64,000 nucleotides of DNA from Medicago truncatula (lineage: Eukaryota > Streptophyta > Magnoliopsida > Fabales > Fabaceae). Below the pieces are notes generated by a model. It searched no databases. It saw nothing but the letters and a program-made list of their open reading frames with translations, and was not told the DNA's origin. The stretch spans positions 40,757,832 through 40,821,831 of the forward strand of contig NC_053046.1 of the NCBI RefSeq assembly GCF_003473485.1. The letters are read 5' to 3'. Made by a program: the position numbers and the translations under genes. Shown piece by piece: positions 1-64,000 of this stretch (position 1 is its first letter; every line of letters begins with the position of its first letter).

Positions 1-35
1 ACAATATAGTTTACTGTAAATAAGTAAGCCTTTAA

Positions 36-329
36 TAAATAAGCTTAATAGCAGTTTTCGCCCTCTAACTTTCACGAAGTTGCGATTTTGGCTCCCTAAG
101 AAAAAAACTATAAAATCACCCCCTAAGTTTTGCATGTGGCAGTTTTGGCCCCCAAGACCAATTTGACTCGGTCTACGCTGACGTGACACCATAAGTGACG
201 TGCCACATGTTATTTTCTTTTTTACCAAAAATTGATATTGGGGTGCCAAAACTGCCACAGTTGCAAAACTTATGGGGTGGTCTTGTAGTTTTTTTTAGGG
301 GGTTAAAACTGCTATTAATTAGCCTAATA
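36..329. mobile_element. Foldback MITE-like element
   Basis: The two ends are imperfect inverted repeats. The left end has TAATAGCAGTTTT near 46 and the right end has AAAACTGCTATTA near 305-317. A second inverted block has GTTTTGCATGTGGCAGTTTTGG near 126-147 against CCAAAACTGCCACAGTTGC near 246-264. No coding potential is seen; small ORFs here are antisense artefacts. The class is uncertain because I could not define a target-site duplication. Confidence 0.6.
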
Positions 330-1215
330 AATATCCAAAAGTTTATACGTGGAAACACAAAAAATAGAAAATGTAAAAAATAATGGGCTTGAGCCCAGCC
401 GCAAAGTAATGCACATATAACAACCTGCTTAAGATTATCATAGTTGTAGGCAAAGCGTTCAGCGAACAGCGGTAGCAGTGGAGGATCTTCTTCTTTAGGT
501 ATCACACACTCTCCTCAAATGCTATTATTATTCATCTCTTATGTCATATATTTTTTTTTTTTTTTCAGTAGTAGAAACTAAACATTCTGCTAAGTTTTTC
601 TTTTTTGGTACCATGCAAAAGATTTCTTATAGTATGACATATCAATGAATTTGGTAATTAGGCTTTTGGCAATAGCTTATTATAGCGGCTAGTTTGCAGA
701 ATATAAACTCTTGCGAGTAAAATAGAGCTGTTTACTCACACAGTTCTCTCAAGTGTTTATAAACTTTTTTAGGGCAAATACATATTATATGTTTGTACCA
801 AGTTAGTTTTCTAATTTATTTTTAACAAATTGGTTATTTTAGTCAGTAAAAGCATAAGTCGTTAACATTTTTCTTTTTACTACATTTATAGCAATTTTTA
901 AGATGTTATTTGAAGTAGCATTGATATTTATAGCTTATAGTGCATCAATTTTTTTTTCTCATTTTTATTGTTGTTATTTTAATTAAAAAAATTAAATATT
1001 AATTAACATATTTCTTATGTCATTATATATTTACTAGTTAGTTCAACTTTTAATTTTACTAAACACTTCAAATTCAATTTCTAGTTTATTTCCTATCTGC
1101 TATTACCTATCTTATTCAATATCCACTATAAGTTTGCTATAAGCTAGCTTATCCTATGCATACTACTTTTTACTGAACAAATATCAATATCAATACTATA
1201 TGCAGCCATTGAAGC
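330..1215. other. AT-rich intergenic DNA upstream of the F-box gene
   Basis: No ORF with family resemblance and no clear repeat structure were found. It presumably holds the promoter of the F-box gene that starts at 1216. Nothing specific can be claimed. Confidence 0.5.
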
Positions 1216-2487
1216 ATGCTTAGAGTAATTAATTTATTCAAAAGGAGTAGATGCAGAAGATGTCGGAGATTTAAATTCATAAACAAGTGCAGTTGTTGGT
1301 GTTCATATTTAGACTCTAAGTCACATGATCATGCCAAGAAGAATATAAATCAAAACTCAAATAGTAAGAGTTGTAAAGAGATTCCAAAAGTGCTGCTCCC
1401 TGAAGACCTGTTGTTTGATATCTTCAGTTTGGTTCCTCTTAATTGCATAATTAACTCTACAAGATATGTTTGCAAAACATGGGGTACTTCTATTCGAAGC
1501 TCCGATTTTGCTAAAGTGTACCAACGCAATGGGCGTTCTAAACTTGGTCTTTACGTTGAAAAGCGCATGGAAGAAAGTAGTTCCTATTTCTTGGATATTA
1601 AAGATGATATGAGTGGTCAATTTGAAAGGATTGATTTGGGAACACCCCAAACAATGGGAGATTTAATCAGTACTTGTGATGGCATATTGCTACTTTCGAA
1701 TCGTTGTAGACAAAATTTCGTCGTGAACCCCATCCTCAAATGTTGGCTTAGGATTCCTCTTTTTCCGATTTCACATGAACGAATAGTATTCAGAGATCAA
1801 TTTATTATAGCTCGTGTTCCTTGCACTGACAAATTCAAGTTGTTCTCTCTAGTTATCCATGTGGTTTCAGGTGCTTTTTGGTATGTTTTCTATGCACTTA
1901 GAATTGGAATTGATAACTCGTGGAAAGAAATAGCTAGAAAAGAAGCTCCCCTTAAGGGGTTCTCTTTTCAGCGACCAATTTATAGTGGAGGCAATGATCT
2001 TTACTGGATAACAAATGAGGAAGTGATTGTGATGGATGTTGATAAGGAAATTATTGTACGAGAATATTCATTTCCCCCTGTGTCAACGCTTGGTCGTCCG
2101 CCTCTGAAGTCTTTATGGATGGGAAATTGTCTTTCTTGCATTGTGTATAAAGATCATTTTCAGAAAAGATATCAAATCTACACTTTGGATTTTGATTCAG
2201 GAGAATGGTCTCTTTATCATGAGATGGGACCTTTCAATTATGTTGCTGCTAGTGGTAACCAGCTTAATATTATGAGTGCGATATTTCGTTTGTGGATCAA
2301 CGATCAAATTATCATTCGAGTAGCTATACGTCCAATAAGAAATATGTTGACAAACGAGAAAAACATACATTTTAGTTACAATGTCAAGACCAAACAATTG
2401 ACAAAGATTGAGGGCATTGCCTCGGGTGATTTTGAAGTATGGCTTCACACTAACAGTCTTTTTTCATTTCCAAGTACTCCGACATAG
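1216..2487 (+). CDS. F-box protein with F-box-associated C-terminal region
   Basis: This is a single-exon reading frame of 423 residues. Residues about 59-103 form an F-box (LLPEDLLFDIFSLVP followed by the conserved VCKTW), which in this family binds SKP1 and makes the protein the substrate-recognition subunit of an SCF ubiquitin ligase. The following roughly 300 residues resemble the F-box-associated interaction region of the large plant F-box family (pattern DGILLLSN, VVNPILKCW, then short beta-type repeats), which would bind the target. The target cannot be predicted. The first 35 residues are unusual: very basic and rich in cysteine (RSRCRRCRRF, then CSCWC). A later start at an internal Met is unlikely because no Met lies between this segment and the F-box. 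Single-exon structure and fast divergence are normal for the family. Confidence 0.85.
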   Translation: MLRVINLFKRSRCRRCRRFKFINKCSCWCSYLDSKSHDHAKKNINQNSNSKSCKEIPKVLLPEDLLFDIFSLVPLNCIINSTRYVCKTWGTSIRSSDFAKVYQRNGRSKLGLYVEKRMEESSSYFLDIKDDMSGQFERIDLGTPQTMGDLISTCDGILLLSNRCRQNFVVNPILKCWLRIPLFPISHERIVFRDQFIIARVPCTDKFKLFSLVIHVVSGAFWYVFYALRIGIDNSWKEIARKEAPLKGFSFQRPIYSGGNDLYWITNEEVIVMDVDKEIIVREYSFPPVSTLGRPPLKSLWMGNCLSCIVYKDHFQKRYQIYTLDFDSGEWSLYHEMGPFNYVAASGNQLNIMSAIFRLWINDQIIIRVAIRPIRNMLTNEKNIHFSYNVKTKQLTKIEGIASGDFEVWLHTNSLFSFPSTPT

Positions 2488-3248
2488 CTAGTTTTGTGGT
2501 ATAATATATTTAGCAGTATTATTTATAGCTGTCTTGTTTGAAAAACAAGTATTTATGTTTCTATTAAATTATTTAAGTTTCATGGCAACTTCTCAAGTAT
2601 TATCTTGAAAAGAAGATTAATGAATGGTAAGAATCATATTTATACTTCAGTGAGTCTTTTTAATATTATGACTTTATAATTCTTGATAGAAATTAGAAGA
2701 GGGTGTGAGCAACTCATTATGCCTTGCTTTCTCTATTTGGTTTTTGTCAGAAATATCTCCTGAATTTCTATATTCTCATCCTTCACTTTCATCTGATACA
2801 TAAAGAGTATATGCAGAATTTTATTTGGCCTTTAAATGTGTAATTTGATTCCACTGCAATATTTATTCTTTGACCCTTTTTAATAAATCATCATCATTTG
2901 TCAAGGTTTCTTGTGTGAAAGTTATTCATCGAATTCATGCACATGAAGGCCTTGATGCTCAGTTCAATAGAACTTAGCATGCTTGTGCTAATGTGCTTTT
3001 AACTTTTTTTCCTCTGTATGAACATAATTAGTATTCAAAACTTCCAAGAGTTTTGTTTTTATGACCACAAAGCTTCAAGAGTATATGGGATACTATAATG
3101 AGTAATGTATGGTATACTAGAGGCTTAATTTCATATTTCTAAAAATGTTCATACGTATGTTTTGTGATCTGGTTATTTCTTTGGACTACAGCATAGAAAA
3201 ACACAGTTATGTGTAGATTTGAGAAAAATAAGACTGATAAGCTCAAAC
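2488..3248. other. Intergenic, no feature seen
   Basis: AT-rich sequence 3' of the F-box gene. It contains no ORF worth reporting and no obvious inverted or tandem repeat. The F-box mRNA 3' end probably lies in the first 200 bases. Confidence 0.45.
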
Positions 3249-3700
3249 TTACAAATTTGGATTCCCTCCTGTATTTGAGGATTTCATTTTAGAGACAATG
3301 ATTGCAGTTACATCCCCTCTTCCGCAATGCATCGCGAAGATGACTGATAACATTGTGTGGCATGTCTTCCCCTCTAAAACTGAGGAATGCATCATAGGTA
3401 AAACCACGTGACTGGTCTCCATATTTTGCCATAGACATAGTGAACAGAAAGAACATAACACACTTGAGAATGTAAAACAAAGTAGAGCACTGAAGTATGA
3501 ACTATTTTTGAAACTTCATGGAAGACCCTGTTACTTAATTTGTTTACGTTGACAAATAAAGGGCCATTGTGATATATACAAAAGACGAAAATATGAATTG
3601 GAAGATGTGCATCTCAATTGTGCTTATATTTTATAATGGCTTGCCTAAAACGTAAATATTAGAATTCTCTCACGGAAAATATCTATATCATCTGCTACAT
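3249..3700 (-). pseudogene. TNL fragment D: 5' end of a TIR-NBS-LRR gene
   Basis: The minus-strand frame 3480-3289 encodes the first half of a TIR domain. It has the pattern YGDQSRGFTYDAFLSFRGED and then HLRDALRKRG, matching the start of TNL copies A and C. The homology stops abruptly near 3290, after about 60 residues, so the catalytic half of the TIR and everything downstream are absent. Bases about 3480-3700 resemble the upstream region of TNL A (shared words around GTTTTA..CATTATAA.ATATAAGCA). It is a truncated relict lying in tandem, same orientation, downstream of TNL C. No function is expected. Confidence 0.8.
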
Positions 3701-4190
3701 ACTATCCGAGAAACGGGATAGAGTAGAATTCGTTAGTAGTAGCAGATATCAACATATGTGAATCTCTTGCTCGCAAAAATGGTGGTGCCCAGATACCAGA
3801 GAAATGCTTTTGTTGCACAATCCTAACGGGATTTTCAAAACACCAACTTTGATGTGTAGATCTCGTGTAGCCTATTGAAAAGCACATGTGCGCCTTTGGT
3901 AGTGTCCCACGCCATAAGTTCTTCTAAACGCATGCAGCCGTGCACCATAGGAGATCCAACAGATACTCGCACTTCTGGTCTCTTGAAACGGGAGCATGTG
4001 AAGGTTCATTGGTGACTGACAGGAGTAGTAGGCATGAGATGTCGACCACAATGATCGACATCTCATCCTATATGTAGAGAAAGTTGTTGGTTTCGCTATA
4101 CCACCACTCGGCAAAGACAGATAAGGAGCCCCTCTCCATCGTCGTGTAGCTGAACCACAATTGAGACCCCAAACCATAGTTGTCGAAGGA
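3700..4190 (-). pseudogene. Degenerate plant mobile domain (PMD/MAIN-like) remnant
   Basis: Read on the minus strand, a broken frame gives AEWWYSETNNF, then EELMAWDTTKGAHVLFNRLH, then CATKAFLWYLGTTIFASKR followed by FTYVDICYY. This order (W.ETNNF, GAHV.F.RL, A.L.YL.GTTIFA, Y.DV.Y) is what I know from the plant mobile domain. That domain is found in MAIN/MAIL1-type proteins and captured in some Mutator- and Ty3-type transposons. At least four in-frame stops and one or more frame changes are visible, so it is dead. It sits between two TNL remnants and coincides with the point where TNL C loses its 3' end, which suggests insertion of a transposon that carried it. The assignment is by motif recognition only. 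Confidence 0.5.
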
Positions 4191-4205
4191 GGCCAATAAC
4201 CGTTT

Positions 4206-7200
4206 TTAATTAGTAGTCTTACTTAACACATTATTTTTTGTTGCCTCCAAGTCTAAAGTGGGAAAGCTCAGTTTTGCTTCTCGTAGTCGATTGAAAATTC
4301 CTTCAACATATATTTTCATTCCTACCTCGGATCTTAGGAATGAAAATGTAACCCATTTACCTCTTGTAAAAGCAGCAAGCATGGTTGTGTCTATATCTAC
4401 AGAAGGAAAGCTACTTTGTGCTTCACAAAGTCCTGACCTCATTCCAAACAAGAATATTTTCATCAATATTTCTTGTACTTTGTGTCCCCAAACTTTTCTT
4501 ATGAGCAGAGGTTGAAGGTTCTCCTATATACGCATCTATAGGTGGCTTCATTAATTCATCCTTATGGTTTAAGTTTGGAGGTTGAGGCTCATTTTTATCA
4601 TCATCATCATATAATTTCTTGATAGTTCTTAGCATCCATGCCAAGTTAGAGTTTTCATCTAGTGGTTTTCCTTTTAATGCATCCTTAACCTCGTTTGACA
4701 TCTGCCTCAAAGACGCCATTCGATCTTGTAATTTGTCTTTAATGGCATTGTCTTCCACATCTATGCTTTCCGCAAATATCCCATCAACATTTCGTCAAGA
4801 GCTAACTCCTCTATCATCCTTATTTGATCCTTCATAGGATCTTTTGTAAGGACTACAGTATTAGGTAAGTTTGAGTACCTTGTTGGGTCAGGACACATGA
4901 ATTGAACACGTTCTTCCATGTTGGTAGTTCCTTGTTTGTACACAAAAACTCCCCATGCACTTAGTGTCACTCACACTGGACGAGGCTTCATATGAAACAT
5001 GCACTTGATTCCATTCATGGGTAAGAAATAATGCATCAAGGTCTAGCCACTCCTCATCATTGAACAAGAGTCGTAGATCACAAACTAAAACATGATTTGG
5101 TTCAATTCTGAACTTGTAATAGCCTTTGTGAGGGAGACATTGACCGTTGATAACCAAGTGAAGCTCAACAAGTTGCCGATGAGATCTTCTTTTCTTCCCA
5201 ACGACACTTTGGAACGAACACCAATGCTAAAGCAACATTGGGGAACTTCCCATGAACCTCAGCAACATGGAATCCCTCCTATACACCTATAATCCAAACA
5301 TTCTGGAGCCTTGGTAATAGGCATCACAATTTGTAATCCACGCCTCTCTTTTTTCACCTGTCATATTGAAAAAACAAAAAAATTGGTCACGTCAGTATAG
5401 GTGTGTAGCATCAAAAACCTCTACATACGGACAATTATTTCCATGGTCAATAGTTTGTCATAGCTACAATTACACCTCCGTTACTTTGTTAATTAGTCAT
5501 TTTAGCTAAATTCTACTACAAGTACAACATCGACATTTTAGTCCAAAATTGTGTTGAACATGTGTGTAATTAATAAATTTAGAACAACCTATGAAGAGGT
5601 TATGTACCTGATCCCATAGCATGTCTGATGTCTCTCTAGTCAAGTGGATGCAATCTCTTGCATCGATTTTTCGAATAGTGCATGGCAACTCTGAAATATG
5701 TTCAAGCTTCACACAACCATGAACATTCAGAATGCTCAAGTTGGTACATTCAGGAATTTTTTGAAGCATATTGCAACCACTGACATCAAGTTTTGTCAAG
5801 TGATCAGACTCTTTAATGCATGCAGGGAGGGAGACCAAATTGTTATCTGAAGCAATCAATTTTTCTAATTTTGGAAAATATATGAGAATTTCCTGAATAT
5901 CTTCATCTGACAAACCGCTATTTCCAAAATGCATCGCTTTTACTGTTGAACTTTCATTGGCTTCTTGTCTATCAGGTAGAAATCTTCTGAAAGATTCACC
6001 AAGTTTAGAAAATCCTCCAAATTTAAAAGCAACAACATTTGGTAATGTGAATATGCTACTTGGTAGATATTTGAGATTCTTGCTATATGGCATCTCTATT
6101 GAAACAAGTCCAATAAGATTATCAATGGAATTTGGCAGCTTCTTAATAGGGGTATTTTTCATATAAATCTTCAATGGTTTATTCATCTTGTTCACTATAT
6201 CTGGGAAGTGTTTATGTTTTACACACAAATTAAGGTCAAGGACTTCCAGAGATGGTAAAAACATTCTTTGCACAAAACTTTCAAGTTTGATGCTTCCCAA
6301 AGCACTTAAGATGACAAGATGTTTGAGAAATCCAATGGATTCATGAACTGTTGTTAGATTCTTACGATTCTCAAGTCGCAATTTGATAGAGCAGAGCCAA
6401 TAACAAAGAAGAAATCAATAGAAACTAGAGAATAGTGGTGAATATTATTAAGTAGATGGAATAAAGAAAAGAGTTACAAGTTCCAGAGCAAAGCTCCTCA
6501 GCAAAGTCTCTTGCTGCCGGCCCTAAAAGGCTACTAACAAATAATCTAATTGCTTACCTAGAACTCCCTCTACAGATTTACTTATATAGAATACTACCAA
6601 GGATATATTATCAAATAATATCTTTATTATATATTTCTAATATAAATATCTTTACTAATATTTATTTAGAGAATATCTTCTTACTCTCTATTGGGCTAAG
6701 GCCTATATCTAGTTTCCTATCACAATTCTCTCAAATTTTCAACTTTGCACAGATCAGGCATTGTTTTGGTGATAGATTTGATTATTTGAGAAATTCATTA
6801 ACAAGCTCTTCAATATTAGATGTTGCGCTGAATTCATCAAGCTAGTATCTCTTCAAAATATTCTATTCTTCCCCCTTTGAAGCAGCAAGCTATATCTAGG
6901 AAAACACTCTGAGCATACGGCTGCAACACATCATAGCTTACTTTTAGCACATCTTGAATCCCTTTACGAGGAATCCTCTCATAATCTTTCAACGCATGCT
7001 CCCAAGCTTTTAAACTTTTTCTAGTAGCCAAATTGGAGCCTATTACTTTTAAAGCCAATGGAAGACCTTTTGCATAACCAACCGCACGAGAAGACGTGGC
7101 TTCATATCCTGTTTCAGGATTGCTTTTTCCAAAGGCATTTCGACAAAACAACTCAAGAGAATGTTGATCACTAAGTTCAGTCATTTCATAAATACTTTGA

Positions 7201-8519
7201 ACTACAAAAGAATGAGTACCTACAAGCAAACCTTTGTCCCTTGTAGTTATAATGACCGTACTACCTGGACCAAACCAATCACTTCCTCCTGCCAAATTTC
7301 CTATTTGTTCCATCTCATCAACATCATCAAGAACCAACAGAACCTTTTTCCTTCCAAGCTTGTATTTTATTTCATAGATTCCTTTACTTATCTTCCCAGC
7401 TCGGTTTCTGGCTGCTCAAACATCTCTGGTAAAAGTGTCTGGTGTAAATCTTCTGGGCCGTTGATTTTGTTTGATTTCTCTCTAACATTGGCAATAAAAC
7501 TTGCAGCTTCAAATTGGTGCACAATTTTGTTATACAATGCTTTGGCAAGTTCTGTTTTTCCTATTCCACCGAGTCCGCATATACCCAACATACATATAGT
7601 GTCGTCATTAGGCTTCATGTCCAGAAGTGATTTGACCTCTTCTATGTGTTGATCAAGTCCAACGGGATTCTCACCAACAAGTGAAGGTTTAGGGGGCTAT
7701 CTTAGCATGAACCTTTTCAACAATCTCTCTAATATGATCGATTTCGAACCTGTAGAAATTCAACACACTGTTTCTTAATCTTGTGCACATTTTTTATGAA
7801 AAATAAAAGAAAAAATACAAGTACTGCAAAAAATGCAATTTTTTTATGTATTTTTGACGTTCTTTTAGGTGTAAGAATTGCACTGATATATCTATTTATA
7901 ACTTGGGATGAATAATCATGTTAAACAATTATAGATTTATTTCACCTAAAATATAGGTTCAAACAAAGTACATACATAAGAACAAAGTTGTAGTTACATA
8001 CCAATTGTGGATATGGTGACCTTTCAAGTCTGCAGCTTCAGACAATGCTGCTTTACATGCTTTTATATTTTCTGAATCTTTTCCGAACCTATTCTCATGA
8101 GCAACCATGGCTTCCCCATAACTATTTCTTTCGTTTCGTACATCCGATAGATCAGCACAGTAAAAAATTGGGAAAGTAGTTTGTTTATTGTTTCTTTTCA
8201 TGCATTTGATGATCTTCACTAGTTCACCAAGGCACCACCTCGAAGATGCATAATTCTCCGAAAAAACAATAACTGAGATCTTAGATTCTTCAATGGCTTT
8301 TAAAAGTGCAGGTGATATATCTTCCCCTATTCTCAGATTCTTATCATCAAAGAATGGATTGATTCCCCTCTTCCGCAATGCATCGCGAAGATAACCGATA
8401 AAATTGTGCCGCGTATCTTCCCCTCTGAAACTAAGGAAAACATCATAGGTAAAACCACGTGATTGGTCTCCATATTTTCCATAGACATGGTGAACAGAAA
8501 AGAACAAAACGGAAGACAC
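4206..8519 (-). pseudogene. TNL copy C: disrupted TIR-NBS-LRR gene
   Basis: Minus-strand relic of a TNL immune-receptor gene, closely related to the intact TNL at 44892-50827. Exon 1 (8519-8002) holds a complete TIR domain including WCLGEL with the expected catalytic Glu. Exon 2 starts near 7749 and holds the P-loop GLGGIGKT and LVLDDVD. Lesions are visible. Near 7395-7405 a 1-base deletion relative to copy A shifts the frame after ETELG. After EELVNE the gene jumps directly to the sequence of exon 4 (start of the LRR), deleting the rest of NB-ARC including MHD and all of exon 3. A solo LTR (6384-6722) interrupts the LRR exon. The exon 5 equivalent has an in-frame stop and frameshifts. The C-terminal extension is preserved only to about the REAKLSFPTL motif, then homology ends at about 4206. 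It cannot make a receptor. Confidence 0.9.
6384..6722 (-). mobile_element. Solo LTR (Ty1/copia-like) inside TNL C
   Basis: A 339-bp insertion begins TGATAG and ends CTATCA. It is flanked on both sides by the direct repeat CAATT (6379-6383 and 6723-6727), a perfect 5-bp target-site duplication. On the minus strand it contains a TATA-like CTATATAAGTA followed by T-rich polyadenylation-type sequence, as expected of an LTR. There is no internal retrotransposon sequence, so this is a solo LTR left by recombination between two LTRs. It splits the LRR exon of the TNL C pseudogene. Confidence 0.85.
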
Positions 8520-9229
8520 TTGAGAGAGGGAGGGAGAGATGAGAATTTTTATTTAGTAACAGAACAGTCTCGACGAATCAAGCAGCTGGGTACCATGAAA
8601 TATGAACTATATATGAAGTTTCTTGGAACATTTATATGATATCTTGTACAAAAAACGAAAATCTGAACTAGAAGATTGTGCTTCTTAAACATGCTTATAT
8701 AGTTATATATGGTGTGCGTAAAACGTGAGTTTTTTTTTTTGTTTGTTTAAAACTTTCAAAAGGTACGCTTATTGAGTTATTTATTGATGTACTATTTCAG
8801 CTAATTTAAAACTTAAATTAGTAGACTGCCACAATATTAAAATTTGCATCAATATTCTATTCATTCTCATTATCAGTCAGTTCAGATCTGTTATGTTCAA
8901 ATTTTCAACTACAGACGCACGTCAATAGTATATTTGCATATGATATGAGTGCAAGAAAAAAAAAAAAAAAAAAAAAAGTCTTTATATTTACACTTTTTTT
9001 TGTTTCACACATAGAACATGTTTTGTTTTAGTCCTTCTCTCTGCCTCCAATGCAAAAGCACATGTTATCATTGCTGGCTGGCACAAGAGATGAGAATGTC
9101 ACACCATTTTTTTCTCAGGTCAACACTTGCCATATAAGCATTTATGGTAAATGCTGCGAAAACCAATATTTTGAAAGGGAAAGAAAAACTAGAGATCAGA
9201 AATGCTTATACTGAGACTTCAGAAGTTCA
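8520..9229 (-). promoter_or_regulatory. Former upstream region of TNL C
   Basis: Minus-strand sequence here matches the region upstream of TNL A (about 44150-44891). It includes GATAATGAGAATG.ATAGAATATTGATG (near 8850-8880) and GAAAATTTGAACATAAC-like sequence near 8890-8910. Copy C has one unit of the motif that is duplicated as a 49-bp tandem in copy A. A long A run lies at about 8957-8978. No specific promoter element can be assigned with confidence. Confidence 0.5.
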
Positions 9230-9365
9230 TCAAAAACAAAATACCAAAATGTTTGATTCACGTAAAACTAAAACAAACCACAAATGCAAAAGGAAATTAG
9301 CAGAAAAGAAGTAAAACACGCCGCAGTTGTTTCCTTTTCTATTGATCAGGAACTTGGTTTGTCCT

Positions 9366-9596
9366 TCAAGTACTTTCAGTTTCGGTATCACTATCAGTAT
9401 CCGTATCACTATCTGTGTCTGTGTCTTCACTTTCACTGTCACTTTCTTCCAAATATTTCAGGTAATAGATACATATCAATGCAGCCGCAGCCATAATCAT
9501 CTGCATATGCATACAATGGAGCATTCGCCTTCGCTCTTCTTCATTGCCATCATTTCCACCACGTTTTTTATTCGAACTAAACACGCTATTTGTCAT
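9366..9596 (-). CDS. Small acidic transmembrane protein, copy C (truncated)
   Basis: 76 residues from the ATG at 9596. Order of parts: Ser/Lys/Arg-rich N-terminus (FSSNKKRGGND), acidic EEER stretch, a hydrophobic segment of about 16 residues (IMAAAALICIYYLKYL), then a long alternating acidic tail (SDSESEDTDTDSDT...). It is paralogous to the genes at 42209 and 52930. Compared with those, a Gly codon after the TETEST segment has become TGA, removing about ten C-terminal residues, and the hydrophobic segment has diverged. I do not recognise the family. As in the other copies, the ATG follows a 3' splice site (GCAG then GCTTTCAAG), implying an intron in the 5' UTR. The 5' exon equivalent is near 10410-10460, but the GTAA donor seen in copies A and B is not conserved. 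It may be a pseudogene. Confidence 0.55.
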   Translation of the reverse strand: MTNSVFSSNKKRGGNDGNEEERRRMLHCMHMQMIMAAAALICIYYLKYLEESDSESEDTDTDSDTDTDSDTETEST

Positions 9597-9737
9597 ACTT
9601 GAAAGCCTGCAATGTTTCGCATACGACAGTTCTTGAATATATTTTATCCACACAGATACAAGAACCAATAATCACAAACACTACTACTACTTGGCTTGCT
9701 GCATAAATTGGAGGAATAATATGATGAGAAATTCTAA

Positions 9738-10062
9738 TATGGACCACCTTAACAAGTGGTCCACCGTGGACTAGTATTACAAAATGTTTAAAAATTAAAA
9801 CTACAAAACAACAAAAGAGGTTGTCTCTTGATAATGGTTCTTATTTTTACGATTGAAATAATGACTTAATTGATACTGATTTGATTAAAACAATGGAAAA
9901 TAAATAGATAGCCGGTATTAAACCGACATCGTTTAAGTCACCGTCTTAGCCGTAAATATGAGAAATGATGAATTTTAACTTTTAATTTTTGAATAGTATC
10001 ATCAACCGCTATGAAATTTCTATAATTTTTTAGTGGTTCACGGTGGACCACCGAAGAACTCA
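9738..10062. mobile_element. Small inverted-repeat element
   Basis: GTGGTCCACCGTGGAC near 9756-9771 is repeated inverted as GGTTCACGGTGGACCACC near 10034-10051. The 270 bp between them are AT-rich and non-coding. A related GGTCCACCATA / TATGGTGGACC motif occurs in the ends of the element at 29650-31390. It lies in the 5' intron of the acidic-protein gene copy C. Confidence 0.5.
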
Positions 10063-10579
10063 CTGTTATATACCAACTTGTATTCACATTTTTTGTACAC
10101 AAGTCACAGAAAAACTAACTGAAATCATCATATTAAAATTGACATATTATTAGACAAATTTGTACAATAACAGGAAAACTAACTGAAAGCATTATATTAT
10201 AATTTTATTGAAGAAAAAAGAAAACAGAAATTATAGTATATGTGCAATGCATCAATAATGATAAGTTCTTTTTTTTTTTTTTTTGAGGGATCAATAATGA
10301 TAAGTTCATCTTGCATTCATGTAAATTATTCTACAACATGGTGAAAAATGATGGAATAATGAATTGATAAATAATTAGAGCATGTTAAAAGTAGTGTAAT
10401 CGGAGTAGTATTACCGTGGACGTGGGAAAACCAGCGACGGAGGAAAGCGCGCGATTAAGGATTGGAGTGAGCAGTTATGTTGTGGTGAAGTGGTGTGTAG
10501 AGTCATTTATAGCATATGTAATCAAACTCTTTTTTTTTTTTTTTTTTTGAGTATAAAACAAAATAGTGTTGTTTGACTA

Positions 10580-11690
10580 AAGATTTAGCGTTTTTGTTAT
10601 TTTGTTATTTTAAAGATATAATTTGTCAATTAAACTCTTTCTTAGTTATTCTTATCTTTTTCGATAAAACCAATTAATCTTATGTATTTGGAAAACTAAA
10701 GTTTGAATTTTTCTAAATAAAGTTTGTTTCTTTTTAAACAAAGTTTGTTTTTTGTTATCTTCAACATTCAAATTTATCTATACTATATGTTAAGAGAATA
10801 GGGGATTTCGGACCGTATTTTTTGTTATTCTAATTATATTTTTAAACAATCTTTTTCTATAATAATGTTATATTGATGGTGTTATTAAAAAAGATGAGAA
10901 TTTTTGTTATGTTATTGTTGTCATTGAAAAAAAAATATGGTTTGTTGAGTTTGTTACATTTGAAAGTCACAAATATCTATACTTATAATTTTAGTTTATA
11001 TCAAAAATTTATATAAAAAATCGTTTGTAATTTACACGCAAAATTTATATAAAATATAGTTGATAATCTACACAAGTTAGCGCAATAAAAATAGCAGAAA
11101 GACGGACACATGAGTGTCTGTCTTTCCGCTAGTGTCACATGCTTCCTCCGTTCCTTTTTAAGTGTCTTTTTAGAAAATTAACACCAAAATAGCGACGTGT
11201 ATTTTTGCACATTTTCTTCCTATTATACCCTCATTTTAATCCATCAATAAATTACTTTTTTTTGCACGCTCTCTCTCTCATAACAAACATTTGTTAATTT
11301 TCTAAATATTGTGCATATCTTTTTAGTTATTTTAAGTCAATATAAAAATTATATTGATGAAAAAATTTCTTCTTCATTGTCATCTTGTTATTGTTCTTGT
11401 ATTTTACCAAATAAGTCTTCAACTATTGCTCCCTCTTCACCTTTCATCAGCAGTTTCAATGAGTCTTCCACTTTTTCTTCCTTTTGAACATTAATGGAGT
11501 CTTTTATTTTTCTTCTCTCAAATATGTTATTTTACTTTGCACTTGAAATTTTTGTTTAAAAAAAACAAACTTTATTCTAAATAGATAGCATTAATTAGTT
11601 TTATTGAATAAAAGATAAGAACAATTGACAAAGGATGTAATCGACAAATCGTATCCTTAAAATACCAAAAAAACGGTTAAATAATGAAAA
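10580..11690. mobile_element. Long inverted-repeat element
   Basis: The left arm (about 10588-10760: TTTTAAAGATATAATTTGTC, then TTATTCTTATCTTTTTCGAT) matches the reverse complement of the right arm (about 11560-11690: GATACGATTTGTCGATTACA, then GTTCTTATCTTTTATTCAAT). Arms are about 130-170 bp and the interior is AT-rich without coding potential. It is the same family as the 450-bp element at 40576-41028, which has the same arm sequence. It probably belongs to the Tc1/mariner or another MITE family carrying CTCC-type ends; the exact ends are unclear. Confidence 0.6.
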
Positions 11691-11980
11691 ATTCACCCTC
11701 TAAAGAAGTAGTTATCAAGCTTAGTGATCATATATATGTCCATATCTAGAAATTCAAAGATGTCATTTTTGTCTATGAAGTCGGATAAGTGCCGTGGACT
11801 TCATGGCTTTTATTCAAGCTTCTATCACCCTTTTTGGTCTTTGTGTGGTTAGGAAACTCATCGGATTTATTGTTCCTAGTTAGATTCGGGCACGCTCCTT
11901 TAGGACCAGCCTAAACTAGGACTTTAGGCCTTTAAATTTTTGAGTATACAGCAACCAAATGAATTGAGTAATAAAAAACT

Positions 11981-13501
11981 TTAATTGAGAAGATAATCCC
12001 ATGAGATTGGTCTAAAGAAATGGGGAGCTTCAGCCACCATGAAATGCAAGTATTCCTTAGGAAGATTCATGTAGAGCAACCAATCACCATTCCTTTTAGG
12101 ACTAGGCATTGGCATAACGTAGCCCGCATCACCACCACAAGGAATATGATAAGATCCAACCACGGGCTTCCCCCATCCGAAATCTACCTTCGACTCTGAA
12201 AACCTTTGCCCAGAAGACACCACAAATGTCGGTCCATCTGCTCCACCAGTTACTCCGCAATAAATCCTTGCCAATCCCGGAACCGGTCGATGCTCTTCCA
12301 CCCAATCAATTAGTCCCAAGAAATGTTCTTCCGTGTCCGCAACCTCCACAAACTCATGAACTTGCTCTGTCACCCAACATAACGACTTTTCAACAAGTTC
12401 TTCTATTAATCTACAACTATAGGGAGTTGAAAGCACATTCCCAAAATACGAACTCATAAACTCTTCTTTGTTTTTGTCACCGTTGCTTAATCTCTTTCTT
12501 CCGTCAACCACAATCCCCATTTTTGCAACAACATTTTCACTATTGGTTGAAGCGGCTGATGCAACCATTTTCCACAAGAAAGCAGAAAACGATTCAAGTT
12601 TTGAGCGCTTAACGCTTCCACTATTATTTGTGTTGGCTAGTAACTGCATGGTGTTGAGTTCTTCGCTTGTTACGTAGTACATGCGACTTATTAGTGGGTT
12701 GGTTTTAATATCTAATTCGGGCTTGGATTCAGGTGGTGGAGGTAGATCCGAGATGGGGATGTACATGTCATAGAGTGAAGGATGGATGGAAGGTGGGTGT
12801 CTTGGGGTCAGAAGGGACCTTTGAAAACAAGGTTGTGTTGTTGGGATCAAAGACTTGTTATTGCTCGATCGGGCTATCTCGGCCCATGATACAAGAAACA
12901 TGTTTGCAGAATAGGCGTCGGCTATTCGATGGTCAAAATTGCACGCCACTACTAACCCACCACATTTCATCCAAGTTGCCTGCACAGTTACAAGATGATA
13001 ATAATTCTTTCACTATTCTAATAATCCCTTGAGATCAAAATGTTTTTGTAAATATGAACAAATATTAAAAACTTTCACCTGAACAGCAAGTACACCATAT
13101 TTCTTCTTTGGAACAAGCTTCCCTTCAATGGTTTCCTCTGGCTTATACAAATCGAGAGATTGCAACTCAACATCAGCAACAGCTTCAACAAAATCCACAC
13201 CACGGTTATTGCAAAGTAGCTCAGGTTCACCCATGGAGTTAGTAACCATTTCACCAGCAAATACGTAGTAAGAAACAAGAGCTTCAGCTAAGGAATTTTT
13301 CAAGCACCCCACAATAGTGTTATTGGTGGTGCCAATAGTAATCATAGGATTTTTGTAGCAAAAGAACACACCAATACTAACAGGGGGAAGTAGTAAATCA
13401 AGATTTGATAGTGCTAGCCTATGTTCTTGCATTGCTTTGGTAGCTGCAACTACCTCCTCGTTAGTAATATTGACACTGAATTCTACTTTTCCAATATTCA
13501 T
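11981..13501 (-). CDS. BAHD acyltransferase (hydroxycinnamoyl/coniferyl-alcohol acyltransferase-like)
   Basis: Two exons, 13501-13079 and 12979-11981, joined through CAG/GTGAAAG and GTGCAG/GCAACT. They give 473 residues, the usual length of the family. Exon 1 begins MNIGKVEFSVNITNEEV and contains the typical LSNLDLLLPPVSIGVFFCYK. The catalytic HxxxD is present as HRIAD at about 158-162, just after the intron, and the structural DFGWG motif lies at about 407-411. BAHD enzymes transfer an acyl group from acyl-CoA to an alcohol or amine in the cytosol. The N-terminal wording resembles the clade annotated as coniferyl-alcohol or shikimate/quinate acyltransferases, but the acceptor cannot be read from sequence. 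The frame is intact and splice sites are canonical. A phase-0 intron close to the HxxxD motif is common in this family. Confidence 0.88.
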
Positions 13502-14069
13502 TTTAGTGATTAGATGTGAGAATAATCAAAATGGAAAACGTATCACCACTAGTTGATTTTGCCTTACTTGGTGAAAAATTTAGAAGGGTAGCATCCATGT
13601 ATTTATTCGCTATGTGATATTTTTGGTAGGTGGTATTCTTTATTTTATCATTATTATTCAGATTCAAAGTCAATCTTTTTTTTTTTTTTTGTGTGATTGT
13701 AGATTAATCAAAGTCAATCTTGTGAAAATGATTTATTTTATATATGGGATATTTTTTGGGAGCTTGTAGGATACTTAAATAAGTTGAATTGTCTTGGTAA
13801 CCAAAATTGGAACACAAGAGATACTACAACTTAATACAGCAGCTTAAGTGAAGCCATCCTAATCCTCTTGTTTTGTCCTGCACTTCGTCTATGCAATAGC
13901 CGGCAAAATGTGATCACTGCAACAATTATAATGACTAATGAGAGATTTTTTTTTTTTTTTAACCCATATCAATATTGATATGAAATTATGATAAGATACA
14001 TCAGTTATTGTTGGTTTAACTTTGTTTTATATATTGAATTGGAAGAAGTAACTTGGTGAGGCTTACGTT
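13502..14069. other. Upstream region of the BAHD gene
   Basis: AT-rich intergenic DNA with two long T runs. It probably contains the minus-strand promoter of the acyltransferase in its first few hundred bases. No coding sequence or clear repeat arm was seen before the nested elements begin at about 14070. Confidence 0.45.
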
Positions 14070-14289
14070 ACCCTCTCTTGTTTAGAGGGTAATTTATCCT
14101 CTCATAATATCAACCAATCAAAATGTAATATACATAAGTAACATTAAATGTCAAATAAATGAGTAGATTTTTTCTAAAAATAAATGAGTTAATCTTAATT
14201 ATTATTTTTTTGAAGGAGAGTTAATCTTAATGATAAGGTAACTTTTAACACTTTTAATTTTTATTTAATTTTTTTTTTAAACAAAAAAT

Positions 14290-15138
14290 GATTTAATTTT
14301 TTTTTATATTAAGGTGTTCAATCTTAATTAATTTACATTACAAGACTTATAACAAATAAAAATTTTACATCAAATTTCTTTCATCTGGATGTCCTTAAAT
14401 TCATCATTTACATTCATAAATTTTCTTTCATTCCAGAACTCCGAACGTGAGAACAAAAACATCTCCTTCTTTCAAATTTCTTCTTCTTTATTCTTCCATA
14501 TTGATCAATTTTTGTTTCTTTTTCATTCTTCTTCACGTTTTGATTGTTCAATTTTGTCGTTCCAAATTGCCGCAATTTCCAATTATCGTGAGAATTGTCG
14601 TTGTTTCTAGAACCGCGTCAGGTATCGTGACTTATTTTTTTTATTTAAGGAGTCAACCTACTAAAATATGTTAACACGCATAGACTTGTCTCACTATCAG
14701 CAAAAGCCTTTTAAGTCCAAATAAAAGAACAAAAGCCTCATCACATAACCATTTCAGCAGCAACCAAAAAAATGCTAGCAAACTCCCACAACATCACAGC
14801 GGCAACACCTGCTAGCAGCCCTCAAAGTACAACGGATGATTTACTCAATTGTTATAATTAACTACCTCACAACCAAGAAAAATCAAGTCATCATACCTGA
14901 CGTTGTACTGGAAATAACGGTAATTCTCACGATATTTGAAATCATGACGATCTCACGAAAATTGAAAAATGCGGCAGTTGGGAACGACAAAATTGAACAA
15001 TCAAAATGGGAGGAATAAATTTTATGAATATAACTAATAAATTTAAGGACATTTAGATGAAAGAAATTTGATGTGAAATTTTAATTGTTCTAAGTCAGTC
15101 ATGTAGTGTAAATTAATTAAGATTGAAAACCTAAATAT
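14290..15138. mobile_element. Foldback element nested in the left arm
   Basis: Its own arms pair: about 14320-14600 (TTAATTAATTTACATTACAA, CATCAAATTTCTTTCATCTG, TTCAATTTTGTCGTTCCAAA, TTATCGTGAGAATTG) against 14920-15135 read on the other strand. Short ORFs inside (for example at 14389-14610) only reflect the arms. It interrupts the larger element between 14275 and 15140. Confidence 0.7.
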
Positions 15139-15412
15139 AATTAAGGCAATATTACATTATGGGTCCTTTATCTTATTTATCTGTAACACTTTAGTCCTTT
15201 GTCTTTATTTTTTCCCGTTTAGGTCTTTTATCTCTCTTAAAAGCACATATACATATTTTTTCGCATTTTTTTATTAAAAAAAACATAATTTTGTTTTTAA
15301 AAATATATTTTTATTAAAACTGAAAAAAAAAATCCAAAAATATGATGAAAATGTTCATCATCTTCATCTTCTTCCTTTGAATCTTCATCATCTTCCTTAA
15401 ATAAAAAAAAAG

Positions 15413-15708
15413 AATTGGCAAAATTACACTTTTAGTCCCTTAACTTAATTTCAGGTAACAGTTTGGTCCTTTATCTTTTTTTCATTTCAATTTGGTCCTT
15501 TTTGTCCATTTTCATATGGTCCTTCAGTCTTCAAATCTATGATCCTCGTCTATGTTTGCATAAGAATATTAGATTTGAAGCTTGAAAATGTATATGAAAA
15601 TGGACAAAAAGGATCAAATTGAAATGAAAAAAAAGATAAAGGACCAAACTGTTACCTGAAATTAAATTAAAGGACTAAAAGTATAATTTTGCCAAAAAAA
15701 TTGTACTA
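15413..15708. mobile_element. MITE nested in the loop of the foldback element
   Basis: Nearly perfect terminal inverted repeats. GGCAAAATTACACTTTTAGT and CAGTTTGGTCCTTTATCTTT on the left pair with the reverse complement of 15605-15700 on the right, which ends ACTAAAAGTATAATTTTGCC. The length is about 295 bp and the arms are about 110 bp. Non-coding. Confidence 0.8.
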
Positions 15709-15943
15709 AAATATATCTCCAAATATCGTGAATTAATGTTATATTCACCTCAAATCTTATTTTAAACACAAAAATCAAAATCTTAATTTCACAAATGTTG
15801 CAAGGCGGATGGTGGAGACTTAGTCACCGGCGGGGTTAGGCTTTACGAAAGTTAATATTTTTCTGAAAACAACAAAATTGATATGCAAAGCTGCTATCAA
15901 TTTTGGGGTTATTTTTATGTCGGGCTTGAATATTGAGTTAGAA

Positions 15944-15986
<43 letters not shown>

Positions 15987-16572
15987 TACAGCTTTCACAA
16001 TTTATATAACTATTTTTTTTGTGATGAAACTAAATCTCTTTTTCTATAGGGGTTTGATTTTTGTGTTTAAAAGAAAATTTGAGGTGAATATAACATTAAT
16101 TCATGATATTTGGAGATATATTTGTGTATAAATTTTTTTGATTCAATGAAGATGATGAAGATTCAAAGGAAGAAGATGAAGATGATGAACATCTTCATCA
16201 TATTTCTGGATTTGTTTCATTTTTAATAAAAAGATATTTTAAAAAATAAAATTATGTATTTTTTTTAATAAAAAAAAAAAATGAGAAAAAGGATGTATAT
16301 GTGCTTTTATAAGAGATAAAAGACCTAAGTGAAAAAAAATAAAGATAAAGGACCCAAGTGTAACAAATAAATAAAATAAAGGATCTCTAATGTAATCATG
16401 TCTATAATTAAATAAAAATTAAAAGTATTAAAAGTTACCTTATGATTATAATTGATTCTTTTTTTAGAAAAAAATTGACTCATTTATGACATTTAATGTT
16501 GCCAATGTATATTACATTTTGATTGGTTGATATCATGAGAGGGTAAAATACCCTCTAAATAAGAGAGGGTAA

Positions 16573-17360
16573 TCTAGAAAAAACCAGTATCTTCCAAATA
16601 ATAAAGTTATCAAAATCGTTGTATAAAAATTGAGAAATGTTCTCTCTTGTGAACCGTCATTTAAAATCTTAATTTCTTCTCCTTCATCCACTAAAGAGAG
16701 GTGGTTTAAAATAAATTTTTTAACCCCAAATCACCCTTCTATAAGCCTGTTTAAAATTGTGGTGGATCTCCCTCCCACCGCATGTCTACAAGAAGCAACA
16801 ATTTTGAGCTTCTTAAAATTCACGTTTAATATGCTTAGGACGCGATAATATGTTGCTAAACTCCAATCCAAACAAATACTAAATCGTTTTTCTCTTTCAA
16901 TTTTATTTAAATAAGTGATTTTCAAATCAATTTAGGTTTTTCTTTCGTGATTTCGTCTTCTTGATGAGACATTATTTTGTTTGTCATCTTTGTGTAGTGT
17001 TGTTTGTCTTTCCCATCTTTTTCAAGTGTTTGTTCAGTTCATATTGTCAAATTAGCTTCGATCAAGTGCAGATCTAACCATGATTTTGACGTCGTCAACG
17101 TTGCGGATCTGAATGCATGAGTATTCCAGAGACTTTAATATATTCATATATGTAGGCTTATGTATTTTGTCGTTTTATGTTATTAACATGGATGTTATGA
17201 GTTTGTTCGCAGATTCAACCTTTTTATTTTTAATAAATTTGTATTGTATTGAGGTACTCTATCAATTTAAATGAATATCGTTTATTTTAAAATAAAAATA
17301 AATAAATGTTCGCCCGTCATCAAAGTCACCTGAATAATTTGTATCACCTCTTCTAAAATA
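16573..17360. other. Intergenic, no gene seen
   Basis: AT-rich DNA between the nested foldback elements and the 392-bp tandem duplication. Short ORFs at 16630-16848 and 16731-16925 (opposite strand) show no family resemblance. Nothing else was recognised. Confidence 0.45.
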
Positions 17361-18144
17361 AATGAATAATACTCACCGAAGTCATTGTGTAGGGTCACAC
17401 TACAATACGTTGTCAAGTAGCCATGTGAACATTTATGGTAAATGCTGCATGTGGTAGAGATAAATCCAATATTTTGAAATTGAGAAATGATATTTGAACA
17501 ACTTTTGACAGTTTTTGTGATAATTTTCTCTCACATACTCACATTATGTTGTTACTTTCTCTCTCTATTGCTTTGGTTTGTGTGTCAATCTCTCATTTTC
17601 TTTGTAAAACTTTGGTTGTCACAAAGGTTGTCATATAAATAGATGTTCAAATAACACAACTCTTTGAAATTATGTGTACGTAAATCATATGGGGTGTACA
17701 TTTATAATGACCCTTTGAAAAACCCTATATGCTTGTCTTGACTTTAAAAATAAATGAATAATACTCACCGAAGTCATTGTGTAGGGTCACACTACAATAC
17801 ATTGTCAAGTAGCCATGTGAACATTTATGGTAAATGCTGCATGTGGTAGAGATAAATCCAATATTTTGAAATTGAGAAATGATATTTGAACAACTTTTGA
17901 TAGTTTTTGTGATAATTTTCTCTCACATACTCACATTATGTTGTTACTTTCTCTCTCTATTGCTTTGGTTTGTGTGTCAATCTCTCATTTTCTTTGTAAA
18001 ACTTTGGTTGTCACAAAGGTTGTCATATAAATAGATGTTCAAATAACACAACTCTTTGAAATTATGTGTATGTAAATCATATGGGGTGTACATTTATAAT
18101 GACCCTTTGAAAAACCCTATATGCTTGTCTTGACTTTAAAAATA
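17361..18144. repeat. Tandem duplication of a 392-bp unit
   Basis: Unit 1 (17361-17752) and unit 2 (17753-18144) start with AATGAATAATACTCACCGAA and end with CTTGTCTTGACTTTAAAAAT. I found about three differences: ACGTTG/ACATTG, GACAG/GATAG and GTACG/GTATG. Each unit contains a copy of a MITE with ends like GATATTTGAACAAC and GTTCAAATAACAC (about 17490-17658 and 17882-18050). A fragment of the unit (CATTTATGGTAAATGCTGC and CCAATATTTTGAAA) also occurs near 9138-9175 beside the TNL C module. The high identity means the duplication is recent. Confidence 0.9.
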
Positions 18145-18639
18145 AAAAAGAGAGAAAATATATTTGTACTATTATTTTGAAACAATTCTATTTTTCTCAT
18201 ATTTTCATTTTATTTGACCATTTTTTTAATTTTTTCTGTATTATTTTGGTTCAATAAAAAGAGGAAATAGTATTTCAAAATGATCATACAAATATTATTT
18301 TAAAAAAATAAATAACTACCCTTTCAAATTGGCGGTCAAAACAAGTTTTGAAAAATATTGTAAAAAAAACTTGAAAAAACCTAGATGCTTGTTTCGACTT
18401 AAAAACCAACACCTAGAGGCACATTTTTTTCAATATTTATACTCTAAGGAGTAGTACATTAAAACATTAATTGATGATATTTTCAATGCATTTTGTTAAT
18501 ATATTTCATTTTTATATCTTCAAAAAATATATATACTATACTATTGATGTGTTTTAGCCTTGTAACAAAAAAAAAATATACATGTGAAACTATACGTAAT
18601 GTTAATATTAATATTTGTTAGATTGTGAAAATATCAACT

Positions 18640-18800
18640 TGCTCATGATAGCTTCGTGGTAAACCCGAAAGCATTTGGGTTGTATGTGCATGTTCAATTC
18701 CCACCAGGTCCATATCAAATTTTTTTCGCATGGCGGTAATCATTAAATAATAAAAAAGTCAGCAAATCAGGGAGTGACACGCGGCGCATTTTGGCAGTAA
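18640..18800 (+). mobile_element. tRNA-derived SINE-like element
   Basis: A box-A-like TAGCTTCGTGGTAAACC near 18649-18665 is followed about 35 bp later by a box-B-like GTTCAATTCCCACCAGG near 18692-18708, the spacing of an RNA polymerase III promoter. The intervening CCGAAAGCATTTGGG could be an anticodon-arm-like hairpin. The sequence does not fold as an intact tRNA (no matching acceptor stem), so a SINE head is the better call. The 3' limit is uncertain. Confidence 0.5.
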
Positions 18801-19918
18801 AAAAAAAAAACAGAAAGAGGGTCATTTATGTATATATATCTCATTGGGGGTCATATCTGAAAAAAAAAATCAGAACAGGGTCGCAAAAAAAAAAAATCGA
18901 GTAATGGTTTGTATGGGATCAACTTAATGTGTCCAAAAGAGGTTCGGGAATATGATCCTCCATTTAATTATTTCAAAAAGATATATAACTCCTCTCTCTT
19001 TCATACTTTTTCCATTTATGTGTGTGCCTAAATGACATATATTTATGTTTGTGATCAAACAAGTGTTTCTCAATGTCTCAAATGGTTTGGCCTTTGATTA
19101 TCTTTTGGAGCATTGTACTTGGTGCGAGAAACAATGATGATAAGTTTTTGAATTTTGAGGTGTCGGTTCGGGGAGAAGTTTCAACCTGTTGGATGGTGAC
19201 AGTTGATTTTGATATTGTAAATTCCAAGAGTCCAACATAATATATTGTAAAAATATATTATTATTGTAAATTGACAAAATGAGAATTTGAATTTTGAGGA
19301 AATCAAATTGAAAGAACAATATAATGAAAATAATAATAATATAATGATAAAATAAATATACGAGTCCAACATGTTTTTAAGAGAAAATTACCAATCTTTA
19401 AAAAAAGAAGTTGAAATTGCTAATATAATTTGAAATGAAAACAATAATAATAAAATATATAGATTTGGTTTGAGTCTCGAATGATCAATTTTAAATGAAG
19501 TGAAATCGATACCCAATATCAAATTGAATTGATTTGGTTTAGTTTTGATCCAAACACGAAAAGAAAAAAACAAAATCAATTTAATCGATCAATTTGGATT
19601 GGAATGTCAGACTCATCGAATCGTTGATTTGATTTTTTTTTTTTTGTTGGTCAAATACCATAGTGCTAGAAATCCACGTAGACAAGTGTGGTGTCTTGAA
19701 ATTCATTTTGTGTTATTAAAGTTTTTGTGGTTTTTGTGAAATTGTGATATCCAAATGAGATGTTACAATATGATTTTAATTTCCCCCTCATAGTTGGAAA
19801 TTCAAAATATTTTGAGTAGTAACGTAAAATAAAACATTTCTTGAATGCTCTATTCTTTCTCGATTTTGAAACGAACTGAAACAGAAGAAAGAAAATCACA
19901 TTGCAAAATCATCGTGAT
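18801..19918. other. Upstream region of the JASON-like gene
   Basis: AT-rich intergenic DNA. Short ORFs on both strands (19098-19319, 19388-19579 and others) have low complexity and no family resemblance. Long A and T runs at about 18800-18900 and 19630 are the only notable features. The promoter and 5' UTR of the gene starting at 19919 must lie in the last part. Confidence 0.45.
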
Positions 19919-22900
19919 ATGTTGTGGCTTGTGAAACGTGGATTAGGTTTTCTGTTACGATTCTTCTTCCGTTCCGTTAAAGCAGCTATGCAGTGCTTCT
20001 TCGGAATCAGAGACGATAATCGCCACCCTCCTCCACCTCTTTTCATTTCAAATCCTCCTCGCTCCACCGCCGTAACTCTCTCCCTAAAGATTTCCCAAGA
20101 TTTTTCTTTCATCATTTTGTTCATTCAATTTCGAATTTCTCATTTTCAGCTGATTTTGATATTGTAAATTGCAAGAAATTGTAGAAATTATGCATGAATT
20201 TTTAAATTTTCAAAATTATCGAATATTAGGTTTATAATGAAAATTATTATTAATTAAAAATGTTGATGTTGTAAAGCAGGATGTGTTGATTTCGTGGAAT
20301 CGTTTGTCATCTATAGTATCAAAAGGTATTTTTCTGTTAATCTCTTATTTTCAGCTTTTTGTTTTTGTTTTGATTTTTTTAGTGGTTATTTAGTGATTTG
20401 TGTTTTGGTTTTTCAGAAGAGAAAGAAGGTTTAGCTCGGAATGCTGATGTGGGGACTCAGGATTATGATCAGGGACTTAGAGATGAGGTATTTGTTCATA
20501 CTGAGTTTTTCCTGTAGTGAATTTAGTCCTGTTTGGATATGCTTATACCACATAAGCTATTTCTATAGAAAAAGATAAAATAAAGTAAATTGTTTTCGCA
20601 TAAGTTGTAAGCTGTTTTCATAAGATATCTTGTTGAACTTATGAAAATAAGCTGAAAACAACTTAATAACATTATCTTCAGCTGTTTTCATAAGTTGTCC
20701 CAAACAATCTAACAAAACTTATGTCGGTAGATAAGCTCAAATAAGTCAATCCAAACAAGCCCTTTGTCTACTAGGGTTTTGAATTGCAGTTGCGGTAATA
20801 GTTGCATTGCAGTTGCATTTGTCTACTAGGGTTTTAAATAGCAGTCTACTAGTGAATTTGTCTGCTTAGGTTTTAAATAAAAATTGCAGTAATAGTGAAT
20901 TTATTACAATCCTTGATATGTGATTGATGTGACTTCAATTGTAGTTGCATTGCAGTCTAAGCAACATCAAAAACTATTTTGCCGCAGCTCATATTGTATC
21001 GTGAATCTTTATTTAAAACCCTGGTATCAACATGCGTAAATGAATATGCAAACTGATATGTAAATTTTATGAGAAATGATATTTGTACAACCACTTTGTG
21101 ACAACTTTTTGACAACTTTCTCTCTCATACTCACGTTATTCTCTTATTCTCTCTCTCTTCCTTTTTCTCTCTCCATTGTTTTTGACCAATGAAAAGAGAG
21201 AAAAAAGAAGTTGTCACAAAAGTTGTATCAAATGGTTGTTCAAATATCATTACTCAAATTTTATTATAGTCTGCATTTGTTCATGGACAGGGGTGAATTT
21301 TGGTATATATTATCATGTGAGTTTTGGTATATATCCTTTCTAAGCGCTGCATTTCTGAGAGCAATTCAAAGTTATTTTATAAACCTTACGAGATTCAAAT
21401 GAAAACAATCGAATAATGATTAATCTAGGACCCTCACTTAGCTTTCTTTTCTTCAATTATGAAATGTCATAAGTCATTACTACTGTGTCATGTTGTTTAG
21501 GAAAAGCTATCCTCAACTTATATATGCTGTTTTGTTTGCATTGCCTAAAGTTGTATCTATGCAACTCAGTATTGTTTTTTAAGTACTTCTAAGTCACTCA
21601 TTTTGCAGGTCAAGTTTCTTAAAGCTTGTGGTACAATAGCAGGAACACCTGCTGAAATACGCAAAACATCGGCGAAACTGAAAGTGTCACCTGTTTGCGA
21701 TAGTGATTCTGACCCTTTAAGGTTTCATTCCTGGCTTCCCAATACATCTGTTGAGAAACTTCAGCTGAATGTCCCGCTAGTTGACCCACCAACTCCCATT
21801 AAAATTTGCCAAGAATTGGGAGATAGCACGGATTCTTTTGAGCACACACCTAGCAGGTGCCCTTCAAATAGTCCCCCTGTCTCTTTCTGTTTTGGTATTT
21901 TTGAAATGGATATGCTGTATTGTATTTTGACTGAATGGTGGAGATGTATTTTGGTGGTTTTTTTTTTTACTGGATGTATTTCGTTGGCTAAAACTTGTCT
22001 ATTTTTTATATTACATAGAAGTTATAGAACTAGAACCTGAGATCTTAATTTCTTTTGCAGCTTTGTCTTCAAGGCACAAGGAACTCAACATGACTCTCCT
22101 GACTATGTGGAAGGGAGTTGGACAAGGAGTATTCATACTGCATATAAGACTAGAAAGAATGAAGCTTCAGTTACACCTTGGCCAGCCGCAGACACTCAGA
22201 AGCAGAACAAATCCGTACGTTTTAAATGTGAATGTGACTTGGTATCTTATCAAAGCCCGCCAGATGATTGGCATATGAAGAAAAACAAGTCACCAGATAG
22301 CCAAAGTGCATGTAAACAATCACCTTATCCTACCCCATTGAAGTTGTTTGATGATATGCAAACACCTGGGACTGTGTACCCTACATCATTAGAAGATTTA
22401 TATGATGGTAAGCATCGTGTACGGTCCCAGTTCATCTATCCAAATTGCAACCCAGGTCAGAATATCTTCCTTAGCAAGTTACTTGAAGAGCAGGTTTTTA
22501 ACCCTGAGCAAGATTTAAGTGAGCTGGGTGATTCTATTGAGCGAGATCAAAATCAAACTCCTGCCCCTGAAAAAGGTCTGAAGAAAATCGAAAATGAAAC
22601 TGAATCTAAGATCGAAGCAAGTTTGTCGTCTTGGTTAAAACCCGCATCAATCATTATGGAAGGTGAAAATGAGGAAATGGAGACTGCTGATTGCAAGATC
22701 CCGCAATCTGCTGACAGGCCTATTATTGGGGTAGTTTCTGCTCAGTTGAATGAAGATAAGAATTCTCATATTTCTCCTCCTAAGTGGCGCATTGGTAATG
22801 GCATACCCAACTCAACTAAGAAGTACAAGGAGGTATGCCTTGTAATCATTATTTCCTATTTGAAAGAGTATTTAAATCTAAATATTCTGCATCTGATTAG

Positions 22901-23345
22901 TGCTGATTGTTTCCAGGACCAGATGGTAAAGTGGCATGCTACACCATTCGAAGAGAGGTTGGATAAAGCACTGTCTGAGGAGAATTTTGTCTCTCAAAGG
23001 TATCCCTAAAACATCTGTTCATGCTATCCTCAAACATTAATGATTCATCTATGTTGCTTGAAATTTAACTCGAGTTTAGCACGCTGTGATGATTACAAAT
23101 CAACAAAGAATGCTCATTTGCTTGACATGTCTGTGTGACAAATCTACTTGTTATTTCAATTTAATGAGGAATTTGCCGTTTCATTAGTTTGCACTTTGCA
23201 CCGCTGAGTGTTATTGTTGGATATCTGTTAATAGTTGATTCTTAATATCTTAATGTATTTACAATGTCCATTTAATTTGTTGTTATCACCTTACAGGAAA
23301 CTTGCTATTGCAAAACCAGTGGCATTTGAGGAGATTGAGGAGTGA
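19919..23345 (+). CDS. JASON: JASON-like protein (meiosis II spindle / unreduced-pollen factor family)
   Basis: Seven exons with canonical junctions: 19919-20071, 20280-20325, 20417-20487, 21609-21856, 22061-22832, 22917-22999, 23297-23345. Together they encode 473 residues in one open frame. Features shared with Arabidopsis JASON as I remember it: CFFG.RDD near the N-terminus, VKFLKACGTIAGTPAEIRK and FHSWLPNTSVEKLQL in exon 4, and the C-terminal block WRIGNGIPNSTKKYKEDQ then KWHATPFEERLDKALSEE. JASON is known to position organelles and spindles in male meiosis II, and its loss gives unreduced pollen. The N-terminus could start at the ATG of 19919 (MLWLVKRGLGFLLRFFFRS, hydrophobic and basic) or at the internal ATG of 19988 (MQCFFGIRDD); I chose the longer form because it keeps the conserved-looking first exon. 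Intron 3 contains two MITEs. No break is seen. Confidence 0.85.
20526..20763. mobile_element. MITE in intron 3 of the JASON-like gene
   Basis: The ends pair as CCTGTTTGGATATGCTTA and TAAGTCAATCCAAACAAGCCC. The inner sequence has repeated inverted CATAAGCTGTTTTCATAAG and CTTATGAAAATAAGCTGAAAA blocks. About 240 bp, non-coding. A related fragment (AAGCTGAAAACAACTTATAC, then ATCCAAACAGGCCC) occurs at about 33296-33380. Confidence 0.65.
21070..21256. mobile_element. MITE of the GATATTTG.ACAAC family in the JASON-like intron
   Basis: The terminal inverted repeat ATGATATTTGTACAACCA at the left pairs with TGGTTGTTCAAATATCAT at the right. The inner CTCTCTCATACTCAC and TTGTCACAAAAGTTGT blocks are shared with the elements inside the 392-bp tandem repeat and with the copy at 54592-54768. 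Confidence 0.75.
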
Positions 23346-25138
23346 TACTCAACAGTCTCGGCAACAATCATCCACGATCAGTGGTGTTTTTGAAACATGT
23401 ACATGTCCATTGATCCATCCCAACCAACTATCCCCTCTTATATTAGAAATCGTTCAAATTTAGGGACTACAATAAACTTATCATTCAATATGCTGATTGA
23501 TTATAGAAATTTTGAGGTTTTAATTAGAACTATCAGGCTATTTGTGACAGTACAGTTCCATCCTCGTGGAAACAAATATTATGGAGAACCTTCATTTACT
23601 GGAAAAGTAATAGAAATGAAAGTTTTCAATGAACATGATAGGAAGCTTAATGCGGTGTCCTCGGCCCTTTTGCCTCTCTGTCAAAATATCTGTCGTTTGA
23701 TTAATCTAACTGCTAATACAGTTTGATTAATTTAGTGGCAATCGTGAAGTTAATCAAACGACTGAGATTTTTCTCGTGGAGTTTTCTGCTGATCATACTT
23801 TGAATATCCTGAGATTTGATTGGGAATACTACCAACATTGAATTTTGATGAATGTTGCTTGTTAAATTAAAGCAATTAGAGTCGTACGGAAAACAATGAT
23901 TAGAAAGGCTTGGAGCGGTCCTCTTTGATTGCTTGGTTCACTTTAGTTGATAAAGATAAAAAAGGCCATCGTCCCTTCATTTGTTATCCTTTCACTAGGC
24001 TTCGCATAATAAAAAATACTGAACCAAACTTTGCAACAAAAAATCTTCTTCTAAATTTGTATTCGAGATAAAGAATTGAGATTTTTTGTAAACAAATTTT
24101 CAAATGTAAAAGTATGTGCACTTTAGATGTACTGGATTTAAATCAAAGTAAAACTTCAGCCATCCTCTTAAGATCCACTCCAGACTAGTGGAGTAAGCTC
24201 TAGTCAACTTTATTTCTACAAAAAAAATTATTTTCGCAAGTGTCGTAACATAATTTTAAGATTTAAATTAGTCATTTATCTTTGATTCTCAACTTGATCA
24301 TTTATGTCACAAAATGTTGGCTTTGAAGACCTTTTTTCTTTAGATTTGTTTACAAGATTTATTCCTTAATACAAAATAATTGAAAAACTTTAAATCCTAG
24401 TGGTCCCTATCCATACTCATTATCTTCATCAATATTTGGCATTCTTAAAATTTTAGATTTGGAAAGAACTGGGACGTTGATTCTTAACAAATAGTATTAC
24501 ATTAATAGATGGATATTGAGAAAATAAAAAACTAGACTCAAAAACGATATAGTGTTTGGCTTCGTCATGGTTTGTCAAAATCACGAGCAACCAACCATGA
24601 TTCCTAAAAAGTTAGATTGAAAAAAAAAAAAAAATTGTGATGTTAATCCTTAGCAAATAACATTCCATGAAGAGTCCAAAGAAATAAAAATTAGACTCTA
24701 AAAGATGATATAAATTTTTGGTATTATAGTAGTTTGTCAAAATTATGAACCAAGCCGGTTTTAAAAGCACAAGGAGTTAATTCTGATTCTAACAAACTTA
24801 TCTTCTCATAAGTCTCTCTTGATCTTGTCTTTGTTTCGTTATATGGTCCCTCTCTACCTTCTAGAACAAGATCCAACAACAAGGGTTAGAGTTGAGATAA
24901 CATTTCCCTGTCTTTTCTTATCGTTCTTCACTCCCTATTTTGTCAATTTCTTAAAAATTTGAATGGTTTTAAATGAACGTTACGTATTTAGAACACTCTT
25001 CTAGCCAATTTCCCATCAATTAGTCCTAAACGATAATCAGCATTCATCAACCACCACCACCACGTCCCGTGTGAAGACCAAAAACCAAACATATTAATTG
25101 CTAACATAATGGGTTTATCCCACTAGTACTATTATTAT
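23346..25138. other. 3' flank of the JASON-like gene and intergenic DNA
   Basis: The first several hundred bases are probably 3' UTR; the ORF at 23397-23726 follows the stop codon and has no resemblance to anything. A diverged direct repeat of about 165 bp is visible at about 24455-24620 and 24626-24760, sharing TTAACAAATA, AAATAAAAA.TAGACTC and GTTTGTCAAAAT. No gene is seen. Confidence 0.45.
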
Positions 25139-25872
25139 TAAAAAGGCTTAAATGCAATTTTACCCCCCTATTTTGATTGAATTTGAATTTTATCCCCCCT
25201 ATTTTAAAACTCGGAATTTTACCCCCTCTATTTTGATTGAATCGGGATTTTTCCCCCCTTATTTTAAAACTCGGAATTTTACCCCCTCTATTTTACGTTT
25301 TTCAGAATTTTACCCCCTACTTTAAAATAAAGAACCAAAAAATACTAGAAAAATAAAGAAACGATTATAAAATATTAATTTGGTAAAAAAATATAAGGAA
25401 AACAAGAAGACAAAAAAAAAAAAAAAACCTAAAAAATAGAAAAACAATGAAATTACAAGAAAAAATTCAATTAAGAATACATGAAAAAACTAGTTTGCAC
25501 CTCTAAATATTTGCTATTTTCATGTATTTTCATACTAATTTTTTATTTTATTTTTAGAGATCATAATAGTTTTATGCATTTTTTTCTAGTATTTTTTATT
25601 CATTTTTTTAGTATTTTTTTGGTTTTATTTTTATTTTTTCATTAAAAAATATTTAATACAAATAATTAATTATGTGGATAAAATAGGGGGAGGGGGCAAA
25701 ATCCTGAAAAATATAAAATGGGAGGGTAAAATTCCAAGTTTTAAAATAGGGGAGGCAAAATCCAGAATCAATAAAAATAGAGGGGGTAAAATTCCGAGTT
25801 TTAAAATAGGGGGGGTAAAATTCAGATTCAATCAAAATATGAGGGGGGTTAAAATTGCATTTAAGCCTATTA
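25139..25872. mobile_element. Foldback element with reiterated arm units
   Basis: The left end AAAAAGGCTTAAATGCAATT pairs with AATTGCATTTAAGCCTATTA at the right. Each arm is built of several imperfect copies of a unit like GGAATTTTACCCCCTCTATT, three to four on the left (25160-25330) and inverted on the right (25680-25850). The centre is AT-rich. No coding potential; the ORFs on both strands are readings of the arm units. Confidence 0.75.
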
Positions 25873-26360
25873 AAAATAAATCCAGTCCTACTCTTTTTTT
25901 TGGTCAGGCAATCGTGTCTTACTCTATTTGATTAAGAAATAATTTTGTTTGTTACACTAATTTATTTAGTTTAATTATTGTTTAATATATTAAATAAAGA
26001 AAAGTACCTTTCAAAATAAAAAATAAAAATAAAGATAAGTAATACAAAATTAATCAAAACTTAACGGTATTTATTTGTCTACCAGATATTTTAACACTGT
26101 TATATTTTCAATATCGATTTCGTAGTCAAAATATTTGATTAAACTCAAAAGGATCTCTTACTATCTCATTAAAAAACTATGCAACAACTAATAGTAGGAA
26201 AACAAAATTTGTCTAAGAAAACGTGCGTGTAATGCTCTCACCGCTTCTTGCCCCACGTCACGTGGAGTCCCAGCAGATTCCACCGATCAACCTCCCTCAG
26301 TGATTATATATTATAAGAAAGAAGTGAACTAACCATAAGAGGTTCAATAGAAACCAAACC

Positions 26361-27295
26361 ATGGTAGTGAAGGTGTATGGTCCCCACTGTGCCTCAGCCA
26401 AACGAGTGTTGGTTTGTCTTGTTGAGAAGAAAATCGAATTTGAGGTTGTCCCTGTTAATGTCTTGGAGGGTGAACACAAAGATCCTGAGTACCTCAAATT
26501 ACAGGTTCATCTTTGTTTAGTACTATGCTAAAAGTTTATTTATTTTGATTATTCATTTTCTGACTCATGCATGTTTTTTGTTCATAATCTGCAGCCTTTT
26601 GGAACTGTTCCTGTAATAAAAGATGGAGACTATACCCTTTATGGTTAAAACATCTTGACCCCATGTCATACTTTTTCTACTTCTTGTTTTTCTACATATT
26701 TGATATGGTCACAGCTTGTAAACACTTTAAACAAGGGTTTTATGTTGGTTATAAATATAAAATATGACAAACAAATTATAGACATTTGCATAACTTAATT
26801 GTCTTTTTTATCTTTATGTTTTCATCTATTTGTGCAGAATCTAGGGCAATAATGAGATACTATGCTGAAAAATATAGATCTCAAGGGGTTGAGTTACTAG
26901 GAAAGACAATAGAAGAAAAGGGTCTTGTGGAACAATGGTTAGAAGTTGAAGCACATAATTTCCACCCATCAGCATACAATTTGACCTGTCATGTTTTGTG
27001 TCCTACACTACTAGGTGGCAGCTCTCCAGATCCAAAGGTAATTGAAGAAAGTGAAGCAAAGTTGGTGAAGGTGTTCAACATTTATGAAGAGAGGCTATCA
27101 AAGAACAAGTATTTGGCTGGTGATTTTTTCAGCCTTGCTGATATAAGTCACCTTCCATTTATGGATTACGTTGTTAACAATATGGGGAAAGATTATTTGA
27201 TAAAGGATAAGAAGCATGTTAGTGCTTGGTGGAATGATATAAGTAGTAGACCATCATGGAACAAAGTTCTTGAGTTATATAAACCTCCAATTTAA
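26361..27295 (+). CDS. Phi-class glutathione S-transferase, copy 1
   Basis: Three exons, 26361-26504, 26595-26643 and 26838-27295, with GT/AG junctions; 216 residues, normal for phi-class plant GSTs, whose three-exon layout it shares. The N-terminal thioredoxin-fold domain has KVYGPHCASAKRVLV with a candidate catalytic Ser at about residue 12, VPVIKDGD (cis-Pro region) and ESRAI (glutathione gamma-Glu contact). The helical C-terminal domain has EQWLEVEAHNF and LADISHLPF. The enzyme conjugates glutathione to electrophiles in the cytosol and serves in stress or specialised-metabolite handling. Intron 2 is short (194 bp) compared with copy 2. Only about 30 residues differ between the paralogs by eye, concentrated in the substrate-side helices (for example SAYNLTCHVLCPTLLGGSS against PAYNLVIHVLFPSLLVDGT). 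Confidence 0.93.
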
Positions 27296-29640
27296 GTGTA
27301 TCTTTGGATTGACAATAAGATTTGTTTTTAGGAAAAATAATAGTAATAAAGAATAAATGTGGCTTTAGCTCAAGGGCAGTGAGGGATTTTGGCCACTATT
27401 TGTTACTTCTATCCTTTTAGTTTTAGTTTAGTTGTGTTGAATTTGAGTATGCTTATGTTTTTCGCTTGTACTTTGAAATAACTTTTTATGAGCAATATAA
27501 ATTAATCACAATATTAGTCCACTCTTCTAGATGCAATCACGTAGTAGAGTTAGGAAATTATGGAAAATGCTATAATGCACGAGAAAGTCTATCGTCAAAT
27601 TTGCACGAATTGATATATCATTGTAGTTTGGTATTTTATCTTAGTTTTAATTTGAGTCAAAGTGGCCAAATATGTATTTAAATTCCATAAACACGTTTCC
27701 ATGTTGTGTGTTTTCCAAATCATGCATGTCTTAGTATCACCTTATAATTGACATGTGGAAAGGTGATATTCTTAGATCCGGATGATATCATTTTAGTTAC
27801 ATTGATTTTTGTACTATATGTTATATATAAGAATACAATAACACCAATAAGCTAGCAATAAGTCCAATAGTAAAGTAAATTGCCTGTAATTTAACAAGTC
27901 GTGCGACATCGTGCGCTTGAAACTCTCGTACCATTTAGCATCGCTCGGAAATTATTACCCGTATAAAACATTTCATGGAATAAAATAACTTTTCATTTCC
28001 CATCTTTTTATTTCTAAGGAAATGGGTGGGAATAAAATATTCTCATGAAGGTGAATAAAAATGATGTAACCACTTAGTAACTAACCATATATTCAATGTT
28101 TACAAATAATTTCAAGAATATGGTAAATATTAACCAAACACTCCCTCAACAAAAAAATTAACGAAACACTTTTTTTTTTTAAAATACCCGGGATTAAGAT
28201 TCCAATTATTAATTCCTAAACACTATTATTGGGCAAAAAGAGTTTTATACTAGATCAATAGTGTTGTCTAGACAAAAAAAAAAAAAAAAAGCAGGGACAA
28301 ATTAAATTGAAAAAATGTCGTATACATAGAAACAGATTAACTAAAAGATGAAAAGAGGAACATAAACATGCGTAGTGACAAAATGATGACGGAGTGGACA
28401 TCTGAGAACATAGTGACTCCGGCTGAAATACGAACACAAATAAAATGAAGTGACGAAGTGAGGACCCGAAAGTGGCGGAGCGACGGAGTAGAAAACGATA
28501 CAATTGGGAACGATGTAAAAATTGATGGCAACTGACGATGGTGCAGTGCCTAGCCAGCGATGACGGTCTTGAAAATTCAATGGGGACAATGGTGAAAAAG
28601 AAAACTGAACTGTCTCTTCATTTTTTTAATATTTTTAAAAATATAATATATGACATCATGGTCAATGCTTATCATTCATATTATCTTCAAAATCGATGTA
28701 GAAATCATTTGGTCAGTAAAATTTCATTTTATTGATTCATTTAATAAATTATGTATGTGGTCTACATAATACACTCTACCACATACATCATTAATTGAAT
28801 AAACCTAAAAAGTAAAATTTGCTTATATTTTGAAACGGATGGAGTAGGTCGTTACCTAAAATATAGGTTTTTGTTAAAAATAATAATCGAAAGATGTGGT
28901 TTTTAGATAGACGGTGTGATGATCAGCAGAGATCTCCATATCAATTATAATTTGAATTAGGGTTTTAACATAATTCATATTATATAATCTCAAATCCGGC
29001 AAAAAAGAAAAAAAATTGTTTGGATTTTATAATCCGAACGAAAATATTTGATAATTTTGAAAGGCGAACGAGAAACCAAAAGATGAGAGAATAACAAGGA
29101 AAGCAAAGATCCTAATAATGACCCGATCCTATTCTAATTTTTTTTAAAGAGAGAAATTATATGTTCTCTCTAACTCTCTTTCTCCTTTATCCACATGATA
29201 ATAACCAAAATAACGATTTTTGTATGACTTGCTCTTTAATCTTCTTTAAAAACCAAAATATGAATAATATATTAAATTTATTCAACCCACAAAATGCGCC
29301 ATGATTACAAACACTAATTATCTCAAAGGATAATATACCGATTCAAAAAGTAAAATCAGACAGGATAATATGATAGATGATACCCACCCTATAAACAAAC
29401 AGCACAAAATACACGTGACCAAAAAAGAAGAACTTATAATGAAAAACGACAAAGTTACAAGAACATCAACCTCTGAAGAAATTGAAAGGTTGTATCCATT
29501 AATGATTGAAATCATATTTGAAACTGCTGCCTTTAAATTTGAACAACAACCACGAGATAATTTTAATCTTCTCCAAAATTTGATGAGAGTCACACACTTG
29601 TTACGAAAATATATATAACACAATTTCTCACTTTCTAAAT
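27296..29640. other. Intergenic DNA after GST copy 1
   Basis: Includes the GST 3' UTR, then AT-rich DNA. ORFs at 28255-28589 overlap one another on the minus strand and have low complexity. ORFs at 29318-29647 and 29370-29618 are mirror frames without family resemblance. No gene or clear element was recognised. Confidence 0.4.
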
Positions 29641-29648
29641 AAACCATA

Positions 29649-31390
29649 GTCTTATTTGATCCATTGATCCCTCAAATAATTTCAAGTTTTCATTTTGATC
29701 CCACAATTAATAAAACGTACGTTTTGGTCCCTCAAATTTTCCTCCGTTTGCCAAATAAATCATGACTGTTAAGTTTAACCCCAAATGATGTCTATGGTAG
29801 ACCAACCTTAAAAGTGATCCACCATAGATCCTATTAATTATTTTAATTTAAACTGTTTGATTTTTTTTTAAAAAAAAGATAATCATTAATCAGCAAGTCT
29901 ATCTTATCATATGATGTACCACCAACACCTGATTTTTTCTTTTCTTCATCTTCTACATTTTCATCTTCTTCATCTTCATCAATCATATTCATATCTTCAT
30001 AAAAATAAAATAAAAAATTCAAACAACCCCAAAAAAATTAAATTAAAAACCAACAAATTGTTTCTCCTACAAACAACAGTAGCATAAACAAAACCCCTTT
30101 CCTTTTTTTTTTTCTCTCTCGGATCCCAATAGAAAAAGAAGAAAAAACGTAGAAGGGAACAAAAGAAGAAGAAACGCATAAGGGAACAAAAGAAGAAGAA
30201 ACACAGAAGAGAAAAGGGCAGGAGGAAGAGAGGGAAAACGGCGGTGGTGATATGAAGCTCTGGCGAGGTAACGAAGAGAAGGTTCGACATCGACGTTGTC
30301 GTCGCCGTCGTCTCTCTTCCGTTTCTTGATTGTTGCGACGCCGTTGATTTGGGGGGGGGGGGGGGGGGGGGGTTGGAGGCGTTGGATGTGATTCTGATGT
30401 GGAATAGTGAACGTTGATTGTTAGAGGGAGATAGTTCAGAAGTGGCCGCCATTGATCTTTACTGTGATTTATTTCGGTTTTGCTGAGTCACTTAAGTCTG
30501 TGTTGTTTTTGCTTTCTTCGTTTTATGCTGCTGTCTGTAAGGTTCCTTTGTGTTACTTGTTTTTCTTTGTTGGTTCTTGTTTGTATATAAGTGGCGGATT
30601 GCCTATTTGTAGGTTTGGTTTTGGGTTTTTGGAGACCTGTTTTGCTGCCGGAGGCGCTCCCTTTTGTTTAGTGTGATAATAAATTTTTGCTGTCATAGAA
30701 AAAAGTGCCGCCATTGTTAACCTCACTGTGTGTTTGCTTTGATTATTGATTGTTCTTGTTTCAACTAGTAAGTTCCTAAGAACATTTTTTTGGTATCCGA
30801 TTTGATTTTTTTATAGAAGAGATGAATGAAGAATGAGTTATGATTCTACTGGTGTTAGATTACACAATGGTGGTGGTGGATTTGATGGTGTTGGTGGTCT
30901 GGAATTTGATGGTGTTAGAATTAATGTTTTGTGTTATTGATAGTTGTTGTTGTTGTTTTTGGATTTTTTATGTTTTTTTTTTTATGAATGTTGTAGAAGA
31001 TGATGAGGATCATGAACATTGCAAAGATGCTCGCTAGAGAAGAAGAGAAATGAAATTGAGAATTTTAATTTGGCATTAGGGGTATTTTTTGTATTTCACA
31101 TCGTTAGCATTATTTTATGAAGATCATGATCAAGAAGGTGAAGATCTAACGGTCCCTTTTATGATAAATAGATCGAACGGATAAAATTAAGAAAATTAAT
31201 AAGGTCTACCATAGACCACTTTTTAAGATTGGTCCACCATATACATTTAAAGTTGAAGTTAACCGTCAGGATTTATTTGGCAAACGGAGGAAAATCTGAG
31301 GGACCAAAACGTATGTTTTATTAATTGTGGGACCAAAATGAAAACTTGAAATTAATTAGAGGACCATTGAATCAAATAAACCTAAACCAT
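29649..31390. mobile_element. Non-autonomous element with long (about 200 bp) terminal inverted repeats
   Basis: The left arm (29649-29850: TTATTTGATCCATTGATCC, AAGTTTTCATTTTGATCCCA, CGTTTTGGTCCCTCAAATTT, CCTCCGTTTGCCAAATAAAT, TCTATGGTAGACCAACC) is mirrored at 31195-31385. AACCA occurs just outside both ends and may be a short target-site duplication. The interior contains a Ser/Pro/Thr- and Phe-rich minus-strand frame (30452-29997), which looks like low-complexity sequence rather than a gene, and a run of about 20 G (about 30353-30372). Long arms with unrelated interior recall Mutator-like elements, but the TSD is not the 9 bp expected of them, so the class is open. Confidence 0.65.
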
Positions 31391-31496
31391 AAGCACAAAT
31401 ACCAAATAACATGATGTTTCTCCCTATCGTTCATTCCTTGCAAACTCAAAGCACAACATTAGTGAGTATACTCTAAAGCGATATTAGACAAAGGAG

Positions 31497-31806
31497 CAGT
31501 GGCGGAGCCAGAAATTTTATAAAGCTAGGCAAAAATTGCATATTTTCTACAAATAATTTTATAGACTTCCCATATAATGTTACTTCATTCATGCGGATAA
31601 TTGCACATTTCCTGCGGATATATCTTTCCTGCGGATCCTAAAATCCTAAGGACCCACGAAGGTATTGCATTTATCGAAAAACCTAAATCCTTGGCAAAAT
31701 CTGCAGAAAAAGCAAGAGGTTCTAATAATGGATGGACTTGTTACAAAGAAAGTAGAAGCTGAGTCTGGGCTAGTGCTCAGGCTAGCTGGGGGTGGCTCCG
31801 CCCCTG
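31497..31806. mobile_element. hAT-type MITE
   Basis: 310 bp. Begins CAGTGGCGGAGCCA and ends TGGCTCCGCCCCTG. Both sides carry the perfect 8-bp direct repeat CAAAGGAG (31489-31496 and 31807-31814). An 8-bp TSD with CA.TG ends is diagnostic of the hAT superfamily. There is no transposase. Confidence 0.85.
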
Positions 31807-31814
31807 CAAAGGAG

Positions 31815-33485
31815 TAATATTTGATTCCCTCAACAAAACAAAAAAAAAAAAAATTGATTATAGCTCCTCTTATATGATGGAGATAAATGACTAAAACGAA
31901 TGTAACATTTATCAATTCTTATATGAACAAGTTTCTTAGCAACTAAAACAAAATACGAAGGAAAAAAAAAAAAATTAGATATTTTTTAAGGAAAAACTAG
32001 ATATATTTAAAGACTAAAAATAAATTACGAGCACTAAAACAAAAAATGCAATATTTGGAATTTCCGTTTAAAATTATAGATAAAACAGGTCGAAAATGAC
32101 TGAAAAATATAATGCAGATTGCACTGTCTGCATTTACTGGCGTGAGTGGTAGTTAACTACCGCTGGGATAAAACAACCATTTCCGTGTGTGTTTAGGAAA
32201 TAAGTTTGTGAGAAAAGCAATCTTCAAAACAAAAACCTTTTTTTTTTTTTTAACAACAAATATTATTTAAAAATTATATCCCTGCACAAGACGAACATAT
32301 AGTAGTAATTTAGAGAATACAAACTAAAGGCACCGTATATAGGCGGATAAATTACGCTAATGATACGATCATATCAAGAATCTAGATGTTACTTCTTCAA
32401 TAAATCACCAAGCATGCATGAACAATTTCTCAAAACATCGCAGCGGAATAAAACATCATTACATCGACACCTAAATAAAATATTTCAACAGTCATCCAAA
32501 TATAATAAGTCACCAAGTTGCCATGTCATCACAATACACATAACATCATTGATACATCGTCTCAAAATCTCCAACAGACATAAATAAAGACAAACATCAA
32601 AGACCGACTCGTAATCAGAGCCCTAAAAACCAAGGCACCAAAAGCAGTAGACGAGGTAGCTCCAAGCTATCCTCAAGCGACTCCCAAAGCAAACAAACTA
32701 CTCTTGCACACTGTCTATCCATCCATATGGATAAGGATGACGATCAACCAAACGACCACTGGGGGTTAGTTCAGTTTTCACAATTAAACATAATCTAACA
32801 TAAGTATTGAAGGATTCATACATATCAAATATACATACTCAACATTCCTAGAATGCTAACTCTACATGAATATTATCCCTCATTCCATACACATCATGTT
32901 ATCACACTTCTATACGAGCATAGCAAGCATATTCAATCTCTAATCAAATCATCAACATAAGCTCATCACTTAATAACATCAATCAATATAAGAATTTTCA
33001 AAGATCGTATCGTTTTGCCGTTTTTCAAAGAATCTAAGTTTTCAAAGCAAACTCAAGTTAAAGTTCATGATTCCCATCCAAAACATTTTTATAAATCATA
33101 ACAAGAGTAAACAACCCTAACCCTACCCTTTTACACTTATGAGTTGTGTGTTCATTATTTTCTAAAGAATGTCTGTCATTTACATATTGGCCCTTTAGCT
33201 CATGAACCACTTCATATGAGAACATAATAATTATTCCAAGGGTTAATAATATATTTTATCATCTCTAACAGTAAGACATTACTCTAACTTGATTCAAAAG
33301 CTTATCATGAAGAGCTTATCGAAATAAGCTGAAAACAACTTATACAAGCATCAAATAAAGCTTTATCCAAACAGGCCCCTAGGTTAACAGTAAATTTCCC
33401 CAAAATAACACCCCCTAGCTTCATCCAAACAGTCACTCTCCCAAAATCATTCATTATACAACAAAATCATCAACAACAACAACAA
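31815..33485 (-). repeat. Degenerate LTR-like sequence, antisense to the LTR at 33486-35506
   Basis: On the minus strand, blocks resemble the 3' part of the LTR to the right: TTCCGCTGCG near 32440, TAGGGCTCTGATTACGAG near 32610-32627 (against TAGGGCTCTGATACG in the LTR), and AATGATGTTTTATTCCGC. The rest is diverged. A MITE fragment of the CATAAGCTGAAAAC type lies at about 33296-33380. No gene is present; the ORF at 32360-32587 has no resemblance. Confidence 0.45.
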
Positions 33486-35506
33486 CAGTAACGCTCTAGT
33501 CGTTGTTTTATTTATTAAAATTTATTTGGAGTATATTATATGATTTTAATTAATAATTGGTGATTTATGTGGTGTGGTATATTTTATTATATAGTTTATT
33601 TTATAATAATTGGATTAAGTGAGAAATTATTATTATTTTGAAGTTTGGGGAATTAATAGAATTTAATAGAATTAGGAGGGAGTAAAGTGAAATAAAGGAA
33701 AGTTGAGAAGGAAGTTAAGAAAGAAAGAAAAGAGTCAAAAACATTCTTACGTGAAACTGTCAGTTTTGGGAGAAAGGGAGAGAAGAGCAAGTAGAGCCAA
33801 GAACCATTGTTTGTTGTGCATTTCTTCTGCAATTTTAAGGTAAGGGTGAGGTTTGCTTCAGTATTATAGACATTAATTTCTGATTTTAAGTTTAACAGAG
33901 TTTTTGGTGAGAATTAGGGATTATGGGTTTTGTGATGAAATGATGATTTTGGGGGTAGAGATTGTTGTTATGATGTTAGAAATAGGTTCTAAGTGTATAC
34001 AGCAAGTTAATTCTTATCTGTAAACTGATTTGGGGAGTGAATTGAAGAAAAATGGGATTTTGGGGAAAAACCTGTTTTCTGTCTGTACAGAAGTTCATCG
34101 CTCGCCTCGCGAGTAGCTTGTGCTCGCCAAGGCGAGTGAGCAACTTCATAGCTCGCCTCGCGAGCAGACCAACTCGCCGTGGCGAGTAACCCAGTATAAA
34201 ACTTGATTTTTAAATTGTTGTTATAAGATGTTTTTGGGATAGTTTAATGTACCTAAATGATTTTAGAGAGGACTAGAGCAAGTTTTAGATTAAAAAGATG
34301 AATAGGGAGCTTAGAATTGAAGTTTGAGTGAGAAAAATGTCAAAACTCCCGAGAGCACCATATTTTCACTCGCCTCGAGTTCGCCTTGAACTCGCCATGG
34401 CGAGCAACCCGTTTTGTGAGTTCGCCATAGCGAGCAGATGTGCTCGCGAGGCGAGTTGCCCAGTTTTTGTATGCTGATTGTACTTATATGAATGGTGATG
34501 ATTGATGTTGTTGTTGAGCGTAATTGTGATTAATTGTGCATCTTTCTGGATTGCTGGATTACTAGTTGTTGATGTTGTTGATGGCTGTAATGTATGTTAT
34601 ATTTATTAAATCATACATGTTGAATAAATTCGGAGTCATATGAGAATGTATGCATGGTCAAGTTGTATGTAGATATACACAAGTGAGTCCATAACATATG
34701 CATAAACAGCGGGAGGACTCATGTCCTGGAGCACTAGTTGTTCACAGCGGTGAGGACTTCGATCATGATGAATGCTTTAACCATTCAAAAGCGGTGAGAG
34801 CTTCGGTCCTGTTTGGTACCACATGCATAATTGCATTTATTAAGGGGTCTTAGTGGTGTCGTCATGTCATGCATGAGTCTTTGTTGTTGGTTGTAATTGT
34901 TATAATGATGATGATGATGTTGTTGTTGATGTATGTATATTTATACACCTATTATGATGAATTGATTTGAAGATAAGTTGTTGCTTTGTGAAATATATAT
35001 TTATATTTACAAGATGATGTATTGATGTTTAATAGGGTGTTAGATTCAATTGATGATTTTAATATCTATATTTTATTGTTGTGAATCTCACCCCTTCTGC
35101 TTGAAAATGTTGCCCTTCCTATGGGTAACTTGCAGGTGATCCTGAGTAGTCGGTGGTGGCTCAAGTGTCGTGTCTAGGGCTCTGATACGTGGGATGAGAT
35201 TTCTTATTGTTTTCTTTCCTATGTATCAATTTTTGGAACATGATGATGTGGCCCTATGATTGTTTAGATTTCTTTGATGAGGCTTTTATGCCAGGATAAT
35301 TTGATGGAGAATTTAACCGTTGTCATTGTTGTTTAAATGCAAATATTCCGCTGCAAGATTAATGATGTTTTGAAAGTTGTTTAATTAAATAGTTTCATAT
35401 GCTATATAAGAAATTTTGAAAATGTAGTGTAGCATGCCCGTTTGGTGCTTAACACTGATGATTTTATTTATACTTTGATATATTTGGGATATCGGGGTGT
35501 TACAAA
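33486..35506 (+). mobile_element. Probable solo LTR of a Ty3/gypsy-type retrotransposon
   Basis: About 2.0 kb, starting near AGTAACGCTCTAGTCGTTG and ending ATATCGGGGTGTTACA, where the ends form a short inverted TAACRCYC / GRGYGTTA. No gag or pol coding is present. The sequence contains a cluster of palindromes of the type CTCGCC..GGCGAG (34100-34460) and an abundant TTGTTGTTGA tract. The end TGTTACA and the reuse of the same 3' block in antisense at 32.3-32.7 kb indicate a repeated LTR family. I could not define a target-site duplication, so solo LTR is the preferred but not proven reading. Confidence 0.55.
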
Positions 35507-35879
35507 AAACATGCAACAAAGCATAAAAAACTGAGATAAAAACAAAAACGAAATTAAGAGAGAATTGAACTATAAAAGAAGAGAAGAAAGAGAGAAAGCA
35601 TTTTTACAAAAGGAATGAGAGAGAGAGTTTTCACGACCGCGGAATGACTTCGATTCCAACTTAGAGAGAGAGAGAGAGAGAGAGGCTTCTGACTTCGATT
35701 TTGACCGAAGCAAGAAGCTGGTTTTGGGTTTGGATTTATGACTTCGATTTTCATTGATGCAAGGAAGGTGGTTTGGATTTCAGTTTTGGGAGAAGGACGA
35801 TGGTTTAGTTTTCAGTTTTCTGACCAAAGGAATGGACGGTGGTATTGGTTCTGACTTTGAATCCCATTAGATTGATAGG

Positions 35880-36000
35880 GTTGATACACAGTGAGCTATC
35901 ACGATTTTAGTAAGTGTTACACATTTAGTAAAATCGTGGTGTCATTATGATTTTGCCCAACTTATCAACCATCCAAACATTCAATCAGTTGCTGAAAGAA
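35880..36000. mobile_element. Short repeat related to the insertion after GST copy 2
   Basis: CACGATTTTAGTAAGTGTTACA and the inverted AAAATCGTGGTGTCATTATG form a hairpin-like pair. The same composition (CGCGATTTTGATAAATGTTAC ... AAAATTGTGGTAACATTGTG) occurs at 38140-38290. Probably a MITE family with two copies in this window. Confidence 0.5.
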
Positions 36001-36124
36001 TTTTACTATCTTATGAGACGTATCCGTGGTGTACATTGACATGTATGAAGTGGTTGACTACGACATATATTTTGAAAGTTTGCAAGGAAAAAGTAAGACC
36101 ATGAAAAGCAAAAATTCAATTTTT

Positions 36125-36205
36125 TTTATAGTGATCGAGGTTTGAACTCCAAACATTGCATATATTATGCATTGTCCATATCAACTGAGCTAAGCTCACG
36201 AGAAC
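36125..36205 (-). mobile_element. tRNA-derived SINE-like element
   Basis: On the minus strand GTGAGCTTAGCTCAGTTGAT supplies a box A (TAGCTCAGTTG). GGAGTTCAAACCTCGATCAC, about 35 bp further, supplies a box B. The head, with GACAATGCATAATATATGCA between the boxes, is like legume SINE heads I know. It lacks a proper tRNA acceptor stem, so it is not a functional tRNA gene. Confidence 0.6.
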
Positions 36206-36800
36206 AAAAATTCAATCCTTTAAAATTATTGTTATAATATATGAATTAAATTATACATAGATACAGATGGATGAGAGAAAGCTGTTAAATGCGTGAAAGG
36301 GTTCGTATTCTTTTTTAGTAAGAGTTACTTTTTTTTTCTTGTTCTTAGCTAATTTTTGTTTTTTTATTCGGAAGGTTGGAAATATGTAAAATAAAATTAA
36401 TAATGAATTTAATTAAAGTAATAAATCAAAAAATAATAATTAAATTATAAATTAAATACATCAGTTATTCAATAAACTTAAAAATTAAATATAAAATCCT
36501 TATATCAATGATGACAACAAAATGTGAACTCGTTTTAGGTGGCGGCCAACTCCATTAATTATATTACTCTCACCAACTAGCAAGTTAAATTGATACTTTA
36601 TAGGGAAAGTAACATGGGCTTACAGCCAGGATCAGGAGGACTACCCTTCAACCTCAGTTTTGTTTGTTTGTGTTGGCTATATATATTTTCAGATGAAGAG
36701 TAGAGACTCTATAAGAATGAAGTGAACTACCCACCCAAGAGTGTTAACAATCCCCCTTCTATCTTATTGAAGCATTTATTTTTTCAAAAGAAACCAAAAC

Positions 36801-38115
36801 ATGGTAGTGAAGGTTTATGGTCCCCATTGTGCCTCAGCCAAACGTGTGTTGGTTTGTCTTGTTGAGAAGGAAATAGAATTTGAGGTTGTCCCTATTAATG
36901 TCTTGAAGGGTGAACACAAGGATCCTGAGTACCTCAAATTACAGGTTCATGTTTGTTAACTAGGAATTAAAGTTTATTTATTTGAATCTTCATTTTCTAA
37001 CACTCATGTACTTTGTTCATAATCTGCAGCCATTTGGAAATGTTCCTGTTATTAAAGATGGAGACTATACCCTTTATGGTTAAACATCTTGACCCCATGT
37101 CATGCTTTTCTAGTTCTTGTTTTTACACCTTTTGTTCCTTACCTTAAAATTCATGTTTGGTATATTGTAGATTTGTTAAAATAACTTGATCCACCATTTT
37201 ACAAAATTAACATGGTTCACCAGGATTCTTGGAATCAATCGTAATATCAAACATATGCTAAATTAGTTTAATTTTAGAGTAAAGATACAAGTTTGACATC
37301 AAATTTAATCTATAAAAATAAAAACAACTTTTAATTTCTAAAATATATAAACCGTAATGACTTAGATCCCTTACCGGACAAAATTGGAGATAGATCAATG
37401 TTCACATAGGAACTAAATTGTTTTCAACTTATTTTTTGGAAAGATTAAAGTTTACTTTTATTCTTCTTATAGAATAAATTTTGAGTACTACATAATTTTT
37501 TCAAGGATCACAATGGTTCCTCACCCTTAGTTTTAATACAACAAGAATACATAAACATTTAATATACATTATGAGCTAATCATAAATCATTATTGCATGC
37601 CTACTGAATCTTATACTATTACCTTGCTGATTTTTATGTTTTCATCTATTTGTGCAGAATCTAGGGCAATAATGAGATATTATGCAGAAAAATATAGATC
37701 TCAAGGGGTTGAGTTGCTAGGAAAGACAATAGAAGAAAAGGGTCTTGTGGAACAATGGTTAGAAGTTGAAGCACACAACTTTAACCCACCAGCTTACAAC
37801 TTGGTCATTCATGTTTTGTTTCCTTCACTACTGGTTGACGGCACTCCAGATCCAAAGGTAATTGAAGAGAGTGAAGCAAAGTTGGTGAAGGTGTTGAACA
37901 TTTATGAAGAGAGACTATCAAAGAACAAGTATTTGGCTGGTGATTTTTTCAGCCTTGCTGATATAAGTCACCTTCCATTTACTGATTATATTGTTAACAA
38001 TATGGGGAAAGATTATTTGATTAAGGAGAGGAAAAATGTTAGTGCTTGGTGGGATGATATAAGTAGTAGACCATCATGGAACAAAATTCTTGAGTCATAT
38101 AGACCTCCGGTTTAA
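36801..38115 (+). CDS. Phi-class glutathione S-transferase, copy 2
   Basis: Three exons, 36801-36944, 37030-37078 and 37658-38115, with the same phases and exon sizes as copy 1; 216 residues. Catalytic-Ser region GPHCASAKRV, VPVIKDGD, ESRAI and LADISHLPF are all present. It is a direct paralog of the gene at 26361, in the same orientation 10.4 kb away. Intron 2 is 579 bp instead of 194 bp, so about 385 bp of AT-rich DNA was gained here or lost in copy 1. A short repeat of about 150 bp (38140-38290) sits in the 3' UTR and is absent from the same place in copy 1. Substitutions that distinguish it include HNFNPPAYNLVIHVLFPSL and KERKNVSAWWDD. Role as for copy 1: glutathione conjugation in the cytosol. 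Confidence 0.93.
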
Positions 38116-38290
38116 GTCTATGTTTGGATTGACGATCAGATTGACAAAATTACTATGAATCACCGCGATTTTGATAAATGTTACAATTTAAAACTTCTAC
38201 AAAATTGTGGTAACATTGTGATTTTGCTAGCTAAAATGGTTGTCCATCCCAACATACACTTGGTTGCTCGAAGAAAGTCACTTTAAGGGA

Positions 38291-39690
38291 AAGTGCATGG
38301 AATTAGTGTTATCAATATCATGTTGGTAAAGAATAAAATGATTTTACTAAGTTTAAGGGAAGTGAGGGATTTATGGAGTGAGTGGGTTATTGTCCACCAT
38401 TCGTTACTTCTCTCCTTTTATTTTTAGTTATGTTGAAGAATTTGGGTGTGCTCATGTTTTTTGCTCACATTTTGTGATCACTCTTTTTATTTTATATGAA
38501 TCAATAAAATTATATATGTGGAACATTACAACTTAAAAATAATATTAGACCATTCTACGTGGTTCATTCATTCTTAAAAAAAAAAAAAAAAAAAAAAAAC
38601 ACCAAACTGACCTAAGATCTATGCATGGAAATTTTCAAGGGTTGTAAATACAGATAAAATACATAAATCTACATAAATTGATCACCAACTCATAATATTT
38701 TCCGTCAAAAAAAAAAAAACCAACTCATAATATTTCTTTTCAATACAAAATTAATTACATTTTTTAATATGTATGAAATGATCAAATATCATATAATTTG
38801 AGATGAAAAGAGTAATACTAATTTCATTTTAAAAAAGAGACTAATACTGAAATTCTCTCTTCAACTTCATTAATTTGTTAATGGCAATAGTTGAATTTAA
38901 TTCGTTATTCCGTGCAATATGAAGGATAATATTGTAAGTGCAACTGTCACAATAATTTAAAACCATCATCAATATATGTGCTGATTTGTTGGCTTATTTT
39001 ATTTGAGTCACAACTGATCTTCTTCTACTACATGATAATGAGAATCCAAAGAACATCGATGTCTTTTTAGTCTTTCTTTAGCATTTTTTAGTCTATATCT
39101 ATAATTTAATATATACGATAAGAACAATGTGTTGGTATAATAATTTGAGTGTTGGTATAATAATTTGAGTTTTAAATGAAAAAGGTAAGAAAGCAATAAC
39201 AAGAGTTTGATTCTAAGTTATAAAAAAAGAACTCACATGCAGCAGACACGCATAGTATATTTTGTTATTAGTAGGAATCAAATTCAGTATTCTAATATTT
39301 ACGGACTCACACATCATGTCTAAAAAACACTCATATCATATGTAAACATGTACACCAATAAACTATATTAGACCTCAAGGTATGCACCATTATAAACATG
39401 ACTAAAAGTCCGTTCAAGTGCATATTTTGATTTCATTTTTAGAGGAGTCAAAATTGATATTAATTTTGTTATTTGGGATTGAAATCTTGATAAGGAATAT
39501 TATACACTCTCAGTGGTGTGTATGCTATCAAACACTTCAACACTCTTTTTAGTATAAGCTTAAAAGCTACGTGAATGGATGTGGATGACGAAATATGGGA
39601 CGGAGACGACGGTAAGGAAGGGGTGACCGGGTGTTATACCTACAAATACTTTGATACTCAAATATGCACTTAATCAAGCCCATAAATTAC
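38291..39690. other. Intergenic DNA after GST copy 2
   Basis: GST 3' flank, then AT-rich DNA with an A run of about 25 (38576-38600). A 20-bp direct repeat GTGTTGGTATAATAATTTGA is duplicated at 39130-39170. No gene is seen. Confidence 0.45.
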
Positions 39691-40370
39691 GTTTTGAAGT
39701 CGAAAGAGTAGTTATTGTGATTATTTTTCTTATTGATTAAGTTTAGGGATAAATATTCTTCTGGTGCTTACAAAATTTGTGATAATTCGTTTAATCATTA
39801 TGCTATATTGACCGGGGGTTCAAAAGTGAAGCGCTCTTTTTTTCATTTAATTTGGTTTACATGTGTGTGAGTTATATGGCAAGAGCGAAATGACAGGGTT
39901 TTTAATCATACGGAGAAATTGATGTCTCAACTGCTTGATAAGGTTAAATATTTATCTTTGTGGTGGCTGAAGCATAAGGTCGCAAATGTTTCTCTTGAGT
40001 TTGCTGGTTGGTGGCAGCGCCCCCTTTGATTGTCTGGGTGTTGTTTAATTGTATTGTTTTGTTTCTTTTTTATCCGTGCTCTAAATCTTTAATGTGTATT
40101 GGGTTTTTTTATGTGTATTTGAATTCTTTGCTTGAAGCATAAGACTGCAAATGTTTCTCTTGAGTTTGTTGGTCGGTGGCAACGCCTCTTTGATTGTCAG
40201 AGTGTTAATTAATTGTATTGTTTTGTTTTTTATCAGTGCTCTAATCATTAATGGGTGTTGGTTTTTTGTTTTATGTATTTGAACTCTTTACTTTTTCTCG
40301 GTACACCTTGTGCTGAGAATGTGACTTTTCGTGGTATTTTTGACTTGTTAAAAAAAAATCTTCGCTTTTA
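39690..40370 (+). mobile_element. 3' end of a LINE (non-LTR retrotransposon)
   Basis: A broken frame reads FHLIWFTCV, a stop where Trp is expected, then VIWQERNDRVFNH, KVKYLSLWWLKHK and FAGWWQRPL. This is the C-terminal tail of the reverse-transcriptase ORF2 of plant LINEs (VIWKERN.R.F motif). The tail is followed by the usual T/G-rich 3' UTR ending in an A run near 40350-40358. A segment of about 150 bp (GAAGCATAAG.TGCAAATGTTTCTCTTGAGTTTG) is present twice in tandem, near 39969 and 40134. It is 5'-truncated and inactive. Confidence 0.75.
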
Positions 40371-40575
40371 GAAATTAAATAGAAGGACTATAAACACTTA
40401 TTTATTGATTTTTTTATTTTTTTTATGAAAGTATGAACTAAAATTTAATGAAACTTATACGAGGACTAAACATAATAGTTGTAATTTATTAGTATTAAAA
40501 ATAAATTTAAATTTAAATATATTTTAATTTTTCTTTTTACTTAGTCCCTTTGTGAAAAATCATATAACTTCACTA

Positions 40576-41028
40576 CCACTCCCTCGATTTCTTTTTAACT
40601 GTCGTTTTGGTATTTTAAAGATACGATTTGTCAATTATATCCTTTGTTAATTACTCTTATCTTTTTCAACAAAACTAATTAATGCTATATATTTGAAAAA
40701 TTAAAGTTTGTTTGTTTTTTTTTAAACAAAGTTTGTTTCTTATTATCTTCAAATTTAAACAAAATTGTGTTACCTATAATGATGGTTCTATGGAGAGTTA
40801 AAATTCTATAAATAAGATAAATAGTAATTGTTAAAAATTTGAAGTGCAAAGTAAAAGAACAGATTTGAGTGAAGAAAAAAAAAATGCAAGAGAAAAAGAG
40901 ACAGTAACTAACCATGGTTTGTTAAAAAAGAAAAATAACATATTAAATTTATTAGGAAGAGAAAGTGTGTGGAAAAAAAGAATTTATTATTGAATTTAAA
41001 CGACACTTAAAAAGGAGCGTAGTGAGTG
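40576..41028. mobile_element. MITE inserted in duplication copy A
   Basis: Ends CACTCCCTCGATTTCTTTTT and, inverted, CACTCACTACGCTCCTTTTT; inner arm TTTTAAAGATACGATTTGTC as in the 10580-11690 element. The sequence is flanked by TA(C) on each side. It is missing from the equivalent position in copy B (between about 52095 and 52105). Non-coding. Confidence 0.75.
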
Positions 41029-42208
41029 TACGAATGCAACTTATTTGACTCCTACAAATATTGATATGCAAGAACATAAGTTTGAATATGATATCATTTC
41101 TCCACACTTCAAAATATAAGTTTTATTTTTTAACTGGGTATCATCAACGTGCAATTGCAGAGACTAATAATTTGAATTTTGTAGAACTCAAATGAGCGAC
41201 AAATTCTCCCTATAAGTATTAACGTTGTTGCAAGTTCAAGACTGAATTTGAACCGAAAACCTTAGTTAAGTTAAAAGAGACTCGAGTGTGTAATTACTAG
41301 GTATGTAAAAAAAAAAAATAGTTAAAAGAGATTAAAATCGAGTTCCCTGCCCTCCAAAAACGTGTAAACCAAACATCTTCTTAAATCTTAAATTTAAATA
41401 ATCTCCTTTTTCCCGTCATTTCCCTCCAACCAATTCCCACGCACCAACCAAAAAACCATAAAATAAATACCCTTTATTTTTCCCTCACTAAATCTGATCG
41501 CACGCTTTCCTCCGCCGCTGGTAATACTACTCTGATCACACTCTTTCGTACCTCACTCGTAAATCCTTTTTCTCTTTATTATTATTATTCCATGATTTTC
41601 AAGCATTTTCTTTCTTATTGTTCCGACTTGCGTTGTGTCTCCATTTTAGAGGAACCTACTTCTGACCTAATACTATCATTTTGTTATTCTTTTTGTTCAA
41701 AATTATTATAATTAAATGGTTAAATTAATATCATGTTTGTGGATAAATTAAATGGTTAGTCAAATAAATGGTCCTTATAAATATTCATAATTTTGTTTTT
41801 AATCTCTAAAAAAATCACACTTTTTAATCTCCGTAAAAGTCTGTTAACATTTTTAGTCCTTATACAATTTTCCACCAGCATTTTCGATCGCTGAAGAAGT
41901 TACAAGATTAAAAAGTGCGATGTTTTTGTAAGGATTAGAAATAAAATTCTGGATATTTATAGCGTCCGTTTACTTAAATTAACCATAAAATAAAACTGTG
42001 ACAATTGCTCCAATTTCAGTAATAAGGCATGTAGTGAATGTGAAAATTGTTCTTTGTATTGGTTTGGATACAATTCTCAGGAAACTTGATATGTGTTTAA
42101 AGATTTTTATTTTGATTGTAATGATGTATGTGTTGATATATTTACTCTCTTTTCTATGTAAATTTTCAATAATATAATGTAGTAAAACATTAATGCAGAC
42201 TTTCAAAT

Positions 42209-42478
42209 ATGATGACTAGCTTGTTTAGTTCAAATAAAAAGCGTGGTAGAAATGATGATGATGATGAAGAAGAGCGAAAGCAGAATCAAAGGCCAATCTT
42301 CCATTGTACGCGTATGAATAAGATTATTATTGCTGCGTTGATAGGCATCTATTACCTGTACCTTTTAGAAGAAGAAAGTGACAGTGAAAGTGAAGACAGT
42401 GATAGTGATACAGATACTGATATTGATACGGAAACTGAAAGTACTGGAAGGACAAATGAAGTTCCTGATGATCAATAG
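42209..42478 (+). CDS. Small acidic single-pass transmembrane protein, copy A
   Basis: 89 residues, intact. Order: MMTSLFSSNKKRGRNDDDDE (basic patch then acidic), EERKQNQRPIFHCTRMNK, a hydrophobic stretch of about 16 residues (IIIAALIGIYYLYLL), then an alternating acidic and Ser/Thr tail of about 28 residues (EESDSESEDSDSDTDTD...), ending GRTNEVPDDQ. The tail looks like a casein-kinase-2-type substrate. I do not recognise the family. The ATG lies 15 bases after a 3' splice site (TAATGCAG), and a conserved non-coding exon ends near 41558 (CACTC/GTAAAT), so there is a 5' UTR intron of about 640 bp. The nearest downstream gene is TNL A, same strand, 2.4 kb away. The start could also be the second Met. 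Topology and localisation are predicted only from hydrophobicity. Confidence 0.7.
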   Translation: MMTSLFSSNKKRGRNDDDDEEERKQNQRPIFHCTRMNKIIIAALIGIYYLYLLEEESDSESEDSDSDTDTDIDTETESTGRTNEVPDDQ

Positions 42479-43500
42479 AAAAGGAAACAGCTGCAATTTT
42501 GTTAGTACAAAAGGGATGATTCGGAAACTTGAGCTTTATGCTCTCATAAGTTAAATTGCTTGTGAATTTTGAGAGCCATGTTACAATGTGACTAATAGAT
42601 AAGAAAAATGACATGCATTTTGGTTATTTTGAATTTTCAAGTTAACTAGGAAATTTATTATTGTTTTATGAAATTAGTAGTTTTGGATTATTGAACTAAA
42701 GTGCCATAAGAAACAATTTTTCCTCTTTGCTATGCACAGCTTTGATTTCTGTTTCTTCTGTTTTTCATGTTACCCTAAAGTCAGGTCTGTTGGTATTTGT
42801 TCTGCTCATGGAGGAGATTCAGTATTGATTTATTTAACCACCAACAGTGTGGAAATATAACTAGAAGTTTTTTCTTCTGTTAGACTGATGTTAGTATTTA
42901 TGTAAGTTCCTAACGTTCTAACTTAAGACTCTTTCAGTGTCACTAGCTCATCAACCAAGCTGCCTAGTTAAGGTGACAATATTGTTGGTTACTGCCTAGT
43001 CCCCAATTCTATCATCAAACATCCATTTGAATTTTCAAGTTAGTGAGGAAGTTTATTTTATTGTTGTATGAAAATAGTAGTTTTGTGCTGTGGCAATAGA
43101 AACAATTTTGTTTCTTTGCCGTGCACACCTTCATTTCTGTTTCTTCTGATTTTCATGTTACCTAGAGTCGGGTCTGTTAGTATTAGTGCTCAACAGCTAG
43201 GCTTGTTCTGCTAAGAGCTTTTTTTAGCATATGAGAATCCCCCGGACCCCAACTACCAATTGTGTGGGGATATAGCTAGAAGTTTTTTTTTGATAGACTA
43301 ATGTTAGTGGTTATGTTAGTTTTTAGGGTTCTAACCTTGAACATTCGACTTAACTTCTTTGGTGTTGCTTAGGTCATAAACCGAGCCACCTAGTTAAGGT
43401 GATATTATTGTTGTCTTGTCTTCAATTCTATCATCAAACACCTATTTGTTATTTAGCTTTGCCTAATGAAATGCTTAGGTTTTATGGTTAAAAAAAAAAA

Positions 43501-44891
43501 TCAGCTGTCATATTAAATCTGTTTGATTAGTTTTTTAAAAGGCATGATGTTATCTCCTAGTGTGTTTTACTTCTTTTCTGCTAATTACCTTTTGATGTTA
43601 TCGATCATTCTGATCTTTTTTTGGTAGTCTCACTTTTAGCAGCTAGTGTTTCAAAGGGAGTTTTGGGAAGAAAAAAATTTGTTGAGAAAAAATGGATTAA
43701 AAACACAAACTATTAATGTATTCAAAATATTGACCTGACAACATAATGTAGTGTGACACTCTCATCTCATGTGCCATTCATATAACAATAATGCTACTTA
43801 TCACGAAACTTTTTGTGCCGACAAAATCACGATGTATGGAAATAACAGAGTACCACTGCCTCCTTTCTCTTTAGCCGCACATGTATTTCAAATAAACAGC
43901 AGATCTGACGGTGGAAAGGCATTCGTGAAACACTCGGGATGATTTCTTCGTTGTAAATAGCAGCGCCCTTAATATAATTAATTGTTGCAATAACCACATG
44001 TTGGCCATGTCATTGCTTTTGCATGGGATCCCAAAAAACGCAGAACTCGATAAAACCTGTTATTTGTGTGAAACCAAAAAAATATGTAAAGATGAAAACT
44101 ATATTTTATTCTTGTAGTGATTGCATATCCAAATATAATATTGATGTACAGTATATCTGTAGATGAAAATTTGAACATAACTGATTGGAACAGCGTGATA
44201 ATGAGAATGCATGGAATATTGATGTATCCTTAATTGGAACAGCGTGATAATGAGAATGCATAGAATATTGATGTATCCTTAGCTGAAAATTTGAATTTCA
44301 CAGATCTCAGAACATGGTGGTTAGTTGTCTACTATTTTAAATTTTTAATTAGTTGAAAGAGTTGAAAAATAGCACATCAATAACTTAAGAAGTGGACTTT
44401 CTTTGTTCTACTTAATTTATTTGAGTTTCCTTTGAATTTTTAAAAGCAAAAAAAATAAAGAATAAAGCTCACGTTTTACCCACGTCATTATAATATATAA
44501 GCATGATCAAGATGCACAATTTTTAATCAAGTAATTGGGCTTAAGTGATTAATGAACTTCCCTCTAGAACGAATCGTTTGGAGAACTGAGTTCGATTGGA
44601 ACAATTTTTTGTTAGACTTTACTTACATATCTGCCGAATTACGGATTACTAAGGTCTCTTCTCCATTGAAACCGAAGAGTTAACACAAAAAAAAAAAAAA
44701 AAAAAACGCAATCTTCCAATTCATATTATCGTTGTTTTTAAAAGATATCATAATAATGGGTTTATACTACTGGTAGTATATATACACTACTAGCTTTGGT
44801 AACATTTGTATCCATAGATATACCTTTTTGTCAGGAGAAAAAAAAAATCTATACAAAAACTACTTCGGTGTTCTAATCCTTTCTGTTCAAT
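43501..44891 (+). promoter_or_regulatory. Upstream region of TNL A with a 49-bp tandem repeat
   Basis: A 49-bp unit ATTGGAACAGCGTGATAATG...GATGTATCCTTA is repeated head-to-tail at 44184-44232 and 44233-44281 with one or two differences. The related upstream region of TNL C has one such unit. Near 44525-44590, GGCTTAAGTGATTAATGAAC and GAGTTCGATTGG look like a SINE head (boxes A and B). The region also holds a long A run (44689-44706). The transcription start is probably within 100-200 bp of 44892. Confidence 0.5.
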
Positions 44892-47800
44892 ATGTCTATT
44901 GAAAAATATGGAGAACACTCGAGTGGTTTCACCTATGATGTTTTCCTAAGTTTTAGAGGAGAAGATGTGCGGCACAATTTTATTGGTTATCTTCGCGATG
45001 CATTGCAGCATCGGGGAATCAATGCTTTCTTTGATGACAAGAATCTGAGAATAGGGGAAGACATTTCACCTGCACTTTCAAAAGCCATTGAAGAATCTAA
45101 GATCGCAGTTATTGTTTTTTCTGAGAATTATGCATCTTCCAGGTGGTGCCTTGGCGAACTCGTTAAGATAATCGAATGTACGAAAAGAAACAAAAAACAA
45201 ATTTCTTTTCCAATCTTTTTCCATGTTGATCCATCAGATGTAAGACATCAGAAAAATAGTTACGAGAAAGCCATGGTTGATCATGAGGTTAAGTTTGGAA
45301 AAGACTCTGAAAATGTAAAAGCATGGATAACAGCATTGTCTGAAGCAGCAGACTTGAAAGGCCACCATATCAATACCGGGTATGTAACTAAAGTTGTCTT
45401 ATATGTAGAAATAGTCTTGTATGTCACAAGATCAAATCTATAATGTTTAGGCACAGTACATATTCTTCTAGTTCAAAAGGTCCTTGTCTCTGACTCTTTT
45501 TCAAGTCTATATTTTATGTTGATAATGTTGGATTTTAGTTCATGGCATGATCCGCTTAGGTACTTGTAAATTAAAGTAAAATACTTCCAAGAACAAAAAT
45601 ATTGATTAAGCATGAGTGAATTTGAACTATATAAACATTTATCATATAAATACTTGTAAATATAAGTAGTTTCTTTGATTAAAAAATTTACGAACTGTGT
45701 TATCCTATACTGATGTTCAAGTAAGTGAATCGCATTTTTGTTTAAAAATGAGTGGTAACTATTATGCTAGAATGAAACAAGTCTTGATTTTTGAAAAAAT
45801 TACGTGTCATATTCTTGCAGATCCGAAATTGACCACATTAAAGAGATTGTTGAAAAGGTCCATGCTAACATTGCTCCTAAACCTTTGCTTTATGGTGATG
45901 ATCCAGTTGGACTTGAACATCATACAGAAAATGTGATGTCACGTCTAGACAATACTGATCATACAGTAATGTTGGGTATACATGGACTTGGTGGAATAGG
46001 GAAAACAGAACTTGCCAAATCATTGTATAACAAAATTGTGCACCAATTTGAAGCTGCAAGTTTTCTTGCCAACGTTAGAGAGAAATCAAACAAAATCAAT
46101 GGCCTAGAAGATCTTCAAAAGACACTTTTATCAGAGATGTTTGAGAAGCCAGATACCGATCTGGGAAGTACAAGTAAAGGAATCAAAGAAATAAAGCAAA
46201 AGCTGGGCAATAAAAAGGTTCTTTTGGTTCTTGATGACGTTGATAACAAAGAACAATTAAAAAATTTGGCAGGAGGAAGTGATTGGTTTGGCCCAGGTAG
46301 TAGGATCATTATAACTACAAGGGACAAAGGTTTGCTCATAGGTACTCATTCTTTTGTTGTTCAAAAGATTTATGAAATGACTGAACTTAATGAGAAAGAT
46401 TCTCTTGAGTTGTTTTGTCGGAATGCCTTTGGAAAGAGCCATCCTGAAACAGGCTATGAAGCTGTGTCTTCTCGTGCGGTTGGATATGCCAAGGGTCTTC
46501 CATTGGCTTTAAAAGTAATAGGTTCTAATTTGGGTGGTGGAAAGAGTTTAAGAGCTTGGGAAGATGCATTGAAAAATTACGACAGGATTCCACGTAGAGG
46601 AATTCAAGAGGTGCTCCAAGTAAGCTACAATGTGTTGGAGCCCAATGCCCAGAGTGTTTTCCTAGATATAGCATGCTTCTTCAAAGGGGATAGAGTAGAT
46701 TATGTTGAAGAGATACTTGATGACTTCGCTGCAGTAACTGGTATTGAAGAACTTGTTAATAAATCTCTCTTAATAGTTAAAGATGGCTGCTTGGATATGC
46801 ATGATCTAATACAAGAGATGGGCAGAGATATTGTCAAGCAAGAGTCGCCACGAAATCCCGCCAAACGTAGTAGATTATGGTCTCATAAAGATATTATTAA
46901 AGTATTATCAAATGAAAAATATGTAAGAATCAAATCATTTACTTTTATTTTATGTATTTATAAATTATCGACGTGGTAGATCACAATTACATACCTTTTT
47001 CGGAAACCCTGATTTTATCTTTTTTACTTGTTTTAAAGGGAAGTGATGTACTTCAAGGGATAATGCTTGATCCTCCCCAACCTATAAAACAACAAGATTG
47101 GAGTGATACTGCCTTTGAGCAGATGAATTGCCTCAGAATTCTCATTGTTCGAAATACAACATTTTCATCGGAGCCTAAACATCTACCAGATAATTTAACT
47201 CTGCTTGATTGGGAGGAGTACCCTTCAAAGTCATTTCCCGCAATGTTTCATCCAGAGGAAATCATCGTCTTCAATTTGCCTGAAAGCAAACTTACACTGG
47301 AAGAGCCATTTAAGGTAAACTCGTAGCTTTTTATATGTTATTTTTTGTTTTATTTTTATTTTTATATATAACAATAATAACTATGTTTGTTTGACTTTTC
47401 TTTTGGCAGGTATTTTCAAAATTGACTATCATGAATTTCTCAAAAAATGAATCTATCACCGTAATTCCCGATGTTTCAGGAGTCGAAAATTTGAGAGTAC
47501 TTAGACTTGATAATTGCACTAACCTAATTATGGTTCATGAATCCGTTGGGTTTCTCGAACACCTTACTCACTTCAGCGCTTCAGGATGCGCCAAACTTCG
47601 AAATTTCCAGCAAAAAATGTTTTTACCATCCCTTGAATTCCTTGACCTTAACTTATGTGTTGAACTTGAACACTTCCCAGATATACTGAACAAGATGAAT
47701 AAGCCATTGAAGATTTATATGATAAATACTGCAATTGAGGAGTTGCCAGATTCCATTGGTAATCTTATCGGGCTTGTTTCTATCGAGATGACAAGTAGTT

Positions 47801-50800
47801 GGAAGCTCAAATATATACCATGTAGCTTATTCACACTACCAAATGCTGTCACCTTTAAATTTGGAGGATGTTCTCAACTTGCCTTGAGAAGATTTCTACA
47901 TGATATCCCTTCAGCAGCCAATGGTCGTTCAACATTAAAAGCATTGCATTTTGGAAATAGTGGTTTGTCTGATGAAGATCTTAAGGCAATTCTTATCTCT
48001 TTTCTTGAATTACAAGAGTTGATTGCATCTGACAATAATTTTGTCTCTCTCCCTGTGTGCATTAAAGACTCTGCTCACTTGACAAAGCTTGATGTCAGTG
48101 GTTGCAATATGCTTCGAGAAATTCCTGTATGCATCAACTTAAGAATTCTGAATGTTTACGGTTGTGTGATGCTTGAACACATATCAGAGTTGCCATGCAC
48201 TATTCAAAAAGTAGATGCAAGATACTGCATCCGCTTGAATAGAGAGACGTCGGAGATGTTATGGTATCAGGTACTTCACCTCTTTATAGCTTGTGCGAAA
48301 TAAATTTGATGCCTAGCTTTATTTTAGGAGGTAATAAGGGAGATATGTATGTGTATTATTTACCTCATTTTAGTTTATCAAAATATAAAAGAATAAGAAT
48401 CGTAACATAAAAACGTGCCGTGTAAGTATCATTTTACTTTTATAATGTCTTCTATGTGGCAAGTTAATGTTGTCATTCGTTTGTGGGTCAAAATTCACTC
48501 TTTTATAATGCTAGCTTTATATATCACAGTCACAGTGCAAACGTGGACTTTAGTGACAAATATATGCTACCGATTTTTTGGTTTTTGTAATATGACAGGT
48601 GAAAAGCGAGAGACGTGGATTACAGATTGTGATGCCTCAAAAGAAAACTGGGGTTCCAAATTGGTTTGACTACAGCTGCAAAGGAGGGAATCCGCGGTTT
48701 TGGGTTCGTAAGAAGTTCCCCAATGTTGCTTTAGCATTGGTATTCGAGGGAGTGACCGGGAGGGCCAGAAAATCTCGTCGGCTACTTGTTGAGCTTCACT
48801 TGGTTATAAATGGTCTCTGTGTCCGCCGTAAAGGTTATTACAACTTCAGAATTGAACAAAATCATGTGTTAGTTTGTGATTTGCAACTATTGTTCAGTGA
48901 TGAGGAGTGGCTGGGCCTTGATGCATTACTTCTTGAGGATGAGTGGAATCAAGTGCAGGTTTCATATGAAGCCCCGTCTAGTGTGACACTAAGTGATTGG
49001 GGAGTATTTGTGTACAAGCAAGGAACCAACATGGAAGAATATGTCCAATTCATGTGTCCCGACCTAAAGTACTCACAGCTGGTAACTGACATATCACCCA
49101 CAATGACAATAGTTCCTCCAAAAGATGATAAGCTAGAACAGATGAAGTTGATAGATCAGTTAGCTCTAGATGAAATGTTACCTGGGATGTTGAGGGAAAC
49201 TAGGGACATGGAAGGCCGCAGTTCAAATGAAGGAAATTTACAAGACCTAATGGCGATTGTGAGTGGCCTAAATAAGGAGGTTCAAGATGCATTAGAAGGT
49301 AAACCGCTGGATAAAAAGTCCCCCCTGGCATGGATTCTTCAGATAGTCAATGAATCAAATGATGATAATGATGAGCAAGCAAACTTTGATCATACAGATG
49401 AAATGAAACCCGCCATAGGTGTAGGAGAAGCTTCAACCTCTGGCCACCAGGGAAGGTCAGAGGCCCAAGACAGCAACGCTGAGCAGGATGGAATAATGAC
49501 AGGGATATTCTTGAATGGAATGGGAACGGGACTTCGTGAAGCACAGGGTATCTTTCCTCCTCTAGATATAGACACTATCATGATTGCTGCCTTAAATAGA
49601 GGTGAATGGATTAGATTGTCACTCCCAGAGTCTGAGGCCGAAATGACGATATACATGGAAGGAATTATCAATGGACTGCTGGAAGCAAAGCTGAGCTTTC
49701 CTACTCTGAAAGAGTGGGAAATACTAAATACCGTGTTAAGGAAGGAAGGCCATAATACGATGTTTCAACAAATAGATTGGACTGGAATAGTGATTCCAAG
49801 CTATGAAGATCCTTTGTTGCAAACATTCATGATGATGAAGCAAGGAAGTTGTGAATCGGAGAGGGCCAAGAGTAAACTCTTCTGCAAGTTGCTGGAGGAA
49901 CAAAATGCTCTGCGCAAGAAATTTGAAGAAATTGATAATGAAATTGCTACTATGGATAATTCAAAGAAGGGTCACATCCTTAATGAGAAGCTGGCTGATG
50001 TTTTGAAAGGAAGAGCTGAAGAATTGCAGAGGTTCTATGATGCTGGTATTGAAGGCTTCAAGAACTCAAAAGAGATTCAAGATCTTATGACAGCTACATA
50101 CTCAAATGGAATGAGGAATGGTGTCCTTGAAGCACGGGCCATATTACTTGCTCTGGACATGGACATAATAACTCACGTGTTTGAGGGGAATGAAAATGAA
50201 ATTTCTGCTCAGGATAAAGATAGTCGCCTTCTTCCTTCTTCAGAAAATCAATATTACAATTTTGTGGAGAAGCTTAACACTCAATTTGCCTGGTATAGTT
50301 CAAATAAGGATCAGAGCCCTGATGACTGCCACACAAAGGAATCAAGCATTTCTGACTCAAAATCTTCTTTGGGTAGCACAAAGATTTGTGCAAACATTGG
50401 AAAAGAAAGTTGCAAAGATGTTATAAAGCATAAGAAGCTGGCTGCTGTCTTAAAAGAAAGAGGAGAAGAATTGACGAGTCTCTATGATGCTGAAATTGAA
50501 CAATTACAGAACTCAGAAGAGATTCAAGATCTAATGAGTGCCATCTACTTGAGTGGACTGAAGGATGGAGTCCTTGAAGCACAGGCCACCTTACTTTCTT
50601 TGAACATGGACAAACCAACTCCTATGTTTGAGGAGAATGAGGAACATATTACTCATATGGCTTCCAATGATGAAGCTGTTATTGAAAATGACGATGATAA
50701 GACTATTGGCAAAGAGGATAATCCTAGTCCTACTGGTCCAGAAGTTGACAAAACTAGGGACACTCCTTACCCCTATGGTTGCTTCTGGAGGATTTTGCAC

Positions 50801-50827
50801 ACTTATTTTTGCAAGTGTTTTTCTTAG
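44892..50827 (+). CDS. TNL A: TIR-NBS-LRR immune receptor with a long C-terminal extension
   Basis: Five exons: 44892-45379, 45821-46922, 47039-47314, 47410-48270, 48599-50827, all phase-consistent, giving about 1651 residues. TIR at about 12-160 (FTYDVFLSFRGED; SENYASSRWCLGEL with the NADase Glu at about 89). NB-ARC at about 190-500 (P-loop GLGGIGKT 218-225, LLVLDDVD, GSRIIITTRD, GLPLALKVIGS, MHD at about 489-491). LRR at about 530-909. Post-LRR C-JID-like domain at about 930-1070 (PNWFDYSCKGGNPRFWVRKK ... DEEW ... WNQVQVSYE). Such receptors detect pathogen effectors and signal through TIR NADase activity. Unlike standard TNLs it continues for about 570 residues with a repeated unit (EIQDLM.A.Y..G...GVLEA.A.LL.L.MD at about 1400 and 1549; a related unit at about 1205). 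It ends in GCFWRILHTYFCKCFS. No break was found. Confidence 0.9.
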
Positions 50828-51280
50828 TTGTATGAGTAAAAAAAAATGAATAATTGATGCACCTAGATTGCACAAGCCATGTTTTCTACTTTCATTATTA
50901 GTGTCTGTTGATAGTAATAGACAATGAACAAGCCATGTAATTGCAGCTTGTGGGAAGCAATAAGCATTTATTTTTGTTTAAGTGGTAACATAGTTCTTCA
51001 AGTTACAGTTCTAAGCATTGTATGAAAATGCATTATCATCCACTTTGATGTTTTATTTTGTTTGCTTTTTTGGAAGTGTAAACTGATCTGAATTCCTTGT
51101 AGATGGATCAACTTCCAATTGCTTGTGGCCATAGATTAATTCTTGGTTTTCCAACTATAATTATTTGGTTTATTGGTAATTAATACTACATCTAAATCAT
51201 TATTAATTTCTTTTATCAATGTTTTTTTACATTCATTCAACAATATTGGTGATCCTATCAATTTTCATTTTCACCATGGA
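50828..51280. other. 3' flank of TNL A
   Basis: AT-rich sequence that presumably contains the TNL A 3' UTR. No gene or repeat structure was seen before the tandem repeat that begins near 51281. Confidence 0.45.
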
Positions 51281-51830
51281 GTGTGCATTAGTAGTTCGAA
51301 ATCCTATCACTTTTTGAAGATTTTAAGACAAGTATGGTGTATCTGTGATGTTTCTGTTACTTCCTTCTAAACTCGAATCAGGGCCTGTTTGGATTGCTTA
51401 TTTGAACTCTGAACTCATTTGATTAATGAGGGCCAAATAAATTTATCAGTGAATATACATGGTCGACCACGCATGATGTAACTGGAAATTCTGTATCCGA
51501 AGGAAGTGTGCATTAGTGGTCCGAAATCCTATCACTTTTTGAAGATTTTAAGACAAGCATAGTGTATCTCTGATGTTTCAGTTACTTCCTTCTAAACCTA
51601 AATTAGGGCATGTTTGGATTGCTTGATTTGAACTCATTTGATTAATGACGGCCAAATAATTGAAAACACTGATGTCAGGGAATAAACATGGCCGACACAT
51701 GATGTGTCAACAATGATAAGAGAACATCAAATACGCGCTCCAGATTCATATTAAAACAATTGAAGACATTGTTGACGGTGAATGAGCATTGTCGACGCAT
51801 GATGTGTCGATAATGTTTATTCATATTATT
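51281..51830. repeat. Tandem repeat of about 225 bp
   Basis: GTGTGCATTAGTAGTTCGAA and AAGATTTTAAGACAAGTATG (51281-51340) recur at 51507-51565 with few changes, followed in both by AGTTACTTCCTTCTAAAC, GTTTGGATTGCTT and TTGATTAATGA.GGCCAAATA. A third partial copy of the last part (GCATTGTCGACGCATGATG) is near 51786-51804. Non-coding. Confidence 0.75.
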
Positions 51831-51899
51831 AGATAAGAAAACTTTCCGCAATATTTATCAAAAAAAAAAAAAATCATCACTTTAATTCTTATATATTGT

Positions 51900-53860
51900 G
51901 CTTTGAGGAATTAAATAGAAAGACTAAAAACACTCGTTTATTGATATTCTGTTTTTTATATAAAAGTATGGACTAAAATTAAATGAAACTTATACAAGGA
52001 CTAAACATAGCAGTTCTAATATAAATTTTAAAATATTTTGATTTTTCTTTTTACTTAGCTCCTTTTGTGAAGAAAAAAACATGTAGCTTTGTTACTATAT
52101 AAATACAACATATTTGACTGCTACAAATATTGATATGCAAGAACATAAGTTTGAATATGATAGGTATCATTTCTCCACACCATAAAATATAAGAGTTTTT
52201 TTTTATCTTAATTAAGTTACAAGAGACCCGTGTCATCTTATCTAAAGGTTATTGATTTAAAATATTTTTTTAATAATAAAATATAAGAGTTTAATTACTA
52301 ATAAAAAAAATAATTAAAAGAGATTATAATCGAGTTCCCTACCCTCCAAAAATGTGTAAACCAAACATCTTAAATTTAAATAATCTCACTTTCCCTCTTC
52401 ATTTCCCTCCAACAACCAAAAAAACCCTAAAATAAAAACCCTTTATTCCTCAATTCAATTCAATCACCACACAACTGCTTCCTCCAATCCCTAAAATCTA
52501 ATCGCGCGCTTTCCTCCGCCGCTAGTAATACTACTCCGATCACACTCGTAACTCCTTTTCAACTTCCTTTTTATCACTATACTATACTATTATATTATTT
52601 ATTTATTATTATTCCATGATTTTCAAGCATTTTCTTTCTTATTGTTCCGACTTGCGTTGTGTCTCCATTTTAGAGGAACCTACTTCTGACCTAACACTAT
52701 CATTGTGTTATTCTTTTTGTTCAAAATTATTAATAATTAATAAAGCATGTACTAGTGGATGTGAAAATTGTTCTTTGTATCAGTGTGGATACAATTCTCA
52801 GGAAAATTGATGTGTTTGAATATTTTTATTTTGATTGTAATGATATATGTGTTGATATATATTTACTCTCTTTTCTATGTAAATTTCCAATAATATAATG
52901 TAGTTAAACATTAATGCAGACTTTCAAGTATGACAACTAGCTTGTTTAGTTCAAATAATAAACGTGGTAGAAATGATGATGATGATGAAGAAGAGCGAAA
53001 GCAGAAGCAAAGGCCACTGTTCGGTTGTACGCATATGAATAAGATTATTATTGCTGCGTTGATAGGCATCTATTACCTGTACATTTTGGAAGAAGAAAGT
53101 GATAGTGAAAGTGAAGACACGGACACTGATAATGATACAGATACTGATATCGATACAGAAACGGAAAGTACTGGAAGGACAAATCAAGTTCTTGATGATC
53201 AATAGAAAAGGAAACAGCTGCAATTTTGTTAGTACAAAAGGGATGATTCGGAAACTTGAGCTTTATGCTCTCATAACTTGAGAGCCCTGTTACAATGTGA
53301 CTAATAGATAAGAAAAATGAAATGCATTTTGGTTATTTTGAATTTTCAAGTTAACGAGGAAATTTTATTATTTTGTTTTATGAAATTAGTAGTTTTGGAT
53401 GATTGAACTAAACTGCCATTAGAAACAATTTTGCCTCTTTGCTATGCACACCTTTAATTTCTGTTTTTCATGTTATCCTAAAGTTAGGTCTGTTAGTATT
53501 TGTTCTGCTCATGGAGGAGATTCATTCAGTATTGATTTATTTAACCACCAACAGTGTGGAAATATAGCTAGAAGTTTTTTCTTCTGTTAGACCAATGTTA
53601 GTGTTTATGTAAGTTCCTAACATTCTATCTTTTGGCCTCTAACTTAAGACTCTTTTGGTGCCGGTAGCTCATCAACCAAGCTGCCTAGTTATTAGTTAAG
53701 ATGACAATGTTGTTGGTTACTTCCTAGTCCCCAATTCTATCATCAAACATCCATTTGTAATTCAGCTTTGCCTTTGATTATTATTAATAAAATGCTTAGT
53801 CTTCATGCTTCAAAAAAAAAAAAAAAAAAAAATCAGCTGTCATATGAAATCTATTTTGAT
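51900..53860. repeat. Segmental duplication, copy B (acidic-protein gene block)
   Basis: Same block as 40371-43500 in the same orientation, about 11.5 kb downstream. It lacks the MITE present in copy A and has only one copy of the 395-bp 3' segment, so it is probably closer to the ancestral layout. It ends near an A run at 53812-53831, after which TNL fragment B begins. Confidence 0.85.
52930..53205 (+). CDS. Small acidic single-pass transmembrane protein, copy B
   Basis: 91 residues, intact, about 85-90 percent identical by eye to copy A. MTTSLFSSNNKRGRNDDDDE, hydrophobic IIIAALIGIYYLYIL, acidic tail SDSESEDTDTDNDTDTDIDT, end GRTNQVLDDQ. Upstream are the same non-coding exon (ending near 52547 at CACTC/GTAACT) and the 3' splice site TAATGCAG just before the ATG. 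Differences from copy A are mostly conservative and keep both the hydrophobic segment and the charge pattern. This argues that the protein, not only the DNA, has been retained. Family not recognised. It precedes TNL fragment B by about 0.8 kb. Confidence 0.7.
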   Translation: MTTSLFSSNNKRGRNDDDDEEERKQKQRPLFGCTHMNKIIIAALIGIYYLYILEEESDSESEDTDTDNDTDTDIDTETESTGRTNQVLDDQ

Positions 53861-54007
53861 CGGTACCTCTTGTATATATCACGTTTATAAAACTTAATTG
53901 TTCTAGTCAACAAAATTACTGAAATAATGACACCAAACAAGTTAGCTGCAGTGATAGACATGAAAGACAATTTGAAACAACTTGCTCCCACACTGTATTA
54001 TTGTTTC

Positions 54008-54600
54008 ACGAAGATGTTATGGATGTATTATCAGATGAAAATTCTGTAAGAGTCATATCATATACTTCTATTTTTATGCATTTATACATTATGATATGTG
54101 TTATTAATGACAACCAAGGTTTTACATTGCTGAATGTTGCTTCTACAATTGTGGTCGCAGTGGGATTGCTTAGATATTAAAAAATTTGATGTTGCAGTCT
54201 AGACGACAATCACATTCACATACCTTTTTCATAAACCCTGATGACGATATGTAATTGATCTTATTTTTTTAACTTGTTTTAAAGGGAAGTGCTGTAATTC
54301 AAGGGATAATGCTTGATCCTCCCCAACCTATAAAACAAGATTGGAGTGATACTGCCTTTGAGAAGATGAATCGCCTCAGAATTCTCATTGTTCGAAATAA
54401 AACATTTTCATCAGAGCCTAAACATCTGCCAAATCAGTTAAGGCTGCTTGAGTGGGACGAGTACCCTTCAAAGTCTTTTCCAGATATCCCTTCCGCAACA
54501 AATGGCCGTTCAACATTAAAAACATTGCATTTTGAAAATAGTGGTTTGTCAGATCAAGTTCTTGCCACAATTCTCATATCTTTTCTTGAATTGATATTTC
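54008..54600 (+). pseudogene. TNL fragment B: chimeric remnant
   Basis: Bases 54008-54060 match the end of TNL exon 2 and its splice donor. 54284-54483 match exon 3 (start of the LRR, SAVIQGIMLDPPQPIKQDWS). At about 54483 the sequence jumps to the middle of exon 4 (DIPSATNGRSTLKTLHFENS), deleting the last part of exon 3, intron 3 and the first half of exon 4. The homology ends at about 54592, exactly where a MITE starts. TIR, most of NB-ARC and the whole C-terminal part are absent. The open frame 54309-54866 continues into the MITE and is not meaningful as a protein. Confidence 0.85.
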
Positions 54601-54768
54601 AACATTCATTTGGTACAACTTTTGTGACAACTTTCTCTCTCATATTCACATTATTTTTAACTTTATCTTTCTATTGTTATGGTTTTTGTGCCAATACTAT
54701 TTTTTTCTTTATAAATTATGATTGTCAAATAAATTGTCACAAAATTATTTGTTCAAATAACACTCCTC
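54592..54768. mobile_element. MITE of the GATATTTG.ACAAC family at the end of TNL fragment B
   Basis: TTGATATTTCAACATTCATTTGGTACAAC on the left pairs with TTATTTGTTCAAATAACAC on the right. The inner CTTTCTCTCTCATATTCACA and TTGTCACAAAATT blocks match the copies at 17490, 17882 and 21070. It lies directly at the breakpoint of the TNL homology. Confidence 0.65.
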
Positions 54769-56311
54769 ATAGGTTAAGCATCCACCATTGTGGATGGTCT
54801 AAGAAAACTTTTCCCAACTTTTGCAAAAAAAAAAAAAAAATGAATGAAATAATCACTCTCCTTTGACATTATTCTTTCAATTTCAATCAATTATTGAGCC
54901 CTCCTCGTTAACCACTAATTATATGAGCCTACATGATTTAATCTCTTTTTGGTCTACACTCGTTTATTTTCGTCAATTATCACTAGCCATCGCATTTATA
55001 GCCTTCAATTTCTTGTTTTAAATTATTCATCTTCTCATTAATAGCTTCAATTCTTTCTTCTTCTTTTTTGAAAGATAATAGCTTCGATTCTTAATTGGTC
55101 TTATGATGATAATTGGTCTAATAAAATTAAATAGTGTAAATGATAATGCTTGAATTACATTCCCTCAAAAAAAAAAAGATAATGCTTGAATTACACATAT
55201 ATTTTCTCTTATGTTTTATGAGGAACATTTATGCTCTCTTATGTGAAAATAAACATTTCTCTTCAATGCAAAACATATTAGAAAATATTTCATTCCCCTC
55301 TCATGAAAGAAGCTTAAATTACATTAATCATCTCCCCGCTTAATCTTATGTTAACATCTCCAATTTCTTCACTTAGTAATTTTTTTTATTTCGAATAATC
55401 TAGCAAAAAAATATAATACACTCCAAAGAAAAATAATATTGTGTATCCATTTTAATATCATCAAAATTTGAATGCATATTTTTCTCTTTTTTTTATTTTT
55501 TTTTATTTTTGCAATTTCATTAACATCTAAGTTTAAACCCTATTGTAAAATATAAAACAACACATGGTAAAATTAAAATGAGTGAAAATTACTAAAATTA
55601 ATAAAATATGGTTAATTGAAAGTGAATTTTTATATTCTAAATTATAAAGAAATTAATTTATTTCTCTTAAATGGTGGTTCAAAATTAATAGATATTATCA
55701 AAATATTTATTTATGTTAAAATGGACTAAAATGCAGTGATTAGTGAATATTTAATTATTAAGGGATGATATTGCAATTCAAATCTTTCATAAAAAGGGAG
55801 TATAAGTTTTATTTTTCAAAGAATTTGAGTATATAGTTTAACATAAGATAAGAGAGGAGTGTGATTTACATTTCTCTTAGACGAGGCCAGCACAATTTAC
55901 TCAATTAAATAGTGTTGCTTGATTATAGATAATTAAGCAATCAAATGCTGATGTACCTTCAACTCAAGTTGAGCTGGTCCAACAAGTGATATTTAAAACA
56001 AATTTTAATATATGTAGTCATTTTGTTCGCATACGAGACCTTTTTTATTTTTTATTTTTTTAAAAAAACAATAACGAATAACAAATAACTTTTATTTTTA
56101 CTTTCACATCGGTTTCTAACCCACTAAAGATGAGCGACTAATCTGACTTATACGTAGAATTATGCACGTTAACCAAACATATTGATTATTAGGAGTGTTA
56201 CTTTATGTTGTTCCGAGTTAAAGTCTCCAACGAGACAACTTGATTATTGAATGCTAATAATGGTGAGCAGAGAAATGCATATTGCCCTTGTTCAATTTGT
56301 GAAGTTTCTTA

Positions 56312-56590
56312 CTCCCTCCATCATAAATTGTATGTCGCTTTGGAAAAAAATTTGTCCTAAATTATATGTCGTTTTACGATACTAATGAAATATTGATGTT
56401 ACTTTTCCTATTATATCCTTAACTATTAATTACTCTCTCTTCTTATAATTATTTAATTTATCTTTTCCATACCATTTATTAAGGATAATTTTGTAAAACA
56501 ACTCATAATTTCTCTTCCCACACAATATTAATTACATTTCTTAATACGTGTGAAATAGCCAAAACGTCATACAATTTGGGACAGAGGGAG
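56312..56590. mobile_element. Stowaway-like MITE
   Basis: CTCCCTCCATCATAAATTGT at the left pairs with CAATTTGGGACAGAGGGAG at the right, both next to a TA dinucleotide. This gives the CTCCCTCC ends and TA target site typical of Stowaway (Tc1/mariner) MITEs. 279 bp, AT-rich interior. Confidence 0.8.
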
Positions 56591-57737
56591 TAATTAATAA
56601 GGGTTGGTCATATAGTTTTTGCTCTGTTATATATTTTGTAGGAATGGTCAAGTTAGATATTAGCAATTTCAAATATAGCATGATAATGACGTCGTCGTGA
56701 CATAAATTTTGTAGACTTTATATGTATTATTTTGGTCCAAGGGAAAAGAAGTTTCTTTCCAGACTTGACCACGAGAGTCGGTCTTTTTTCTAAACTTTTT
56801 TTTATTTTAGGGGATTTCTAAACTTTTTTATAAACAAAGAAAATTAAGAGAAAATGACACGTTCAAATTAAATATATGAAATGTGCATATAGACCCTTGT
56901 AGTAATTCCTCCGATTTTGGAGTTATTTAGCATATTCTCTTCACATTGTTGCTTTTTCCGCCATTTCACTGTCATAGCCAAGAATATGAACCAAAAACTT
57001 CACAAGATTCTCTCCTAGAGCCAAGTCAAGCTTCAAATCCCACTATCCACTAACATATAATAAAAGATAACATTTCTCTTATAACCCTAAAAAATAATTA
57101 ATTCACAATGCAATCTGAGCGTAAAAAAATTTACATTGAACCGTTATATTATGATAATGTATAACTTTAATTTTAACTATTAATATTTTTCTAACAAAAA
57201 TAAGAGCCTATAATATCAAAAAAAGAATCACACATATGATTAGTTGTAAATTGTCGATATTACACGATGTTTTGCACTAACAATGTATGACAATTAAACT
57301 ATTTGATATATTTACCAAAAGTTTAATTAAGAGTAAGACCCAACCCTAATCTCATTTTTTTTAATAAACCCTATTCTCATTTTTGTTAGGTGTAGTATTC
57401 AACATTCAATCATTTCATATTATATCTTTTTTATATTGAATTATTCTTAAGTGAATTTACATTTTAGATTAATTTTTATTTATGGTATCAATACCATAAA
57501 AAATTAATATCATTTTTTTAAAGCACAAATGTCCATATCTCTCTATCGGTATTGATTATTTAACATGAAACAGAATTGGTATGCATGAGGTTTGTTGATA
57601 AGTCACAATTAACTCCAAAACTGAATTAATTGTATAGGACCATTTCAAACAAAAATCACAAGTTTCTGAAATTTCATTTTTCTTTTTGTTTGTGGCTTTC
57701 TTTTGTAGATAATAATAGTCAATCTTCATTTTTTTTT

Positions 57738-57830
57738 TGTCGAGTGGTATAGTGGTTAAGACTCACACATTTTAAATGTGGAGAACTGGAAAATTTAAGT
57801 TTAAATCCCGACCGTCCTGCATAAAATTGT
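57738..57830 (+). mobile_element. tRNA-derived SINE-like element
   Basis: Box-A-like GTATAGTGGTTAAGACTC near 57747 and box-B-like AAGTTTAAATCCCGACC near 57796-57812, with ACACATTTTAAATGTGG as an anticodon-arm-like hairpin between. No complete cloverleaf. The head of a short retroposon is the likeliest explanation. Confidence 0.5.
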
Positions 57831-58517
57831 TTGAGGTTCCATCTCCATCTTTTTTTGTTAACCCACCGTAATTAGGATTACAAAATAATAGTTATCTTTC
57901 ATTTTTTATGATTAGAAAATTCATTCTTTTACTAAAATTAGTAGGGATCGGACTTTTTTTGGTCAATATAAGAAAACCTTTCTTGGTCTAGAATTTTTTT
58001 AATAGATAATTTTTTTCGGTATTTATTGTTGATTGAATTTGATTATGGCCAAAACCAATTATGTATGACTGGTCTGTTCCATCCATATATGCATGGAATA
58101 GTCAAAGTCGTGCCCACTCTAGTAGACTTTTTCCTTTGGTGTGTTTCCATAAAGCAAATTAACATGAATTCAAAAATTATTGTCATTGCCATTTCACCTT
58201 CCATGATTAATAATATTCAACGTTTGTCCTTTGGTGGCCTTGTGGGGGCCCCTAAAAAGTCTATATGTATATATTTCATTAGGTCAGAAACTTGTAAGCT
58301 TTTGAACTCTTTTTTTCTAAGATGCATACATCTCATAATGGACATATTTGACTTAATTCCAACGCCCAATTTTCAACTTAATTGATCAGAAAATTATATA
58401 TTGTGACTCATACAATATTTTTTTTATATAAATGCATATATATTGATAAGAGGAAAGTTATTTGCATGCTATAAGAAGTTTTCAAGAGTTTGTTGTGGCA
58501 CTCTAGGATTGACAAAT

Positions 58518-61500
58518 ATGGAGGTGGCAAAATTAGATAACTTTGATGACAAGAAAGAAGATGAAGTTGTGCTTCCTGGGTTTAGATTCCACCCAACAGA
58601 TGACGAGCTTGTCGGATTTTATCTACGGCGAAAAGTGGAGAAGAAGCCTCTTCGAATTGAACTCATCAAAGAGATTGACATATACAAATATGATCCATGG
58701 GATCTACCAAGTAAGATTTCATTTTCCTCTCATAATATATGTTATTGAAACTTATATATATATATATACACACTATTTCAGCTGCTTTATGGTGCATCAG
58801 TTATAGTAATTGTTAGATTAATTTTATCTCTCTAAATCTAATAGATCTTACAATTGTTGCGCAATAAAGCAGTTATAGATGATCTAAACACCGCATAAAA
58901 CTCGTCATAATTGTACTCGGTTCCTCTCACACCGTATAGTGGTGCAGCAAAAAAAAAAAATATGTGTGAAAAGGTGTTATCACATGCAGTGGTATATCGA
59001 ATTGTTGTTCAATAATAGGTAAATTATCTAAATTTTTCTGTTAAAAAAATGTGAAAATCTAAATTATTATATCAAATTGTACACAAAAATATCAATTAAA
59101 ACATATATATGCATGTTTACATTATAATATGGATCTATAGCTAGGTGCAACTATCTCCATTTTAATTATAATATAATATATGGTTTCTGATCTCAATTGC
59201 CTTCTTTGTTCTTGAATTTACATATATGCTTGTGACATTAAATATGAAGAAGCTAGTACTGTGGGGGAGAAGGAATGCTATTTCTTTTGTTTAAGAGGAA
59301 GAAAATATAGGAACAGCATAAGGCCTAATAGAGTGACAGGATCTGGATTTTGGAAAGCTACGGGGATTGATAAACCTATATATTGTGTTAAAGAATCACA
59401 TGAATGCATTGGACTCAAGAAATCATTGGTTTATTACCGTGGAAGTGCAGGGAAAGGCACCAAAACTGATTGGATGATGCATGAATTTCGTCTACCACCT
59501 AAAGGAAAAACTAGCAATAATCAAGTTCTTAACCATACCAATGATGTTCAAGAAGCTGTAAGTCATTTATTGTATTTGCATTTTTATCAAAACTTTCATT
59601 ATTTTTGTGTTTATATTAAGGGGTGTTTGAACTTCACTTATCATATAAGAATTTATTAGCCAACAATGTGACTCGATAACGAGTCCCTTAAGCATGTGTT
59701 CATTGGTTTGATACTTAAACGGTATGTTAAAATATTATATATTGGAAGAGAATAACATCTTGAACAGTTTTTATGTAGTTCGAATGATTAATCTCTGACT
59801 TTTTAAATGTGGATATCTTGAACTATCAAAAGTATATGAGTTTTTTTTTTTAAAGAAAAGTACGTAAGTTTATTGTATAAATTGTTTTGGATATTGATGA
59901 GAAAATGAGAATAAATTGTTTAAAAAAACTTATGAAAATATCTGGCGGAGCTTATGATAATCAATTCAAAACATTGCCTAAAAAAAACAATTCAAAACAA
60001 TTAATTGACGAAGAATATATTTTGTATATGTCATAAGATAAGTCCAAATGACTTTTAATACTAATCTTGCAAAATATATATTGGCTTAAACTCTTTTTTT
60101 GAGGGGAATGGCTTAAATTTTTTATTTTGTCCGAAAATAGATGAGATTTATAAAACGTGAAAGCAAAAGCAACTTTTTTGTGAATAATAAAAAGCAAACC
60201 CGTCTAGAATCGTATGTAAAGACAAACTAGAGAGAAAATATTCAAAGTAATGACGATTACAACATTAATGCTGAGATTTGGGGTTAGAAACTCGTTCATA
60301 TTTAAGATAAACCTATTAAGATGTGTATTATTCTACAGTCAGAAGCACGTTTAATAAACTTCATAAAATATATAAAAAAAATAAAGCGTAAAATATATAA
60401 TTTATAAAATATTAAGGCATACAAAACCAAATTTTACTTGGTCAAAAAAAAATATATCAATTTTTACTTATTCACATTGGGTCTCTAACAACATGGATTG
60501 ATTTACATCACGTTACTAAAAAATTACTACTTTTATAATTAAAATAATGACTTGGACGTTATCAAAATCTTTTAGGATACATCATACATGACATGCACAT
60601 AGATAAAATAAAGAGTTCCGCGGGCTAAGCTCCATTTACTTCATTAGGGTTTGGATGTAAGACATGTGGCAAAAAAAATCTAACGGTTGAGATTTTAAAT
60701 TAAAAAACAAATATTTGTTTAATAAAAATACATAATAATAACAAACAAATCATGTTCTCTTCTTCTCTCATATCGCAACAACCTTTTATTGTTTTTTAAT
60801 TTAAAATCTCAACCGTTACATATTTTTTTGCCGCATATCTTACATCCAAACCCTAAATGAGTATATGAAGCTTAGCCTAAATAGAGCATACCGAACTCCA
60901 AAATTAAGGATCTAGAAACTTTGACATTTGCACTAAATCAGTTCACATTTTCTATGAGGCCTTGTGCCAAAAAACAAATTTGCTTTGAGGCCTTTGTGGT
61001 TCTTAATATAAGTGTTCAATAAATAAAATTGCTTTTTAGAGCCTAATTCTCATAGATTATACTTTAGCATTAAGATGAGAAGTTGTTTTTAGTTGCTACT
61101 AGAAAAATATGATTTTAATGAACTTAATTAATATATGGAAGAGAAAATTTAAATTGTGGTTTTTAATATTATAAATAAATCCAAAATATAATTTTACATA
61201 AAAATCTCTAGAAATTATTTTATTTATTAATCACTTTCATTGAGCCTTTACTCTTCCCTTTGGCATATATTCACTTTGTGCAACAAATTAAAGTCAAGTC
61301 AGTTTGACCTAGCTGGTACTTTACTTTATTAGCAAGCAACCTTTGAAAAGTGTGTTTTTGTTTTTAACATACTGTATGGAATTTACATTGCAGGAAGTGT
61401 GGACACTATGCAGAATATTCAAACGAATTCCATCATACAAAAAATACACACCAAATGTGAAAAAAGACTCGGAAGCAGCAGCATTCACTATTAACTCTTC

Positions 61501-61828
61501 AAGTTCCAAAACATGCAGCTTAGATTCAGACAACACCAAACCACAATACTTGACTTTCACAAACTCACAACATGTTGTTCAACAGAATCATGAAACCAAA
61601 CCATTCATTAATGGACATGTTGTTGACCAAAGATTTAACAACTCATTTCTAAATCAATTAGGCAATGCAGCACAAGTTCCAACAACAACCTTGTCTCACT
61701 CAAGTTTTTGGAATGATCAAAATGTTTTGGATGATGCATTTGCAAATGAGAATTGGGATGATCTTAGATCTATTGTTCAGTTTACCTTTGATCCATCAAA
61801 GGTTTATGATTGTAAAGATTTTAATTAG
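58518..61828 (+). CDS. NAC transcription factor, JUNGBRUNNEN1/NAC042-like
   Basis: Three exons, 58518-58710, 59250-59557 and 61394-61828, with canonical junctions (CCAA/GTAAG; TGAAG/AAGCT; GCT/GTAAG; TGCAG/GAAGTG); 311 residues. The NAC domain covers about 17-178. Subdomain A is [18 protein letters not shown], then [62 protein letters not shown] and W.MHEFRLP, closing with [11 protein letters not shown]. This wording is closest to the Arabidopsis JUB1/ANAC042 group, which regulates stress, longevity and, in some plants, phytoalexin genes. The C-terminal 130 residues are Asn/Ser/Gln-rich and would be the activation region. It acts in the nucleus as a dimer on DNA. Intron 2 is long (1.8 kb) and contains a perfect foldback MITE. 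Confidence 0.92.
60622..60878. mobile_element. Foldback MITE in NAC intron 2
   Basis: About 257 bp with arms of roughly 85 bp. GGCTAAGCTCCATTTACTTC, TAGGGTTTGGATGTAAGACA and ACGGTTGAGATTTTAAATTA on the left are mirrored on the right (GTTACATATT, ATATCTTACATCCAAACCCT, ATGAAGCTTAGCC). No coding capacity. Confidence 0.85.
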
Positions 61829-62334
61829 ATTTAACTTAAGATCATCATATACTATAGCTACTTTAAACTACTACTATTAATTACTACTAGTACATAAAAC
61901 AATTTTCCGGTCCCACCTACTCCTTTATTGGGCACCAGTGAAGAAGTTTCATCCACCATTATATACGAGTTTAACTAATATGCATTGTTGATGTAAATAA
62001 GTTTTACACGTGTATCCAATCACATTTTACTATGTAGATATAAGTAATATTGATGCAGTTCATAGAAATGGTATTATGTGACAAAAAAAGATTATTTGAC
62101 GGCTTGTGGGATTCGCAATGGCCTTATTCAAATTGAGGGCATACTATTTCTTCGTAGAGATAAATTGAGAGCCAGTATTCGCATAAACACACATTACCAA
62201 CATTTGTCTTTGTTTACTAAATACTCATAACATTTTTCCTGTTTTTTTATTTCAAATCTTCCTACTTCATTTCATTCTCATATTGCGGCGGAGGCTTGCT
62301 TAATATGTAATCTTAACTGTTTGATACACAATCG
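61829..62334. other. Convergent 3' flanks of NAC and HPPD pseudogene
   Basis: About 500 bp between the NAC stop and the end of the HPPD relic. No gene was recognised. Confidence 0.45.
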
Positions 62335-63879
62335 TCATGCGGTTCTTCTAGTTTCCAATGTCTTTTCATATTCTAAAATGGATTTGAAAAGTTCTGAGAC
62401 GTTGCCTTTCCCAAATTCCCCCCATCCTCCCTTTTGGTACTCCTTCCCTTCCTCATCCTTGAGCATACATCCAACTCTCTGAATTATCTCTAGAAATATG
62501 GTTGGCCTGCACATTTTACACAAGTAGCAAATCAACACCAACAATATTAAACAAAAGTACTAAAACACACAATACACTATCAATTTGATAATTTAGGCTC
62601 CGTTTGGAAGCGTAGGGAGGGGAGAGAAGGGATTTGGGAAGAAAAACAAGAGGCATTTTAACTACTATTTCAAATTTATTAGCCAATTGAATCAAACCAC
62701 TTGATTATAGTCTAAGTGGATCTGTTATTAATGAAATCAAGACTAATAGTAAATAAAATAACAATAAAATGGTATGTATGTGATATGATGTGAATATGAT
62801 TCAAAAAGATCATTACATACCTATCACCAATAGGCTTAGTAAAAATCTGAAGCAAAGTACCCTGATCATCTCTATCAACCAAAATCCCAAAGCTCTTCAC
62901 ACTCCTTAATCTGTTCATCATTCAAAACATCCCCAACACGATTTATCAAATTCCTATAATAAGTAACAGGAGGAGAAGGCATAAACTCAAAACCACCAAC
63001 ACCACTTTTCTTTCTCATTTCTCTCAATGTCTTGAATATATCCTCCGACATCAACGCCACATGTTGTAACCCTGCACCTTCGCTGTGTTCCAAATAAGTT
63101 TCTATCGGACTCATCCTTTTCGTCCCGTAAACCGCTCTCACTCGTACCAACGTCTTCTGATATAAACTCAGCAAACTCGTGAAAACCGGTGAATTGTTTG
63201 ATGTACTTCAACGCCGGTGAAAGCTCTGGTACGTTTCCGACGGCATGGTCTAGTCGTCGGATTCCGAAGTCTACTGATAAGTTAGATGAACAGGTTCGAA
63301 ACCAGGGAGGAACAACAGGTTTTGGTTCTGGTTCGGGTTGTTGTAACTGATGTAGCGTAAAACGACATCACCGAAGAGACGGACTTCGGAGAGTTTGACG
63401 CGGTTGTTAAGGACGACAGCAGGAGACGATGGTACAGCACCGTGGTTTACGCTTGTGGTGAAGGCGAGTTCTGCGTTGTCAACCTCGACAGCAACGGCGC
63501 GGACTGAGAGGCCGTGAGAGGCAGAGAAGGCAAAGCAGGCAGGGGCAGAGAAGGAGGGAATGGAGGCCGTTGGGGAAGGTGAGGAGAGTGAAATAGAAGG
63601 GGAGTAAGCTGCGGAGAAAAGGAGATTGAGGTCGCCGGAGCGGAGGAGGTAGGAAGCATGAGTTAGGATTCCAGTGGAGAGGTCGGATTTAGCAACGATT
63701 GGCATTCCGAGTCCGTGAGAGAATCGGCGTGCGGTGTTTGTTGCGTCAGTGCACCAGAACTCGACGTGGTGAAAGCGTTTGAATTTGAATAAGTCTGATT
63801 TTGGGTTGGCTCAGACGAAGTTTTTAAATCCAACTAACTTGAACCCGGTTTGGGTTCGGGTTTCTGTTTGATTGCCCAT
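62335..63879 (-). pseudogene. 4-hydroxyphenylpyruvate dioxygenase (HPPD) pseudogene
   Basis: Minus strand: exon 1 equivalent 63879-62821, intron 62820-62507 with GT/AG ends, exon 2 equivalent 62506-62335 ending TRRTA and a stop. HPPD converts 4-hydroxyphenylpyruvate to homogentisate, the entry to tocopherol and plastoquinone synthesis. Recognised blocks: GFKLVGFKNFV, RFHHVEFWCTDATNTARRFS, GLGMPIVAKSDLSTG, HASYLLRSGDL, RRLDHAVGNVPEL, QFTGFHEFAEF, EGAGLQHVALM, LVDRDDQGTLLQIFTKP and PTIFLEIIQRVGCM. Lesions: TGA in place of Arg after KNFV; a frame change just before FGIRRLDH; a deletion after SES removing about 20 codons and the frame; and an extra T in GAAGAGCTTTGGG, changing the frame before LVDRDD. 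The intron is kept, so it arose by DNA duplication, not retroposition. Confidence 0.9.
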
Positions 63880-64000
63880 GGGATGCCGTAAGCAGGTTTT
63901 TGTGACTGCGGTTAGTTTGGTGTGTGTTTGTTGGAGTATTGTTGCTATTTTGAGGTTGTTGTTGTTACTGTGGTGACTTTAAATAGATCTAACAAAGATA

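Follow-up and report, generated by a model that had tools for sequence, protein, structure and literature searches.

A long C-terminal tail with internal repeats in a TNL gene of Medicago truncatula

The locus and the TNL A gene model

The window analysed here, a stretch of 64,000 nucleotides of the Medicago truncatula genome (contig C5, 40.76-40.82 Mb), holds a TNL gene, TNL A, and a broken TNL copy, copy C (4206-8488, reverse strand), which is disrupted by frame shifts and retains the C-JID together with the beginning of the tail. On the forward strand, TNL A is described by a five-exon gene model with GT/AG borders and a single stop that yields a protein of 1651 residues, or of 1644 residues with an alternative exon-2 donor at 46902. 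Exon 1 (44892-45379, splice border placed by GT) encodes the TIR domain (PF01582, E 5.8e-45), exon 2 (45821-46922) the NB-ARC (PF00931, E 1.6e-30) and winged helix (PF23282, E 5e-20), and exon 4 (47410-48270, borders from the gene model) the LRR (PF23286, E 5.2e-94), with exon 3 (47039-47314, from the gene model and without a Pfam match of its own) lying between winged helix and LRR. Pfam thus matches every part that defines a TNL: TIR, NB-ARC with a ROQ1-type (TNL-type) winged helix, and LRR. Exon 5 (48599-50827) carries the C-JID-like domain and the tail in one open frame with the stop at its end. An earlier, sequence-only reading of the locus had described exon 5 as a single frame of 742 codons in a protein reaching about residue 1651; our model agrees on both counts, the exon being open from 48599 to the stop that ends at 50827 (742 residues).

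Direct repeats flank TNL A, with window positions 52300-53762 matching 41308-43033 at 75% over 470 nt and 88% over 1054 nt. A further TNL copy fragment at 54209-54592 (forward strand) joins a stretch of the exon-3 region (85% DNA identity) directly to a piece of exon 4 (86%), and another truncated TIR exon, whose upstream DNA matches too, lies just downstream of copy C (3307-3450, reverse strand). Elsewhere in the window, two forward-strand open frames that resemble each other (26768-27292 and 37555-38112) encode what we take to be the C-terminal part of glutathione S-transferases.

The C-JID-like domain of TNL A (48623-49082, forward strand, ends approximate) was delimited by aligning TNL A with eight C-JID exons of other TNLs, all from the same genome. 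The Pfam C-JID model (PF20160) has no match to TNL A exon 5 at E<=1, and it matches seven of the nine aligned members at E<=0.1 (best 2.1e-6), while a profile of the aligned paralogues found no PDB chain at E<=1. Because exon 5 aligns with these paralogues and seven of the nine members match PF20160, we call its first part a putative diverged C-JID, by homology to the paralogues.

The tail and its repeat units

Beyond the C-JID-like domain, TNL A continues for a tail of 579 residues (49088-50824, forward strand), in which four repeat units were chosen by eye. Unit U2 (FLNGM..GLREAQ..FPPLD, 49478-49603) and unit U3 (YMEGI..GLLEAK..FPTL, 49622-49750), both on the forward strand and both also present in copy C, were supported by hhalign and shuffle scores; units r1 (49982-50206, forward strand) and r2 (50429-50653, forward strand), of 75 residues each, form a strong pair with 57% amino acid identity over 75 residues and 77% DNA identity over 224 nt, ungapped. 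Profile comparison (hhalign) links U2 to the r1/r2 units with a probability of 92% (E 7e-7) and U3 only weakly (14%, E 0.002). Local alignment scores of 122 for r1/r2, 63 for U2/r1, 52 for U2/r2 and 43 for U2/U3 were each reached by 0 of 2000 shuffles, and those of 38 for U3/r1 and 42 for U3/r2 by 1 of 2000 each, odds that flatter the repeats because the units had been selected visually. U1, a possible fifth unit, is doubtful, as the shuffles reaching its score numbered 0/2000 against r2, 83/2000 against r1, 1258/2000 against U3 and 1462/2000 against U2. In the 1644-residue model the motifs fall at 1394 and 1543 (EIQDLM), 1366 and 1515 (KLA.VLK), 1206 (FLNGMG) and 1254 (YMEGII), each shifted by +7 in the 1651-residue model; the latter gives 1401, 1550 and 1213 for units that had been placed near 1400, 1549 and 1212, within one residue in every case. 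The linkers between units are acidic, with net charge down to -6 within 18 residues.

Neither the tail nor exon 5 as a whole has an accepted Pfam match, and exon 5 searched against PDB sequences gave nothing better than E 0.39. Against the Pfam repeat models (TPR and similar), the tail returned only DUF5610 (E 0.025), which we rejected at 15.5 bits, below the cut-off of 26.4; a TPR reading of the G...G.LEA motif, made by eye, was rejected as well, since no Pfam model matched. PF20160 does not match the tail at E<=1, a weak test because that model also misses the C-JID of TNL A itself. Self-BLAST of exon 5 returned only the full self-match and was blind even to r1/r2, hence no test of the repeats, and six exact peptide patterns found no relative in prokaryotic and viral contigs, which says little for a plant protein. 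In the parts available of the one literature collection searched, no description of the tail of TNL A was found.

The long-tailed clade and its duplication history

The genome searched is that of TNL A itself (430 Mb in 42 contigs). Among the 107 C-JID-exon matches listed there, some of which are pieces of one gene so that the genes are fewer, TNL A has the longest open frame, 743 codons against a median of 199, all frames being counted stop to stop and so possibly taking in intron or upstream sequence. Frames shorter than 150 codons account for 15 of these matches, 150-300 codons for 74, 301-450 for 14, and more than 450 for four, namely TNL A and three genes on contig C4 (561, 548 and 474 codons). 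In a tree of NB-ARC domains from 30 loci of 118 matches, midpoint-rooted for drawing only, TNL A, copy C and the C4 trio (L034, L036 and L037) split from the other 25 rows with support 100/99, and the trio is the sister group and nearest relative of the A/C pair.

Each C4 gene runs on for about 300-390 residues beyond its C-JID, in the same open frame, and the three tails are 68-79% identical to one another and matched only at 8.27-8.43 Mb of contig C4 in the own-genome search. Past the first ~25 residues after the C-JID (BLAST to exon-5 residue 188), no likeness to the tail of TNL A was detectable; hhalign of the two tail sets aligned 14 columns, with an A profile of few rows in which one copy C piece (C2) stood in the wrong frame, and phmmer and BLAST of the TNL A tail alone against 1393 open frames from the loci compared returned nothing significant. 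Since long tails within a single exon also occur in its three nearest paralogues, the long tail is best taken as a clade trait and not that of TNL A alone: as compared here, it belongs to the A/C plus C4 clade, its content differing between the two branches. The earlier view of the extension as unusual for TNLs is right in that TNL A is the longest of the 107 listed, but has to be widened to the C4 trio. The tail of TNL A, for its part, turned up in these searches in no genes outside one small TNL clade, and the libraries consulted do not account for it.

Two of the C4 exons are strongly hydrophobic close to their ends (19-residue means of 2.61 in L036 and 2.87 in L037), as if C-terminally membrane-anchored, and the third, with a 19-residue maximum of 1.31, is not. 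A different later open frame, of 276 residues, occurs in TNLs on contigs C3 and C6 (2096-2923 of L035, reverse strand; also in L044 and L047); these frames have a common stretch that looks helical by eye, and for the L035 frame no Pfam match reached the cut-off. The TNL A tail (NFVEKLNTQFAWYSS) and the L035 frame (LVKEVSRQFTCWSHD) resemble each other over a short stretch, a likeness noticed by eye only that appeared in no search.

Homology between the tails of TNL A and copy C reaches 49744 in A and 4218 in C, with no further match found. The proposal that the extension predates the gene duplication thus holds up to A 49744, where copy C keeps the first part, but does not extend to the r1/r2 part, which has no match in C and may be either a gain in A or a loss from C. 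Synonymous divergence between r1 and r2 (dS 0.37) compares with 0.32-0.45 between A and C over TIR, NB, LRR and C-JID; in the tail-side pieces the A/C values are 0.69, 0.91 and 0.47, so that the dating of the r1/r2 duplication is loose, and it appears neither clearly younger nor clearly older than the gene duplication.

Readings of the tail and known systems

Our first choice, with a probability of about 0.42, is that TNL A represents a small-clade TNL whose home-grown repeat tail serves as a fast-changing accessory surface tuning recognition or the resting state. In this small clade (A, C and the three contig-C4 genes) the C-JID exon would run on into a long tail, and in the A/C branch a home-grown, probably helical unit would have been copied within the gene (U2, U3, r1 and r2), with acidic linkers between. 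The tail would most likely lie at the receptor rim, adjoining the C-JID, and provide an extra contact surface that tunes effector choice or the tightness of the resting state, signalling being left to TIR and NB-ARC. We infer the expression of TNL A, the helices of its tail, the position of the tail and its function. The accessory-surface reading has precedent, in the accessible portions of the respective reports, in the C-terminal extension of WRR4A Oy-0 (PMC10087428) and the post-TN regions of soybean TNL-ID proteins (PMC10934728).

Its main rival in our analysis, rather unlikely, is a tolerated run-on, in which the tail is translated but does little, having grown past an old stop by internal duplication and being still too young to have closed. 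Differences between r1 and r2 are spread evenly over codon positions 1, 2 and 3 (17, 17 and 18), and their dN/dS of 0.69 has a 95% bootstrap interval (0.38-1.33) that includes 1; together these show no clear selection for function, so that the repeat does not clearly appear constrained in sequence, as a run-on would predict. The end of copy C shortly after U3 and the sister-group tails without detectable kinship beyond their start point the same way. Yet the last 360 codons (49745-50824) are free of stops, the other five frames holding 13, 16, 18, 19 and 45, and none of 2000 mononucleotide shuffles of this stretch was stop-free; by this open-frame test, the tail looks like real coding sequence. 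The C4 trio, moreover, keeps its different tail, and two of the three comparisons give a dN/dS interval that lies below 1, which also speaks against idle sequence.

Differences between A and C over exon-5 residues 300-383 are likewise even over codon positions 1, 2 and 3 (22, 19 and 24). The A/C dN/dS is 0.29 for TIR, 0.37 for NB, 0.35 for LRR and 0.37 for C-JID, and 0.36, 0.47 and 0.59 for exon-5 residues 127-201, 202-300 and 300-383, with overlapping intervals for tail and core and, since copy C is broken, a mixture of constraint and decay in every value. In the C4 trio, the tails have dN/dS of 0.57-0.91 against 0.40-0.55 for their own C-JIDs. That tails change faster than cores is suggested by point estimates only.

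An oligomerisation or membrane-tether module, with helical units that multimerise and an aromatic, cysteine-containing C-terminus that binds membranes, is improbable. The hydrophobic ends of two C4 exons would suit a tether, but such a stretch is absent from exon 5 of TNL A (19-residue maximum 1.34) as well as from the third C4 exon. A single-sequence AlphaFold2 model of the tail has helices and no strands, in keeping with such a module, with a confidence too low for judging packing (mean pLDDT 34.8, pTM 0.21, 570 of 579 residues below 50). The same model accords with the earlier description of the unit as helical, but is too weak to count as evidence for it.

Additional domains in plant immune receptors are commonly interpreted as baits taken from elsewhere, and the sequence-only reading had raised an integrated domain of this kind as a possibility for this tail. 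As a copy of an effector-targeted host protein, the tail should have a donor, and none was seen: searched against its own genome at E<=1e-3, it matches three places, namely itself and two pieces of copy C, and the r2 unit at E<=10 matches two places, both in TNL A. These searches were coarse first passes that scored 5 candidates for the tail and 4 for the repeat, so that remote relatives or donors may escape them; at this sensitivity, no relative of tail or repeat was found in another gene of the genome. The lack of a donor in its own genome weakens the decoy idea, as does the lack of an accepted Pfam family, and we regard it as quite improbable even though the post-C-JID position and domain-like repeat fit the general NLR-ID architecture, as set out in the available part of one report (PMC10934728). 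Of the proposal of an undescribed integrated domain, then, the undescribed domain survives, being unusually long and without an accepted Pfam or PDB sequence match, and the bait is not supported. Finally, it is very improbable that the model is in error or the gene dead, in which case no TNL protein would carry the tail: the locus does decay, as copy C and the fragment at 54209-54592 show, but all five exons are open with GT/AG borders and one open frame is common to C-JID and tail.

A broader and tentative proposal, unlikely as a whole, is that the tail is a domain that originated within one small clade of TNLs, unborrowed and enlarged by internal duplication. Together with the different tail of the sister C4 genes, this would suggest the 3' end of the C-JID exon as a recurrent site of new recognition surfaces. 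What the locus offers is a receptor clade with long tails for which no donor was seen; they differ between sister groups, and in one of these the tail has been lengthened by copying within the gene. Should tails of this kind prove functional, receptors could evolve new surfaces in situ, a point that bears on how they gain specificity.

Like ROQ1/RPP1-type TNLs, TNL A has the order TIR, NB-ARC, ROQ1-type winged helix, LRR and, by paralogue alignment, a putative C-JID; unlike in them, this C-JID-like domain escapes the Pfam model and is followed by ~579 more residues with internal repeats. In the C4 trio, too, a single open frame covers C-JID and long tail, whereas the tails are not detectably related past their first ~25 residues and two of the three trio exons are hydrophobic near the end. 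NLR-ID receptors similarly have extra sequence fused to an NLR, but for the tail of TNL A the search of its own genome revealed neither donor nor relative beyond the A/C pair. In the portions available of the sources that follow, the product of the common bean I gene is a TNL of 1332 residues with a C-JID (PMC13392006), and the TN part of SRC7 interacted with the post-TN regions of soybean TNL-ID proteins, of which seven also interacted with viral proteins (PMC10934728). The Oy-0 allele of Arabidopsis WRR4A, in the accessible text, carries a C-terminal extension credited with resistance to Albugo isolate AcEx1 (PMC10087428); both it and TNL A are TNLs extended at the C-terminus, the WRR4A extension being allelic and 80 residues long and the tail of TNL A 579 residues long, with repeats and without known phenotype. 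Prunus Ma, as far as the available part of its description goes, is a TNL with five post-LRR domains (PMC4851768). Ma repeats the post-LRR domain itself, whereas the repeated unit of TNL A has no C-JID match (by the weak PF20160 test); in both, the C-terminal region of a TNL appears to have been enlarged by duplication.
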